From Actinomycetes bacterium (GTDB taxonomy: Bacteria > Actinomycetota > Acidimicrobiia > Acidimicrobiales > Acidimicrobiaceae): a DNA stretch of 46,069 nucleotides. The stretch spans positions 1 through 46,069 of the forward strand of contig JAJYGA010000032.1 of assembly GCA_021785255.1 (NCBI GenBank). The letters are read 5' to 3'. The translations under genes were made by a program, and so were the position numbers. This document shows, one piece after another, positions 1 to 46,069 of this stretch. How positions within the stretch are numbered: the stretch's first letter is position 1; the number at the start of each line of letters is the position of its first letter. The notes under the pieces are model-generated. The model was not told the origin of the DNA. It made no database searches and was given only the letters and a program-made list of their open reading frames with translations.

Positions 1-216
1 CTACGGCTGCTCCTGCAACTACGGCTGCTCCTGCAACTACGGCTGCTCCTGCAACTACGGCTGCTCCTGCAACTACGGCTGCTCCTGCAACTACGGCTGC
101 TCCTGCAACTACGGCTGCTCCTGCAACTACGGCTGCTCCTGCAACTACGGCTGCTCCTGCAACTACGGCTGCTCCTGCAACTACGGCTGCTCCTGCAACT
201 ACGGCTGCTCCTGCAA
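1..216 (+). repeat. 18-bp tandem repeat, 12 perfect copies
   Basis: The unit CTACGGCTGCTCCTGCAA is repeated twelve times without a mismatch from the first base of the window, so the array probably continues upstream. It lies in the reading frame of the gene that ends at 683 and encodes the hexapeptide Thr-Ala-Ala-Pro-Ala-Thr over and over, a flexible Ala/Pro/Thr linker. Perfect identity at the DNA level points to recent slippage or unequal exchange. Confidence 0.97.
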
Positions 217-683
217 CGAGCTTTGGAGATGGAAACTGGGTGGTGGGAAAACAAGTTGCCCCTGGAACGTATCAAACGCAAGGAGGAGCAAACTGCTACT
301 GGCAAAGGGAGAGTTCCTTGTCGGGAAGTTTCAGTAGCATTATCAGTAACAACAACGTTGTTGGACCGGCCATAGTTACAATACTGTCGAGCGACGTTGG
401 GTTTGAGACTCAAGGATGTGGTACGTGGACACCACTTGGAACTAGCGAGCAAAAGTTGTCGAGTTTTGGCGATGGTGTGTATGCAGTGGGTGTCAACATT
501 GTGCCTGGTACCTACTCTACCAGCGGAGGAGCAAACTGCTACTGGGAGACGGATTTAAACTTCTTAGGCTCGACTTCATCAATTATTGCAAATGACAACG
601 CAGTGGGACCCGTAACACTGACCATTGGATCTAATGTCGTTGGGTTTGAGACTCAAGGATGTGGTACATGGAGTCTCTCATGA
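3..683 (+). CDS. Repeat-linker secreted-type protein, 5' partial
   Basis: The reading frame is open from the window edge, so the true start and any signal peptide lie upstream. The visible part begins with twelve TAAPAT hexapeptides. Two related modules of about 73 residues follow (bases 219-440 and 462-680). Each has the pattern SFGDG..xVG..xxPGTY.T.GGANCYW, then a Ser/Asn-rich stretch with VGP, then VGFETQGCGTW. Each module keeps one Cys in NCYW and one in GCGTW, which suggests one disulfide per module. Similar modules occur in exported lipoproteins and cell-surface proteins of Actinobacteria; their function is unknown to me. A GTG at 240 could look like a start, but it sits inside the first module, so it is not the real one. 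Surface location is inferred from the linker and cysteines. Confidence 0.8.
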   Translation, partial: TAAPATTAAPATTAAPATTAAPATTAAPATTAAPATTAAPATTAAPATTAAPATTAAPATTAAPATTAAPATSFGDGNWVVGKQVAPGTYQTQGGANCYWQRESSLSGSFSSIISNNNVVGPAIVTILSSDVGFETQGCGTWTPLGTSEQKLSSFGDGVYAVGVNIVPGTYSTSGGANCYWETDLNFLGSTSSIIANDNAVGPVTLTIGSNVVGFETQGCGTWSLS

Positions 684-726
684 GGATGCGAACAAGACAG
701 AGTCTTTGATCAAACAGGAACGCAAA

Positions 727-746
727 CCCCGTCTGTAAGGGCGGGG
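727..746. other. G+C-rich hairpin upstream of tnpB
   Basis: CCCCGTCTGTAAGGGCGGGG folds into a seven-pair stem (one G-T) with a TGTAAG loop. The loop and flanking bases match those of a second hairpin just after tnpB (2033-2051), which shares GTCYGTAAGGGC. Matching hairpins on both sides suggest that they mark the ends of an IS200/IS605-type TnpB element. Confidence 0.5.
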
Positions 747-786
747 TCGAGCGACCTCTGTAACACCGTCGAGGTAAAATAGCACT

Positions 787-2016
787 ATGAGCATACGTGA
801 GCGCCTGTATCTCAAAGAGGAGGAACGACCCACTCTTATACGTCACTGCTCTGAAGCTCGTTATGTATGGAACCTAGCGCTCGAACAACGTAACTTATGG
901 GTTAGATACCGCACACAGAAGATCACGTATAACTCCCAAGCACATGAGCTGGCTGAGTTGCGTAGAGAAACTTGGTTGCGTGAAGGTTCCTCTGTAGTTC
1001 AGCAACAGGCTTTACGAGACTTGGATCGAGCCTTTCAGAACTGGTGGAAGAGACCGGATCACTTCTCTAGACCTACCTGGCGTAAGGCTGGTATCCACGA
1101 AGGCTTTGCCATTCGCGATCTATCTGTTCGACGGTTGAATCGCAAGTGGGGTCAGGTCTTCATCCCTAAGTGCGCTTGGGTGAAGTTCCGTATCACTCGA
1201 CAGTGCCAAGATATAGCACATGCTTCCTCAGCCAGGGTCACCAAAGATAGATCTGGTAGGTGGTTCGTGAGCTTCACTTATCCTGCTCCACAAATGGAAC
1301 GTGAACCCACCGGCGAAATCATCGGACTGGATATGGGGGTTGTTCACACTGCAACCATGTCTACTGGTGAATTCTTGGACATGCCAACACTTCTCTCCAA
1401 AGGCGAACAACAGTGCAAGCGTCGGTTACAGAGAAAGCTCGCTCGACAGGCCAAAGACTCTAATCGTCGCAAGTCCACCAAACTAGCTCTAGCTAAAGAG
1501 TCGGCTAAAGAGAAAGACCGTCGCAACAACTGGATCGAGAAAACGACAACTGATCTAGTGAGAAGCTATGACTTGATCGCACTAGAGAATCTAAAGATTA
1601 AGAACATGACCAAATCAGTTAAGGGAACAGTCGAGAATCCAGGAACCAACGTCGCTCAGAAAGCTGGTCTCAATCGGGTAATTCTTGAACGGGGTTGGTC
1701 ACTGTTTAAAAAGCGACTGACCGATAAGGCTACCAACGCCACCACGCCAGTCGAACTCATTTTCATCAATCCTGCATTTACAAGTATGTGTTGTTCTAAG
1801 TGTGGTCACACGGACAAAACAAATCGCGAGAGCCAAGCTATCTTTTGTTGTAAGGCGTGCGGCTACACAAATAACGCAGACATCAATGCAGCCAAGAATA
1901 TAATCTCAACCGCCGTAGGACATACGGTCTCAGGACGTGGAGGGACACCGCACGCTAGGTCTAACAAGACACAGCACAGCGACCCGATGAAACGTCAACC
2001 AGCCGAGGTCGCATGA
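787..2016 (+). CDS. tnpB: TnpB, RNA-guided nuclease of IS200/IS605-type element
   Basis: This 409-residue protein is a full-length TnpB (OrfB), the RuvC-type nuclease encoded by IS605/IS607-group elements and an ancestor of Cas12. The N-terminal region carries the usual YVWNLALEQ helix. The split RuvC site is complete: Asp182 in GLDMG, Glu267 in ALENL and Asp365 in NNADINAAKN. A four-Cys zinc finger lies between the last two (CSKC near 336-339, CKAC near 355-358). The family uses an omega RNA made from the 3' end of the gene and flank to cut a chosen DNA site. No TnpA gene is present nearby, so the element stands alone and could move only with help in trans. A GAGGT nine bases before ATG787 supports the start. 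With all catalytic residues present it is probably active. Confidence 0.93.
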   Translation: MSIRERLYLKEEERPTLIRHCSEARYVWNLALEQRNLWVRYRTQKITYNSQAHELAELRRETWLREGSSVVQQQALRDLDRAFQNWWKRPDHFSRPTWRKAGIHEGFAIRDLSVRRLNRKWGQVFIPKCAWVKFRITRQCQDIAHASSARVTKDRSGRWFVSFTYPAPQMEREPTGEIIGLDMGVVHTATMSTGEFLDMPTLLSKGEQQCKRRLQRKLARQAKDSNRRKSTKLALAKESAKEKDRRNNWIEKTTTDLVRSYDLIALENLKIKNMTKSVKGTVENPGTNVAQKAGLNRVILERGWSLFKKRLTDKATNATTPVELIFINPAFTSMCCSKCGHTDKTNRESQAIFCCKACGYTNNADINAAKNIISTAVGHTVSGRGGTPHARSNKTQHSDPMKRQPAEVA

Positions 2017-2051
2017 GAGCGACTTTGGAAGCCTCGTCCGTAAGGGCCGAG
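1960..2051 (+). ncRNA. Possible omega RNA (reRNA) scaffold of TnpB
   Basis: In TnpB elements the guide RNA overlaps the 3' end of the gene and ends with a structured scaffold next to the element's right end. Here the stop codon (2014-2016) is followed within 20 bases by a hairpin at 2033-2051 (CTCGTCC-GTAAG-GGCCGAG type, one mismatch). This is the place expected for the scaffold's last stem, and the guide would then begin near 2052. The 5' limit given is a guess. Position and hairpin are seen; RNA function is inferred from the family. Confidence 0.35.
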
Positions 2052-2677
2052 AGGATGTCACATGTATATGCCGAAGATATGTGCACCAGAGGTTCTCCAT
2101 TTCGTAAATGTGTCTAATGACTAATCATCGAAGAGGAGGTACGTTCAAATAGGTGGAACTTCAGTCGAGCCGGCACAAAAGGTTGCAATGGTACGAGGGA
2201 AACTATCAGGTGAGATTTGCGAAGTTAAGATTGATGGTGGTGGATGTTAGAGGCATTTACAATAGCTGAAATCGAACGTGTCAAAGTTCTTGAGGCGGTA
2301 ATGCGAGATCTCCATAGAGCTAATACAAAGCTCAAAGAGACTGGAGCTTTCGCTAAGATATGAACTAAACTGCAGCTCAATAGGTAGATAGATCGAGTTC
2401 CGAAAGTTCGTATGGGAAGTTGAGTTCACCTGCATGGTCCTGAACACGTTACCTGTGCTTATTACCCCATTAGGTTCTGATTTATCTCACCCGTCAGTCG
2501 CGAGACAAGATTCTGGAGCAAGAGATCTCAAAGATAAGTAAGAGAACTGCTTTGTCGTTGGTGTCAGATTTTCTGGCACCAACGAAGATCCGTTGCAAAG
2601 GCCATCAGAAGTCTTTTGTTTACGAGAATATTTGCTTGTGAGTAGGAGGTATCAAGATATTTTAGGAAAATCGAATA
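2017..2677. other. Non-coding, degenerate stretch between tnpB and the transposon
   Basis: No intact gene is visible. Between 2150 and 2360 the plus strand shows two short overlapping open stretches in different frames. One ends in KVAMVRGKLSGEICEV and then a stop; the next, from an ATG near 2239, reads LEAFTIAEIERVKVLEAV before ending at a TGA near 2358. They look like pieces of a decayed gene, but I do not recognise the parent. A strong inverted repeat sits at 2555-2585. The rest shows no pattern I can name. Confidence 0.4.
2555..2585. terminator. Long-stem inverted repeat
   Basis: The arms TCGTTGGTGTCAGA and TCTGGCACCAACGA form a 14-pair stem (one G-T when read as RNA) around a TTT loop. 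No run of T follows on either strand, so it is not a textbook terminator. It could still end transcription of the decayed region on its left or of the tRNA-Glu unit on its right, or be a remnant of a mobile-element end. Confidence 0.4.
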
Positions 2678-2694
2678 GCAAGTTGAAAACTTGC
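2678..2694 (-). terminator. Displaced tRNA-Glu terminator hairpin
   Basis: GCAAGTT-GAA-AACTTGC is a perfect seven-pair hairpin. On the minus strand it is followed by a T-rich run (TATTCGATTTT). If the transposon (2695-5839) and one target copy are removed, it lies directly after the last base of tRNA-Glu, where a terminator is expected. The right arm contains the ACTTGC target that the transposon duplicated. Confidence 0.6.
2689..2694. repeat. Target-site duplication, left copy
   Basis: ACTTGC lies immediately outside the left inverted repeat and is matched by ACTTGC at 5840-5845 immediately outside the right one. This is the short direct repeat left when a DDE transposase inserts. Confidence 0.85.
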
Positions 2695-2718
2695 GGGCTA
2701 GCGACAAAACTAGTCCTA
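2695..2718. repeat. Left terminal inverted repeat of transposon
   Basis: These 24 bases match the reverse complement of 5816-5839 at 23 positions; the difference is a T for C near the inner end (ACTAGTCC against ACTAGCCC). Confidence 0.92.
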
Positions 2719-2898
2719 GCAGCTAACTCTAGTCGATTTAGTGGATCAGATCCCATGCTAAGGGTGTAAAAATCCCAGTAGTGGTTTTGGCTTTTGTCTG
2801 TGTCTCAATACCAATCATTAGGTTTGTAAGAATCACGTAAATACATGCAATTGTATCCGCAGTATGATACTGTGGATATATCGAGGAAAGGGCCAGCT

Positions 2899-3240
2899 AT
2901 GGAGCCGGGCGAACGGTATCAGAGGAGACTTACTGAAATAGCATCTGAGCTGTCATCGATCGGGCTAAGTGTTCCTGGATCTCTAACGGTCCGCCGTTAT
3001 AGATGCGGTAAAGCCGGATGCAGTTGTCAAAGTGATGAATCAAAACTGCACGGTCCCTATATCTCCTGGACCAGAAAGATAAGCGGCAAAACTGTAACCA
3101 GACTGCTCAGCCAGGAACAATTTGACGAGTACCAGCAGTATTTTGACAACGCCAAACGTCTTCGGGAACTGGTACGTGAGATTGAGGCAATTTCACTTGA
3201 AATAGTAGAGAAAGACCCGAGGTGGAAAGCAAAAGACTAG
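2899..3240 (+). CDS. DUF6788-type transposon accessory protein
   Basis: First gene of the transposon. The protein matches the DUF6788 pattern: a short N-terminal helix, VPGSLTVRRYRCGKAGC, CSC, then LHGPYISW, GKTVTR and a C-terminal coiled helix rich in Leu and Glu. The RC..AGC.C cysteines could bind a metal, which suggests a small DNA-binding or targeting factor, but no function is established to my knowledge. I prefer ATG2899 (113 residues) because GAGGAAAGG lies seven bases ahead. An in-frame ATG at 2845 would add 18 residues with no clear ribosome site. The end overlaps the next gene by 19 bases, so translation is probably coupled. Confidence 0.75.
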   Translation: MEPGERYQRRLTEIASELSSIGLSVPGSLTVRRYRCGKAGCSCQSDESKLHGPYISWTRKISGKTVTRLLSQEQFDEYQQYFDNAKRLRELVREIEAISLEIVEKDPRWKAKD

Positions 3241-3998
3241 ATCAACGCCCTGCCTCTGTAGCTAGGGCATTAGCGGGTTTTCATGAGTCAAATGGGCTCG
3301 CATTTGACTGGACAAATATCGACTCCGATTTAGTACGGACTTATCTGAAAAGTTCAACTCTCGCCCCTTCCACCAAAGGCACTTATCGCTGGGTGATCAG
3401 TGCCACCTTTGGCATCGATTTGAAAGAAGGCCTTTCATTTCCTGGTTCGTTAGCCCTAAAACCGTACTCCAGAGATGAAAGAGCGGAACTGGTCTCTATT
3501 GCCAACTCTCAGAACAAAGCCTGGCGCAGATATAGCGCACTTTCAATGATCGCACTTTCAATAGGTGCAGGTGCTAGGGTTAGTGAACTGCGCAGCGTAA
3601 GGGGGAAAGGCCTCTCGAAAGACGGCAGTCATATAACAATTGCCAACAGGGTAGTTCCGATAAAATCACCATGGGATCGCATTCTTAGCTCACTAGAGCC
3701 AGTAGATGATGAGGCGTTCCTGTTTCATCCAAATGCCCGAAACCGCAATACCAAGAACTTTATCAACGACTTCGCCGATAATCTGGTACGCGACCCCGGC
3801 TCGCAGAGATTCAAAGTTGCAATGGCAAGGGCCAGCTTCATCTGCGACAGATGGAATGAAGATATATCGCTTAGAGATCTGCTCTATATAACCGGAATAA
3901 CTGAAGTTGAATCCCTGATCCGTTATGTGGGCCTAGTAGATGGAGCACCTAAGACTAAAGCTGGGCTTAGGCACTTAGCTGCAGATGGAACCCCCTAG
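3222..3998 (+). CDS. Divergent tyrosine recombinase-like protein of transposon
   Basis: This 258-residue protein has the layout of a phage-type integrase. An N-terminal helical part resembles the core-binding domain (YLKSSTLAPSTKGTYR, residues 41-55), and a catalytic-like domain starts near PYSRDERAEL. The box I arginine is there (GARVSELR, Arg119), with a Lys in a VVPIK turn (Lys148), an arginine where box II is expected (Arg203) and a tyrosine near the end (Tyr235 in IRYVGL). Both histidines expected around box II and the LGH motif are missing (Ala200 and Ile226 by my alignment). It may therefore be a DNA-binding helper rather than a working recombinase. The GTG start overlaps the first gene and its ribosome site is poor, so the exact start is unsure. 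It ends two bases before the transposase gene. Confidence 0.65.
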   Translation: MESKRLDQRPASVARALAGFHESNGLAFDWTNIDSDLVRTYLKSSTLAPSTKGTYRWVISATFGIDLKEGLSFPGSLALKPYSRDERAELVSIANSQNKAWRRYSALSMIALSIGAGARVSELRSVRGKGLSKDGSHITIANRVVPIKSPWDRILSSLEPVDDEAFLFHPNARNRNTKNFINDFADNLVRDPGSQRFKVAMARASFICDRWNEDISLRDLLYITGITEVESLIRYVGLVDGAPKTKAGLRHLAADGTP

Positions 3999-4000
3999 AG

Positions 4001-5641
4001 ATGTCAAAAGACGGCACTTTAGACCAGTTGAGTGTAGTAGGTGCCGACAGAGTCAAATTAGCCGTCTCACTTATAGAGGAGTCAGATGAAGTACTGAAGC
4101 TGGAAGAATCACTAAAGCGAAATACCGGCAGACCCCGTTCACTGTCGGTAAAGGCAATCCTTGCGGCTCTTTTGTTGTTGGCTCTAGACGATCGGCCACT
4201 TATTTTGAAATCAGTGACAGAACTTCTCTACTTTCAGTTCACCCAAGAGCAGAAAGAGAGGCTGGAAGTTGTGGGCAGACCAACTAGCCATAGACAGTTT
4301 CTGGCCTTCTATAGAAGAGTGCGCTATATGTTCCATCTCATCTGTAATGAGGTGGATCCATCGCCATTACCTAAAAATCTCTGTATCGAAAATGAAATGC
4401 TCCTGGCCGTGGCCAAGCCCCTAAGTGAATCAGCTAGCGCAGATAAGGCTGCATCGCTTCTTAGGTTGTGCAATTCGTTGCTGGATCAAAGCGTAAAGCT
4501 GATGAGCGGGGACGAACTGAAGTCTTATGACGGACAGGTCGGTCTTGATGCGACCGTGGTTCCCCTCTTTAGTCGGGGACCATCTAAGACAAAGGGTACT
4601 TGTGCCAGTGATCCCGATGGCGGATGGTACATACGTGAGGGCGATCACAGAGACAGCGAGGATAAGAAAGGCAGGCGAAGAACCAAAATAGCCTGGGCAC
4701 TGGAGGCCACAATTGCCACCATGGCCCAGATAAAAGCTGATGGTAGCCATAGCAGTGTCAGTTTCGGACATCCCAATCTGGTACTTGGCTTTCAGATGTC
4801 AAGACCAGGCGCTGATCCAGGGGGAAATGGGATAAAAGTCCTCAGATCAATATCAGATCGGGGATATAGACCGGGATATCTGGGAGCTGACCGTGCATAT
4901 TCAACTGCAGTCCCTGAGAACTTCCATCTTCCCCTAAAAGCTCTCGGATATTCACTTGTGATGGACTACAAGATAGATCAGCTGGGACGTCAGGCAAACA
5001 GTGGAGGTGCCCTGCTGGTAGAGGGAAACTGGTACTGTCCAAATATTCCAGAGCCGCTTATTGATGCCACGCTTGAATTCAGAATGGGAAAGATAAAGGG
5101 TGATATCTATGAAAAACACATTGATGCAAGGGAGAAATATCTCCTAAGGCGTAAACAGGGTCCGGATCAAGACGGCTATGAACGTTACAGTTGTCCTGCA
5201 ATCGGTGATTACCCCAAAGTTACCTGTCCCCTTAGGCCCAGTTCTACCAAAGAGGGAAGAATAAAGATAACCCTTACAAAACCAGATGGGGAGCTAACCC
5301 CGGCAATCTGTAATCAAAGTTCAATAACAATTGCACCAGATGTTGGCGCCCGTCACCGCCAGGACCTCTGCTTTGCAACCACTGAATGGCACAAGCAATA
5401 CGCCACATTGCGAAATACCATAGAAGGGCTGAACGGATATGTCAAAGATCCATGCCATGAGGCACTGTCTCAACCTGGAAGGCGAAGAGTGAGAGGGATT
5501 GCTCCGCAGTCAATATTTGTGACAATGCTCCTCATTGCATCAAATGTCAGAAAGATCAAAAGCTATAGAGCCGAACAATCCTACAAGCAGAGACCAAAGC
5601 GTCCTAAACGCAGAAGAACAAGTCTTAGCCAGTTTGTCTGA
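4001..5641 (+). CDS. DDE transposase of the three-gene transposon
   Basis: This 546-residue protein is a transposase of a family common in Actinobacteria. The N-terminal helices (GRPRSLSVKAILAALLLLAL, residues 43-62) resemble the DNA-binding part of IS1182-like enzymes. The catalytic triad can be read as Asp183 (GLDATVVP), Asp297 (LGADRAYS) and Glu475 (NTIEGLNGYVKD). Between the second Asp and the Glu lies a long insert with paired cysteines (WYCP near 346, SCPA near 398, TCPL near 409, AICN near 437), perhaps a zinc-binding insertion. The C-terminal tail is very basic (RPKRPKRRR). It starts two bases after the upstream stop, so translation is probably coupled. All key residues are present, so it is probably active. 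Confidence 0.9.
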   Translation: MSKDGTLDQLSVVGADRVKLAVSLIEESDEVLKLEESLKRNTGRPRSLSVKAILAALLLLALDDRPLILKSVTELLYFQFTQEQKERLEVVGRPTSHRQFLAFYRRVRYMFHLICNEVDPSPLPKNLCIENEMLLAVAKPLSESASADKAASLLRLCNSLLDQSVKLMSGDELKSYDGQVGLDATVVPLFSRGPSKTKGTCASDPDGGWYIREGDHRDSEDKKGRRRTKIAWALEATIATMAQIKADGSHSSVSFGHPNLVLGFQMSRPGADPGGNGIKVLRSISDRGYRPGYLGADRAYSTAVPENFHLPLKALGYSLVMDYKIDQLGRQANSGGALLVEGNWYCPNIPEPLIDATLEFRMGKIKGDIYEKHIDAREKYLLRRKQGPDQDGYERYSCPAIGDYPKVTCPLRPSSTKEGRIKITLTKPDGELTPAICNQSSITIAPDVGARHRQDLCFATTEWHKQYATLRNTIEGLNGYVKDPCHEALSQPGRRRVRGIAPQSIFVTMLLIASNVRKIKSYRAEQSYKQRPKRPKRRRTSLSQFV

Positions 5642-5815
5642 AAGACCAGGGTTGTAAAAGATACACAAAAGTTCCAACCAACTGCTTTTTAGGCACCTCA
5701 CGCATCTCAGTTACTGCCAATTGAAAAGCGAAACTCGCCAAAATCGCTAACGCCCAACAAATGGTCACACCCCAGAGTCATAATTGGCTAAGGAGCGTGA
5801 CTTTTGTCGTTACGA

Positions 5816-5839
5816 TAGGGCTAGTTTTGTCGCTAGCCC
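5816..5839. repeat. Right terminal inverted repeat of transposon
   Basis: Mirror of the left end at 2695-2718 with one mismatch. Between the transposase stop (5641) and this repeat lie about 170 bases with no gene; a second TTTTGTCG copy just inside (around 5801-5809) could be an extra transposase-binding site. Confidence 0.92.
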
Positions 5840-5845
5840 ACTTGC
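5840..5845. repeat. Target-site duplication, right copy
   Basis: ACTTGC duplicates 2689-2694. Its last base is also the discriminator base of tRNA-Glu on the minus strand, so the insertion left the tRNA itself intact. Confidence 0.85.
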
Positions 5846-5917
5846 ACCCCCAACGGGATTCGAACCCGTGTTACCGCCGTGAAAGGGCGACGTCCTAGTC
5901 CACTAGACGATGGGGGC
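5845..5917 (-). tRNA. tRNA-Glu (anticodon TTC)
   Basis: The minus strand folds into a normal 73-base tRNA: acceptor GCCCCCA with TGGGGGT (first pair G-U), D arm with AGTGG, anticodon loop CTTTCAC with TTC, and T arm GGTTCGAATCC. CCA is not fully encoded; the discriminator G is followed by CA from the flank. Its 5' end is five bases from the S51-like gene, so it may be read through from that operon as well as from its own promoter. Its terminator has been moved 3.1 kb away by the transposon. Confidence 0.96.
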
Positions 5918-5922
5918 ATGCT

Positions 5923-7272
5923 CTAAATACCCGTAGAAGACACTATAGCGTCTCTTAGAGACCATGAAGTTCCTTCAGGTGAGTCCTGAACTTCAATTCC
6001 AACACATAATAGAAAATTTCGAATCTCGTCGGACCTTTCAAAGTTCCTGACAGATCGTGCCTTCGAACGTTCCTCTAGGAGGAACTCTACAAAAGGTGCA
6101 AGTATGCAAGATTTATCGATGGCTTTAGCTGCGGCTTCAGTGCCGAGACGTATGATCATGCTCCGAAGCAGAGATCGCCCTTGCTTGTCTAGATCAGAAA
6201 GTAAGGAGTCGGTAGACCATTCTGCCAATGTGGACTCAAGGTCCAAAATCTTTTTTGAAGCCTGTGCAAAGTTCGAGATCTCTATTTCCGTGTCAAATTC
6301 TTTCTTTAAGCGTATAAGTTCCATCTCTAAAGGATTTGCTATGGCTTCCTGATCTGATGTACGTGCTTCTTCATCCTGTGTAGCATGATCGTGTAAAGGA
6401 AAGATCGGATTACTGGCTTCAGAGTTTGAACGGTTGCGGCGGTGAGAAAAAGGTATCTCGAGAAACGTCTCAATCTCCATCTTTGACCCAACGGGAATCT
6501 GTTTTGATAGTCCATCTTTCCGCAACGTCACTACGCCGATACCAACTGTTTCGATACTTTGTGATGCAAGATCAAAAACTATACCGCTATGTTCGTCTAC
6601 ACCTAATATGAACCCGTCGTCTGGAAGAGTATTTTCAAGTATTTTTATTCGACCCTCGCCCATGTAACAGTATCTGGTGTCGTGAGTTCCTCCCTCTTGG
6701 TTGTTGTAATGAGGAACTATCGCTATTTTTTGGGCAAAAATTTTATCGAAAAGCCCAAGTCCCTTCTCCCACCGAACTTCTTCTCCTGCTTTGTATATCT
6801 CATAAACTGGCAGGGTGAAGCTGCCTAGTGTCAGTGCGGCTGCTGAGGAAAAGGTGATAACCCTGGGCTCGAGCAGAGTTTTAGAAAGTAGGGAACCCAA
6901 TCCAAGTTCCTTCCATACTTTAAGTGCATAAGTTGGACTGCCCGGTCCAGCGAACAGATAATGAGAGTTTTGTACTTGGTCATAAAAGACATCTTGTTTG
7001 TATGTACCTGAAAGACTAAGGGATCGAAAAGATGCAACTTGAAAGTTCCGCTTTAGAGAGACTTTAAAGTAGTCGATTGTCTTTAGAGAAAGTTCGTCAG
7101 CGTTTTCTTGGAAACCATAAGGCGTATCTAAAATGCTGCATAGCGGAGCGTGATCTCCAAGAGGAATACGGTTCAACAGCGATCTATGTACCTTCACCAT
7201 GGTTGGAGCCGTTTCTCCAGACCCCATCACGCACAATATGCCTTGGTAGCTTGCTACATCTTGTTGTGTCAT
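5923..7272 (-). CDS. S51 peptidase-like domain fused to CysS-type C-terminus
   Basis: The 449-residue protein has two parts. Residues 12-250 resemble the type 1 glutamine amidotransferase-like peptidase family S51 (cyanophycinase, dipeptidase E): an MGSGE start, GPGSPTYAL near 109-117, a nucleophile-elbow-like TFSSAAALTLG with Ser143, VPHYNN (His188) and DEHSG (Glu227). After an acidic linker, residues 316-440 match the C-terminal helical bundle and tail of cysteinyl-tRNA synthetase, ending in FVEFLLEERSKAR, FERSDEIRNFL and the sequence VQDSPEGTSW. The synthetase catalytic domain is absent. It overlaps the upstream alpha/beta hydrolase gene by four bases and is the last gene of the clpS operon. 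Substrate is unknown; tRNA or ribosome binding by the C-terminus is only a guess. Confidence 0.75.
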   Translation of the reverse strand: MTQQDVASYQGILCVMGSGETAPTMVKVHRSLLNRIPLGDHAPLCSILDTPYGFQENADELSLKTIDYFKVSLKRNFQVASFRSLSLSGTYKQDVFYDQVQNSHYLFAGPGSPTYALKVWKELGLGSLLSKTLLEPRVITFSSAAALTLGSFTLPVYEIYKAGEEVRWEKGLGLFDKIFAQKIAIVPHYNNQEGGTHDTRYCYMGEGRIKILENTLPDDGFILGVDEHSGIVFDLASQSIETVGIGVVTLRKDGLSKQIPVGSKMEIETFLEIPFSHRRNRSNSEASNPIFPLHDHATQDEEARTSDQEAIANPLEMELIRLKKEFDTEIEISNFAQASKKILDLESTLAEWSTDSLLSDLDKQGRSLLRSMIIRLGTEAAAKAIDKSCILAPFVEFLLEERSKARSVRNFERSDEIRNFLLCVGIEVQDSPEGTSWSLRDAIVSSTGI

Positions 7273-8138
7273 GACTTAGCAAACGCTCCTTTGGTCATCT
7301 CTTGCATGATTATCTCGGATACCTCGATTGGATGTTGGGCATGAAGATCGTGATGTCCTACTATCCAATACTCCGCTGAGTCCACGTTAGCATTCCTTCT
7401 AAGCTCTGCGATGGCACTCTTTTTTATCGAAGAACTGTGCCCATTGCTGTTCAGGGCAGTGATGAACACGAAGGGAACACGCAGTTTTGGAACTATGACT
7501 TCGGGCACTTGTTTCCAGAGTTCATGCAATATCACCATATGAAGATGACGAGGAAGGTTGGAGTTGGCGAATCCCTCTTCATCCTCGTGAAAGTTGGCCA
7601 TGAAACCTTCTCGAGCACTGTCAGGGAACTCCGACAGATGGTTAGTTAGGATATTTGACAAGGATTTAAAACTCTGGTTTTGAAAGTTCGGTGGTGCAAG
7701 TGCCGCTGCGCACTCGTCCCACGCGGGAAAGTCAAGTTTCAATGAACGATATCCACCATCTATCAGAACTAACCCAGTTACATCCTGAGGATATCTGAGA
7801 GCATAGTTTTCAACGACGGAACACCCGAAGGATTGTCCAACCAGAAGTATCTTTTTGGTTAGTCTGCCCTTTTCTCTCATCAAGATGAGAAACTCGTGTA
7901 TGTCGCTTACCAATGTTTCATAGTCATATCCTGCTTCTGGCTTGTCAGATTTTCCGTGACCTCTTTGGTCGAGCGATACTACCTTTAGCCCAGACTTATG
8001 TAGCGTCTGACCTACGCCCTGATACATTTTTGCGTTAGACGCGAGACCGTGTACCAAGAGAACTGATGGTGCCTTACCTTCCCACCAAAGATAATGTAGT
8101 TGCAAACCATTAGGTAGAGTAACGTAGTCAAATTCCAC
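7269..8138 (-). CDS. Alpha/beta hydrolase
   Basis: The 289-residue protein is a typical alpha/beta-fold hydrolase. It has the oxyanion turn HGLASNAKMY (His30-Gly31), the LDQRGHGKSD loop, nucleophile elbow GQSFG with Ser103, and a C-terminal GHHDLHAQHP that supplies the catalytic His (262 or 263). The acid is probably in the strand around residues 222-230. A lid is formed by the helical stretch after LIDGGYRS. No signal peptide is seen, so it is cytosolic. The gene overlaps the S51-like gene by ATGA and lies 62 bases after the oxidoreductase pair, so it belongs to the same transcription unit. The substrate cannot be told from sequence; lipid esters, lactones or small-molecule esters are all possible. 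Confidence 0.88.
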   Translation of the reverse strand: MEFDYVTLPNGLQLHYLWWEGKAPSVLLVHGLASNAKMYQGVGQTLHKSGLKVVSLDQRGHGKSDKPEAGYDYETLVSDIHEFLILMREKGRLTKKILLVGQSFGCSVVENYALRYPQDVTGLVLIDGGYRSLKLDFPAWDECAAALAPPNFQNQSFKSLSNILTNHLSEFPDSAREGFMANFHEDEEGFANSNLPRHLHMVILHELWKQVPEVIVPKLRVPFVFITALNSNGHSSSIKKSAIAELRRNANVDSAEYWIVGHHDLHAQHPIEVSEIIMQEMTKGAFAKS

Positions 8139-8200
8139 ATATGTTTAACCTGTTTTAGAGAGTGAATGTTCCTCATGGCGTATGCGTGATTCCAAAGCGC

Positions 8201-9202
8201 TCAAAAAAGGTTTGGGATTGTCACTCTCTCTGTGAAGCTACTTGACTCGCTGTAAAGCCGTTCGATAACCCGCAGCGTCCTTAGTGAATCCTTAAGTTCC
8301 CAACCGGGGGTAGTTCCATGAATGAGTGAAAGTGAGAACTCATCGATCATAGCCCCGTAAGGACTCTTTGGGGGGGAGGTGATGGAGCTGACCTGTCCCA
8401 TTTGATCAGTGACAAGAATTTCGGTGTCCTGGGGACTGGGAGTACAGGCTCTTTGTAACTCGATCGATTGCTTTGAGCCTATTACCTTCAAAAGTTGACT
8501 TTCAGCGGAGATGAATGAAGTGTGTACAAACGCAACCTGGTCTTTTTGGTAGTCAAGAACTATGGTGGATCGAAGATCCACTCCTGAGTCGGCCCTTTGC
8601 ATTCTCAAAGATATCTGTGATGGAGCTGACCCAAGAATCTCTAGAACCGGAGACAGGGCATATATGCCGATATCCCAGAGAGATCCACCCCCCTTGTGTG
8701 GATTCATTCGATAACCAGACAGAGGTTGGAGTGTTCCAGAAAAGGTTGAATAGATGGTTTGTACATCGCCAAATCCGATATCTTTCACCATCGAAAGGGC
8801 GAGTCTATGTCTTGGATGGTAGGCAGTCATGTAAGCTTCCGCTAGTACTAATGAGTGTTTTGAAGCCGAATCTTTCATTGAAATCAGGTCCGCTTCTGAG
8901 AGAGCTATGGGTTTTTCGCAAAGTACGTGCTTATTGGAGTCAAGAGCCTCAACTACCGCCTCTAGGTGCAGATGATTCGGAAGAGCAACGTAGACAGCAT
9001 CGATGTCGCTATTTTGTAGCAACTTTCTGTAGTCAGAGTAGTTTCGTACGCCTAGTACGCCACGTGGAGCATCCTCGTATGTGCGAGAAGATACTGCTGC
9101 TAAAGTTGCAAAAGGAGAGTTGATTATGGCAGGGATTACCCCGACCTGAGCGACGTTACTTGTAGCTCCAATAACCCCAAACTTTATCTGCACATGGTTC
9201 AT
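8201..9202 (-). CDS. Gfo/Idh/MocA family NAD(P)-dependent oxidoreductase
   Basis: The 333-residue protein has the two-domain plan of this family. The N-terminal Rossmann fold runs from KFGVIGATSNVAQ, and the conserved EKP motif follows (residues 96-98 in VLCEKPIAL). The C-terminal mixed domain contains GGGSLWDIGIYALSP, where the Asp and the position usually held by His frame the active site. Family members oxidise or reduce a hydroxyl of sugars, inositols or related compounds. It overlaps the longer paralogue upstream by four bases (ATGA), which suggests that the two act on the same pathway or as partners. The glycine motif is GATSNVAQ rather than GxGxxG, a known variant. The substrate is unknown. 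Confidence 0.88.
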   Translation of the reverse strand: MNHVQIKFGVIGATSNVAQVGVIPAIINSPFATLAAVSSRTYEDAPRGVLGVRNYSDYRKLLQNSDIDAVYVALPNHLHLEAVVEALDSNKHVLCEKPIALSEADLISMKDSASKHSLVLAEAYMTAYHPRHRLALSMVKDIGFGDVQTIYSTFSGTLQPLSGYRMNPHKGGGSLWDIGIYALSPVLEILGSAPSQISLRMQRADSGVDLRSTIVLDYQKDQVAFVHTSFISAESQLLKVIGSKQSIELQRACTPSPQDTEILVTDQMGQVSSITSPPKSPYGAMIDEFSLSLIHGTTPGWELKDSLRTLRVIERLYSESSSFTERVTIPNLF

Positions 9203-10821
9203 AGTTGGATCGTCTTCGTCGCTTTATTGGCTTCTTCGAGTATGGAAATGACCTCTCGTACCTGAGTTGTCTTGACTTCTAGAGGAGCCCCTAGGTGAAT
9301 GTGATCTGCAAAGTTTCGCCAAAATCCAAACCTTTGGGGCATCGGTAGCGCAATTGTATGGCTGCTTAGAGTCCCAGGACCTTCGTACTTTGTGAGATGT
9401 AGCTCTGCGGGAGCTTCTGCGAAGTGATATGTTTCTTTAACATATCCTTCTTGTTGTGATACTGACTCTTTGGAGATAGGTCGATACTCTCCCACGACGG
9501 TACCTTCGGTTCCTTGTATATAAAACTTGGGCTTTCTTACTGCCGCCAAGTCGCTTTGCGTGAACGTCGCCTCTCGCCCTTTAGAGAACTTCATATGAAT
9601 AGTAATCTGATCGAGGTTAGAAACTTCAAACCATTTTCTCTTGTGACCAATTGCGGTTACTTCTACGGGTTTTTCGCCATAGAGCAAAAGTATCCAATCG
9701 ACGTAATGGGCTCCCCAGTCATAGGCGGCACCCCCTGAGACGTCTTTGTCAGAGTGCCAGGCTCGGCAAGGATGATCGAAGGTGCCCACGAAGGTTTCGA
9801 TGTTGAAGACCTCGCCCAAGGTTCCACGACTAATGAGATTTCTTATAGCCCTAAAGTCTTGATCCCAACGACGGTTTTGATTAACCGTCAACACAACATT
9901 GTTCTGCTGCGCTAGAGCGATTAACTGGTCTGCTTCTGTTAAAGTTAAACACATTGGCTTTTCAAGTACGACGTGCTTCCCAGCACTAAGACTTTCCATT
10001 GCAATTGTAAAATGTGTAGATGGTGGTGTAGCTACGACAACAACCTCGACTTCGCTTAGCTCAAGCAAGTCGCGATGGGTAGATACACTTTTAATTCCGG
10101 GGAATCCTTCCCTAGCGGCCTTCCTTCTTTCAGCATTGGTATCTACTGTACCCACAAATTGGAGTCCCGGAGTACTGTTGATCGCAGTTCCGTGAAAGTA
10201 ACCCATACCACCATAAGGCCCATAACCTACCACAGAAACGCCAAATGGCCTGGCTCTGTCTACTCCTAAACTCTGGTATACCTCCAAAAGGTAGCGGACC
10301 TCTTCGTTGGCGTACGTTAGGCAAGCGTAATCAAATCCAAATAGATGAAGAGTGCCTTGACCCACTTGTGTTCGCCAGCCTACAAGACAATCGACCATTC
10401 TTATGTTTACCCAGATGATTGGCTCTATCTTTATCTGTGTTTGGGAGATATATAGCGGAGACGAGAGGGGAACTTCTCTAGGAGCTCTCTTAAATGCAGG
10501 TATATCTTCGCTGGTCTTTAAAAACCATTCACTGGTGGGAAGTTCTTTGAAGTTAACTTCGAAGGCGTCTTTGAGTTTTATGGAAGATCCGTTGCTCAGA
10601 AAAATGAAAAGGTCGCCACCTTGACTTAGCGCTTCGAAAACGTCTTCGTTTAATAACTGCTGCGAAGGCAAAGTTACTTGACCACCTGCCCTGAGGACTT
10701 TCTTTGCTGTGGTTAAGTCGACCGGACTCAAAAGCCGTCCAATGTGGTCGTTTTCAAATGCATGCTTAGGAAGGACCAAGTAGTTATCGTGTACGTTTGT
10801 ATTCGAAGAAGGTGACGTCAT
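9199..10821 (-). CDS. Gfo/Idh/MocA oxidoreductase with extra N-terminal domain
   Basis: The 540-residue protein is about 190 residues longer than the family norm. The oxidoreductase part begins with VSVVGYGPYGGMG (residues 195-207), has EKP at 287-289 (VVLEKPMCL) and DWGAHYVDW as the active-site helix start. Residues 1-190 form a separate domain with alternating strands and helices (LRAGGQVTLPSQQL, GGDLFIFLSNGSS) that ends in GQGTLHLFGFDY. That ending recalls a ThuA or glutamine-amidotransferase-like fold without catalytic residues, an inference from pattern alone. It lies 41 bases after DUF2017 and overlaps the smaller paralogue by four bases. The fusion suggests a sugar-like substrate and a binding or oligomerisation role for the first domain. 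Confidence 0.82.
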   Translation of the reverse strand: MTSPSSNTNVHDNYLVLPKHAFENDHIGRLLSPVDLTTAKKVLRAGGQVTLPSQQLLNEDVFEALSQGGDLFIFLSNGSSIKLKDAFEVNFKELPTSEWFLKTSEDIPAFKRAPREVPLSSPLYISQTQIKIEPIIWVNIRMVDCLVGWRTQVGQGTLHLFGFDYACLTYANEEVRYLLEVYQSLGVDRARPFGVSVVGYGPYGGMGYFHGTAINSTPGLQFVGTVDTNAERRKAAREGFPGIKSVSTHRDLLELSEVEVVVVATPPSTHFTIAMESLSAGKHVVLEKPMCLTLTEADQLIALAQQNNVVLTVNQNRRWDQDFRAIRNLISRGTLGEVFNIETFVGTFDHPCRAWHSDKDVSGGAAYDWGAHYVDWILLLYGEKPVEVTAIGHKRKWFEVSNLDQITIHMKFSKGREATFTQSDLAAVRKPKFYIQGTEGTVVGEYRPISKESVSQQEGYVKETYHFAEAPAELHLTKYEGPGTLSSHTIALPMPQRFGFWRNFADHIHLGAPLEVKTTQVREVISILEEANKATKTIQL

Positions 10822-10862
10822 CTATTCGAGTTCCTGTTCAATCCTATCGTACGAGGGCACTT

Positions 10863-11339
10863 CTAATTGTTTGGGTTAGTGTCTGCCATGACTTCGGTAA
10901 GCTCGGTAACGATCCACCCAAAGTAGTTATAAACGTCGAAAGCAAACTTCAACTGGTCCGAAGCGAGCTGACCCGGGTCGAAAGAGTCGTCGTTGATTCC
11001 TATTATCTCCGCCATAACTAATCGAGATCTATTCAAATCTTGAAGAACAGAGTTCGCTTCTTCGATAGTTAATAGCTCCTTATCGGTGAGTAACGCGGCG
11101 CTGAGTGCGAAGGATCTGGATATCTCGACCGGCCTATGGTCCTTGCCCTCCGCGCTCAAGTCATGTTCAGCTTGTGCCACCGGATCTGAGTAGAGCGGAG
11201 GGAAAAGCCGCCATGCCAGTGATTGATCAGTCATAGCCACGCCAGAGATCTGCATTAGAAAATCACTAATAACAGCCCTGTCCTCATGGGCCATCTTTAC
11301 CTTTATTTCGGTTCCACTTTTTTTAAAAGGAGATTTCAT
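10863..11339 (-). CDS. DUF2017 protein next to ClpS
   Basis: The 158-residue, all-helical, acidic protein fits DUF2017, a family known mainly from Actinobacteria and typically found directly after clpS. Landmarks include the early pattern HEDRAVISDFLMQI, the RLFPPLY turn and the late stretch FDVYNYFGWIVTELTEVM. It starts six bases after the clpS stop, so the two are translated from one message. A role with the Clp protease adaptor is suggested only by this conserved pairing. Confidence 0.85.
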   Translation of the reverse strand: MKSPFKKSGTEIKVKMAHEDRAVISDFLMQISGVAMTDQSLAWRLFPPLYSDPVAQAEHDLSAEGKDHRPVEISRSFALSAALLTDKELLTIEEANSVLQDLNRSRLVMAEIIGINDDSFDPGQLASDQLKFAFDVYNYFGWIVTELTEVMADTNPNN

Positions 11340-11345
11340 ATGCTG

Positions 11346-11639
11346 TTACTTATCCTGCTGCATAGTAGCCCACAGGCCATAGGCGTGTAGTTTATTTACG
11401 TCTCGCTCCGCCTCCACTTTCGATCCGGAAGATACGACAGCTTTGCCCTCGTTGTGAATTTGAAGCATTAAGGTCGTAGCCTTTTCTTTCGAGTATCCAA
11501 ATAGCTGCTGGAGCACAAAGGTTACGTAGTTCATAAGATTGACGGGATCGTTCCATACGATCACGACCCAAGGTGAGTCCACTTTTTGGTCGATCTTCTC
11601 TTCTGTTTCAACCATTCCTCCTAAGCCGGCCACTTCCAC
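11346..11639 (-). CDS. clpS: ClpS, ATP-dependent Clp protease adaptor
   Basis: The 97-residue protein matches ClpS, which brings N-degron substrates to ClpAP or ClpCP. The substrate pocket motif is present as [14 protein letters not shown], followed by [28 protein letters not shown], where the helix and the His-containing HNEG turn are diagnostic. The N-terminal 20 residues are the usual loose extension. The GTG at 11639 is taken as start because AAAGG lies at a good distance; an in-frame ATG eight codons later has its GGAGG only one base away. It heads the minus-strand operon down to the tRNA-Glu gene. Confidence 0.94.
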
Positions 11640-11724
11640 CTACCTTTCGGAGAACCATTTATTTGTGAGTAGATATTAAAGAGCCTTCATCTCGGTTTTA
11701 CTTAGAGGGGTAACGATATCAAAC

Positions 11725-12765
11725 CTACCATCTCTTGTAAAAGAAGCCGTGCTGCGTCGTTACCGCAGATACTTTGACTTGATCCGACGCTGAAGTAACG
11801 TCATCTTTAGAGAGTTCGAATGCATTGCCTTCTTGGTCTTTAGCACGAGTCGCCTCATCTTCCAGCGTACCACGTTCGAAGAATTGAAGATTTACCCATA
11901 GGGCAGTCATCCAAACGACAGTGGCTCCAGCTATGTGGAACCCAACGAGCAGGGCCGGCAGGTTGGTAAAGTACTGGGTATAACCGATAGCTCCTTGCAA
12001 AGCTTCCATGATCAACAAAAAACGAGCCGCCTTTTGCACATCCTCTGGTGCTCCGCTTTGTTTTAGGAGAAGTAGACCGATAAGTGTTAGTCCAATGAGG
12101 AGCCATACTATGTCGGCATGCAGTTGAGCTACGTCTCGGAGTTTGAATGGTAACCTTTGTGCGATAGGACTTCCACTGTGTGGACCAGATCCAGTAACTG
12201 CAGTTCCTACAAATATGACAGCCCCAAGAACTACTAAGATCATTCTACCCCACAGAACGGTCTCTTTGGATACCCGTCTAATAGGTATTTGATCGTCGCT
12301 GGCTGAATGAACGTATAGAACAATTGCGTTCCAGACGATCAAGATTGCAAGAATGAAGTGAGCCATGACATAAGGTGGTGCTAGTTTGGCAAGCACAGTT
12401 AGTCCACCAAGGATGATCTCAGCAATAAGTCCACCTACAAGTCCCATGGCGAGCCAAGCTAGATCTTTTCGAAAAGGCTTTCGTAAGAAGGCTGCTAGGG
12501 CAGATGCCATAACTATGACAGATGCTCCAATGGTTATCAAGCGATTGACAAACTCTACCATTGGATGGAATGAGTCTGTTGCCACCAAATGGTTCGCTGT
12601 ACAGTTCGGCCAAGTTGGGCAGCCCAAGCCTGATTGACTCAGTCTTACGGCACCTCCGGTAACTATTATAATTGCTAGAAAAACAAGCGTTGTGTAAGAA
12701 AGTCGCCTAAAGGTTATAGGCGAAATTCTCCAGTTCTTGATCCCGTCTACCCACTCTTTTTTCAC
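11725..12765 (-). CDS. ctaA: Heme A synthase, COX15/CtaA family
   Basis: The 346-residue membrane protein has eight hydrophobic segments. The family histidines are visible in SFHPMVEFVN, MAHFILA, QLHADIVW and GFHIAGA. A cysteine pair lies in the first outer loop (GLGCPTWPNC, Cys49 and Cys55), as in Bacillus and actinobacterial CtaA. It oxidises heme O to heme A for aa3-type cytochrome oxidase in the cytoplasmic membrane. It follows an ABC exporter (ATPase and permease), an order also known from mycobacteria. The cytosolic tail after residue 305 is hydrophilic and longer than usual. No ctaB is in the window. Confidence 0.92.
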   Translation of the reverse strand: MKKEWVDGIKNWRISPITFRRLSYTTLVFLAIIIVTGGAVRLSQSGLGCPTWPNCTANHLVATDSFHPMVEFVNRLITIGASVIVMASALAAFLRKPFRKDLAWLAMGLVGGLIAEIILGGLTVLAKLAPPYVMAHFILAILIVWNAIVLYVHSASDDQIPIRRVSKETVLWGRMILVVLGAVIFVGTAVTGSGPHSGSPIAQRLPFKLRDVAQLHADIVWLLIGLTLIGLLLLKQSGAPEDVQKAARFLLIMEALQGAIGYTQYFTNLPALLVGFHIAGATVVWMTALWVNLQFFERGTLEDEATRAKDQEGNAFELSKDDVTSASDQVKVSAVTTQHGFFYKRW

Positions 12766-12830
12766 AAAACCAATCTAATACGTTCATGACGTATAGCAGA
12801 AGTAGTTCTTAGGTATCTATAAGTTATAGT

Positions 12831-13562
12831 CTAAGACTCCCATTTGAAGAACTTTGCAGCCATGGCAGGGGCCAGTATTGCCCAGACAATGAGAACAACC
12901 CACGCTGAGGTCGTTATGCGTCCACCAACTCCAAGAGCATGATAGAAAATCTGTGACGTAGCTTGTGCCGGTAGAATGTTTGCTATGTCTGCCAGTACCG
13001 TTGGCAAAGAACTTACCGGAAAGATCATACCTCCGAGAAACAACAGGATTAAATAAAAGGCGTTGGAGATTCCAATCATCGCCTCGGATCTCAACGTTCC
13101 CGCAAGAAACAGACCAATTCCTGAAAACGCTACCGTTGCTAAGATGACTCCGAGTACAAAAGCAAGGTAGTTTCCGTTTGGATGCCAACCCAACAGCAGA
13201 CCAAGGAAGAAAAGAATTGCCAACTGGATGATCTCCACTACCAAGATTGCAGTAGTTTTTGCATACAGGAATCCGGTTTTGCCTAAAGGAGTGACACCTA
13301 ATCTCTTTAACACACCGTATGTTCTGTCTACGGCAGTCGCTATTCCCTGAGATACCATTCCCGTAGCCATTACCGCTAAAGCCATGGTTCCTGGCACCAA
13401 AAATTCTGGTCTTGAGTGCACTCCTTGAGGTAAAGGAAGGACCTTTACCTCAGAAAATCCTAAAAGCAGCATTACAGGAATCAATATGGTTACAAGAAGT
13501 GACTCTCCTTGGGTGAGGGAGAGCCGAATTTCGGATTTAGCCTGAGCAACGTACGCCTTCAA
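12831..13562 (-). CDS. ABC-2 type transporter permease
   Basis: The 243-residue protein has six predicted membrane spans and the ABC-2 pattern: an N-terminal amphipathic stretch, an LLVTILIPVMLLLGF span, FLVPGTMALAVMATGM, YGVLKRLGVTPL as coupling helix, and a late GGMIFPVSSLP loop. It pairs with the ATPase encoded 25 bases upstream and is followed by ctaA after 65 bases. The cargo is unknown. The link with heme A synthase suggests a role in cytochrome oxidase biogenesis, as proposed for the same gene order elsewhere. Confidence 0.88.
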   Translation of the reverse strand: MKAYVAQAKSEIRLSLTQGESLLVTILIPVMLLLGFSEVKVLPLPQGVHSRPEFLVPGTMALAVMATGMVSQGIATAVDRTYGVLKRLGVTPLGKTGFLYAKTTAILVVEIIQLAILFFLGLLLGWHPNGNYLAFVLGVILATVAFSGIGLFLAGTLRSEAMIGISNAFYLILLFLGGMIFPVSSLPTVLADIANILPAQATSQIFYHALGVGGRITTSAWVVLIVWAILAPAMAAKFFKWES

Positions 13563-13587
13563 CGCAGTTTCTCCTCCTTTTGATGGA

Positions 13588-14502
13588 TCACTTAGATCCT
13601 TCTTGCTTGGTTAGAGATAGATATATATCTTCAAGTGAGGTACTTGATGTTGACAGATCATGGAAGTTTACTTTCTTGTCAGCTAAGTATCGTGTTACCA
13701 GTGCGACTAGCTCCGGGGAGTTCTCTCCTCTGATGATGTAGATATCGTTTCCAAATGGTCGTTCAAGAGGAACACGGAGGTTGGTTTCAAAGTCATCTTG
13801 ATCTATAGGCGACGATGAACGAAAGGATATCTGTGTCTGAGAGTGCTGCGCTTTTATTTGTGAAAGGTCCCCATATGAGATCGATCGGCCATGAGAAATT
13901 ATGAGTAGTCGGTCACCCAACTTTTCAGCTTCGCCGAGTTCGTGTGTAGTAAGAATGACAGCTACGCCGTCAGCTCGAAGTTTTGCAATTAGCTCACGAA
14001 TGGCGACTCGTCCAGCGGGATCTACTCCAGATGTGGGCTCGTCTAGGAAAACTACTTCGGGCCGTCCGACAACCGAAAGCGCCAGGAGGAGCCGTTGTTT
14101 TTCTCCACCTGAAAGCCGTCGGAAAGGAGTCCGTCTGACGTGGTTAAGTTCGAGAGATTGTTCAAGCTCTTTTGGGTCTAAAGGATTGTCGTAGTATCCA
14201 GCGAATAATGCCAAGGCTTGTGCAGGTGTCATCCTGGGATTTACTCCTCCTCCTTGTAACATTACGCCGATCTTTTTGCCGAGTTCGCGTTGATGCTTTT
14301 GTGGATCTAGGCCAAGAACCTTTACAGTACCTGACGAGGGTTTTCGAAATCCTTCGAGAGACTCGATAGTGGTAGACTTTCCGGCTCCGTTTGGTCCTAA
14401 TACAACGAGAATCTGACCATACTCAGCTTCGAAACTGAGACCGGAAACTGCTTCTTTGGATCCATATTTAACGTACAGATCCGAAACCTCTATTACTGCC
14501 AT
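13588..14502 (-). CDS. ABC transporter ATP-binding protein
   Basis: The 304-residue ATPase has Walker A GPNGAGKST (36-44), Q-loop MLQGGGVNPRMTP, signature LSGGEKQR (130-137), Walker B VFLDEP (151-156) and the switch His in TTHELGEAEKLGDR. The last 90 residues form the usual DUF4162-like tail of drug and heme exporter ATPases. It energises the ABC-2 permease downstream. Its start codon is 25 bases from the start of the divergent serS, with no ribosome site, so the transcript may be leaderless. Confidence 0.92.
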   Translation of the reverse strand: MAVIEVSDLYVKYGSKEAVSGLSFEAEYGQILVVLGPNGAGKSTTIESLEGFRKPSSGTVKVLGLDPQKHQRELGKKIGVMLQGGGVNPRMTPAQALALFAGYYDNPLDPKELEQSLELNHVRRTPFRRLSGGEKQRLLLALSVVGRPEVVFLDEPTSGVDPAGRVAIRELIAKLRADGVAVILTTHELGEAEKLGDRLLIISHGRSISYGDLSQIKAQHSQTQISFRSSSPIDQDDFETNLRVPLERPFGNDIYIIRGENSPELVALVTRYLADKKVNFHDLSTSSTSLEDIYLSLTKQEGSK

Positions 14503-14527
14503 GGTTTGACACTAGTCTCTAAAGTTA
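14503..14527. promoter_or_regulatory. Compact bidirectional promoter, ABC exporter / serS
   Basis: Only 25 bases part two opposing start codons. A -10-like TAGTCT (14513-14518) lies nine bases before the serS ATG on the plus strand. A TAGTGT (complement of 14509-14514) lies six bases before the ABC ATG on the minus strand. Both fit TANNNT, overlap around ACTAGT, and sit where a leaderless transcript would begin at each ATG. Neither gene has a Shine-Dalgarno sequence. Promoter activity is inferred. Confidence 0.55.
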
Positions 14528-15856
14528 ATGATCGATATTAAATTGCTTCGGGAAGACCGAGAACAGACTACGAAATTGCTTGAGACTCGTGGAGTTGATC
14601 CTGCACTACTAAACATGGTTCTCGAGATTGACTCCAACTTACGTTCCACAATGGCGGAGCGTGACAACTTAAGAGCGGAGATCAATAGGGTCTCCGGTGA
14701 AGTGGCCACTGCAATACGCCAAGGAGATCGTTCTAAAGCCGAGGATCTAAGGGTATTGTCAAAAGAACTGGGAGCAAAGGCAGCGGTTCTCGAGAGAGAA
14801 ACAACGAAGCTAGACGAAGAGCGTCGACGGTACCTTGCGGTTATTCCCAACCTTCCGGATGCACGCGTGCCAGTTGGATCTTCCGAAGAGCAAAATGTGG
14901 TAGAAAGAGCCTGGTCACAAAGATCTGGCGAAGTACCTTATTCACAGTTTGTACTTGAAGAGTTTCCCCTTCACAAAAGGGTTCCCCATTGGGAGATCGG
15001 GGAACAACTTGGAATATTAGATCTTCCTAGAGCTGCAAAGATATCTGGCTCGATGTTTCCTATGTTTAAAGGCAGCGGCGCCAAGGTCGTTCGGGCATTG
15101 ACATCATTTGCTTTGAACGAGCACCAAGATTCTTACTTGGAGGTGCGACCACCTACCTTTGTCAAGCGTCAGACTATGGTTTCCACTGGACACCTGCCAA
15201 AGTTTGAAGAAGACGCTTATCACATGGAACTTGATGATCTTTTTGCAATTCCTACGGCAGAAGTGCCTTTGACATCCATGTTTAAAGACGAAATCTTGGA
15301 AGAGAGAGAACTTCCCATACGTTTGACGGCAACGACTCCGTGTTTCAGACGGGAGGCAGGATCAGCCGGAAAAGATACTCGGGGCCTCCTGCGCGTTCAT
15401 GAATTTGACAAAGTTGAGCTCTTTGCTTGTTGCACATATGAGCAACGAGACGAGGCGTTCTACGATATCTTGAAAAGAGCGGAGCAGCTCATAAGAGCTC
15501 TTGGTCTCGTATATCGCGTAGTTCATCTTTGCACGGGTGACCTAGGAATATCGTCCGCGAGAACCATAGATCTTGAGGTCTATTCTCCTGGAGTAGATAG
15601 GTGGTTAGAGGTCTCGTCGGTCTCGTGGTTCTCAGACTATCAAGCTCGAAGAGCAAACTTGCGGTATCGGAGGATGCAAGATGGTCGAGTAGTTCTTTTA
15701 AATACTGTAAATGGTTCAGCTCTAGCCTGGCCCCGAATCTGGGCTGCCATCATGGAGATGGGAAGAGAGGCGGATGGAAGTGTAACTTTACCGACCTGTT
15801 TGGCTCCTTATTTGGGTGGGTTTAGTAAAATTTCTCCATCTGGGGCGTTAAGTTAG
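14528..15856 (+). CDS. serS: Seryl-tRNA synthetase
   Basis: The 442-residue class II synthetase charges tRNA-Ser with serine. The N-terminal MIDIKLLRED start leads into the long antiparallel coiled coil that grips the tRNA-Ser variable arm (about 30-105). The catalytic core has TAEVPLTS (serine binding), motif 2 FRREAGSAGKDTRGLLRVHEF and motif 3 NGSALAWPRIWAAIME, and it closes with the usual PYLGG. The loop normally read as SSCSN..DFQARR is SSVSWFSDYQARR, so the Cys and Asn are replaced. The arginines needed for ATP are kept. It is transcribed away from the ABC exporter, probably without a leader. Confidence 0.96.
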   Translation: MIDIKLLREDREQTTKLLETRGVDPALLNMVLEIDSNLRSTMAERDNLRAEINRVSGEVATAIRQGDRSKAEDLRVLSKELGAKAAVLERETTKLDEERRRYLAVIPNLPDARVPVGSSEEQNVVERAWSQRSGEVPYSQFVLEEFPLHKRVPHWEIGEQLGILDLPRAAKISGSMFPMFKGSGAKVVRALTSFALNEHQDSYLEVRPPTFVKRQTMVSTGHLPKFEEDAYHMELDDLFAIPTAEVPLTSMFKDEILEERELPIRLTATTPCFRREAGSAGKDTRGLLRVHEFDKVELFACCTYEQRDEAFYDILKRAEQLIRALGLVYRVVHLCTGDLGISSARTIDLEVYSPGVDRWLEVSSVSWFSDYQARRANLRYRRMQDGRVVLLNTVNGSALAWPRIWAAIMEMGREADGSVTLPTCLAPYLGGFSKISPSGALS

Positions 15857-15902
15857 AAGTTGGGTTTAGACACTTCATGGAATTTCCGCTAGGTTTGCAG
15901 AT

Positions 15903-16028
15903 GTGAATACATCTCAATTGTTATTTTCGCTTGCGCTGGGCGCAGTTACGCTAGTGGTAATAGGCTTTGCGCTTTATGTTGTCTCGACCACGCTTTGGGG
16001 CGACAAATGGATTCGGAGGTCAAAGTGA
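15903..16028 (+). CDS. Small membrane protein coupled to sdhC
   Basis: A GTG at 15903 opens a frame of 41 residues: a short NTSQL start, one strong membrane span (LALGAVTLVVIGFALYVV) and a basic tail (DKWIRRSK). Its stop TGA overlaps the GTG start of sdhC in GTGA (16025-16028), a classic sign of translational coupling. A positive C-terminus after the span predicts N-out, C-in topology. It may be a small subunit or assembly factor of succinate dehydrogenase; I know no named family. The ribosome site is weak (AGGT about ten bases before). Confidence 0.6.
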   Translation: MNTSQLLFSLALGAVTLVVIGFALYVVSTTLWGDKWIRRSK

Positions 16029-16399
16029 GTCCCTCGTCGACTATGTACAGAGGAAAGACCGGTCAATGGGCGTTCGTGCTCCACAGGGTGACTGGTTTTT
16101 TGGTTTTCATGTTCATACTTCTTCATATAGTGGATGTATCGACGCTAAATAGTCCTCATATCTACAACTCAATTCACAGACTCTACGGAAATGTGTTCCT
16201 CAGGCTATTTGAGGTTGGTCTGCTATTTGCACTTCTTTACCATGCACTCAACGGATTACGAGTGGTGATGATCGACTTTTTCCCTAAGGTCATTAAAAAT
16301 GAGAAAGGGGTCTTTCTTTTCATGCTGTCTTTAGCAGTAGTCATGACCTTAGTTGGTGCCGTATTTATTTTGAAACCGTTCATTACTGGAAAGGTGTGA
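16025..16399 (+). CDS. sdhC: Succinate dehydrogenase cytochrome b556 subunit
   Basis: The protein carries the SdhC features: an N-terminal YRGKTGQWAFVLHRVTGF, where the His and Arg lie near the quinone and heme, LHIVD in the first span, and the heme-ligand His in the second span (YHALNGLRVVMID). Three membrane spans are visible. I place the start at GTG16025 because GGAGGT (16015-16020) is four bases ahead and it overlaps the stop of the small upstream gene. An ATG at 15995 would put ten extra residues across that ribosome site. With SdhD it anchors the flavoprotein and iron-sulfur subunits, whose genes are not next to it. Confidence 0.9.
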   Translation: MSPSSTMYRGKTGQWAFVLHRVTGFLVFMFILLHIVDVSTLNSPHIYNSIHRLYGNVFLRLFEVGLLFALLYHALNGLRVVMIDFFPKVIKNEKGVFLFMLSLAVVMTLVGAVFILKPFITGKV

Positions 16400-16400
16400 A

Positions 16401-16796
16401 ATGGCATCAACAATTAAGCGTGACTCGACGGAGATCGGATTAGGTCGGCGTTCCTCGAGACAGAACTTTGAGACTTGGTCATGGTTGTTTATGCGAGTTT
16501 CGGGCATTGTTTTGTTCTTCTTGGCATTGATTCACTTTTTTATCATGCACATCATGCACGATGTCACTACTACAACCGTGGCATTTGTAGCCGCGCGTTG
16601 GTCTAATCCACTGTGGAGGATCTTTGATTGGATGCTCTTGGCTCTCGGTCTCTTACATGGAACTAATGGATTGCGCTACATCATGGACGATTATGTAAGA
16701 TCGCCGATTAAGCGAGTTATTGTCAAAGTTTCTGTATATGGAATCTCAGGCATTCTGTTTTTTGTCGGAACACTTACCATCGTTACCTTCAAGTAG
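16401..16796 (+). CDS. sdhD: Succinate dehydrogenase membrane anchor subunit
   Basis: The 131-residue protein has three spans and the SdhD hallmarks: WLFMRVSGIVLFFLALIHFF in the first span with His residues, and a likely heme-side LHGTNGLRYIMDDY in the second. It starts one base after the sdhC stop. The next gene is fur on the other strand, with stops only two bases apart, so sdhA and sdhB must be elsewhere or lost. Confidence 0.9.
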   Translation: MASTIKRDSTEIGLGRRSSRQNFETWSWLFMRVSGIVLFFLALIHFFIMHIMHDVTTTTVAFVAARWSNPLWRIFDWMLLALGLLHGTNGLRYIMDDYVRSPIKRVIVKVSVYGISGILFFVGTLTIVTFK

Positions 16797-16798
16797 AG

Positions 16799-17254
16799 TT
16801 AACCATAGGTACGTACTGACGTTTGGCTTGTGGAATTCTCACAGCTAGAACATCGACCCAGTACCGCAAAGTGGTTTCGTCTCAGGTGGAACCCATATCG
16901 CTTCGAAAGAGTTTCGTTCAATGGGGAAAATATTTCGTTTGGAACTTCTGTGACTGAGCCGCATCTATCACATACAAGGTGTTGGTGGGGTTCGTCTCCT
17001 AAATGGTAGACGGCTCGACCATGTCCCAAATGGACATGGTCGATCGCCCCAATACCTTCAAGCGTCTCAAGGGTCCGATATACCGTTGAAAGATGAATCT
17101 CTGGATAACGTGAAGATACTTTGGTAGCGATGTCGTCTGCGCTTTGGTGGCTGGGTCCTTCCAGAAGCACCTCAAGTACAGCTCTCCGAGCAACGGTGGC
17201 TTTTACACCTTTGCGCTTGAGTTCTTGGATCTGGTTCTCTAGAGGGTTGTCCAC
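16799..17254 (-). CDS. Fur-family metal-responsive repressor
   Basis: The 151-residue protein has a winged-helix DNA-binding half (ATVARRAVLEVLLEGPSHQSADDIATKV and HLSTVYRTLETLEGIGAIDHV) and a C-terminal metal domain with HQHLVCDRCG and CSSC, giving the four-cysteine structural zinc site. Regulatory-site histidines sit in HVHLGHGRAVYHLG. Which metal or oxidant it senses (Fur, Zur or PerR type) cannot be decided here. It starts nine bases after the response regulator stop, so it probably belongs to that operon. Confidence 0.9.
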   Translation of the reverse strand: MDNPLENQIQELKRKGVKATVARRAVLEVLLEGPSHQSADDIATKVSSRYPEIHLSTVYRTLETLEGIGAIDHVHLGHGRAVYHLGDEPHQHLVCDRCGSVTEVPNEIFSPLNETLSKRYGFHLRRNHFAVLGRCSSCENSTSQTSVRTYG

Positions 17255-17263
17255 ACAAAGAGT

Positions 17264-17977
17264 TTACCGAGATGTCTCCAGTCGGTAGCCGAGTCCTCTT
17301 ACCGTCGTGATTACCTTGGGGTCTGACGGATCCCTTTCTATTTTAGAGCGAAGTCGTTTTATGTGAACATCAAGGGTTTTTGTATCCCCTGAGTAGTAAG
17401 GACCCCAAACCCTATCGATTATCTGTTCGCGAGTTAATACCCTTCCTGGGTTGGAGATGAGGAACTCTAAGAGTTCAAACTCCTTGAGGGGAACCTTCAC
17501 TACCTCCCCACGAATCCTGACCTCATGTTTGGAAGTGTCGAGCACAATTTCACCAACTTCTATGCTTTCATTCTCGACTTGGCTCGTCACGTCGTAGTTA
17601 TCACCCGGAGTTCTTCTCATGACTGCTCTTACTCTTGCGACCAACTCTTTGAACCGATAAGGTTTAGAGATATAGTCATCGGCTCCAACTTCAAGACCGA
17701 CGACCGTATCGATCTCTGTAGACTTTGCCGTGACCATTATTATTGGTACTTTAGACTTGGAACGAATCTCCCGACAGACGTCAAGGCCTGATTTCTTGGG
17801 TAACATCACGTCCAAAAGAATTACGTCGGGTCTAAACTCTTCGAACTTTCGTGTCGCCTCTTCTCCGTCCCGAGCGGCTTCAACGAGAAAACCTTCCCGC
17901 TTTAAACCTAACGTGAGTGCCTCAATGAAAGACTCTTCATCTTCGGCTATTAATATTATGGGCTGGGTTCTGGTCAT
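17264..17977 (-). CDS. OmpR/PhoB-type response regulator, RegX3-like
   Basis: The 237-residue regulator has an N-terminal receiver with AEDEES acidic pocket, phospho-acceptor Asp56 (VILLDVMLP), MVTAKS and KPYRFKEL with the conserved Lys. The C-terminal winged helix is of the OmpR type (LKEFELLEFLISNPGRVLTREQI and TLDVHIKRLRSKIE). The late VTTVRGLGYRLE is close to actinobacterial RegX3 and PhoB, which respond to phosphate limitation. It overlaps the kinase gene by four bases. Phosphate control is the likely role by similarity; no Pho boxes were checked. Confidence 0.9.
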   Translation of the reverse strand: MTRTQPIILIAEDEESFIEALTLGLKREGFLVEAARDGEEATRKFEEFRPDVILLDVMLPKKSGLDVCREIRSKSKVPIIMVTAKSTEIDTVVGLEVGADDYISKPYRFKELVARVRAVMRRTPGDNYDVTSQVENESIEVGEIVLDTSKHEVRIRGEVVKVPLKEFELLEFLISNPGRVLTREQIIDRVWGPYYSGDTKTLDVHIKRLRSKIERDPSDPKVITTVRGLGYRLETSR

Positions 17978-19026
17978 CGCTCCTCATACATAATTGGTAG
18001 CCAGACTGTGAAGGTTGACCCCTTACCCTCTTCTGACTCTACTGTTATGCGCCCCTCATGGTTTTCTACCACGTGTCTAACTATAGAGAGTCCTAACCCA
18101 GTTCCTCCCGTTATTCTGGAACGGTTTTGATCGACTCGATAAAATCGTTCGAATATTCGTTCTAGATCTCTTGGCGGAATGCCTATGCCGTTGTCTCTTA
18201 CTGAGAGGGTTAACCACTCATCGGAGTTGGTGACCTCGAGTTGAATGTGTCCGTTCTGGTCGCAGTATTTAACGGCGTTGTCAAGGAGGTTGTATACAGC
18301 TGAGATCATCTGACGGAAGTCTATCCAAACGTCTGGCACATCTTCGGAGATGATGACATCTATGGAAACATCTTTCAACGAAGCTGACGTGGAAACTCGA
18401 GAGACCGCCTCTTGGATCACTTGATTAATCGGCTGCATACTCCGCTCGGTCGACCCAGACGATTCGATTCTAGATAGATCAAGTAAGTCTTCGACGATTC
18501 GCCCTAACCTAATGGCTTCTTTTTCCACCCGAGATGACAGTCTTGCTAAAACGTCAGGTTCGCTTTCAATTGACATCGTCTCCGCAAGCAGTTGCATGGC
18601 TCCAATGGGAGTTTTAAGTTCATGTGATACGTTGGCGACAAAGTCCCTCCTAACGTCGTCTAACTGTTTTTTCAACGAGATATCTTCAAGAGTTGCGGCA
18701 AACCCGACTACCTTTCGATCTTGAATCAATGGAGTAGCCTTTGCTAAGAAGCTTCTTTTTGGAGGTCCAAATAGATCAAAGTTTTGATCCGTGTAGTTAC
18801 CTTTTGCCGCCTCGAGGATTAAGTTCTGAAACTCCTTGGCCGCGAGTGCATCGCCGTAGGAAGTGGAAAACATGCGATCAGCCGGATTATTTACGAAAAC
18901 TGTCTTACCGTTGGTGTCGCATACCACGACGCCGAGATTTAAAGAGTTCAAAGTCATCTCAAGGTATGCAACTTTGTCATGAATAGACAATGACTGATCG
19001 GGATGTTCGTTGGAGTCTTGAAGCAT
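17974..19026 (-). CDS. Sensor histidine kinase, SenX3-like, without membrane spans
   Basis: The 350-residue kinase has a PAS domain (about 25-115, LGVVVCDTNGKTVFVNNPADRMF), a dimerisation-phosphotransfer helix with His135 (FVANVSHELKTPIGAMQ), and an ATPase domain with N box LLDNAVKYC, DNGIGIPPRDL, FERFYRVD and GTGLGLSIVRHVV. No hydrophobic span is present, and an in-frame TAG lies directly before the ATG, so it cannot be extended. SenX3 and PhoR homologues usually have membrane spans, so this one probably senses a cytosolic signal or depends on a membrane partner such as a PhoU-type protein. Confidence 0.9.
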   Translation of the reverse strand: MLQDSNEHPDQSLSIHDKVAYLEMTLNSLNLGVVVCDTNGKTVFVNNPADRMFSTSYGDALAAKEFQNLILEAAKGNYTDQNFDLFGPPKRSFLAKATPLIQDRKVVGFAATLEDISLKKQLDDVRRDFVANVSHELKTPIGAMQLLAETMSIESEPDVLARLSSRVEKEAIRLGRIVEDLLDLSRIESSGSTERSMQPINQVIQEAVSRVSTSASLKDVSIDVIISEDVPDVWIDFRQMISAVYNLLDNAVKYCDQNGHIQLEVTNSDEWLTLSVRDNGIGIPPRDLERIFERFYRVDQNRSRITGGTGLGLSIVRHVVENHEGRITVESEEGKGSTFTVWLPIMYEER

Positions 19027-19189
19027 CTATGACCTCGTTGACGTAACTTTAAATTTCATAACTATCAATCTAAAAACATTCTTGCTGAATTGCGTCTTGA
19101 ATCTAAGTTACTAAATGTATGAAAAGTTAGGAAAGACAATGAAATATCATGTAATATATCACAATTAGCTAAATCCAAGGAGGAATTCA
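19027..19189. promoter_or_regulatory. Divergent intergenic region, kinase / secretion-like operon
   Basis: This 163-base A+T-rich gap must hold the promoters of the kinase operon (leftward) and of the long gene train starting at 19190 (rightward). TAATAT near 19152 is a possible -10 for the rightward unit. AAGGAGG at 19177-19183, six bases before the ATG, is the strongest ribosome site seen in this region. No clear operator was found. Confidence 0.4.
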
Positions 19190-19480
19190 ATGAGCCGGAT
19201 GCTCTTAGATGTCAGTCTGTCCCCCAATCCTTCAGCTCTACCTGGTGGATCTACGCTTCAGAGTCTCGCTAATGGTGTGGGCGGATGGGCATTGATCATT
19301 GCACTTGTTGGTCTGGTGATCGGCGCAGCGACTTGGGCGATTGGGGCACACTCTCAAAACTACCAACAAAGTTATCTCGGCAGAAGGGCGGTGTTGGTAT
19401 CTGGAGCTGCGGCGTTACTTATTGGTGGAGCACCAGCAATCATTAATTTCTTTTTTCACCTTGGGCTCGGAATCAATTGA
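19190..19480 (+). CDS. DUF6112/VirB2-like small membrane protein
   Basis: The 96-residue protein has two membrane spans (GGWALIIALVGLVIGAATWAIG and VLVSGAAALLIGGAPAIINFFFHLG) joined by a hydrophilic HSQNYQQSYLGRRA loop. That plan fits VirB2/TrbC pilin-like proteins and the actinobacterial DUF6112 proteins found in conjugative elements. A very good ribosome site (AAGGAGG) sits six bases before the start, as expected for an abundant structural subunit. It is first in a train of genes that continues through the secretion ATPases into the flagellar genes. Its stop overlaps the next start. Confidence 0.7.
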   Translation: MSRMLLDVSLSPNPSALPGGSTLQSLANGVGGWALIIALVGLVIGAATWAIGAHSQNYQQSYLGRRAVLVSGAAALLIGGAPAIINFFFHLGLGIN

Positions 19481-20673
19481 TGGTGGTCTATCAGATCGAC
19501 TCCATCTTTTCCGGTGTTGCTAGCTACTTCTTAAAGTTGTTGCTACGTACTCTTTCATACGCGTTCGACAAGGGCCTTGAGTCAGTCTTTATTTGGCTTA
19601 TCGGAGCTTTGGGAACTGAGGTAAAGAACTCGACCGTGTTTGAACCAACGGCGCATTTTTTTCTTCTTGAGTATTCTTACGTGCTCCAAATAGCTAAAGC
19701 CCTGGCGTTGCCTGCTCTCTTATTGGGATTAATCTTTGCGATAATAAGTGGGTCTTTGTTAGAGGCTGTTAAGGCGGCGTTCATTAAGGTGCCGTTGGTA
19801 GCTCTTGTGGGTGGTGGCGGGGTAGCTCTTGTTGCGCTTCTAAACGGTGTTGTGGAGTACATTTGTACTCCGCTTGAGTCCAGCTCTACGATTTTCTCCC
19901 ACTTGCAAGTGTATGCAAGTGGCGTAAGTTCTGCTAAATCGATTCCTATCTTTGTAGTGGCGCTGCTTTTTCTTCTTGGCGTGTTGGCGGAGATCGCTCT
20001 GTGGCTTGAGTTGATTCTTAGAAATGGCGCACTTTATCTGGTAACGGCCACTCTACCTTTGGCCAGTATTGGGGTCTTGTTCCCATGGGGGAGAACCTGG
20101 TTGAGGCGAACTATTGAAGTAATCGTAGCTCTCGAAATGGTGAAGTTTGTAGCACTACTAGGTCTTTGGCTTTCGTTAGGAGCGGTTATGCAAAGTACCT
20201 TGGGTGGAAGAGCTCAGGAGGTAGTTAGTACTTTTTTGGCTGGAATAGCGATGTTGATGGTGTCGGTTTTGTCACCTTACCTAGTTATAAGACTGATTCC
20301 CCTGGCAGACCTTCATCTAGCTGCCTCAATTGAGGGGGGCGTGACGGGTTCATTTAGAAGACTCAGTGGCTCTGCGGCAAACGTTCTATCTGAAAGTGAT
20401 GGAATCACTAGTTATGACCCATGGCCCGATGTGCCTTTTTCTAATGAGGCAGTTGACATTCCACCATTCGAAGGCTATCCGCCAGTATATGAGATGGTCA
20501 GCTCGGTAAAGTACTCCAAATTCGCTCGATCTATGTACGGTCTTGATCCAGACACGGAACCAACTGATGAAGAAGTGGAGAACCTTATGAGGGAGTATGG
20601 CGTGGATATGACGCGATATCACGATGGCGCGATGGATGACGAGGTACATTGCGATCCAGATCAGGAGGCGTAA
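19480..20673 (+). CDS. VirB6/TrbL-like channel protein
   Basis: The protein of about 397 residues has six or more membrane spans in its first 290 residues, including ALPALLLGLIFAIISGSLL, a Gly-rich span VALVGGGGVALVALL, and FVVALLFLLGVLAEIALWLELILRN, whose end resembles the VirB6/TrbL signature. The C-terminal 100 residues are soluble and acidic. VirB6-type proteins form the inner part of a type IV secretion channel. A TTG at 19477 and ATG at 19480 both fit; the ATG overlaps the upstream stop by one base. The next gene follows after one base. Confidence 0.75.
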   Translation: MVVYQIDSIFSGVASYFLKLLLRTLSYAFDKGLESVFIWLIGALGTEVKNSTVFEPTAHFFLLEYSYVLQIAKALALPALLLGLIFAIISGSLLEAVKAAFIKVPLVALVGGGGVALVALLNGVVEYICTPLESSSTIFSHLQVYASGVSSAKSIPIFVVALLFLLGVLAEIALWLELILRNGALYLVTATLPLASIGVLFPWGRTWLRRTIEVIVALEMVKFVALLGLWLSLGAVMQSTLGGRAQEVVSTFLAGIAMLMVSVLSPYLVIRLIPLADLHLAASIEGGVTGSFRRLSGSAANVLSESDGITSYDPWPDVPFSNEAVDIPPFEGYPPVYEMVSSVKYSKFARSMYGLDPDTEPTDEEVENLMREYGVDMTRYHDGAMDDEVHCDPDQEA

Positions 20674-20674
20674 G

Positions 20675-22033
20675 ATGAACTTTGCTTTGTCGAGTGCAAA
20701 AGGTCGTACGGTACTGTTAGGTCTGTCAACATTTCAAGTGTTGACACTATCTGTTAGTGCGTTAATTGTGTTTGCTGGCGTGATTGGATCGCATAGTTCA
20801 GCAGTATTTTGCGGGTATCTGCTGGTTTCACTTGTTGTTTCGTGTCTAGGGTTACTTACGAGGGAAAACAAACCCTTGATTGTCTCGATTCTCATCGCCA
20901 TTAGATTTTTGTCATCCAAAGATACGGTTAGATCTCAAAGAGTTCACAAAAAGAACCCCAGACTTCTTCGAAGGCGAGACAGGCCTCAAGGAGGGAAAAA
21001 ACGATCAATTGGAGTTGCTTACAAAGTTCAGACACAGCGCGTTGATCAGGGATGCCTCTGTCTTTACGACAAGAGATCAGCCGTGGCATCTTTGGGTTTT
21101 GCTCTACCCAAACGCTCGTACTTGCACGCATCCTTGGAAGAGCTGGAGAAGATATCTCTACGGTGGGGCGACTTTCTTAGTAGATGTTCAGATGTCATGG
21201 AGCCAAAGTTAAAGACATATACCAGGATTGACATAGTGCCGCCTTGGCGTTGCGATTCGGTCGATTTCGAAGGTCTTTCGAGTATAGATCTTTGGCTTCA
21301 GAGAGATCTCCTGAGTCAAAGCTGGTCTACACGATCATCGTTCTGGTTGGAAAGTAATGTCAAAGCAAATACTTTGGGAATTTCTCCCAAGATTAGATCT
21401 GTGTCTGGAGAGGTCAAGGCTAAATTTTCGGCAATTTTCGATATGACACTGGGAGAACCACCTCTTTATGTGCGTGGGAAAAAACCTAGTGAGCAATTCA
21501 ATCCATCTTCTGATGAATGCCAGATGCTGAAGTCGGAGGACTTTTCCGAGTACTATCAAGAAGTTCGCGTTGGCGCATTGATTTATCGTTGTTTTGAAGT
21601 TGCCAGATGGCCAAGCGGAACTTTAAAGGCGGGAGCCCTCAACCCTCTTTTCCAGCCGAAACCTCCTGCCCGAACGGTTGTCTTAGAAGCCACACCTTTG
21701 GATCGGGCGAGGTCGTTACGTCGAGCAGAACGCGAGCGATCTGAAGCCATTGCCAACAAGAAGATGAGACAAAAGGCGGGATACTCTGAAAAGCTCTCTT
21801 ATCGCGTAGATGAAGTGGAGTTGGGTCGTATGGAGTCCGAGGTGGTCGACGGGCATGTGCTTTTGTCATATAGAACGATTGTCGTAATATTTGCACCGAC
21901 CCTTTTGGAACTGATGATCTCAGACCGACAGCTGTCTTCGCTTGCTTCCAAAATTGGGGTGACACTAACTTCGCTCGACGGTCTTCATTTGGAGACTTTG
22001 ACAGGAATCGAAGAACGAACGGGGGTTCTTTAG
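20675..22033 (+). CDS. SCO6880-like type IV secretion component
   Basis: ATG20675 is chosen because AGGAGG (20663-20668) lies six bases before it; an upstream in-frame start would overlap the previous gene by 50 bases. The 452-residue product has two membrane spans near the N-terminus (SVSALIVFAGVIG and FCGYLLVSLVVSCLGLL), like PrgI/VirB3-type proteins, and a long soluble part. That is the plan of the SCO6880 family, which I read as VirB3-like spans plus the part that forms the N-terminal domain of VirB4. A charged helix near residues 340-370 (RARSLRRAERERSEAIANKK) may contact the ATPase. The stop overlaps the next start by one base. Confidence 0.65.
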   Translation: MNFALSSAKGRTVLLGLSTFQVLTLSVSALIVFAGVIGSHSSAVFCGYLLVSLVVSCLGLLTRENKPLIVSILIAIRFLSSKDTVRSQRVHKKNPRLLRRRDRPQGGKKRSIGVAYKVQTQRVDQGCLCLYDKRSAVASLGFALPKRSYLHASLEELEKISLRWGDFLSRCSDVMEPKLKTYTRIDIVPPWRCDSVDFEGLSSIDLWLQRDLLSQSWSTRSSFWLESNVKANTLGISPKIRSVSGEVKAKFSAIFDMTLGEPPLYVRGKKPSEQFNPSSDECQMLKSEDFSEYYQEVRVGALIYRCFEVARWPSGTLKAGALNPLFQPKPPARTVVLEATPLDRARSLRRAERERSEAIANKKMRQKAGYSEKLSYRVDEVELGRMESEVVDGHVLLSYRTIVVIFAPTLLELMISDRQLSSLASKIGVTLTSLDGLHLETLTGIEERTGVL

Positions 22034-23271
22034 TGTTCAAGACTACCTTTACGGAGACCTCTCGGTCTCTTGGGATCTTCGTTCCACTTCTGAACTCTGA
22101 TACCCCACCATGTAAACGAGTGGGAATAGGAGTTGCAACAAGCGGTGGTGTATTCAGGTTCGATCCGTTCGAACTGTATGAAAATGGCTTCATCTCGAAT
22201 CCTAACATCTCTGTCATGGGTCGTGTCGGTCGCGGGAAAAGTGCCTTTGTGAAGAGCCTGCTTTTGCGAAGTGCTGAGTATGGACGCTCGTTTTTAGTAC
22301 TTGATCCAAAAGGTGAATACAAGGAGTTCGCGCAAGCAACCAAAGCTCAAAGGGTACGTTTTGAACTTGCGGGTGAAGAAAGACTCGATCCCTTCTTGGG
22401 GATAAGTTCTCTTAGAGATCCTCGAGTGGAGACTATCTCGACGGTTTCAGAGATACTCAGAGCAGTTCTTAAGAGGCCTTTAGACTCCTCTGAGTCCATA
22501 GTCGTCGAGGAGGTGGTCGACCTAGAGTTGGCACACGTTTCGCGACCTTCTTTAGAACACATGGCGATCCTCTTGGCAGAAGGTGACAGAACACTCGGCG
22601 TTCCCAATGACAATGTCCTCAGCCGACAAGCGATTGTGAACGTGCTGTCTGTTTTAAGGAGGCTTCTATGGGGTGACTTGAGTGGACTATTGGGAACCTC
22701 ATCGACCAGTAGAGACCTGAGTCAAAGGAGTGTTATTGATCTGTCCAAACTAGTTGAAAGCGAGCTGTTTGGGGTAGTCATCAATCTCATCTTGGCGCAG
22801 AGATTTCGTTCTATGCGAGATCAGAAGATATCAAAGGGTTTTGTCGTCTTAGATGAAGCTTGGTCGGTTCTGGAGAGTCGTGAATCAGCAAGTCGATTTA
22901 AGTCTTTGTTTAAGCTCGCTCGTTCTTATGGGTCCTCGAATCTTGCTGTTACGCATAGGTTGTCTGACTTGGGGAGCGCTACTTCAGGAAGTGAAAAAGC
23001 AATGGATTCGCTATCGCTGGCAGCCGATTCGGAGACTTTTGTGCTATATGGACAACCACCATCAGAGATTCAGCGAGTGTGTGAGTTTTTGGGGCTGCCA
23101 AAGCATCTGGGAGAACGGCTCCCAAACCTTCCCAAAGGCGTAGCTCTTTGGAGTATCGCTGGACGAACATACTTTGTGAGACATGTCCTTCACCCACTTG
23201 AGCGAGAGATTGTGAATACCGATCAGGCGATGGTAGCATCCGTTTTTCATCAGGTTTCTGGGGAAAATTAA
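22033..23271 (+). CDS. VirB4-like secretion ATPase
   Basis: The 412-residue protein has Walker A GRVGRGKS (63-70), the family pattern SFLVLDPKGEYKEFA directly after it, and Walker B GFVVLDEAWSVLES (Asp274-Glu275), with a later AVTHRLSDLG sensor stretch. These mark the VirB4/TraC/ConE ATPases that power type IV secretion. It lacks the usual N-terminal domain, which seems to be supplied by the preceding gene. The start is GTG22033, sharing a base with the upstream stop; the stop likewise shares a base with the VirD4-like gene. Confidence 0.85.
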   Translation: MFKTTFTETSRSLGIFVPLLNSDTPPCKRVGIGVATSGGVFRFDPFELYENGFISNPNISVMGRVGRGKSAFVKSLLLRSAEYGRSFLVLDPKGEYKEFAQATKAQRVRFELAGEERLDPFLGISSLRDPRVETISTVSEILRAVLKRPLDSSESIVVEEVVDLELAHVSRPSLEHMAILLAEGDRTLGVPNDNVLSRQAIVNVLSVLRRLLWGDLSGLLGTSSTSRDLSQRSVIDLSKLVESELFGVVINLILAQRFRSMRDQKISKGFVVLDEAWSVLESRESASRFKSLFKLARSYGSSNLAVTHRLSDLGSATSGSEKAMDSLSLAADSETFVLYGQPPSEIQRVCEFLGLPKHLGERLPNLPKGVALWSIAGRTYFVRHVLHPLEREIVNTDQAMVASVFHQVSGEN

Positions 23272-24608
23272 TGTCGAACCTTCACTCGTTGTTAGTCATA
23301 TCTCTACTCACGGTGGTGGTGTTCGACCATTTGGTAAGTAAAAATGGACGAACGAAATCTGCCGATGAGCTAAAAGATATTGGTGTTGGCGGCTTTTTTT
23401 CGAAAATATGGCGGGGCTTCAGTTTTAATTCGAACAGATGGATGCTTATTGGTGGACGACGGCATGTTAAGATCCACTCCTCTAACTCAATAGTGGTATT
23501 TGGTCCAACGCGATGTGGGAAAACTACCTACGTGCTGGTTCCGATACTGTGCGACTTTGATGGATCTGCGGTAGTTACCTCAGTTAAGAATGACGTGTAC
23601 CTAAAGAGTTGTACCACTCGAGGCTTAAAGACCAAGGTGTTAGCTATCTCTGAGTATGCCGGGGACCAAAGTTGGTGCTGGGACCCGGTCGACTATGCGA
23701 AGAACGTGCCAGAGGCTCGAGAGGTGGCACACCATATGGTGATCTCATCTGGTGAGTATCGCAACTCGAGTGGTGATTCGAAGTTTTGGTATCGTTTAGC
23801 TGAGCCATTGTTAGCTGGAGTCCTGTTGGCATCGAGTACTACTGAGACGATAGAGGAGCGAAAAGCACTCTGTAGTTTTGATGATATTGATCTTTTGTTC
23901 AATCGACTTGACTTTGTTGGCGCAGATGATTTGTCACAGTCAATTTTGGCTGTACTTAGAAATGACGAACGTCATGCATCCTCGGTCCTCATTACTGCTC
24001 AAAGCGTCCTAAATCCACATCTTCAAGCGCTTGAACTCTTTAAAGATGCGTCTTTCAAGCTAGATCTGAACCAAATACTGAGATCCAGATGGACTCAGCC
24101 CTTTACCCTTTACCTAATAGCTTCCTTATCCACTCAGTCCCGTTTAGCTCCGTATTTTGGTACCATTGTCTCTCTCGTCGGTGCCACTTTAATGAAGGAG
24201 GAGTATAGAACATCTAACGTCTTGTTTGCTCTTGATGAACTAGCAAATGTCGCGCCTGTCTCTGACCTGATGAAGTTTGCCTCGGCGGGGCTGGCGTTTG
24301 GGCTGCAGATGGTCTCTGTGTTTCAAGACTTTTCTCAGACGAGAAACATATATGGTGACTCGGCGGGAACGGTGATAAACAATCATGGTTCAAAAATATT
24401 TTTCGGTGGCATCTCCGATCCCTCAACGCTTGAGCTGTTTCGCTCAGTCCTCTCTTCGACAGAGCAGGCGGATTCGAATTGGCGACTTGAGATCTCTCGT
24501 ATTCGTAGAGGTGAGGCAGTCATATGCGAACCCTTTACACCTCCTTCAAAGGTGCGTCTTGAACGGCGATCTTCTTTAAAGTTGCGAAAAAAATTTACTT
24601 TTGGGTAA
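23271..24608 (+). CDS. VirD4/TraG-like coupling ATPase
   Basis: The 445-residue protein begins with a short hydrophobic span, then IVVFGPTRCGKTT (Walker A, Lys84-Thr85), VTSVKNDVY, a long insert, and Walker B with NVLFALDELANVAPV (Asp322-Glu323). The closing GLQMVSVFQDFSQ and NHGSKIFFGGISDP stretches are typical of type IV coupling proteins, which pass DNA or protein substrates to the channel. It is shorter than most VirD4 proteins and has only one clear membrane span. No relaxase gene is near. The first flagellar gene starts 19 bases after its stop. Confidence 0.88.
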   Translation: MSNLHSLLVISLLTVVVFDHLVSKNGRTKSADELKDIGVGGFFSKIWRGFSFNSNRWMLIGGRRHVKIHSSNSIVVFGPTRCGKTTYVLVPILCDFDGSAVVTSVKNDVYLKSCTTRGLKTKVLAISEYAGDQSWCWDPVDYAKNVPEAREVAHHMVISSGEYRNSSGDSKFWYRLAEPLLAGVLLASSTTETIEERKALCSFDDIDLLFNRLDFVGADDLSQSILAVLRNDERHASSVLITAQSVLNPHLQALELFKDASFKLDLNQILRSRWTQPFTLYLIASLSTQSRLAPYFGTIVSLVGATLMKEEYRTSNVLFALDELANVAPVSDLMKFASAGLAFGLQMVSVFQDFSQTRNIYGDSAGTVINNHGSKIFFGGISDPSTLELFRSVLSSTEQADSNWRLEISRIRRGEAVICEPFTPPSKVRLERRSSLKLRKKFTFG

Positions 24609-24627
24609 AAGGTGACGAACAACAAAC

Positions 24628-25098
24628 ATGAGTTTGCAACAAATCTCCAACCACATGGAGTTAATTCGAGGAGCATTAGACGAAATTGAGTATCGACTTT
24701 CCACCCTTATGCTTTTTGCTCAAAGCGGTGACTACAAGTTTCTTGAGCGAGCATCAAGAGATGTAGCTAAGGCCTCGGCCGTTTTGGTGCAGCTTGAGAT
24801 CGAGAGAATGGATCTCTTCTCCAACGTGGTACCTTCCACATCTGCTCAGGTTACGCTTTCTGATATCTCGAGATCTGCAGATGAGCCTTGGAGAACTGCT
24901 TTTGACGAAATGAGTGTAGTTCTCCGACAGAAACTCGAAACCATAACGGAACTTCAACAAAAGGTTCGTGCGGTCTGCCAAGAGAAGATAGAGGTGATTG
25001 ATAATACCTTGACACTTCTAGGAGGCAACGGATCGGTGTACAATGCGGCAGGAAACAAAGCAGCACTTCGTTCAGCGATTTTGAGCGAGTCAGCATGA
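24628..25098 (+). CDS. flgN: FlgN-like flagellar export chaperone
   Basis: The 156-residue, almost wholly helical acidic protein has the length and heptad pattern of FlgN, the chaperone that delivers FlgK and FlgL to the flagellar export gate. Its position directly before flgK, with ATGA overlap, is the main support; sequence identity in this family is weak. It follows the VirD4-like gene by 19 bases with AAAGGTGA as ribosome site, so no separate promoter is obvious. Confidence 0.7.
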   Translation: MSLQQISNHMELIRGALDEIEYRLSTLMLFAQSGDYKFLERASRDVAKASAVLVQLEIERMDLFSNVVPSTSAQVTLSDISRSADEPWRTAFDEMSVVLRQKLETITELQQKVRAVCQEKIEVIDNTLTLLGGNGSVYNAAGNKAALRSAILSESA

Positions 25099-26471
25099 GC
25101 GGTTCCTATTACATCGCTCTTTCTGGATTGAATGCAGCCCAGAGCGGGCTTGATGTCGTTAGCCAAAACATCGCAAACGCTTCAACTCCTGGATATGTCA
25201 GAGAAAGACTTAATCTTTCCGCGTTAGTATCTCCAACAACAGGTGCTGGTGAGGGTGTAAAGATGCAATCGGTATCTTTGGTCTCCTCAGCTTTTCAGGC
25301 TAATTCACTAAATGCTACGTCTGCCCAGCAAGGATATGCCACTTCTGTTTCTCAAGTGTTGACTACGGCACAGAGTTACTTAAATGAACCGTCAAGTAGT
25401 GGAATCTCCGAACAGCTGGCTAACTTTTGGTCGGCTTTTGACGGAGTCGCTAACGCGCCCACGCAGTTAGCCCCACGACAACAGCTTATTGCTCAAGCTC
25501 AAAACTTGACTCAAACCTTCAATCAGCTATCTCAAAACTACGTTGATCTTTATAATTCGACCGTAGGAGCTATCGGAACAAACCTTAAAAGTGTTAACTC
25601 GACGCTGTCTCAAGTTGCGCAGTTGAATACCCAGATCGTATCAGTGGGACCAAGTGAGGCGAATACGCTGATAAACCAACGAAATCAGTTGATCTCGAAT
25701 CTAGCTTCGTCTATTGGAGTAACTGTACAGAATCAAGCTAATGGATCTGTGAATCTGTTGGTGGGAGGCGTTATGGTGGTGCAGGACGGGGTCAGTTCTA
25801 CCCTGTCGATCAACTCACCCACTGCGCCGCCAATGCCAGCACATTCATCAGTGTCCATTATGTCCTCCCAGGGCGGGGGGGCTGTGCCTCTTACCTCCGG
25901 CACGGTTGGGGGATTGTTGGCGACCGTTAACTCTTCTTTGCCAAGTTACTCTGCATCGTTAGACCAGGTAGCCTCTTCACTCGCGTCGACCGTCAACAAT
26001 CAACTCGCCGCGGGAAACTCATATCCAAATAATGGCACTACTCCTCAGAGCGGAATACCGTTATTTATCTTCGGTGGAAACGGTACTGCCAATGCTCTCA
26101 ATCTCACGGTAAATGGTGCTTTAGTATCAGACCCTTATTCCTTGGCTGCTGCGGGTAATCCGCCTCAAGGAAATAACGACGGGTCGAATGCCCAAACAAT
26201 GGCAGAGCTTTCTGCTTTATCGAATGGTCCTGACGCTCTTTATCGTTCCATGGTTGGAGGAGTTGGGCTTGACGTGTCCAATGCCAGTAGCTTGATGAGT
26301 TCCTCACAAGTAGCTTATCAAAGTTCATACCAGCAGCTTCAGAGTGTCTCTGGAGTGTCGACCAATCAACAACTTGTTGATATGCTCAACTACCAGCAAG
26401 GATACCAGGCTGCCGCGAAGGTTATCTCAACAATTTCCACCTCGGTCCAATCTCTAATGCAGGCGGTGTAA
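25095..26471 (+). CDS. flgK: Flagellar hook-associated protein 1
   Basis: The 458-residue protein opens with the FlgK signature (YYIALSGLNAAQSGLDVVSQNIANASTPGYVRE), the rod/hook-type N-terminal helix, and ends with the matching C-terminal helix (VSTNQQLVDMLNYQQGYQAAAKVISTISTSVQSLM). FlgK forms the first ring of the hook-filament junction outside the cell. The central region is Ser/Asn/Gly-rich and variable. It is secreted through the flagellar export gate. The flgL start is two bases after its stop. Confidence 0.95.
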   Translation: MSGSYYIALSGLNAAQSGLDVVSQNIANASTPGYVRERLNLSALVSPTTGAGEGVKMQSVSLVSSAFQANSLNATSAQQGYATSVSQVLTTAQSYLNEPSSSGISEQLANFWSAFDGVANAPTQLAPRQQLIAQAQNLTQTFNQLSQNYVDLYNSTVGAIGTNLKSVNSTLSQVAQLNTQIVSVGPSEANTLINQRNQLISNLASSIGVTVQNQANGSVNLLVGGVMVVQDGVSSTLSINSPTAPPMPAHSSVSIMSSQGGGAVPLTSGTVGGLLATVNSSLPSYSASLDQVASSLASTVNNQLAAGNSYPNNGTTPQSGIPLFIFGGNGTANALNLTVNGALVSDPYSLAAAGNPPQGNNDGSNAQTMAELSALSNGPDALYRSMVGGVGLDVSNASSLMSSSQVAYQSSYQQLQSVSGVSTNQQLVDMLNYQQGYQAAAKVISTISTSVQSLMQAV

Positions 26472-26473
26472 CT

Positions 26474-27361
26474 GTGTATACGCTTCCACTTACCCAGTCG
26501 GCAATATCGCTCATGTCCAGTACTAATTTGAACATGGACCAAAACCAACTTCAGGTACTACAGAATCAACTTACTGTCGGCCAAAACATAACTCAACCCT
26601 CTGACAATCCTGCCGGAGTGGTAGCTGTCATGAACGTGTCGGCGCAGCAAGTCCGCTTTAACCAATATCAAACAAACGCCCAAAGTGGACTTACGGTTGC
26701 ACAGATGGCCAACGGTACTTTAAACGATGCTGTGAGTGTATTGCAAAGTGCTCGAACGACGCTTTTGCAAGCGGGTAGTTCGGCCGTTACCCCTGCATCG
26801 GCTTCAGGACTCATTGCATCGTTGCAGGCAGATTCCAAGACTTTGTTGGGAATGGCCAATACTGCTTACATGGGGAACGCGATCTTCGCAGGAACCTCAG
26901 GATCTCAAACTGCTTATGACTCTTCGGGGAACTATCTTGGATTTGGACCGCCTCCGTCAACCACTGTGGCGCCTGGTTTTCAAGCTCCTACGGTAGTGGT
27001 GGCGCCATTTGGTCAAAGTGGATCTTCGACGAACATGTTCTCAGCTATTCAAAAAGCCATTACTGATCTACAAGCTGGTAACTATTCTGCTGTGTATCAG
27101 GGGGACCTTCAGAACTTTGATACGGCTTTTAATCAGGTAACTTCGGCAGCGGCCACTCAAGGAGAGTACGTTAAGGAGTTGCAGTTCATGCAAAATCAAG
27201 CTACTCAGTCTCTTCAAAATGTCCAGACTCAGTTCGGTAATTTGCAGAACATCAACTATCCACAGTTAACGACGCAGTATAGCCAACAGCTATCAAACTA
27301 TCAGATCGCCTTACAAGTGGTCTCCCAGGCAGTACAACCGACACTAGCAAAGTACATATAA
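26474..27361 (+). CDS. flgL: Flagellar hook-associated protein 3
   Basis: The 295-residue protein resembles flagellin in its first 140 residues (LTVGQNITQPSDNPAGVVAVMNV) and in its C-terminal helix, and joins FlgK to the filament. It has the canonical order after flgK. A GTG start is used. The protein is rich in Gln, Asn and Ser with no cysteine, as expected for an exported filament-type protein. Confidence 0.93.
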   Translation: MYTLPLTQSAISLMSSTNLNMDQNQLQVLQNQLTVGQNITQPSDNPAGVVAVMNVSAQQVRFNQYQTNAQSGLTVAQMANGTLNDAVSVLQSARTTLLQAGSSAVTPASASGLIASLQADSKTLLGMANTAYMGNAIFAGTSGSQTAYDSSGNYLGFGPPPSTTVAPGFQAPTVVVAPFGQSGSSTNMFSAIQKAITDLQAGNYSAVYQGDLQNFDTAFNQVTSAAATQGEYVKELQFMQNQATQSLQNVQTQFGNLQNINYPQLTTQYSQQLSNYQIALQVVSQAVQPTLAKYI

Positions 27362-27394
27362 GTAAAAGTGAGAAGTAGATATTTAGGAGGAAGT

Positions 27395-27877
27395 GTGGCT
27401 GATTTCACAGCTCAAAATGTAGCTACAATGCGTGAGGAAGTTAAATCAATGGGTGACATTGCTCCGCACGACTTGGTATTTTCCTTTCCAATCGGAGTAC
27501 CTGGCTACCCCGATGTTAGGAACTTTCAGCTTTTGCCTTTAGGCGTTGAGTTTGGACCTTACCTAGCGCTTAGGAACATGGGTTCCGACTATCCCGTCTT
27601 TGTAGTAGCGCAACCCTATTCCGTAGTCGAGGATTACGTCGTTGATATTGACGACCTTCACCAGGGCCTGTTGGGTCTTGAAAACGGCTCGACAAATGTA
27701 CTGGTATTGCTCATAGTGTCATTGGATCAAAAAAGTAATCTGCCTAAAGCAAATCTTGCGGCTCCGTTAGTCATTAACCTTGATAACATGTTAGGTTTTC
27801 AAGTTCCTCAGGGCAACCTAGAGTTTACGATGGACCATCAGCTTTCCGTTCCCTTTAGAGACATGTCGAGAAGTTAA
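27395..27877 (+). CDS. fliW: Flagellar assembly factor FliW
   Basis: FliW binds flagellin and CsrA in turn, so that flagellin translation is freed once flagellin is exported. The family pattern is clear: LVFSFPIGVPGYPDVRNFQLLPL, the strand pair FVVAQPY, VLLIVSLD, and NLAAPLVINLDNMLGFQV. I choose GTG27395 because AGGAGG (27385-27390) is four bases ahead; a GTG at 27368 would place that site inside the gene. csrA, its partner, lies convergent, the two stops 15 bases apart. Confidence 0.92.
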   Translation: MADFTAQNVATMREEVKSMGDIAPHDLVFSFPIGVPGYPDVRNFQLLPLGVEFGPYLALRNMGSDYPVFVVAQPYSVVEDYVVDIDDLHQGLLGLENGSTNVLVLLIVSLDQKSNLPKANLAAPLVINLDNMLGFQVPQGNLEFTMDHQLSVPFRDMSRS

Positions 27878-27892
27878 CGGCATGTTTTGTGC

Positions 27893-28117
27893 CTATGTCT
27901 CCGCTGTATCTTCTTCAACGTTTAGCTGACTGAGTTCCATAGCGGCCTCTTGATTTGCCTTTTCCAAGGCTTTAAAGACTTCTTGGCGATGGACATCCAC
28001 TTCTCTGGGGGCCTCTATTCCAATTCTTACCTGATCACGATGCACGTCTAAAATAGTTATTACTATATCTCTTCCGATTACGATTGACTGATTTGCTCGT
28101 CTGGTTAGAACTAACAC
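27893..28117 (-). CDS. csrA: Carbon storage regulator / translational regulator CsrA
   Basis: The 74-residue protein matches CsrA along its length (MLVLTRRANQSIVIG, VTILDVHRDQVRIGIEAP, EVDVHRQEVFKAL), with the RNA-contact Leu4-Arg6 at the N-terminus and Arg44-type residue in the RIGIEAP turn. CsrA binds GGA loops in mRNA leaders; with FliW it represses flagellin in species without small RNA sponges. The acidic tail is slightly longer than usual. It starts 210 bases from cheA, which reads the other way. Confidence 0.95.
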   Translation of the reverse strand: MLVLTRRANQSIVIGRDIVITILDVHRDQVRIGIEAPREVDVHRQEVFKALEKANQEAAMELSQLNVEEDTAET

Positions 28118-28192
28118 TGCGCCTCCTTGCGCCTGTTAAGGCACTATTTGCTACCTTAGTAGTCTCTAAAAAGATAATTCGCACACACATAG

Positions 28193-28206
28193 TGGTTACA
28201 TAACCA
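28193..28206. promoter_or_regulatory. Palindrome between csrA and cheA
   Basis: TGGTTACATAACCA is a perfect palindrome with a two-base centre, in the 210-base divergent gap. It lies about 75 bases before csrA and 120 bases before cheA. It may be an operator for either gene; no regulator is identified. Confidence 0.35.
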
Positions 28207-28259
28207 TTATGAGCTGTCAAAAGACAACTTTGTAAGACACATTGTACTAGGTATTGCTT

Positions 28260-28284
28260 TAGATAATTTCGAAATTGCCGACAC
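28260..28284 (+). promoter_or_regulatory. Possible sigma-28-type promoter of cheA
   Basis: GCCGACAC (28277-28284) matches six of eight bases of the flagellar sigma GCCGATAA box. TAGA lies 13 bases ahead in place of TAAA, one short of usual spacing. It lies about 40 bases before the cheA ATG. Confidence 0.3.
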
Positions 28285-28327
28285 AAAATATGTCTTTCAA
28301 CGACCGCCTAGTAAGAGAGCTGTAACT

Positions 28328-30613
28328 ATGTCAGAAACTGAGCATGAAAGAGTTGAACTTCCAGAAGAGGTTGTGGAGTTTCTCGTTGAATCGAACGAGA
28401 ACTTGGATCGTCTCGACCAAGATCTGGTCGCGCTTGAGACCGATCCCGCTAACAAAGAGCGGATCTCATCGATTTTTAGAACCATACACACCATAAAGGG
28501 CACCTGTGGATTCTTGGGTTTTACACGACTTGAGGCAGTAGCCCATGTCGGAGAGAATTTGTTGTCAAAGATTCGGGACGAAACCTATACCTTGGATGCT
28601 GAAAAGACCGATGTGCTGCTGGAGATGGTGGATGTGGTGCGAGGTTATCTGGCTAAGGTCTCGGCAACGGGAACCGAGGGAACCGAAGAACATGCGGACT
28701 TGATCTCAAAGTTGCAACATCTGGTCGACGGCAAGCCGCCGCCTAAGCCAAGGACAAAGCGATCTGTCAGGACGAAGTCGGTATCTTCTAATGCGTTTGT
28801 GTTTTCTGATGAACCTGAACCCACTAAGACGGAAAGTGTGGGCGTTGACACAGCAACGAAAGAGCCAGATAAGCTTTTGCCCGAGATTAAAGAGACACCT
28901 CCTGCCAGCGAGTCAAAGGTGCTTGCTGAAGTAAAAAACAACATCTCTGACTCATCGGTTAGGGTGGATGTCTCATTGCTTGACAACCTTATGGACCTAG
29001 TGGGCGAGCTGGTTCTTGCACGCAACCAAATACTCCAGTACACTTCAACCGATAGTTCATCGGCCTTGTCGAGCACCACTCAGAGGTTGAACTTAATCAC
29101 CTCTGAACTTCAAGAAAATGTCATGAAAACCAGAATGCAACCTATTGGCACGGTGTTGGCTAAGTTCCCAAGGGTGGTGCGTGATTTGGCCAACTCTTGT
29201 GGGAAAAAGGTCGATCTTGTGTTTGAAGGGAAGGAGACCGAGCTAGATCGTACAATTATAGAGGCGATAAAGGATCCTTTAACGCATCTTATCAGGAACT
29301 CGGTTGATCACGGAATCGAAACACCAGAACAAAGAAGGTTACTTGGAAAGAAAGAAAATGGTATCCTTAGGATCTCTGCATACCATGAGAGTGGCTATGT
29401 CAACATTGAGATAAGCGACGACGGATCCGGTATAGACCCTGAAAAGATCAAAGCGAAGGCGATTGAAAAAGGTATTGTCTCATCTGATCTAGCGATGAAA
29501 CTATCAGACCGAGAAACCACGGCATTAATATTTGCTCCAGGATTTTCCACAGCTGAAAAAATTACCAATGTATCTGGTCGTGGAGTCGGAATGGATGTCG
29601 TAAAGACAAACATCGAAAAGATAGGTGGAAGTATTGATGTGGTGTCAACTCCGAACCAAGGAACGACGTTCAAGATCAAAATTCCACTCACATTAGCTAT
29701 TGTTCCTGCTCTTATAGTTAGTTGTACGGGCGAGCGTTATGCCATAGCCCAGACCTCGTTAGTGGAACTGCTCAAGTTAGATGAAGAACAAATCAAAAAG
29801 GCCGTTGCCGTAATTGATGGTAGGGCGGTACTGCGTCTACGAGGAAAACTGGTTCCTCTCGTAGACCTTGGCAGCCTTTTGCGACTGAACCCTTCAAAAG
29901 ACATACAGCTGCTCGATTCTATAAATGTCGTCGTAGTGCAAGGCGAGCATGGTCCTTTCGGCATATCAGTGGATGGAGTTGTGGATACTCAGGAGATAGT
30001 AGTAAAACCACTTGGAAAGCAAGTAAAAGACGTTGGTGTATTTTCTGGAGCCACCATAATGGGAGATGGGCGCGTCGCTCTTATCTTGGACGTAGGGGGT
30101 GTTGCAAGCGCTGGTGCCTTAGATGGAAGTAACTCTCGTAACGTGGGCTCAAAAGAAGGTGTACCTGAAGAGGGAAGCGAGCATGAGTCCAAGACGCTGC
30201 TTGTGGTCAGAGCGGGAGATAACTCCAGGCTCGCCATATCGCTTGAAAGTATAGATCGCCTGGAAGAGTTTGACGTGGGCGATGTCGAATGGGCTGGTGC
30301 CGCACCTGTCGTTCAGTATCGAGATGCGATCATGCCCCTCCTGTGGCTCTCGTCTGCGCTAGGTTCCGTTTCGTCTTCGAACGAAGAACAGTCGCTTTAT
30401 CAGGTAGTTGTTCATAGTGTCGGGTCAAGAAGTGTAGGAGTGGTGGTTGACGATATTTTGGATATTACCGAGGTCTCAGTGAAGATAGATCCGTACTCGG
30501 CTCGCCTTGGTGTACTTGGATCGGCAGTTATTGCACAAAAAGTCACCGAGATAGTTGATCTGTCGGTCATTGTTGAAAGCTTCTTGTCGTCTTATGAAGG
30601 GATTGGAGTATGA
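28328..30613 (+). CDS. cheA: Chemotaxis histidine kinase CheA
   Basis: The 761-residue kinase starts with an HPt domain holding His54 (FRTIHTIKGTCGFLGF). A Pro/Lys-rich linker follows with no clear P2 domain, then the P3 dimerisation helices (LLDNLMDLVGELVLARNQIL), an ATPase domain (RNSVDHGIETPEQR, DDGSGIDPEKI, GRGVGMDVVKTNI) and a CheW-like domain (LIVSCTGERYAIAQTSLVEL). A second CheW-like domain fills residues 610-755, an addition seen in some CheA proteins. It phosphorylates CheY and CheB. cheW overlaps its end by ATGA. No chemoreceptor gene is in the window. Confidence 0.95.
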   Translation: MSETEHERVELPEEVVEFLVESNENLDRLDQDLVALETDPANKERISSIFRTIHTIKGTCGFLGFTRLEAVAHVGENLLSKIRDETYTLDAEKTDVLLEMVDVVRGYLAKVSATGTEGTEEHADLISKLQHLVDGKPPPKPRTKRSVRTKSVSSNAFVFSDEPEPTKTESVGVDTATKEPDKLLPEIKETPPASESKVLAEVKNNISDSSVRVDVSLLDNLMDLVGELVLARNQILQYTSTDSSSALSSTTQRLNLITSELQENVMKTRMQPIGTVLAKFPRVVRDLANSCGKKVDLVFEGKETELDRTIIEAIKDPLTHLIRNSVDHGIETPEQRRLLGKKENGILRISAYHESGYVNIEISDDGSGIDPEKIKAKAIEKGIVSSDLAMKLSDRETTALIFAPGFSTAEKITNVSGRGVGMDVVKTNIEKIGGSIDVVSTPNQGTTFKIKIPLTLAIVPALIVSCTGERYAIAQTSLVELLKLDEEQIKKAVAVIDGRAVLRLRGKLVPLVDLGSLLRLNPSKDIQLLDSINVVVVQGEHGPFGISVDGVVDTQEIVVKPLGKQVKDVGVFSGATIMGDGRVALILDVGGVASAGALDGSNSRNVGSKEGVPEEGSEHESKTLLVVRAGDNSRLAISLESIDRLEEFDVGDVEWAGAAPVVQYRDAIMPLLWLSSALGSVSSSNEEQSLYQVVVHSVGSRSVGVVVDDILDITEVSVKIDPYSARLGVLGSAVIAQKVTEIVDLSVIVESFLSSYEGIGV

Positions 30614-31059
30614 AGAGCGCTACCACAGGGGATGCCCTACAGTTCTGCAGTTTCTACTTGGGGGACCTATTCTTGGGAATCTCGGTGAGTGCAGTTCAAG
30701 AAGTGATCCGTACTCAAGTTATGACGCCGGTGCCACTTGCAGACCCATGCGTTAGTGGACTGGTCAATTTGAGAGGACAAATTGTTACGGCACTTAATTT
30801 ACGTCGCCAATTCGGGTTAGATCCTTCCTACCCGAAACCTCCGATGAATATCGTCATCTCTTACTCCGACGGCGCTATATCGCTTCTGGTGGATGAGATA
30901 GGTGATGTTATAACTGTAAATCCCGATACGTTTGAAGCAGTGCCTGAAACGCTGGAATCTTCTTACAAGGCCCTTTTGGAGGGAGTTTTCAAGTTAGACG
31001 GTACCTTATTACTGCTTCTTAACTTGGAGACGGCGACACAGATAGGTGCTTTCGCCTAA
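30610..31059 (+). CDS. cheW: Chemotaxis coupling protein CheW
   Basis: The 149-residue protein is a single CheW domain: FYLGDLFLGISVSAVQEVIR, PLADPCVSGLVNLRGQIVTALNLR with the central Asn-Leu-Arg-Gly, and a last strand LLLLNLETA. It bridges receptors and CheA at the membrane. It overlaps cheA by four bases. The gap to cheB (122 bases) may hold a further small gene. Confidence 0.93.
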   Translation: MKSATTGDALQFCSFYLGDLFLGISVSAVQEVIRTQVMTPVPLADPCVSGLVNLRGQIVTALNLRRQFGLDPSYPKPPMNIVISYSDGAISLLVDEIGDVITVNPDTFEAVPETLESSYKALLEGVFKLDGTLLLLLNLETATQIGAFA

Positions 31060-31063
31060 GGCG

Positions 31064-31216
31064 TTGGTCAATGCTGAGATTGGGATTGAAGTTACGTTTG
31101 GGGGTAAGTATCATTTGTCGCTTTTGAACGAGTCGATAGGTATAGATTCTGTTCCTACGACTTCTTCTATGCAACTAGGTTATGGAGGACAAGTTGGAAT
31201 CGAAGCCCTTGGTTAG
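31064..31216 (+). CDS. Possible 50-residue protein between cheW and cheB
   Basis: A TTG at 31064 opens a frame of 50 residues that fills the cheW-cheB gap and ends 35 bases inside the cheB frame. The translation is unremarkable but protein-like (AEIGIEVTFGGKYHLSLLNE, then a Ser/Thr/Gly-rich tail). The ribosome site is at best AAGG overlapping the cheW stop. No family is recognised. The stretch may equally be non-coding. Confidence 0.22.
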   Translation: MVNAEIGIEVTFGGKYHLSLLNESIGIDSVPTTSSMQLGYGGQVGIEALG

Positions 31217-32447
31217 GGTGCTCATCGTCGATGATTCAAAGGCCGTGAGATCCATGGTGAATAGATGGCTCTCACATGAGCCATCTATAAGAGTGGTCAG
31301 TGAGGCTGAAGATGGCTATCAAGCACTTACGGCATCCAAGGTATATGATCCAGACGTTGTCGTTCTTGATGTGGAGATGCCAGGTATCTCTGGCATAGAG
31401 GCGTTGAAAAAGATACGTGCCTATGACCCGGATAAAATCGTCATTATGTTCTCCGCGACGACGCACAAAGGCGCAGCGGCGACTATCGAGGCTTTATCAA
31501 TGGGTGCGGCTGACTATGTTACAAAACCAACTTCTGATAAAGGCGTGGAGCTGACGCGCCTAGATCTTGTGTCTAAGATTTTGGCACTTGGGACACAGAG
31601 GAGACGTTCCAGAGTGGTTAATCCTGCCAACCGATTCGGAGCTCCTCCAACTTTGAAAGAAAAGTTGCTTGATAAGGAGGGATTTTCTAAGACGCCCGTT
31701 GATGCTTCGAAGCGAAGCAAAGTCTATCGCAGAGATCATGGGCAAAAAGAAACTGATACCAATGCAACTAACAAGGTTTCAACGTCTTTGAACGGTGCTA
31801 CAAGTGCCGCGAAAATTTCGAGTTTACCGAAGTCGAAATCGGAGGCCGTTGTAATAGCATCGTCGACTGGAGGTCCTGCGGCACTATCGGAGGTTATACC
31901 CAAGTTACCTTTGGATTTAAAAGTGCCCATTTTAATTGTGCAACATATGCCTCCATTGTTCGCGGAGATGTTGGCAGAGCGCCTCGACGGAAGATGTCCT
32001 TTAGAGGTGAAAATAGCAGAGGAGAATGATAGAGTACGACCCGGCGTTGTGTACATAGCTCCTGGTGGCAGGCATTTGGAAGTAGAGCGTAAAGGTGTGC
32101 ATGAAGTAGTTTGTCATCTAAGCGATAACCCGCCGGAGCAGTCTTGCAGACCTTCGGCAAACGTGCTTTTTCGATCGGCGGCATCAGTTTGGCGCAAACA
32201 ATTGCTTGGCGTCGTGCTGACTGGAATGGGAGCCGATGGCTGCGAGGGATCTCGGTTGATCGTCGAAGGTGGCGGAACGGTTATCATCCAAGATGAAGCG
32301 ACTTCGGTTATTTGGGGCATGCCTGGTGCGGTAGCGAAGGCGGGATATGCCAGTGCACAGTTCCCTCTTGATCAGATAGCAAAAGAGATCTATCTTAACA
32401 CGAAAATCTCCGACCGCCTTGTCGAAGCTCGCTTGGGGAATAAATGA
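31182..32447 (+). CDS. cheB: Chemotaxis response regulator / methylesterase CheB
   Basis: The 421-residue protein has a receiver domain (Asp63 in VVVLDVEMPG, Lys in VTKPTS), a long charged linker (about 140-220) and a methylesterase domain. The catalytic triad is visible: Ser228 (IASSTGGPAALS), His255 (VQHMPPLFA) and the Asp of LTGMGADGCEG. It removes methyl groups from chemoreceptors and is the counterpart of CheR downstream. TTG31194 may be the true start because GGAGG (31184-31188) lies five bases before it, whereas ATG31182 has no ribosome site. No cheD is nearby. Confidence 0.94.
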   Translation: MEDKLESKPLVRVLIVDDSKAVRSMVNRWLSHEPSIRVVSEAEDGYQALTASKVYDPDVVVLDVEMPGISGIEALKKIRAYDPDKIVIMFSATTHKGAAATIEALSMGAADYVTKPTSDKGVELTRLDLVSKILALGTQRRRSRVVNPANRFGAPPTLKEKLLDKEGFSKTPVDASKRSKVYRRDHGQKETDTNATNKVSTSLNGATSAAKISSLPKSKSEAVVIASSTGGPAALSEVIPKLPLDLKVPILIVQHMPPLFAEMLAERLDGRCPLEVKIAEENDRVRPGVVYIAPGGRHLEVERKGVHEVVCHLSDNPPEQSCRPSANVLFRSAASVWRKQLLGVVLTGMGADGCEGSRLIVEGGGTVIIQDEATSVIWGMPGAVAKAGYASAQFPLDQIAKEIYLNTKISDRLVEARLGNK

Positions 32448-32468
32448 TAGTAGAGGTCTTGGGGTGTC

Positions 32469-33293
32469 ATGACACTTAGTCAGGCAGATTTTGAGTACCT
32501 GGCAAGATTCGTACTGGAAAAGAGTTCGATCTCTCTAGGGAATGACAAGATGTACTTACTCGAGAGTCGCTTGGCACCGCTTTGTAGACAGTACGGAATA
32601 GATAACTTAAGCGAAATAGTGGCGTCGATTCGGCAAAATCCAAAAAGCAAGCTGTCGAACTCGGTAGTGGACGCTGTTACGACAAATGAGACCTATTTTT
32701 TTCGCGATGTGAAACCTTTTGATGAGCTGGGAAAGGAGATTCTTCCTCGGATAGTCGCAAGGAAAGGTCCCAACTCGTCTTTGAACGTCTGGAGCGCTGC
32801 TTGCTCTTCTGGCCAAGAGATCTACTCAGTAGCCATGATTCTTGAAGACAGTTTCCCTCATCTCAAAAATTGGAGCGTGAAACTATACGCCTCAGATATC
32901 TCCAGTGCGATGATTGAGCGGACCAAAGCAGGGGTATTTAACCAGTTCGAGGTTAGCCGCGGCCTTCCGGCGTCATTATTAATTAAGCACTTCAATCGCA
33001 AGGGTGAGTCTTTTTATGTAAAAGAATACTTAAAAAGCCGTCTCCAAGTATTCCCGTTGAACCTTGCGTCTCCGTGGCCGCCTCTCCCAAGTTTTGACAT
33101 TATTTTTCTCCGCAACGTGCTCATCTACTTCGATCCCTCGACAAAACAGGGGATACTTCAGAGAGTTGAGAGAGTGTTAGACAAAGAAGGTGCTTTGTTC
33201 TTGGGGGGAAGTGAGTCAACCCTGGGTCTAAAGACCTGCCTGGTGAGAGAATCGGGCAGGTACTGCCCCTGGTATAGAACTTTGAACTCCTGA
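32469..33293 (+). CDS. cheR: Chemoreceptor methyltransferase CheR
   Basis: The 274-residue protein has the small N-terminal helical domain and then the SAM-binding domain. Landmarks are VTTNETYFFRD, the cofactor loop VWSAACSSGQEIYSVAMIL, LYASDISSAMIERTKAGVFNQFEV, and FDIIFLRNVLIYFDPSTKQ. It methylates glutamates of chemoreceptors. It lies 21 bases after cheB. The C-terminus is short and lacks TPR repeats. Confidence 0.95.
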   Translation: MTLSQADFEYLARFVLEKSSISLGNDKMYLLESRLAPLCRQYGIDNLSEIVASIRQNPKSKLSNSVVDAVTTNETYFFRDVKPFDELGKEILPRIVARKGPNSSLNVWSAACSSGQEIYSVAMILEDSFPHLKNWSVKLYASDISSAMIERTKAGVFNQFEVSRGLPASLLIKHFNRKGESFYVKEYLKSRLQVFPLNLASPWPPLPSFDIIFLRNVLIYFDPSTKQGILQRVERVLDKEGALFLGGSESTLGLKTCLVRESGRYCPWYRTLNS

Positions 33294-33375
33294 GAGAGCA
33301 GCTTCGTGTTGGTAAAGGACGACACGTTTTGTGCCGAAATCTAACTAGGCGTTTTCCCTTAGGAAGAGGAGCACA

Positions 33376-33744
33376 ATGGAGATTTTGATCACGGACGATT
33401 CAAAAGCTATGCGCATGATTGTAATGCGCCACCTACGACAAGCAGGTTTTGAAGATGCTGACTTTTACGAAGCTGGCAACGGAATTGAAGGGTTGGAGGT
33501 TGTGGAAGACCACGACTTAGACTTGATCTTGTCAGATTGGAACATGCCGGAGATGGATGGTTATGAGTTTCTGATCCAGCTTCGTTCAAGAGGGCTTGAG
33601 GTTCCCTTTGGCTTTGTGACCTCTGAAAATACTCCAGATATGCTGTCCAAAGCTAGGAACGCTGGGGCGATGTTTCTCATAGGTAAGCCATTTACTGTTG
33701 ACATATTCCGAGAGACGCTGAGAGCGGCTGGAGTGGCAGGATGA
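33376..33744 (+). CDS. cheY: CheY-type chemotaxis response regulator
   Basis: The 122-residue single receiver has the acidic pair (ITDDSKAMR), phospho-acceptor Asp54 (LILSDWNMPEMDGYEFL), Thr82 and Lys104 (LIGKPF). The DWNMP sequence is characteristic of CheY, which binds the flagellar switch. AGGAG lies six bases before the ATG. It overlaps the CheX-like gene by ATGA, matching a kinase target and its phosphatase made together. Confidence 0.93.
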   Translation: MEILITDDSKAMRMIVMRHLRQAGFEDADFYEAGNGIEGLEVVEDHDLDLILSDWNMPEMDGYEFLIQLRSRGLEVPFGFVTSENTPDMLSKARNAGAMFLIGKPFTVDIFRETLRAAGVAG

Positions 33745-34217
33745 GTGATGCCGAGGAGCTTGAGAGATGGTGTGATGTTCTGGCAGAGGCTTTCTCAGAA
33801 CTTGCGGAGTCGGCCCTTTTCGTTGAAGACGTTGACTTTACTCGCATGGGATGGTTCAACTCTAAAGACGTACCTGGATCATATATACCTTTGGTCGGCG
33901 ATAGTGGAACCTATACCTTTGGAATACAGGGGTCATGGAAGGACTTTTCAAAACTTTCGCGCCGATTCCTTTTTCTAGGAGAAGAAGAGGAGATCTCCAA
34001 CGAAGAGGTAGTGGACGCTGTAAATGAGTTATGTAACATCATGGTGGGAGGCGTAAAGAGACGAATGGTGACGTACGATCCTTCTTTAAAGCTCGGCCTT
34101 CCGAGCTTTTTTACAGGATCGATCCATGTCACAAGTGATCAGGAAGCTAGAGAAACGATAGCTGATATGGAAACTGAGCGGTTTCACTTAGTTGCTGTGA
34201 AGCGGAGAGCTGAATAG
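33741..34217 (+). CDS. CheX/CheC-like CheY-P phosphatase
   Basis: The 158-residue protein shows the CheC/CheX active-site pattern Asp-x3-Glu-x2-Asn in VDAVNELCNIMVGGVKRR, with a proline (GLPSF) 22 residues after the Asn, close to the usual spacing. Members remove phosphate from CheY-P, which fits the overlap with cheY. The first 90 residues are more divergent. The family name CheX is used loosely; a CheC relation is equally possible. Confidence 0.7.
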   Translation: MSDAEELERWCDVLAEAFSELAESALFVEDVDFTRMGWFNSKDVPGSYIPLVGDSGTYTFGIQGSWKDFSKLSRRFLFLGEEEEISNEEVVDAVNELCNIMVGGVKRRMVTYDPSLKLGLPSFFTGSIHVTSDQEARETIADMETERFHLVAVKRRAE

Positions 34218-34230
34218 GGAGGTATCTAGA

Positions 34231-34725
34231 GTGCTAGAGTCGCAAAAACTCATCGTGCCACGTCCAGATGACTTGGAAGATCTTTTGCTTGCATTATTGG
34301 GACGTAAGGTAGAGGTCAAACGGATGAAACCCGGAGATAAGGTCTTGCATAGCGGAGGAGTGGGAACATATCGTGACGCTGGCGAGAATTTGAGAGCAAT
34401 CATCTATGCGGAACTGGAGACGGTGAATGGGTGTGGGGGTGCTTTGTCGATGATCCCGGTAGGTGGAGTCGAGGATGCCAACGAAGAACGTGAGATTACG
34501 GCGACTATGAAAGACAACTTTCGGGAGATCCTAAATATCATGGCTGGGCTGTTCAACGATAAACGTCACAGGGCAGAGCATGTTAGATTCAAAGACTTTT
34601 ATCTAGCCGACTCAGAACCGTCAGAGATTGGGAGTCTCATTCAAAAAAGTGGTGATCGGCTTGATGTAACGGTGACTATTGCGGGTGGATATGGCGGGAA
34701 GGGACTGGGTGTAGTTCTTGCATAG
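34231..34725 (+). CDS. Second CheX/CheC-fold-like protein
   Basis: I do not recognise this 164-residue protein with certainty. It carries a similar half motif, Asp-x3-Glu-x2-Asn, in MKDNFREILNIMAGLFND, and its size and place after the CheX-like gene suggest a distant paralogue. The proline expected about 22 residues later is missing, so it may lack phosphatase activity and act as a regulator or partner. The C-terminus is Gly-rich (AGGYGGKGLG). It sits 13 bases after the previous gene. Confidence 0.5.
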   Translation: MLESQKLIVPRPDDLEDLLLALLGRKVEVKRMKPGDKVLHSGGVGTYRDAGENLRAIIYAELETVNGCGGALSMIPVGGVEDANEEREITATMKDNFREILNIMAGLFNDKRHRAEHVRFKDFYLADSEPSEIGSLIQKSGDRLDVTVTIAGGYGGKGLGVVLA

Positions 34726-34734
34726 GAGTAAAAG

Positions 34735-36753
34735 TTGAAGATCGTTCGCGTGGTGGTTGTAATAAAGTCATCTGCATCCGATGCGACACATTGCATTGAA
34801 TCTATGAAAAATACTTTGGGCCTGACCGACAAGGTGGTGGTTGTCGAACCCGCGAAAGTGGATGATCGGCCCTCATTCTTCTCAAGGCGTTATGGGTCGC
34901 AGACAGTAACGGTGGTAAGGGGAGATTTGATCGACTCGCTGTGCGATGTACTTAGAGAGTATGATCCCGTTGAGGTCTGTTTAGTTGAAGATTCCACGCT
35001 GGGTGCTAGAAGGTGGCTTGATGGTCTATCGAACGCTCTAAAAACTTTGCCCGACAACGCTTTGGTTGCACCCAGATCACCGTCTATATATGGTGTCCAA
35101 CGTGTGATGATGAGTGAGGGTGTGTCTTTAAAGACCAAAGGTGAACTCAACGCATTTGCGAGAAGATTTACTGAATCACGGCGGGGTTATATTTCCTCCG
35201 AGAGATATGTTTCGTCTATGGTGCTTCACATGCGTGCTTCATACCTCGCTGAAGTCATAATGAAAGGGCAAGGTTGTGACAACCTGGTTGATTTTTATTT
35301 AGCCATAGAAGAGTGCTCGTTAAAGTTTGTGGTGCACGATTCTTTGGTGTACTCAATACGAGCACGTGAGGTCGATAAGGAACGAACGCGCTCATGTGGA
35401 TTAATAGGTCAACTTCCACTTCTAAGTGCGTGTTTGATAGTGAAAAATGAAGAGAAATTTATAGAAGGGGCCATCAGGTCTCTGCTCCCGATCGCCGAAG
35501 AGGTCGTTGTTTACGACACGGGGAGTACTGATAACACACGAGAGATCGCGAGATCGTTAGGTGTCAACGTCGTTGAAGGCGAGTGGCGAGAAGACTTTGC
35601 ATGGGCGCGGAACCAGGCGCTGTCTTTTTGTAAAGGTAAATGGATTGTGTGGATAGATGCCGATGAGAGATTTGAGTGTGATCCAACAGTCCTGAGGCGT
35701 GAACTACTCTTTGGAGAAGATGAGTCTGAAGGATATACAGTTCGAATCAAAAACGAAGTGGGTTCAGGGATGGATACGCCGATCTATCATTGGGCAGCGC
35801 GACTGTTTCGGCGATCCGAGTGCCTCTGGAGCGGGGCCATCCATGAAACGATCTGGTCAAGAATAATGGATCGGTCTGCTTATTCTAAGCAATGCGACTT
35901 TGCCTCCATTCATCACTTTGGGTATCTTGAGGAGATCATGAATGAGAAAGGAAAAGCAGAACGTAACATTGCGGTGGCATCTTCATCAACTAACTTCAGA
36001 TATGTCGAAGAAAAGAAGGTTCACGAGGCAAGGAGTTATTTCCTACGCGGAGATCTTATTCGTTGCCGTGAGATAGCAGATGAAGTTGTGTTTTCTAATG
36101 CCCTAGAGTCCTTCAGAAACTTGGCGATTCGAGTTTCCTTTGAGGCGAGTGTAGCCCTGGGAGACTTTGTGCAGGCACGTCAGATGTTGGATGTCGCTAG
36201 TCAGTCCTCAATTAACGAGAAATTTCTGAGCTACATGAGAGCTATACTTCACATGGGTATGTCTGAGTGGGAATTAGCACTTCCATCTCTAGATGAGATT
36301 GACTCGGGTTATCTGGATCAAGATGGATGGGAGATAGTTCCTGAACAGCTTGTTTCAAAGCGTTTAGAGTGCCTTGTGGGTTTAGGTTGTTTTAGTCAAG
36401 CTGTAGAGATTGCACTTGATGGTTTGAAAAATGGATCCTTTGATTTTCATCTTGGTCGATTGGTGGAGTGGATGAAAAACGCACATGATACTGATTTCAC
36501 AAAGATAGCTTTGGTATTGCCGCTTGATAAATTACATCTCATATTTGCCCAAGTGCTTCAGTTCGAAAGAACCGTCGCAGACGAGTTGCTCGAAGCCTTC
36601 TATCAGGTACCCGCTCTTCACGTCCACGTCTTGGCCACGGTAGGTTTAATAGTGACGGAACTCCCAAACGAGAGAGCTTCGATTTGGATGGGAAGAATCT
36701 CTCGTGCTGGTTTTGACGTACCAACCGCTAGAGAAAGCGCCGCTGTTGGATAG
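34735..36753 (+). CDS. GT2 glycosyltransferase with helical-repeat tail
   Basis: The 672-residue protein has three parts. Residues 1-220 look like a degenerate glycosyltransferase fold without a clear DxD. Residues 228-400 are a family 2 glycosyltransferase (LSACLIVKNEEKFIEGAIRS, DTGSTDNTREIARS, metal site WIDADER at 306-312). Residues 420-672 form helical repeats of TPR type, as in protein O-glycosyltransferases that hold peptide substrates. It starts with TTG nine bases after the chemotaxis genes, so it is probably part of that operon. The setting makes flagellin or another surface protein a likely acceptor; this is inference. Confidence 0.8.
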   Translation: MKIVRVVVVIKSSASDATHCIESMKNTLGLTDKVVVVEPAKVDDRPSFFSRRYGSQTVTVVRGDLIDSLCDVLREYDPVEVCLVEDSTLGARRWLDGLSNALKTLPDNALVAPRSPSIYGVQRVMMSEGVSLKTKGELNAFARRFTESRRGYISSERYVSSMVLHMRASYLAEVIMKGQGCDNLVDFYLAIEECSLKFVVHDSLVYSIRAREVDKERTRSCGLIGQLPLLSACLIVKNEEKFIEGAIRSLLPIAEEVVVYDTGSTDNTREIARSLGVNVVEGEWREDFAWARNQALSFCKGKWIVWIDADERFECDPTVLRRELLFGEDESEGYTVRIKNEVGSGMDTPIYHWAARLFRRSECLWSGAIHETIWSRIMDRSAYSKQCDFASIHHFGYLEEIMNEKGKAERNIAVASSSTNFRYVEEKKVHEARSYFLRGDLIRCREIADEVVFSNALESFRNLAIRVSFEASVALGDFVQARQMLDVASQSSINEKFLSYMRAILHMGMSEWELALPSLDEIDSGYLDQDGWEIVPEQLVSKRLECLVGLGCFSQAVEIALDGLKNGSFDFHLGRLVEWMKNAHDTDFTKIALVLPLDKLHLIFAQVLQFERTVADELLEAFYQVPALHVHVLATVGLIVTELPNERASIWMGRISRAGFDVPTARESAAVG

Positions 36754-37499
36754 TTGGCGCTCAAAGAGGGTAATCGTCACTCTAGTTATGACTCTCACCT
36801 CAGTTAACTAAGTCCTTGTCGGTATTCGTGAACGAAGGAAGCTTGTATGTTGCCTATAGCGAACGCAAATTCATTGTAAGAACGTGTTCGCGCGATCTCT
36901 GATTTGCAGATAACTAATGTCGCCTAACCAGGTATTTTGTTTAGTTATTTAATCTGTATGGACGCTAAAGAAATATGTGGAGAGACCACAGCATGCCAAT
37001 ACCCACCTGAAAAAGGATGGAATCGATGAGAGTTAGCACGTCTACGAGTTGTCTCTAGAGAGACAAAATTGCAACTGAGGAGCTATTTTAGTCAAAGTTC
37101 AGATGGGTTAGTTGTATTCCGCTTGAAGGAATCAGTTTTGATCCGCTGTTTTCACTGGATAGGGTGGCGTGCGTAAAAGTTGAGTTTCATTCATGCCCGC
37201 TTTCGGAGCTTCTGGCTGCAGGAGTGCAGATCGATCATAGTTCGTAAATGGTCTTCCATCAGAGGGTTTGTGCATGGTTCAATTCCTGGTCTGGTAAATA
37301 TACTTCTCTGGACAAATAGAGAGGCAGGCAGTAACGATGGGGAGCTGATTGCCTTATAGTTATCTTGCTGAGAAGTGCTGCAAAGGTTACGGTTGTCAGA
37401 AGCCGTACGTGCTATATAGCCCTGTTGGACATATTTTTGGCGCCTGATCTCGGATGAGCGTTCGCTTTGGGAGAATGTTTTTTGTTTTTGAGGATGTTT
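36754..37499. other. Intergenic stretch between convergent glycosyltransferase genes
   Basis: About 745 bases with no gene I can support. The only marked structure is an 18-base self-complementary sequence at 37049-37066. No terminator with a T run was found for either neighbour. A few short frames have no ribosome site and no recognisable product. It may hold remnants of lost genes. Confidence 0.5.
37049..37066. other. Perfect palindrome in intergenic region
   Basis: TTGTCTCT-AG-AGAGACAA. It is followed by AATTGC rather than T residues, so a terminator role is doubtful; it may be a regulatory or recombination site. Confidence 0.4.
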
Positions 37500-38720
37500 C
37501 TATGCGCCTTGAAGTACCTCTTCGGGAAACCCGATCTCCAGCAAGGCTCTAGCCCCCCATCTCTTTACGAAAATATCACGATCTGAAGCTATAACACTTT
37601 GGATCCAGTTGCTGAGATCGTGATCTTTGGTTGTTAGAGTGGCAGAAAATCGATGGGATACGTAACTCTCTGGGACATGTTTTGGTGGCTGTCCCAAACG
37701 ACGTAGTCTCATCAGAAGATCTGAATCCTGGAAGTAGATGACCAACTCTGGATCGAAGAAGAAGTCAGATGAGAAAGCAATTTTACTGAGGTTTTGTTTT
37801 GTCATAGCAAAACACCAGGCTGAGAAGTCGTAACGAGTAGCTTCTATAGTCGTAGGAAAGACGACGAGGTCACCGGCGTCCAAAGCCAACTTGAGCCAGG
37901 TCCACCAATGTGGCAGCACTTGCACATCATCGTTTATGACGGCGATGTATGGCGTGTTGCACGCCATAATAGCGGTGTTTACGGGAGCGGAATAGCCCTG
38001 GGGCGCGTTGCCGTTGTCTACGATTATTATCTGAAATGGATCATCGGTGTTAGCTTTCAGCGAAGCCACTAACTTATTAGTCTTCTCCGAGTCAGCGTCC
38101 AACGTGGGAACGACAACGGATAGAAGTGGACGAGCACCAAGATACCGGGTCGAGGAAGTACTCTCAGATTTATGGGGGTTCTTATCCTGGTTGTGTGCAA
38201 CGATACGACCTTCACCATGTCTGTAAAGTTCAGCTTTTAGTGTATCGAAGAAAGTGTGGGGAGAGGAAGGCCGCATTCTTTGCAGTGTTGGAACTAGTTC
38301 TTTCGAAAACGCTACAGTGTTGGCACGAAATAGATTTATACGATCGGGACCATCGCACGATTCACCCATAGGAAATACGAAGGCGGTCGGATCCATAAGC
38401 GCTGATTTGTAGAGAACTTGGTAAAGCTCATCATTTATCCGTGTTTCCACCCCGCTTATGACTACGACGTCTTGGTACATTTGATTCGTGGCTTGCAAGA
38501 AACTAGCAGATACATTTTGATTCGATGTGATAAATACTTTGACTTTAGTGGCCGTTTCGAATGGCAGAGTTTTGAGAAGATGAGTACCTATGGCTTCCGC
38601 TTTTTGCGAATCAAGCATAAGCACCACCATGTCACAAGATTGTGTTGCTGTCTTTATGAACGAACTAATCGTCTCGAAACTGTCCGTTCCTGACGTTGGC
38701 GCGAAGTGGCATATTGACAT
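37500..38720 (-). CDS. GT2 family glycosyltransferase
   Basis: The 406-residue protein has a family 2 glycosyltransferase domain from residue 198 (PLLSVVVPTLDADSEKTNKL, IIIVDNGNAP, acidic metal site VINDDVQVLP at 261-270, and a late YFQDSDLLMRLRRLG that holds the usual catalytic acid region). Residues 1-190 resemble the N-terminal part of the 672-residue enzyme at 34735, a second, degenerate transferase-like fold. No membrane span is seen. With the neighbouring genes it forms a small sugar-transfer island beside the flagellin gene. Confidence 0.78.
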   Translation of the reverse strand: MSICHFAPTSGTDSFETISSFIKTATQSCDMVVLMLDSQKAEAIGTHLLKTLPFETATKVKVFITSNQNVSASFLQATNQMYQDVVVISGVETRINDELYQVLYKSALMDPTAFVFPMGESCDGPDRINLFRANTVAFSKELVPTLQRMRPSSPHTFFDTLKAELYRHGEGRIVAHNQDKNPHKSESTSSTRYLGARPLLSVVVPTLDADSEKTNKLVASLKANTDDPFQIIIVDNGNAPQGYSAPVNTAIMACNTPYIAVINDDVQVLPHWWTWLKLALDAGDLVVFPTTIEATRYDFSAWCFAMTKQNLSKIAFSSDFFFDPELVIYFQDSDLLMRLRRLGQPPKHVPESYVSHRFSATLTTKDHDLSNWIQSVIASDRDIFVKRWGARALLEIGFPEEVLQGA

Positions 38721-38771
38721 GTTTTACTATCGTGTCGTAGTGTCGTTGACTTGAGAACTTGGAGATACGAG

Positions 38772-38804
38772 TTCATGTACTTGCTGACATGAATTGACAT
38801 GAAT
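38772..38804. promoter_or_regulatory. Operator-like repeats upstream of glycosyltransferase gene
   Basis: TTCATGT (38772-38778) and ACATGAA (38787-38793) form an inverted pair eight bases apart, and TGACATGAAT occurs twice in tandem (38785-38804). They lie 50-85 bases before the start of the gene at 37500-38720. The arrangement resembles binding sites of a dimeric regulator. The regulator is unknown. Confidence 0.35.
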
Positions 38805-38977
38805 CCAAGACCTGTTCAGATCTTATTCATTGATCGAAGCTTCGTGACTACGCTGCTAGAGCATTTGCTAGCAACGTGGAGACGATGTTGGATCGTTCAA
38901 AGGAGCGTTGAAGAATGAGGCTTTCAGTTAGCTGTATTCGTCGACTGTGTACCAATCTTTCTGCGTGTGATATTTTG

Positions 38978-40075
38978 CTAAAAAGGTTTGATAAGTAATG
39001 CCCGAAGTTCCCAACCGTCTACTACGTATAGGTGTCCCAACTGCCACTTTTCGACTCCATACTCGGCGTCAGGTGCAAGATCGCCTGTGAAGTATAGAAT
39101 TGAACTTTCCACCCAAAACGATACATGGGTTGGATCGGCAACTGCGAAGGGATGTGGGAAGCATGGCACCCGAATCTCGAGACTTCCACCAGGTTCTAGA
39201 ACGCGGTAACACTCGTTCATAACCGAAATTCTCGGAGCCCCGGCAGGGATGTGTTCAAGGACATGAGAAGCAAAGATATTGGAAACTGAGTTGGTTTCAA
39301 ATGGCCAGGGAGTTAGTTGTGCCTGAATCTTGAACTCGCCTACTCCATGAACTGGGTCGAGGTTAATCCACTGGTCTCTGCACTTAGTCCCACCACCAAT
39401 TTCAAGATTGACTTGGGGTTTCAAGTATCGGTCTGATCTGCCAGAGCTGAAGATCCATTTTTCGCGAAAAGCCTCATCGTTCTTGATGAATTCATTGAAA
39501 TCTCCGTAGCCACCTTTTGTATGATGAAAGAGATCGAACTCTTCCCAAAGGACCCGTTTGCCAAGAGCTCGGGCACTGAAACAGATGTCGGCGTCGTAGC
39601 CATGGAATCCTGAGAACGTATCAGGATCGAACTTCAAGTTAGCCACTGACCAGGGAGATAAAGCCAAGAAGCAACCGTCCAGGGAATCTACATCTTGGAG
39701 TTCGTGGGGGTGTGCAAGGTTAAATCGCGATTCTTTGATGACTCCTCGTCGTTGCCCTAGCCACCAACTGAGGCTTGTTACTCCAACCGCTCCCATGGCT
39801 CCAACTATTGCGACAGAGCTGTCTTGGAACAAAGTTCGAAGTTTGCGGAAAAGTTCTGGATCTCTAATCTCAAGATCCTCATGAATCAATAGAACGCCTT
39901 CGAGGTCTGGTAAGCCTCGCAAAGTTTCGAGAGCGCGATTGTAGGCGAGATGCAGTGAAGATTGATCGCGTAGTTCTATAACTAAAGTGTCCGACTCTCC
40001 AAAACGAAGAATTCCTGGTTTAGCCATTTTGGCATAAGTGCTTTCATTTCCTATACAGACGACTACAGCGAACAC
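38978..40075 (-). CDS. Glycosyltransferase-methyltransferase fusion
   Basis: The 365-residue protein joins two enzymes. Residues 1-220 resemble GT2-type transferases (HEDLEI at 65-70, AIVGAMGAVG, LDGCFLALSPW, GFHGYDADICFSARALG). Residues 222-365 are a SAM-dependent methyltransferase of the Methyltransf_11 type, with cofactor motif LEIGGGTK (224-231), ASHVLEHIP and YRVLEPGGSLEIRVP. Such fusions add and then methylate a sugar or glycan. The position between chemotaxis and flagellin genes suggests filament glycan modification, as an inference. Some 257 bases separate it from the downstream transferase gene. Confidence 0.78.
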   Translation of the reverse strand: MFAVVVCIGNESTYAKMAKPGILRFGESDTLVIELRDQSSLHLAYNRALETLRGLPDLEGVLLIHEDLEIRDPELFRKLRTLFQDSSVAIVGAMGAVGVTSLSWWLGQRRGVIKESRFNLAHPHELQDVDSLDGCFLALSPWSVANLKFDPDTFSGFHGYDADICFSARALGKRVLWEEFDLFHHTKGGYGDFNEFIKNDEAFREKWIFSSGRSDRYLKPQVNLEIGGGTKCRDQWINLDPVHGVGEFKIQAQLTPWPFETNSVSNIFASHVLEHIPAGAPRISVMNECYRVLEPGGSLEIRVPCFPHPFAVADPTHVSFWVESSILYFTGDLAPDAEYGVEKWQLGHLYVVDGWELRALLIKPF

Positions 40076-40408
40076 TGTTCCTCCAAGCGTAGAGTATGTA
40101 TGTAATATTCGAACCCAAAGACATTGCGCTTTAGCGATTCGTCAGTTCGTATATATGAGCAGTATGTTTACTTCATCTTGTTCCCCTCTGTGTCAACCTT
40201 TACTTAGACACCTGACTATCCGTAATCAGTGAAGGCGAGAGAGTTGAGTAGAACCAGAGTGACAAGTACAAATGGAGCAGAACCAGTTACCTATAATGGA
40301 CCAATGGGACCATAAAGTGAGAGAACCTGAGGTCCTCAAAAAGCATAGCAAAGGCCAGTCCCGCAGAGTTATAAGGTAAAGGATTCCAAAGGATATGACT
40401 CCTTGACT
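40076..40408. other. Intergenic stretch beside transposase relic
   Basis: About 330 bases without a gene. GTGTC-N12-GACAC near 40178-40199 is a small inverted repeat. The right part adjoins the IS3-type relic and may be the rest of that element. Promoter elements for the fusion gene at 38978-40075 (minus strand) should lie at its left edge, where ATGTATGTAATATTCG is A+T-rich. Confidence 0.4.
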
Positions 40409-40870
40409 TCAGCCGGTAGGCGGCCCTGCTTTGGGGAGAGGGACTCTATGCATCTCATATCTCAAATTGACGGTGCACAGCTCATCTCGGAGCATTGCAT
40501 CACGCGACTCACACTTCGCATTCTGGAAGAGCGACCTTGAGTCAATAAAGTAGAGGATGACTCCTGTCTCTGTGGCCCATCGTTCCAAGATGTGCGAGAT
40601 GAACTCCGGTCCGTTGTCTGATCGTATGTACCCTCCCTCAGCAACAACGCCATCTAATGCCAATCACTCCTTCAGTATCGATAAAGTGATCTACCATGGA
40701 CGTCAGTTACTTCTCAGAGTGCTCGTTGATGATGTTGAGTCCTTTGAGAACGTTTCCATCTTGAGTCTGATCGAACTGGAAGTCCATTGTCCAGGTGATT
40801 TTGGCATCAATTGGGTGACAAGCTTCCATAGCGATGTAGTGACGTGCTCTCTTGATGTTGAGACGATATT
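40409..40870 (-). pseudogene. IS3-type transposase relic
   Basis: On the minus strand the integrase core of an IS3-type transposase can be read in pieces. IDAKITWTMDFQFDQTQDG with the first Asp, followed by LKGLNIINEHSEK, ends in a TAA near 40710. After a frame change comes ALDGVVAEGGYIRSDNGPEFIS with the second Asp, then FQNAKCESRDAMLRDELC with a Glu in the ENGY.ES position. Stops, shifts and missing ends show that it is dead. No intact terminal repeats are seen. Confidence 0.85.
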
Positions 40871-41022
40871 AAGATTCATGTCTTTAGACCAAGTTTCAAT
40901 GAGTAATATCGCATTTGTTCTTGACAGTTTTGGTTGTTGAAATCAAGACTAGGTGCATCGCATTTTATTTACCAAGGTCAATGTTTTTTGGTGGAACTTT
41001 AACTCGAGATTCGAAAAAGTTT

Positions 41023-41050
41023 TAAAGTTGTTGATATTTGATGACGAAGA
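41023..41050 (+). promoter_or_regulatory. Possible flagellar sigma promoter of flagellin gene
   Basis: TAAAGTTG (41023-41030) matches seven of eight bases of the flagellar -35, and GACGAAGA (41043-41050) matches five of eight of GCCGATAA. TAAA and the second box are 16 bases apart, within the range for SigD-type promoters. It would give a leader of about 75 bases. Confidence 0.4.
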
Positions 41051-41079
41051 ACGGGATGTGACGTGAAAGGTCTCGCGTG

Positions 41080-41130
41080 GTGCAATGCACTGCAGAAAAT
41101 AATAAGGACAGGGAAATCAAGGAGGAAATA
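41080..41130 (+). promoter_or_regulatory. Flagellin mRNA leader with hairpin and GGA cluster
   Basis: GTGCA-A-TGCAC (41080-41090) can pair, and four GGA motifs follow (41106, 41112, 41121, 41124). The last two form the strong Shine-Dalgarno AAGGAGG. CsrA binds GGA sites, in flagellin leaders typically one over the ribosome site and one upstream. With csrA and fliW encoded 13 kb away, this leader is a likely CsrA target; binding is inferred. Confidence 0.45.
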
Positions 41131-41964
41131 ATGTCCCTTTCGGTGAATACGAACATATCAGCAATAGATGCTTATAATAACTTAAACCAAACTAGCAACG
41201 CAATGCAGCAGACAATTTCTCAGCTCTCTTCAGGACTGCAGATCCAAACAGCAGCTGACAACGCGTCCGGATACGTAATTTCGCAGGGTTTGAATGTACA
41301 AGCAAACGGTCTGGGTGTCGCGATAAACAATGGTCAAAATGGTATCTCGGTACTGCAAATAGCAGCCGGTGCTATGAACCAGCAAATCTCGATTCTCCAG
41401 AGAATGAACGAGTTGGCAACTCAGGCGGCTAACGCCGGTACATCGAACAGTGGATCTTTAGCCGCTGATCAGCAGGAGTTTCAAGCATTGCAGAATCAGT
41501 TGGATCAAATCGCTAATAGCACCCAGTTTGGACAAACTCAACTTTTAAATGGAACGTACTCCAATCAATCGTTCCAGATTGGAGCTTATGCAAGTGGTGC
41601 TGACCAGGTAGTTGTCTCGATTGCGACACTCAATACGACAACGATGGGAGTAAGTACTGCTTCTGTCTCAATCGGAACCTCAAGTGCTGCACTTGTTGCC
41701 ATGAGTGCTGTACAGTCGGCGATCCAGTATGTGGCCTCCACAGAAGCAACTGTTGGAGCAACTCAGAATCAGATTCAAGCAATTATTGCTAACGACACCG
41801 TGGGCCAACAGAACGTGCAATCTGCATACTCAACCCTTGTCGACACTAATGTGGCGCAGGCGATGACTAAGTTCTCATCCCAGCAGGTGCTTATGCAATC
41901 TGGCATAGCGATGCTGTCTCAAGCACAGTCCCTGCCACAGCTGCTACTGAAGTTGATTCCCTAG
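41131..41964 (+). CDS. fliC: Flagellin
   Basis: The 277-residue protein has the conserved N-terminal D0-D1 helices (LSVNTNISAIDAYNNL, SSGLQIQTAADNASGYVIS, NDGISVLQ-like NGQNGISVLQ, MNELATQAANAGT) and the C-terminal pair (VGATQNQIQAI, YSTLVDTNVAQAMTKFSSQQVLMQSGIAMLSQAQ). The middle region is only about 60 residues, so the outer D2-D3 domains are absent and the filament surface is nearly bare core. Many Ser and Thr remain as possible glycosylation sites. ATG41131 is chosen for AAGGAGG five bases ahead; an upstream GTG at 41077 would put that site inside the gene. Confidence 0.95.
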   Translation: MSLSVNTNISAIDAYNNLNQTSNAMQQTISQLSSGLQIQTAADNASGYVISQGLNVQANGLGVAINNGQNGISVLQIAAGAMNQQISILQRMNELATQAANAGTSNSGSLAADQQEFQALQNQLDQIANSTQFGQTQLLNGTYSNQSFQIGAYASGADQVVVSIATLNTTTMGVSTASVSIGTSSAALVAMSAVQSAIQYVASTEATVGATQNQIQAIIANDTVGQQNVQSAYSTLVDTNVAQAMTKFSSQQVLMQSGIAMLSQAQSLPQLLLKLIP

Positions 41965-41975
41965 TTCGTGAACTT

Positions 41976-42017
41976 GAGTGAGAGGTTTTTCTTCAGATAG
42001 AGATAGACCTCTCACTC
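41976..42017 (+). terminator. Hairpin between flagellin gene and fliD
   Basis: GAGTGAGAGGT and ACCTCTCACTC form a perfect 11-pair stem with a 20-base loop, 12 bases after the flagellin stop. TTCTTC follows rather than a T run. It may end most flagellin transcripts or stabilise the flagellin mRNA 3' end while some read-through feeds fliD. Confidence 0.6.
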
Positions 42018-42063
42018 TTCTTCGAGTTGCATATGCCACTATAGATCAACGGAGAACGCTAAA

Positions 42064-44619
42064 ATGAGCACTGTAAGCGGAACGTCTTCCACAACTTCGG
42101 CCCTTCCTTATTCCAACTATACGCTCAATACATCAGGTAGTGGGCCAGCAATGACATTTAATGGCTTGATCTCTGGAATCAATACAGCTCAGATAATTCA
42201 AGCTCTAATGACCGCTTATAAGCTTCCTCAAACAGATATCCAAAATCAAATTAATCAACTGAACTCGAATGTGAACGACTATCAGCAGCTCGCGGGCGAT
42301 TTGACCCAGCTTCAAAGCGCTGCTGATGCTATATCTCAAACCTCGTTGTGGAACCTGATGTCTGCATCGTCGTCTAACTCGGCGGTTGCAACTGCCACGG
42401 CAAGTCCGGGAGCGACTCCAGGCAGTATTAACTTTAATGTAAACCAGCTAGCTCAAGCGGAAGTCTTAGCAAGCGCAAAAAGCGTCTCTTCGACGTCATC
42501 GACTGTCGCGACGTCGTCGCCATTTTTGCTCTCAAGTAGTGCTGCTGGAAACGGTGTAACTTCCCTTACTGGTACTGGATTAGCACTGGGAACGCATAGC
42601 TTTAACGTGACCCAGGCACTGACAGGTGGTACGGCGACGGGATCAACGGCTCTTGCTTCCTCCACAACTATTACCACCGGCACGAATGACACGATCTCTG
42701 CCACGGTAAATGGTACCGCATATAACTTTACAATTGCGGCCGGTACGTATACTCAAAGTCAATTGGCGTCTGCCATAGATACCGCATCTACGGTTTCGGG
42801 GACGCAACTTCTACAAGCCACTGTAACGCCTCAGGGGAACTTGAAAATTGGGACGACACTCCTAGGATCTTCGGCTTCACTACAGGTCACAGGCGGTGAC
42901 GCCTTGAGTTCATTAGGAATGGCGGCACAAAGTTCCGCCTCTACCGGAACTGCGGGCACGGTGACGTTGGACGGAACGTCAAACTCCATTAACAACATTA
43001 ACGCAGGTACTACTGTGTCTCTGAGTGATGGAACGGGCGGAACAATTACAGCCGGGGTTGGAAGCTACGGCCTTTCTCAGGGAACGTTCTCTGCTCAAGA
43101 GGTTTCAACTGGTAACGGTAGTCTATCGAATGTCGTTGCTAACATCAATAACTCTGGAGCTGGCGTTACTGCAAGTGCGGTGGAGGTTGCGTCGGGCTCT
43201 TACATCTTACAGTTAGCTTCCAATACGACTGGGACAAACGGCGCTATCATTATGGATCAAACTCCGTTCACCTCGTATCTAGGCGGCTTTAATACGATAA
43301 CCCAAGCTCAAGACGCGAAACTTCAAGTGGGTGGGTCCACAGGATATATCTTGGACTCGGCTTCAAATAACGTTACTGGACTGCTTTCGAACGTCTCGAT
43401 CAATTTGCAATCAGCTCAGGCTGCCGGCTCGACTCCAGTTACCGTGACGGTGAGTGGGGATGGACAAGCTATGGCGCAGCAGGTTCAACACCTGGTTAAT
43501 GCTGCCAATCAAGCTCTCTCGGATATTAATAAGTACGCGGGATATAACTATTCGACCAACACTGGTGGTCCCCTTATGGGTGACTCTAATTTGAACTCTA
43601 TTACACAGCAGATTCTGGGTGTGATCGCACAGACTGTAGGGTCTGGTTCGCTAGATGGCGCTCAAGCAGTCGGGGTGTCCGTTACCGGCGCAGGTACCAT
43701 CGACTTCAACCAGAGCACCTTTTTGTCTGCATATGCGGCAAATCCTACTGGAGTGGCACAGATATTTGCCCAACAAGGGGCGTTTACGCCATCATCAAAT
43801 GCGTACGCGTCTGGAGCTTCCCTGCTATATGCTCCAGATACCACGCCTGCCGGAAGTTATGCAGTCAACGTGACGCAATCGGCAACTCAAGCAGTGGATA
43901 CAGGTTCAGTTTCATCGACTGGCACAATAACCGCTGCTGAGTCGTTGACCTTTACTCAGGGCGGGACCTCGACATCCTACGCAGCAACAGCGGGCGAGAG
44001 CTTGTCTGCTATTGCATCTGGCCTCAATCAGGCCTTCGCGAGCCAAGGACTTACGCTGAACGCGTCTGTTAAAACGGTATCTGGTGGGACCGAACTAGTC
44101 GTTAACTCGGTTAACTATGGATCAGCGCAAACATTTTCAGTGACGTCAACCGCGACTGGATCGGGACAGACGGGACTAGCGGGAGGTAGTGGTAGTGCAT
44201 CTTTCGTTGGGCAAGATGTTGCTGGATCCATCGATGGAATAACCGCAACTGGGACCGGTCAGACGCTAGCAGTGCCTTTTTCTAGCTCGACGATCCCTGG
44301 GTTTTCTGTGACGGTAACTGTTCCGGGAATTACGTCTGCGACAAGTATTGGTACAATTAACTACACGCAAGGTATTGCAGGAGGCTTGGCCTATGTGGGT
44401 AATTCAGCAGCGTCTCCGATAAATGGTTCTTTGACTTATACTATTGGCTCGTTGCAGCAGCAGATCAGCTCCTTGCAGACGCAGTACAACAACTATACGC
44501 CCATGATTCAGGCTGAACAGACCATGTTGCAACAAGAGTTCTCAGCAATGGAGGCAACACTTGGTGGCTTGCAAAATACTTCCCAAGCGATAGCTAGTCA
44601 GATCTCAAAACTTCCATAG
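42064..44619 (+). CDS. fliD: Flagellar filament cap protein
   Basis: FliD forms the cap under which flagellin subunits fold. The N-terminal signature is present (MTFNGLISGINTAQIIQALMTAYKLPQTDIQNQINQL after a Ser/Thr-rich lead of about 28 residues), and so is the C-terminal coiled coil (LQQQISSLQTQYNNYTPMIQAEQTMLQQEFSAMEATLGG). At 851 residues it is much longer than the usual 450-700. The extra length is Gly/Ser/Thr-rich with at least two flagellin_IN-like modules (NDTISATVNGTAYNFTIAAG... and ESLTFTQGGTSTSYAATAGE...). This contrasts with the very short flagellin. fliS follows after 27 bases. Confidence 0.93.
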   Translation: MSTVSGTSSTTSALPYSNYTLNTSGSGPAMTFNGLISGINTAQIIQALMTAYKLPQTDIQNQINQLNSNVNDYQQLAGDLTQLQSAADAISQTSLWNLMSASSSNSAVATATASPGATPGSINFNVNQLAQAEVLASAKSVSSTSSTVATSSPFLLSSSAAGNGVTSLTGTGLALGTHSFNVTQALTGGTATGSTALASSTTITTGTNDTISATVNGTAYNFTIAAGTYTQSQLASAIDTASTVSGTQLLQATVTPQGNLKIGTTLLGSSASLQVTGGDALSSLGMAAQSSASTGTAGTVTLDGTSNSINNINAGTTVSLSDGTGGTITAGVGSYGLSQGTFSAQEVSTGNGSLSNVVANINNSGAGVTASAVEVASGSYILQLASNTTGTNGAIIMDQTPFTSYLGGFNTITQAQDAKLQVGGSTGYILDSASNNVTGLLSNVSINLQSAQAAGSTPVTVTVSGDGQAMAQQVQHLVNAANQALSDINKYAGYNYSTNTGGPLMGDSNLNSITQQILGVIAQTVGSGSLDGAQAVGVSVTGAGTIDFNQSTFLSAYAANPTGVAQIFAQQGAFTPSSNAYASGASLLYAPDTTPAGSYAVNVTQSATQAVDTGSVSSTGTITAAESLTFTQGGTSTSYAATAGESLSAIASGLNQAFASQGLTLNASVKTVSGGTELVVNSVNYGSAQTFSVTSTATGSGQTGLAGGSGSASFVGQDVAGSIDGITATGTGQTLAVPFSSSTIPGFSVTVTVPGITSATSIGTINYTQGIAGGLAYVGNSAASPINGSLTYTIGSLQQQISSLQTQYNNYTPMIQAEQTMLQQEFSAMEATLGGLQNTSQAIASQISKLP

Positions 44620-44646
44620 TAAAAGTACAGAATTAGAAAGGATCCA

Positions 44647-45048
44647 ATGCATCAGGCTAGAGTTAGGCAACGATATAGAGAAGAGTCCGTTCTCTCGTCA
44701 ACGCCTCGTAAACAGTTCATAATGTTGTTCGAGAACTTGCTCGTAGATCTAGACCGGGCTGATATGGCCTTTAGGGTGAGGGATCTCTACGGAATCCATG
44801 AAGCTCTGAGACATGCCCAAGATATTGTGCACCTCGTCATGAGTTCGTTGCGTCTGGATCTTTGGGATGGGGCGAGTGACTTGAAAGAGCTATACGGATT
44901 TGCGTTATCTCAGCTCATTCAAGCAAACCTTTACAAAGATATAAAGTACTTGCGTAACGCTGAGGATGTACTTCGTCCGCTGGGGGAAGCATGGGCACAA
45001 GCTGACAAGATTCTAGATGCTGAAGAAGCGACAAGTGGAGTGGCGTGA
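44647..45048 (+). CDS. fliS: Flagellin chaperone FliS
   Basis: The 133-residue helical protein matches FliS in size and pattern (an early tyrosine in QRYREESV, LFENLLVDLDRADMAFRVRDL, IHEALRHAQDIVHLVMSSL, LYGFALSQLIQANLYKDIKYLRNAEDVLRPLGEAW). It keeps flagellin unfolded until export. Its end overlaps the next gene by 32 bases. Confidence 0.9.
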   Translation: MHQARVRQRYREESVLSSTPRKQFIMLFENLLVDLDRADMAFRVRDLYGIHEALRHAQDIVHLVMSSLRLDLWDGASDLKELYGFALSQLIQANLYKDIKYLRNAEDVLRPLGEAWAQADKILDAEEATSGVA

Positions 45049-45313
45049 TCTTCTCGAAGCCTACTCTAGACACCTAGATCTAGTGGCGGATGCATTGGAG
45101 GGCAAAGGTGTGTGGCCTGGATCATTCGAAATGGAGAGCCCCAAGGTTGATATGCCTTCAAGCCTAAAAGCCTTGGCTGAGGAGCTTATGGAGCGTACGG
45201 CCAAACTCTCTGACTTGTTGAAGGAGAAGATGGCTATCTGTAGATCGGTACTTGATCAATCCAAAGAGCGAGCACCCAACGGCCGCGTCGTCCTTTTAGA
45301 TGTAATGGCGTAA
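45017..45313 (+). CDS. FliT-like small flagellar protein
   Basis: The 98-residue helical, charged protein occupies the place of fliT, the chaperone for FliD, after fliS. It has WRDLLEAYSRHLDLVADAL at the start and a coiled second half (LAEELMERTAKLSDLLKEKMAICRS). The sequence is too divergent to assign firmly. It overlaps fliS by 32 bases and ends seven bases from the convergent transporter gene. Confidence 0.6.
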   Translation: MLKKRQVEWRDLLEAYSRHLDLVADALEGKGVWPGSFEMESPKVDMPSSLKALAEELMERTAKLSDLLKEKMAICRSVLDQSKERAPNGRVVLLDVMA

Positions 45314-45319
45314 CTATAC

Positions 45320-46069
45320 TCAGGAGTTCTTTTGGGCAGCACCAGCAGTTCGTGCCTCTAACGTCCAAAGAACTAGAGATGCGAGAGCGAGCACGGTGCC
45401 AACCAGTCCTGCAGCCTGGAAGCCTCCAACAGCAAAGGCCAAGGAGGAGATGGCTGAAGATACAGATCCTCCGACGAAGTAAGAGGTCATGTAGGCTGAA
45501 GATAGCCGACTTCTAGCCTGTGAATCGAGAGAAAATACTATTGTCTGGTTTGTGATATGGGTACCTTGAACTCCCAGGTCAAGGAGAATGGTAGCCGGTA
45601 TTAAGAGGATCAAGGTATAGGGATCGACGCTAAGGATGATGTAAGCTGTCAACGAGACGAGGACGAAAAATAGGGTGCTTCGTCGAGTTAGTCCTTTGTC
45701 TGATCGTTTTCCGGCAAGATTTGCAGCTAGCGCGCCTGCCACTCCGACTAGTCCGAAAAGTCCGATTGTCGCGTTGTTGTAGGAGTAAGGTGCTTTAGAG
45801 AGAAGTAATGCAGCCGAGGCCCAAAATACAGAGAACATCCCAAAACCTAGGAATCCGTATAGTGATCTAATCTGTAGCTGGCGCTCCGTTCTCATGAGCT
45901 TTACCATGGATTTTATAAGCTGTTGGTAGCTTAGGCCAGAGCAGGATTTGGTTTCGGGAAGAAACTTTGCCAGTGCGCCTGCCAAAACTAAGGTGATCGT
46001 TGCGGCAATGAAATAGACGCTTTGCCATCCCAAAGCTTGCGCTACTAGCCCAGACAGAGTTCGTGCGAG
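45320..46069 (-). CDS. MFS transporter, 5' part outside window
   Basis: The reading frame stays open to the window edge (codons for RTLSGLVAQALGWQSVYFI), so the N-terminal half is missing. The visible 250 residues hold the later membrane spans of a 12-span major facilitator: a cytosolic loop after FLPETKS, spans around FLGFGMFSVFWASAALLL, GLFGLVGVAGALAANLAGKRSDKGLTRR (the repeat of the DRxGRR-like loop), and two final hairpins. It resembles drug or sugar efflux pumps of the AraJ/CynX type. Substrate unknown. Confidence 0.85.
   Translation of the reverse strand, partial: LARTLSGLVAQALGWQSVYFIAATITLVLAGALAKFLPETKSCSGLSYQQLIKSMVKLMRTERQLQIRSLYGFLGFGMFSVFWASAALLLSKAPYSYNNATIGLFGLVGVAGALAANLAGKRSDKGLTRRSTLFFVLVSLTAYIILSVDPYTLILLIPATILLDLGVQGTHITNQTIVFSLDSQARSRLSSAYMTSYFVGGSVSSAISSLAFAVGGFQAAGLVGTVLALASLVLWTLEARTAGAAQKNS

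Follow-up and report, generated by a model that had tools for sequence, protein, structure and literature searches.

What five type IV secretion system (T4SS)-like genes do when they run directly into a flagellar operon, and whether the two gene sets make up one machine, is the question raised by the locus described here. The window (the whole stretch of DNA analyzed, 46,069 nucleotides) is contig C14 of a 2.57-Mb MAG that is 96% complete and comes from an acid-loving bacterium; "family" in all counts below means family f1, taken as Acidimicrobiaceae. The reading that we favor, with slightly better than even confidence, is that the five genes, T1 to T5, are a minimal domesticated conjugation-type T4SS for cellular DNA exchange with a chromosomal MobF relaxase.

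Gene content and spacing of the locus

All nine ORFs of the cluster (T1 to T5, flgN, flgK, flgL, and fliW) were found at the coordinates below, next to a divergent two-component pair:
17264..17977, minus strand: response regulator (RR), partner of HK (PF00072/PF00486)
17974..19026, minus strand: sensor histidine kinase (HK), divergent neighbor of T1 (PF02518/PF00512)
19190..19480, plus strand: T1, VirB2-like pilin (DUF6112; PF19607, 36.8 bits, cutoff 25; TrbC/VirB2 subthreshold)
19477..20673, plus strand: T2, VirB6-like polytopic membrane protein (by AlphaFold model)
20675..22033, plus strand: T3, SCO6880 family, membrane part plus N-terminal half of VirB4 (by profile and model)
22033..23271, plus strand: T4, VirB4 C-terminal ATPase half (PF19044 and PF12846, both above cutoff)
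23271..24608, plus strand: T5, VirD4-type coupling ATPase (PF02534, 85.8 bits, cutoff 20.1)
24628..25098, plus strand: flgN, flagellar chaperone (PF05130, 22.4 bits, subthreshold)
25095..26471, plus strand: flgK (TIGR02492, 276.7 bits)
26474..27361, plus strand: flgL (TIGR02550, 128 bits, cutoff 127.2)
27368..27877, plus strand: fliW (PF02623, 76.9 bits)

A sequence-only reading had placed five secretion-like genes before flgN-flgK-flgL-fliW; they are present and intact, and their families were confirmed by profiles or structure. For T3, the ATG at 20675 is a likelier start than 20624, with a Shine-Dalgarno sequence right before it and the same start in the L022 orthologue. Because the T3 start was moved to 20675, T1 to T5 follow one another with gaps of at most 1 base or with short overlaps; the gap between T5 and flgN is 19 bases. 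No relaxase, integrase, or VirB8 was found among the scanned window ORFs, for which the earlier description of a compact T4SS lacking all three locally holds. The sole mobile-element gene found in the window is a TnpB/IS605-type gene at 787-2016.

Component identities and a split VirB4

T1 is 97% identical in amino acid sequence to its counterpart in the congener G002, the top value among 12 genes compared. Residues 40-278 of the T2 model matched TrwI/VirB6 (7o3v_J) best in both programs, with Z 11.4 over 233 residues; because this falls below the Z of 13 advised for helical proteins, the assignment of T2 to VirB6 is made with moderate confidence. T2 itself had no family profile match, and a relative matches TrbL narrowly under the cutoff. 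The score of T3 against the SCO6880 family profile NF042935 (56.3 bits) is likewise narrowly under the cutoff of 60. Its AlphaFold model (28 sequences, pLDDT 79, pTM 0.78) superposes with residues 120-466 on residues 1-376 of TrwK/VirB4 (Z 21.1, rmsd 4.6, 319 residues, 10% identity; E 1.7e-10 in Foldseek), and the N-terminal membrane part would be VirB3-like. A PDB sequence search with the T2 and T3 profiles gave no match. The T4 profile matches the VirB4 ATPase 4ag5 (8.8e-28) and TrwK 446-739, with Walker A and DEAW conserved; T5, as read from its sequence, has a single N-terminal hydrophobic segment and a Walker A.

In the relative G018 (L037), a single 836-residue ORF combines T3 and T4. 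Given this fusion, the fit of the T3 model, and the T4 profile match, it is well supported that VirB4 is split into T3 (N-terminal half) and T4 (ATPase half), as had been supposed when the VirB4 function was read as spread over two genes. A VirB4-type ATPase, VirB6 with a VirB2-like pilin, and VirD4 are all present, and T1 to T5 are a split-VirB4 actinobacterial T4SS composed of a VirB2-like pilin, VirB6, a putative VirB3 part with the VirB4 N-terminal half, the VirB4 ATPase half, and VirD4. The VirB8/TcpC profile PF12642, which could miss a diverged VirB8, had no match in 9 genomes; VirB1 was not found, nor was a dedicated lytic enzyme within the T1-T5 cluster. VirB8 and VirB1 may be diverged or dispensable.

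A MobF relaxase elsewhere in the genome

The locus had been described as relaxase-less. We dropped this term because PF08751 detects a MobF relaxase, at a separate fixed site, in 22 of the 24 genomes of the family; completeness is 76% and 85% in the two that lack a match. The relaxase profile PF03432 matched in 0 of 40 relatives. The MobF of the window's genome (G000:C88, L073:2085-4424; NF041492, 133.8 bits, cutoff 100) has ordinary neighbors, among them genes for an AMP-binding enzyme and a PafC/WYL regulator, to which relatives add CtaG and TypA. In 12 divergent sequences (16-57% identical to the first), Tyr13, His134, His143, and His145 are invariant, Tyr13 being assigned by position because the Pfam match begins at residue 41; an N-terminal catalytic Tyr and the three-His HUH motif are present, and MobF is a candidate DNA-nicking enzyme. 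MobF has no helicase domain, and no convincing oriT-like repeats were found.

The 22 family MobFs form one clade (support 99/97). Outside the family, MobF lies directly divergent from T1 in G038, L107, L126, L128, L143, L152, L164, and L166. That these T1-adjacent MobFs and those of the TypA locus form one clade was considered and rejected, as the former fall in other MobF clades. Outside the family, genomes of the order and class that have T4 carry MobF in 8 of 10 cases and those that lack T4 in 2 of 15 (Fisher p 0.002); G037 and G195 have T4 and lack MobF. Co-occurrence, together with adjacency in relatives, suggests that the relaxase and T1 to T5 are working partners. A second VirD4 class (L041-L059) was entertained as a second T4SS and dropped; its neighbors are housekeeping genes, and G000 lacks that class.

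The unlinked position of MobF inside the family would also suit export of proteins (signals, antagonistic effectors, or adhesins) by a MOBless T4SS, with MobF serving something else. Chromosomal T4SSs that have no relaxase gene nearby often secrete proteins (PMC3158045), and a chromosomal relative in Streptomyces, cmdABCDEF, has a role in differentiation (PMC2782261). No candidate effector accompanies the operon across genomes, however, and the co-occurrence of MobF with T4 and its place beside T1 in eight relatives outside the family count against protein export, which we consider fairly unlikely.

Absence of ComEC

ComEC is the usual DNA-uptake channel. None of the 24 family genomes matches its profile (PF03772), and neither do G031 and G038, whereas all 14 remaining genomes match it; G031 and G038 also carry T1 to T4, and G031 has T5 too. 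Of 199 genomes of the class, 50 have T4, and 36 of these lack ComEC, as against 11 of the 149 that have no T4 (odds ratio 32, Fisher p 1e-18, kinship ignored). Because the statistics ignore relatedness, the associations with ComEC and MobF may rest on few independent events. The 14 T4 carriers that keep ComEC are mostly sporadic, and most of them are possibly mobile elements; family f26 (G195/G271/G291), with a conserved-looking T4 plus ComEC, is a real exception. Since T1 to T5 are found mainly in lineages without ComEC, they may be a route of DNA exchange in these bacteria.

Exchange of this kind might also run inward, T1 to T5 being a DNA import machine like archaeal Ced/Ted that pulls DNA from neighbors and replaces ComEC uptake. 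The absence of ComEC where the conserved T4SS occurs is consistent with this, as are a core of VirB2, VirB6, and VirB4 in common with Ced/Ted (PMC9905601) and a weak match of T4 to the CedB profile (3.1e-9). VirD4 and a MobF with intact motifs nevertheless point to export, and the Ced/Ted authors report archaea without a relaxase (PMC9905601); we regard import as quite improbable.

Junction with the flagellar operon

Two promoter-like features bear on whether the T4SS genes and the flagellar genes are driven together:
19110..19189, plus strand: putative housekeeping-type promoter and Shine-Dalgarno of T1-T5, ATGAAAT..TATAAT-like, AAGGAGGA, conserved in four Ferrithrix genomes
24594..24621, plus strand: putative sigma28/FliA-type flgN promoter, TTTAC-N16-GACGAACA, overlapping the T5 3' end in a conserved DNA block

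In 4 of 4 Ferrithrix genomes, some 50 bases around 24585-24640 are conserved, though the T5 frame ends differently in F. thermotolerans. Nine further family loci have GCCGAT, the sigma28 -10 core, at -15 to -17 of flgN (-31 in L040), and in most of them TTAG or TTTA stands before it at the spacing of a sigma28 promoter; the flgN junction of L024 lacks GCCGAT. A similar sigma28-like site precedes fliC (41023-41050), the chance figure for which is biased because the site was picked by eye. A canonical sigma28 scan of the window (TAAA-N14-16-GCCGATAA) gave 13 matches versus 13.2 in shuffles, which is chance, and the junction motif is visible only through comparison of orthologous junctions. A consensus promoter and terminator scan was also at chance level, with no terminator between T5 and flgN; because none was found, read-through from T5 into flgN is possible.

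The sequence-only reading had proposed a single transcript and a joint device, and had itself taken a promoter near 24608-24628 as evidence to the contrary; the conserved block at 24594-24621 is a candidate for just such a promoter and argues against a single T4SS-flagellar transcription unit. Family members without FlgK (G012, G020, and G022) keep T1 to T5, G012 and G022 retaining an intact flgN after T5, and in G015 the flagella genes are unlinked to T4-T5. Most Acidimicrobiia clusters have no flagellar genes alongside. Tight spacing, linkage in many genomes, and the missing terminator would suit a T4SS-flagellum device that is transcribed as one unit and in which both parts serve surface filaments or motility, but with the putative junction promoter and so many carriers that separate the two gene sets, we hold this to be very improbable. 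The simplest reading is that T1 to T5 and the flagellar operon are two separately driven units that appear to be old neighbors.

Conservation and chromosomal stability

Fifteen family genomes from 7 genera have T1-T5 followed by flgN-flgK-flgL-fliW in this order, so that the tight linkage noted earlier is kept, by gene-order comparison, in 7 of the 8 family genera; T1-T5 alone recur in dozens more. The T1-T5 locus is kept in about 80 loci and many further genomes. Its usual context across Acidimicrobiia is serS-RR-HK on one side of T1-T5, with RR usual and serS frequent beside HK; HK adjoins T1 in most relatives. T4 distances correlate with those of serS (r 0.53, n=27), HK (r 0.82, n=51), and flgK (r 0.85, n=14), each with a permutation p of 0.0005. 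Between congeners, pN/pS is 0.021/0.652 for T1 and 0.138/0.722 for T4 (dS saturated), and all five genes are under strong purifying selection in this comparison, in which dS is saturated.

Movement of the secretion genes inside an integrative conjugative element (ICE), which the sequence-only reading had named as contrary evidence, was not seen for T1 to T5: synteny is fixed over genera, and neither an integrase nor a relaxase accompanies them in the scanned window ORFs. Because their chromosomal place is kept across many Acidimicrobiia, T1 to T5 are, to judge by gene order, an old chromosomal gene set under vertical inheritance and not a recent mobile element. That they are a decaying or cryptic integrated conjugative element, as related T4SSs in other classes that look mobile and have MobF 5-25 kb off might suggest, deserves hardly any weight beside a position fixed over many genera, intact genes under such selection, the absence of an integrase from the scanned window ORFs, and T4 distances that track host genes.

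Proposed function

If T1 to T5 are a domesticated conjugation-type T4SS, the relaxase MobF would nick DNA and lead a single strand, VirD4 (T5) would hand the strand over to the channel, and VirB4 (T3 and T4), VirB6 (T2), and the pilin (T1) would form that channel; the cargo would be single-stranded cellular DNA, moved between cells. The neighboring kinase-regulator pair probably controls T1 to T5, and the downstream flagellar operon would be a long-standing neighbor with its own sigma28-type promoter, outside the machine. DNA as the substrate, the direction of transfer, and the regulation are points that we infer. A broader proposal, which we offer tentatively and which is likelier wrong than right, is that one entire clade within the Acidimicrobiia gave up ComEC transformation and exchanges chromosomal DNA by a domesticated T4SS and an unlinked MobF, as a bacterial counterpart of Ced/Ted that in Acidimicrobiaceae lies beside the flagellar operon.

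Several observations count against DNA exchange. The one actinobacterial chromosomal analogue with a tested phenotype, cmdABCDEF, affects sporulation and showed no effect on transfer (PMC2782261). MobF is unlinked to the T4SS in the family, and T4SS-adjacent MobFs belong to another clade; no helicase domain, convincing oriT, VirB8/TcpC, or lytic enzyme in the cluster was found.

If the module does move cellular DNA, it would represent conjugation that is inherited vertically and serves as a housekeeping function in ComEC-less lineages, of which no other bacterial case is known to us. The idea is directly testable in culturable iron-oxidizing acidophiles. A literature search of open papers found no paper on this Acidimicrobiia T4SS.

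Comparison with known systems

The chromosomal, cotranscribed cmdABCDEF genes (SCO4126-4131) include the VirB4-like CmdB, the SCO6880-like CmdC, and a VirB6-like relative, and their mutants have a sporulation and antibiotic-production phenotype (PMC2782261). They and the relative SCO6871-6884/plasmid SLP2 tra belong to the same SCO6880-type actinobacterial T4SS group as T1 to T5 (PMC2782261); a probable Streptomyces genome (L200, L201) gives low-scoring matches to the T2, T3, and T4 profiles, and the cmd-type T4 of Streptomyces reaches no more than about 200 bits against the T4 profile. T1 to T5 differ from cmdABCDEF in lying beside flagellar genes, in having VirD4 within the operon, and in the conserved MobF on the chromosome. 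Guglielmini et al. found many relaxases and surprisingly few T4SSs in actinobacteria and held low similarity to be an unlikely cause (PMC3158045); a split-VirB4 T4SS with a hard-to-recognize N-terminal half is a candidate for part of this gap.

With the VirB/Trw T4SS of R388 (8rtd, 7o41, 7o3v), T1 to T5 have in common the folds of VirB4 (T3 and T4) and VirB6 (T2) and the MobF relaxase class, whereas the R388 system is diderm, with an outer-membrane core, VirB5, VirB7-11, and a one-protein VirB4. T3 also aligns with EccE of mycobacterial ESX-3 (6umm, 6sgz) with Z 13.8, the 261 aligned residues taking in the membrane part, but ESX-3 is a type VII secretion system and, unlike T1 to T5, has no VirB6 or VirD4. 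The chromosomal T4SSs of Patescibacteria are, like T1 to T5, widespread, monoderm, and mostly without a local relaxase, and have VirB2-like pilins (PMC12102498); they possess VirB8 and VirB1 (PMC12102498), whereas T1 to T5 have no recognizable TcpC and a split VirB4. Archaeal Ced/Ted are, like T1 to T5, domesticated chromosomal T4SSs with VirB2, VirB6, and VirB4 homologues (PMC9905601), from which T1 to T5 differ in being bacterial and in having a split VirB4, VirD4, and MobF.

Upstream from fliC (window 41023-41050) lies a sigma28-like site, TAAA-N16-GACGAAGA, identical in form to the one at the junction of the VirD4 gene (T5) and flgN. Elsewhere, at L034:10811-11254 and L033:9047-9490, flgN is intact and immediately 3' of T5, although flgK, flgL, and fliW have been lost, leaving it to encode an orphan chaperone.

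About 20 genomes of the Acidimicrobiaceae carry a second VirD4-like gene, distinct from T5 (L041-L059; e.g., L042:9623-10897), among fixed housekeeping neighbors (CoA-transferase, alpha/beta hydrolase, D-Ala ligase-like, and Mur ligase-like genes); the window's own genome lacks it. The left end of the window (787-3240) contains a TnpB/IS605-type gene and a DUF6788 gene. A short second MobF relaxase match (37 bits), on a different contig of the same genome (G000:C1:9827-10066; L081), is possibly a mobile-element remnant.

The two VirB4 halves, T3 (N-terminal, SCO6880 family) and T4 (ATPase), are fused in the relative G018 as a single 836-residue ORF (L037:1-2508). In G038, from outside the family, they are separated by a gene for a large protein (L085:170-2683), possibly an adhesin, in which F5/8 type C domains are combined with Ig-like ones. 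In a structure comparison, the T3 model (window 20675-22033) was similar to a component of ESX-3, a mycobacterial type VII secretion system, namely EccE (6umm_A; Z 13.8, 261 residues), with the membrane part of T3 falling within the EccE-like region. Together with a weak EccE Pfam match in the G038 T3, this modeled likeness suggests a common origin of EccE and the VirB4 N-terminal half.
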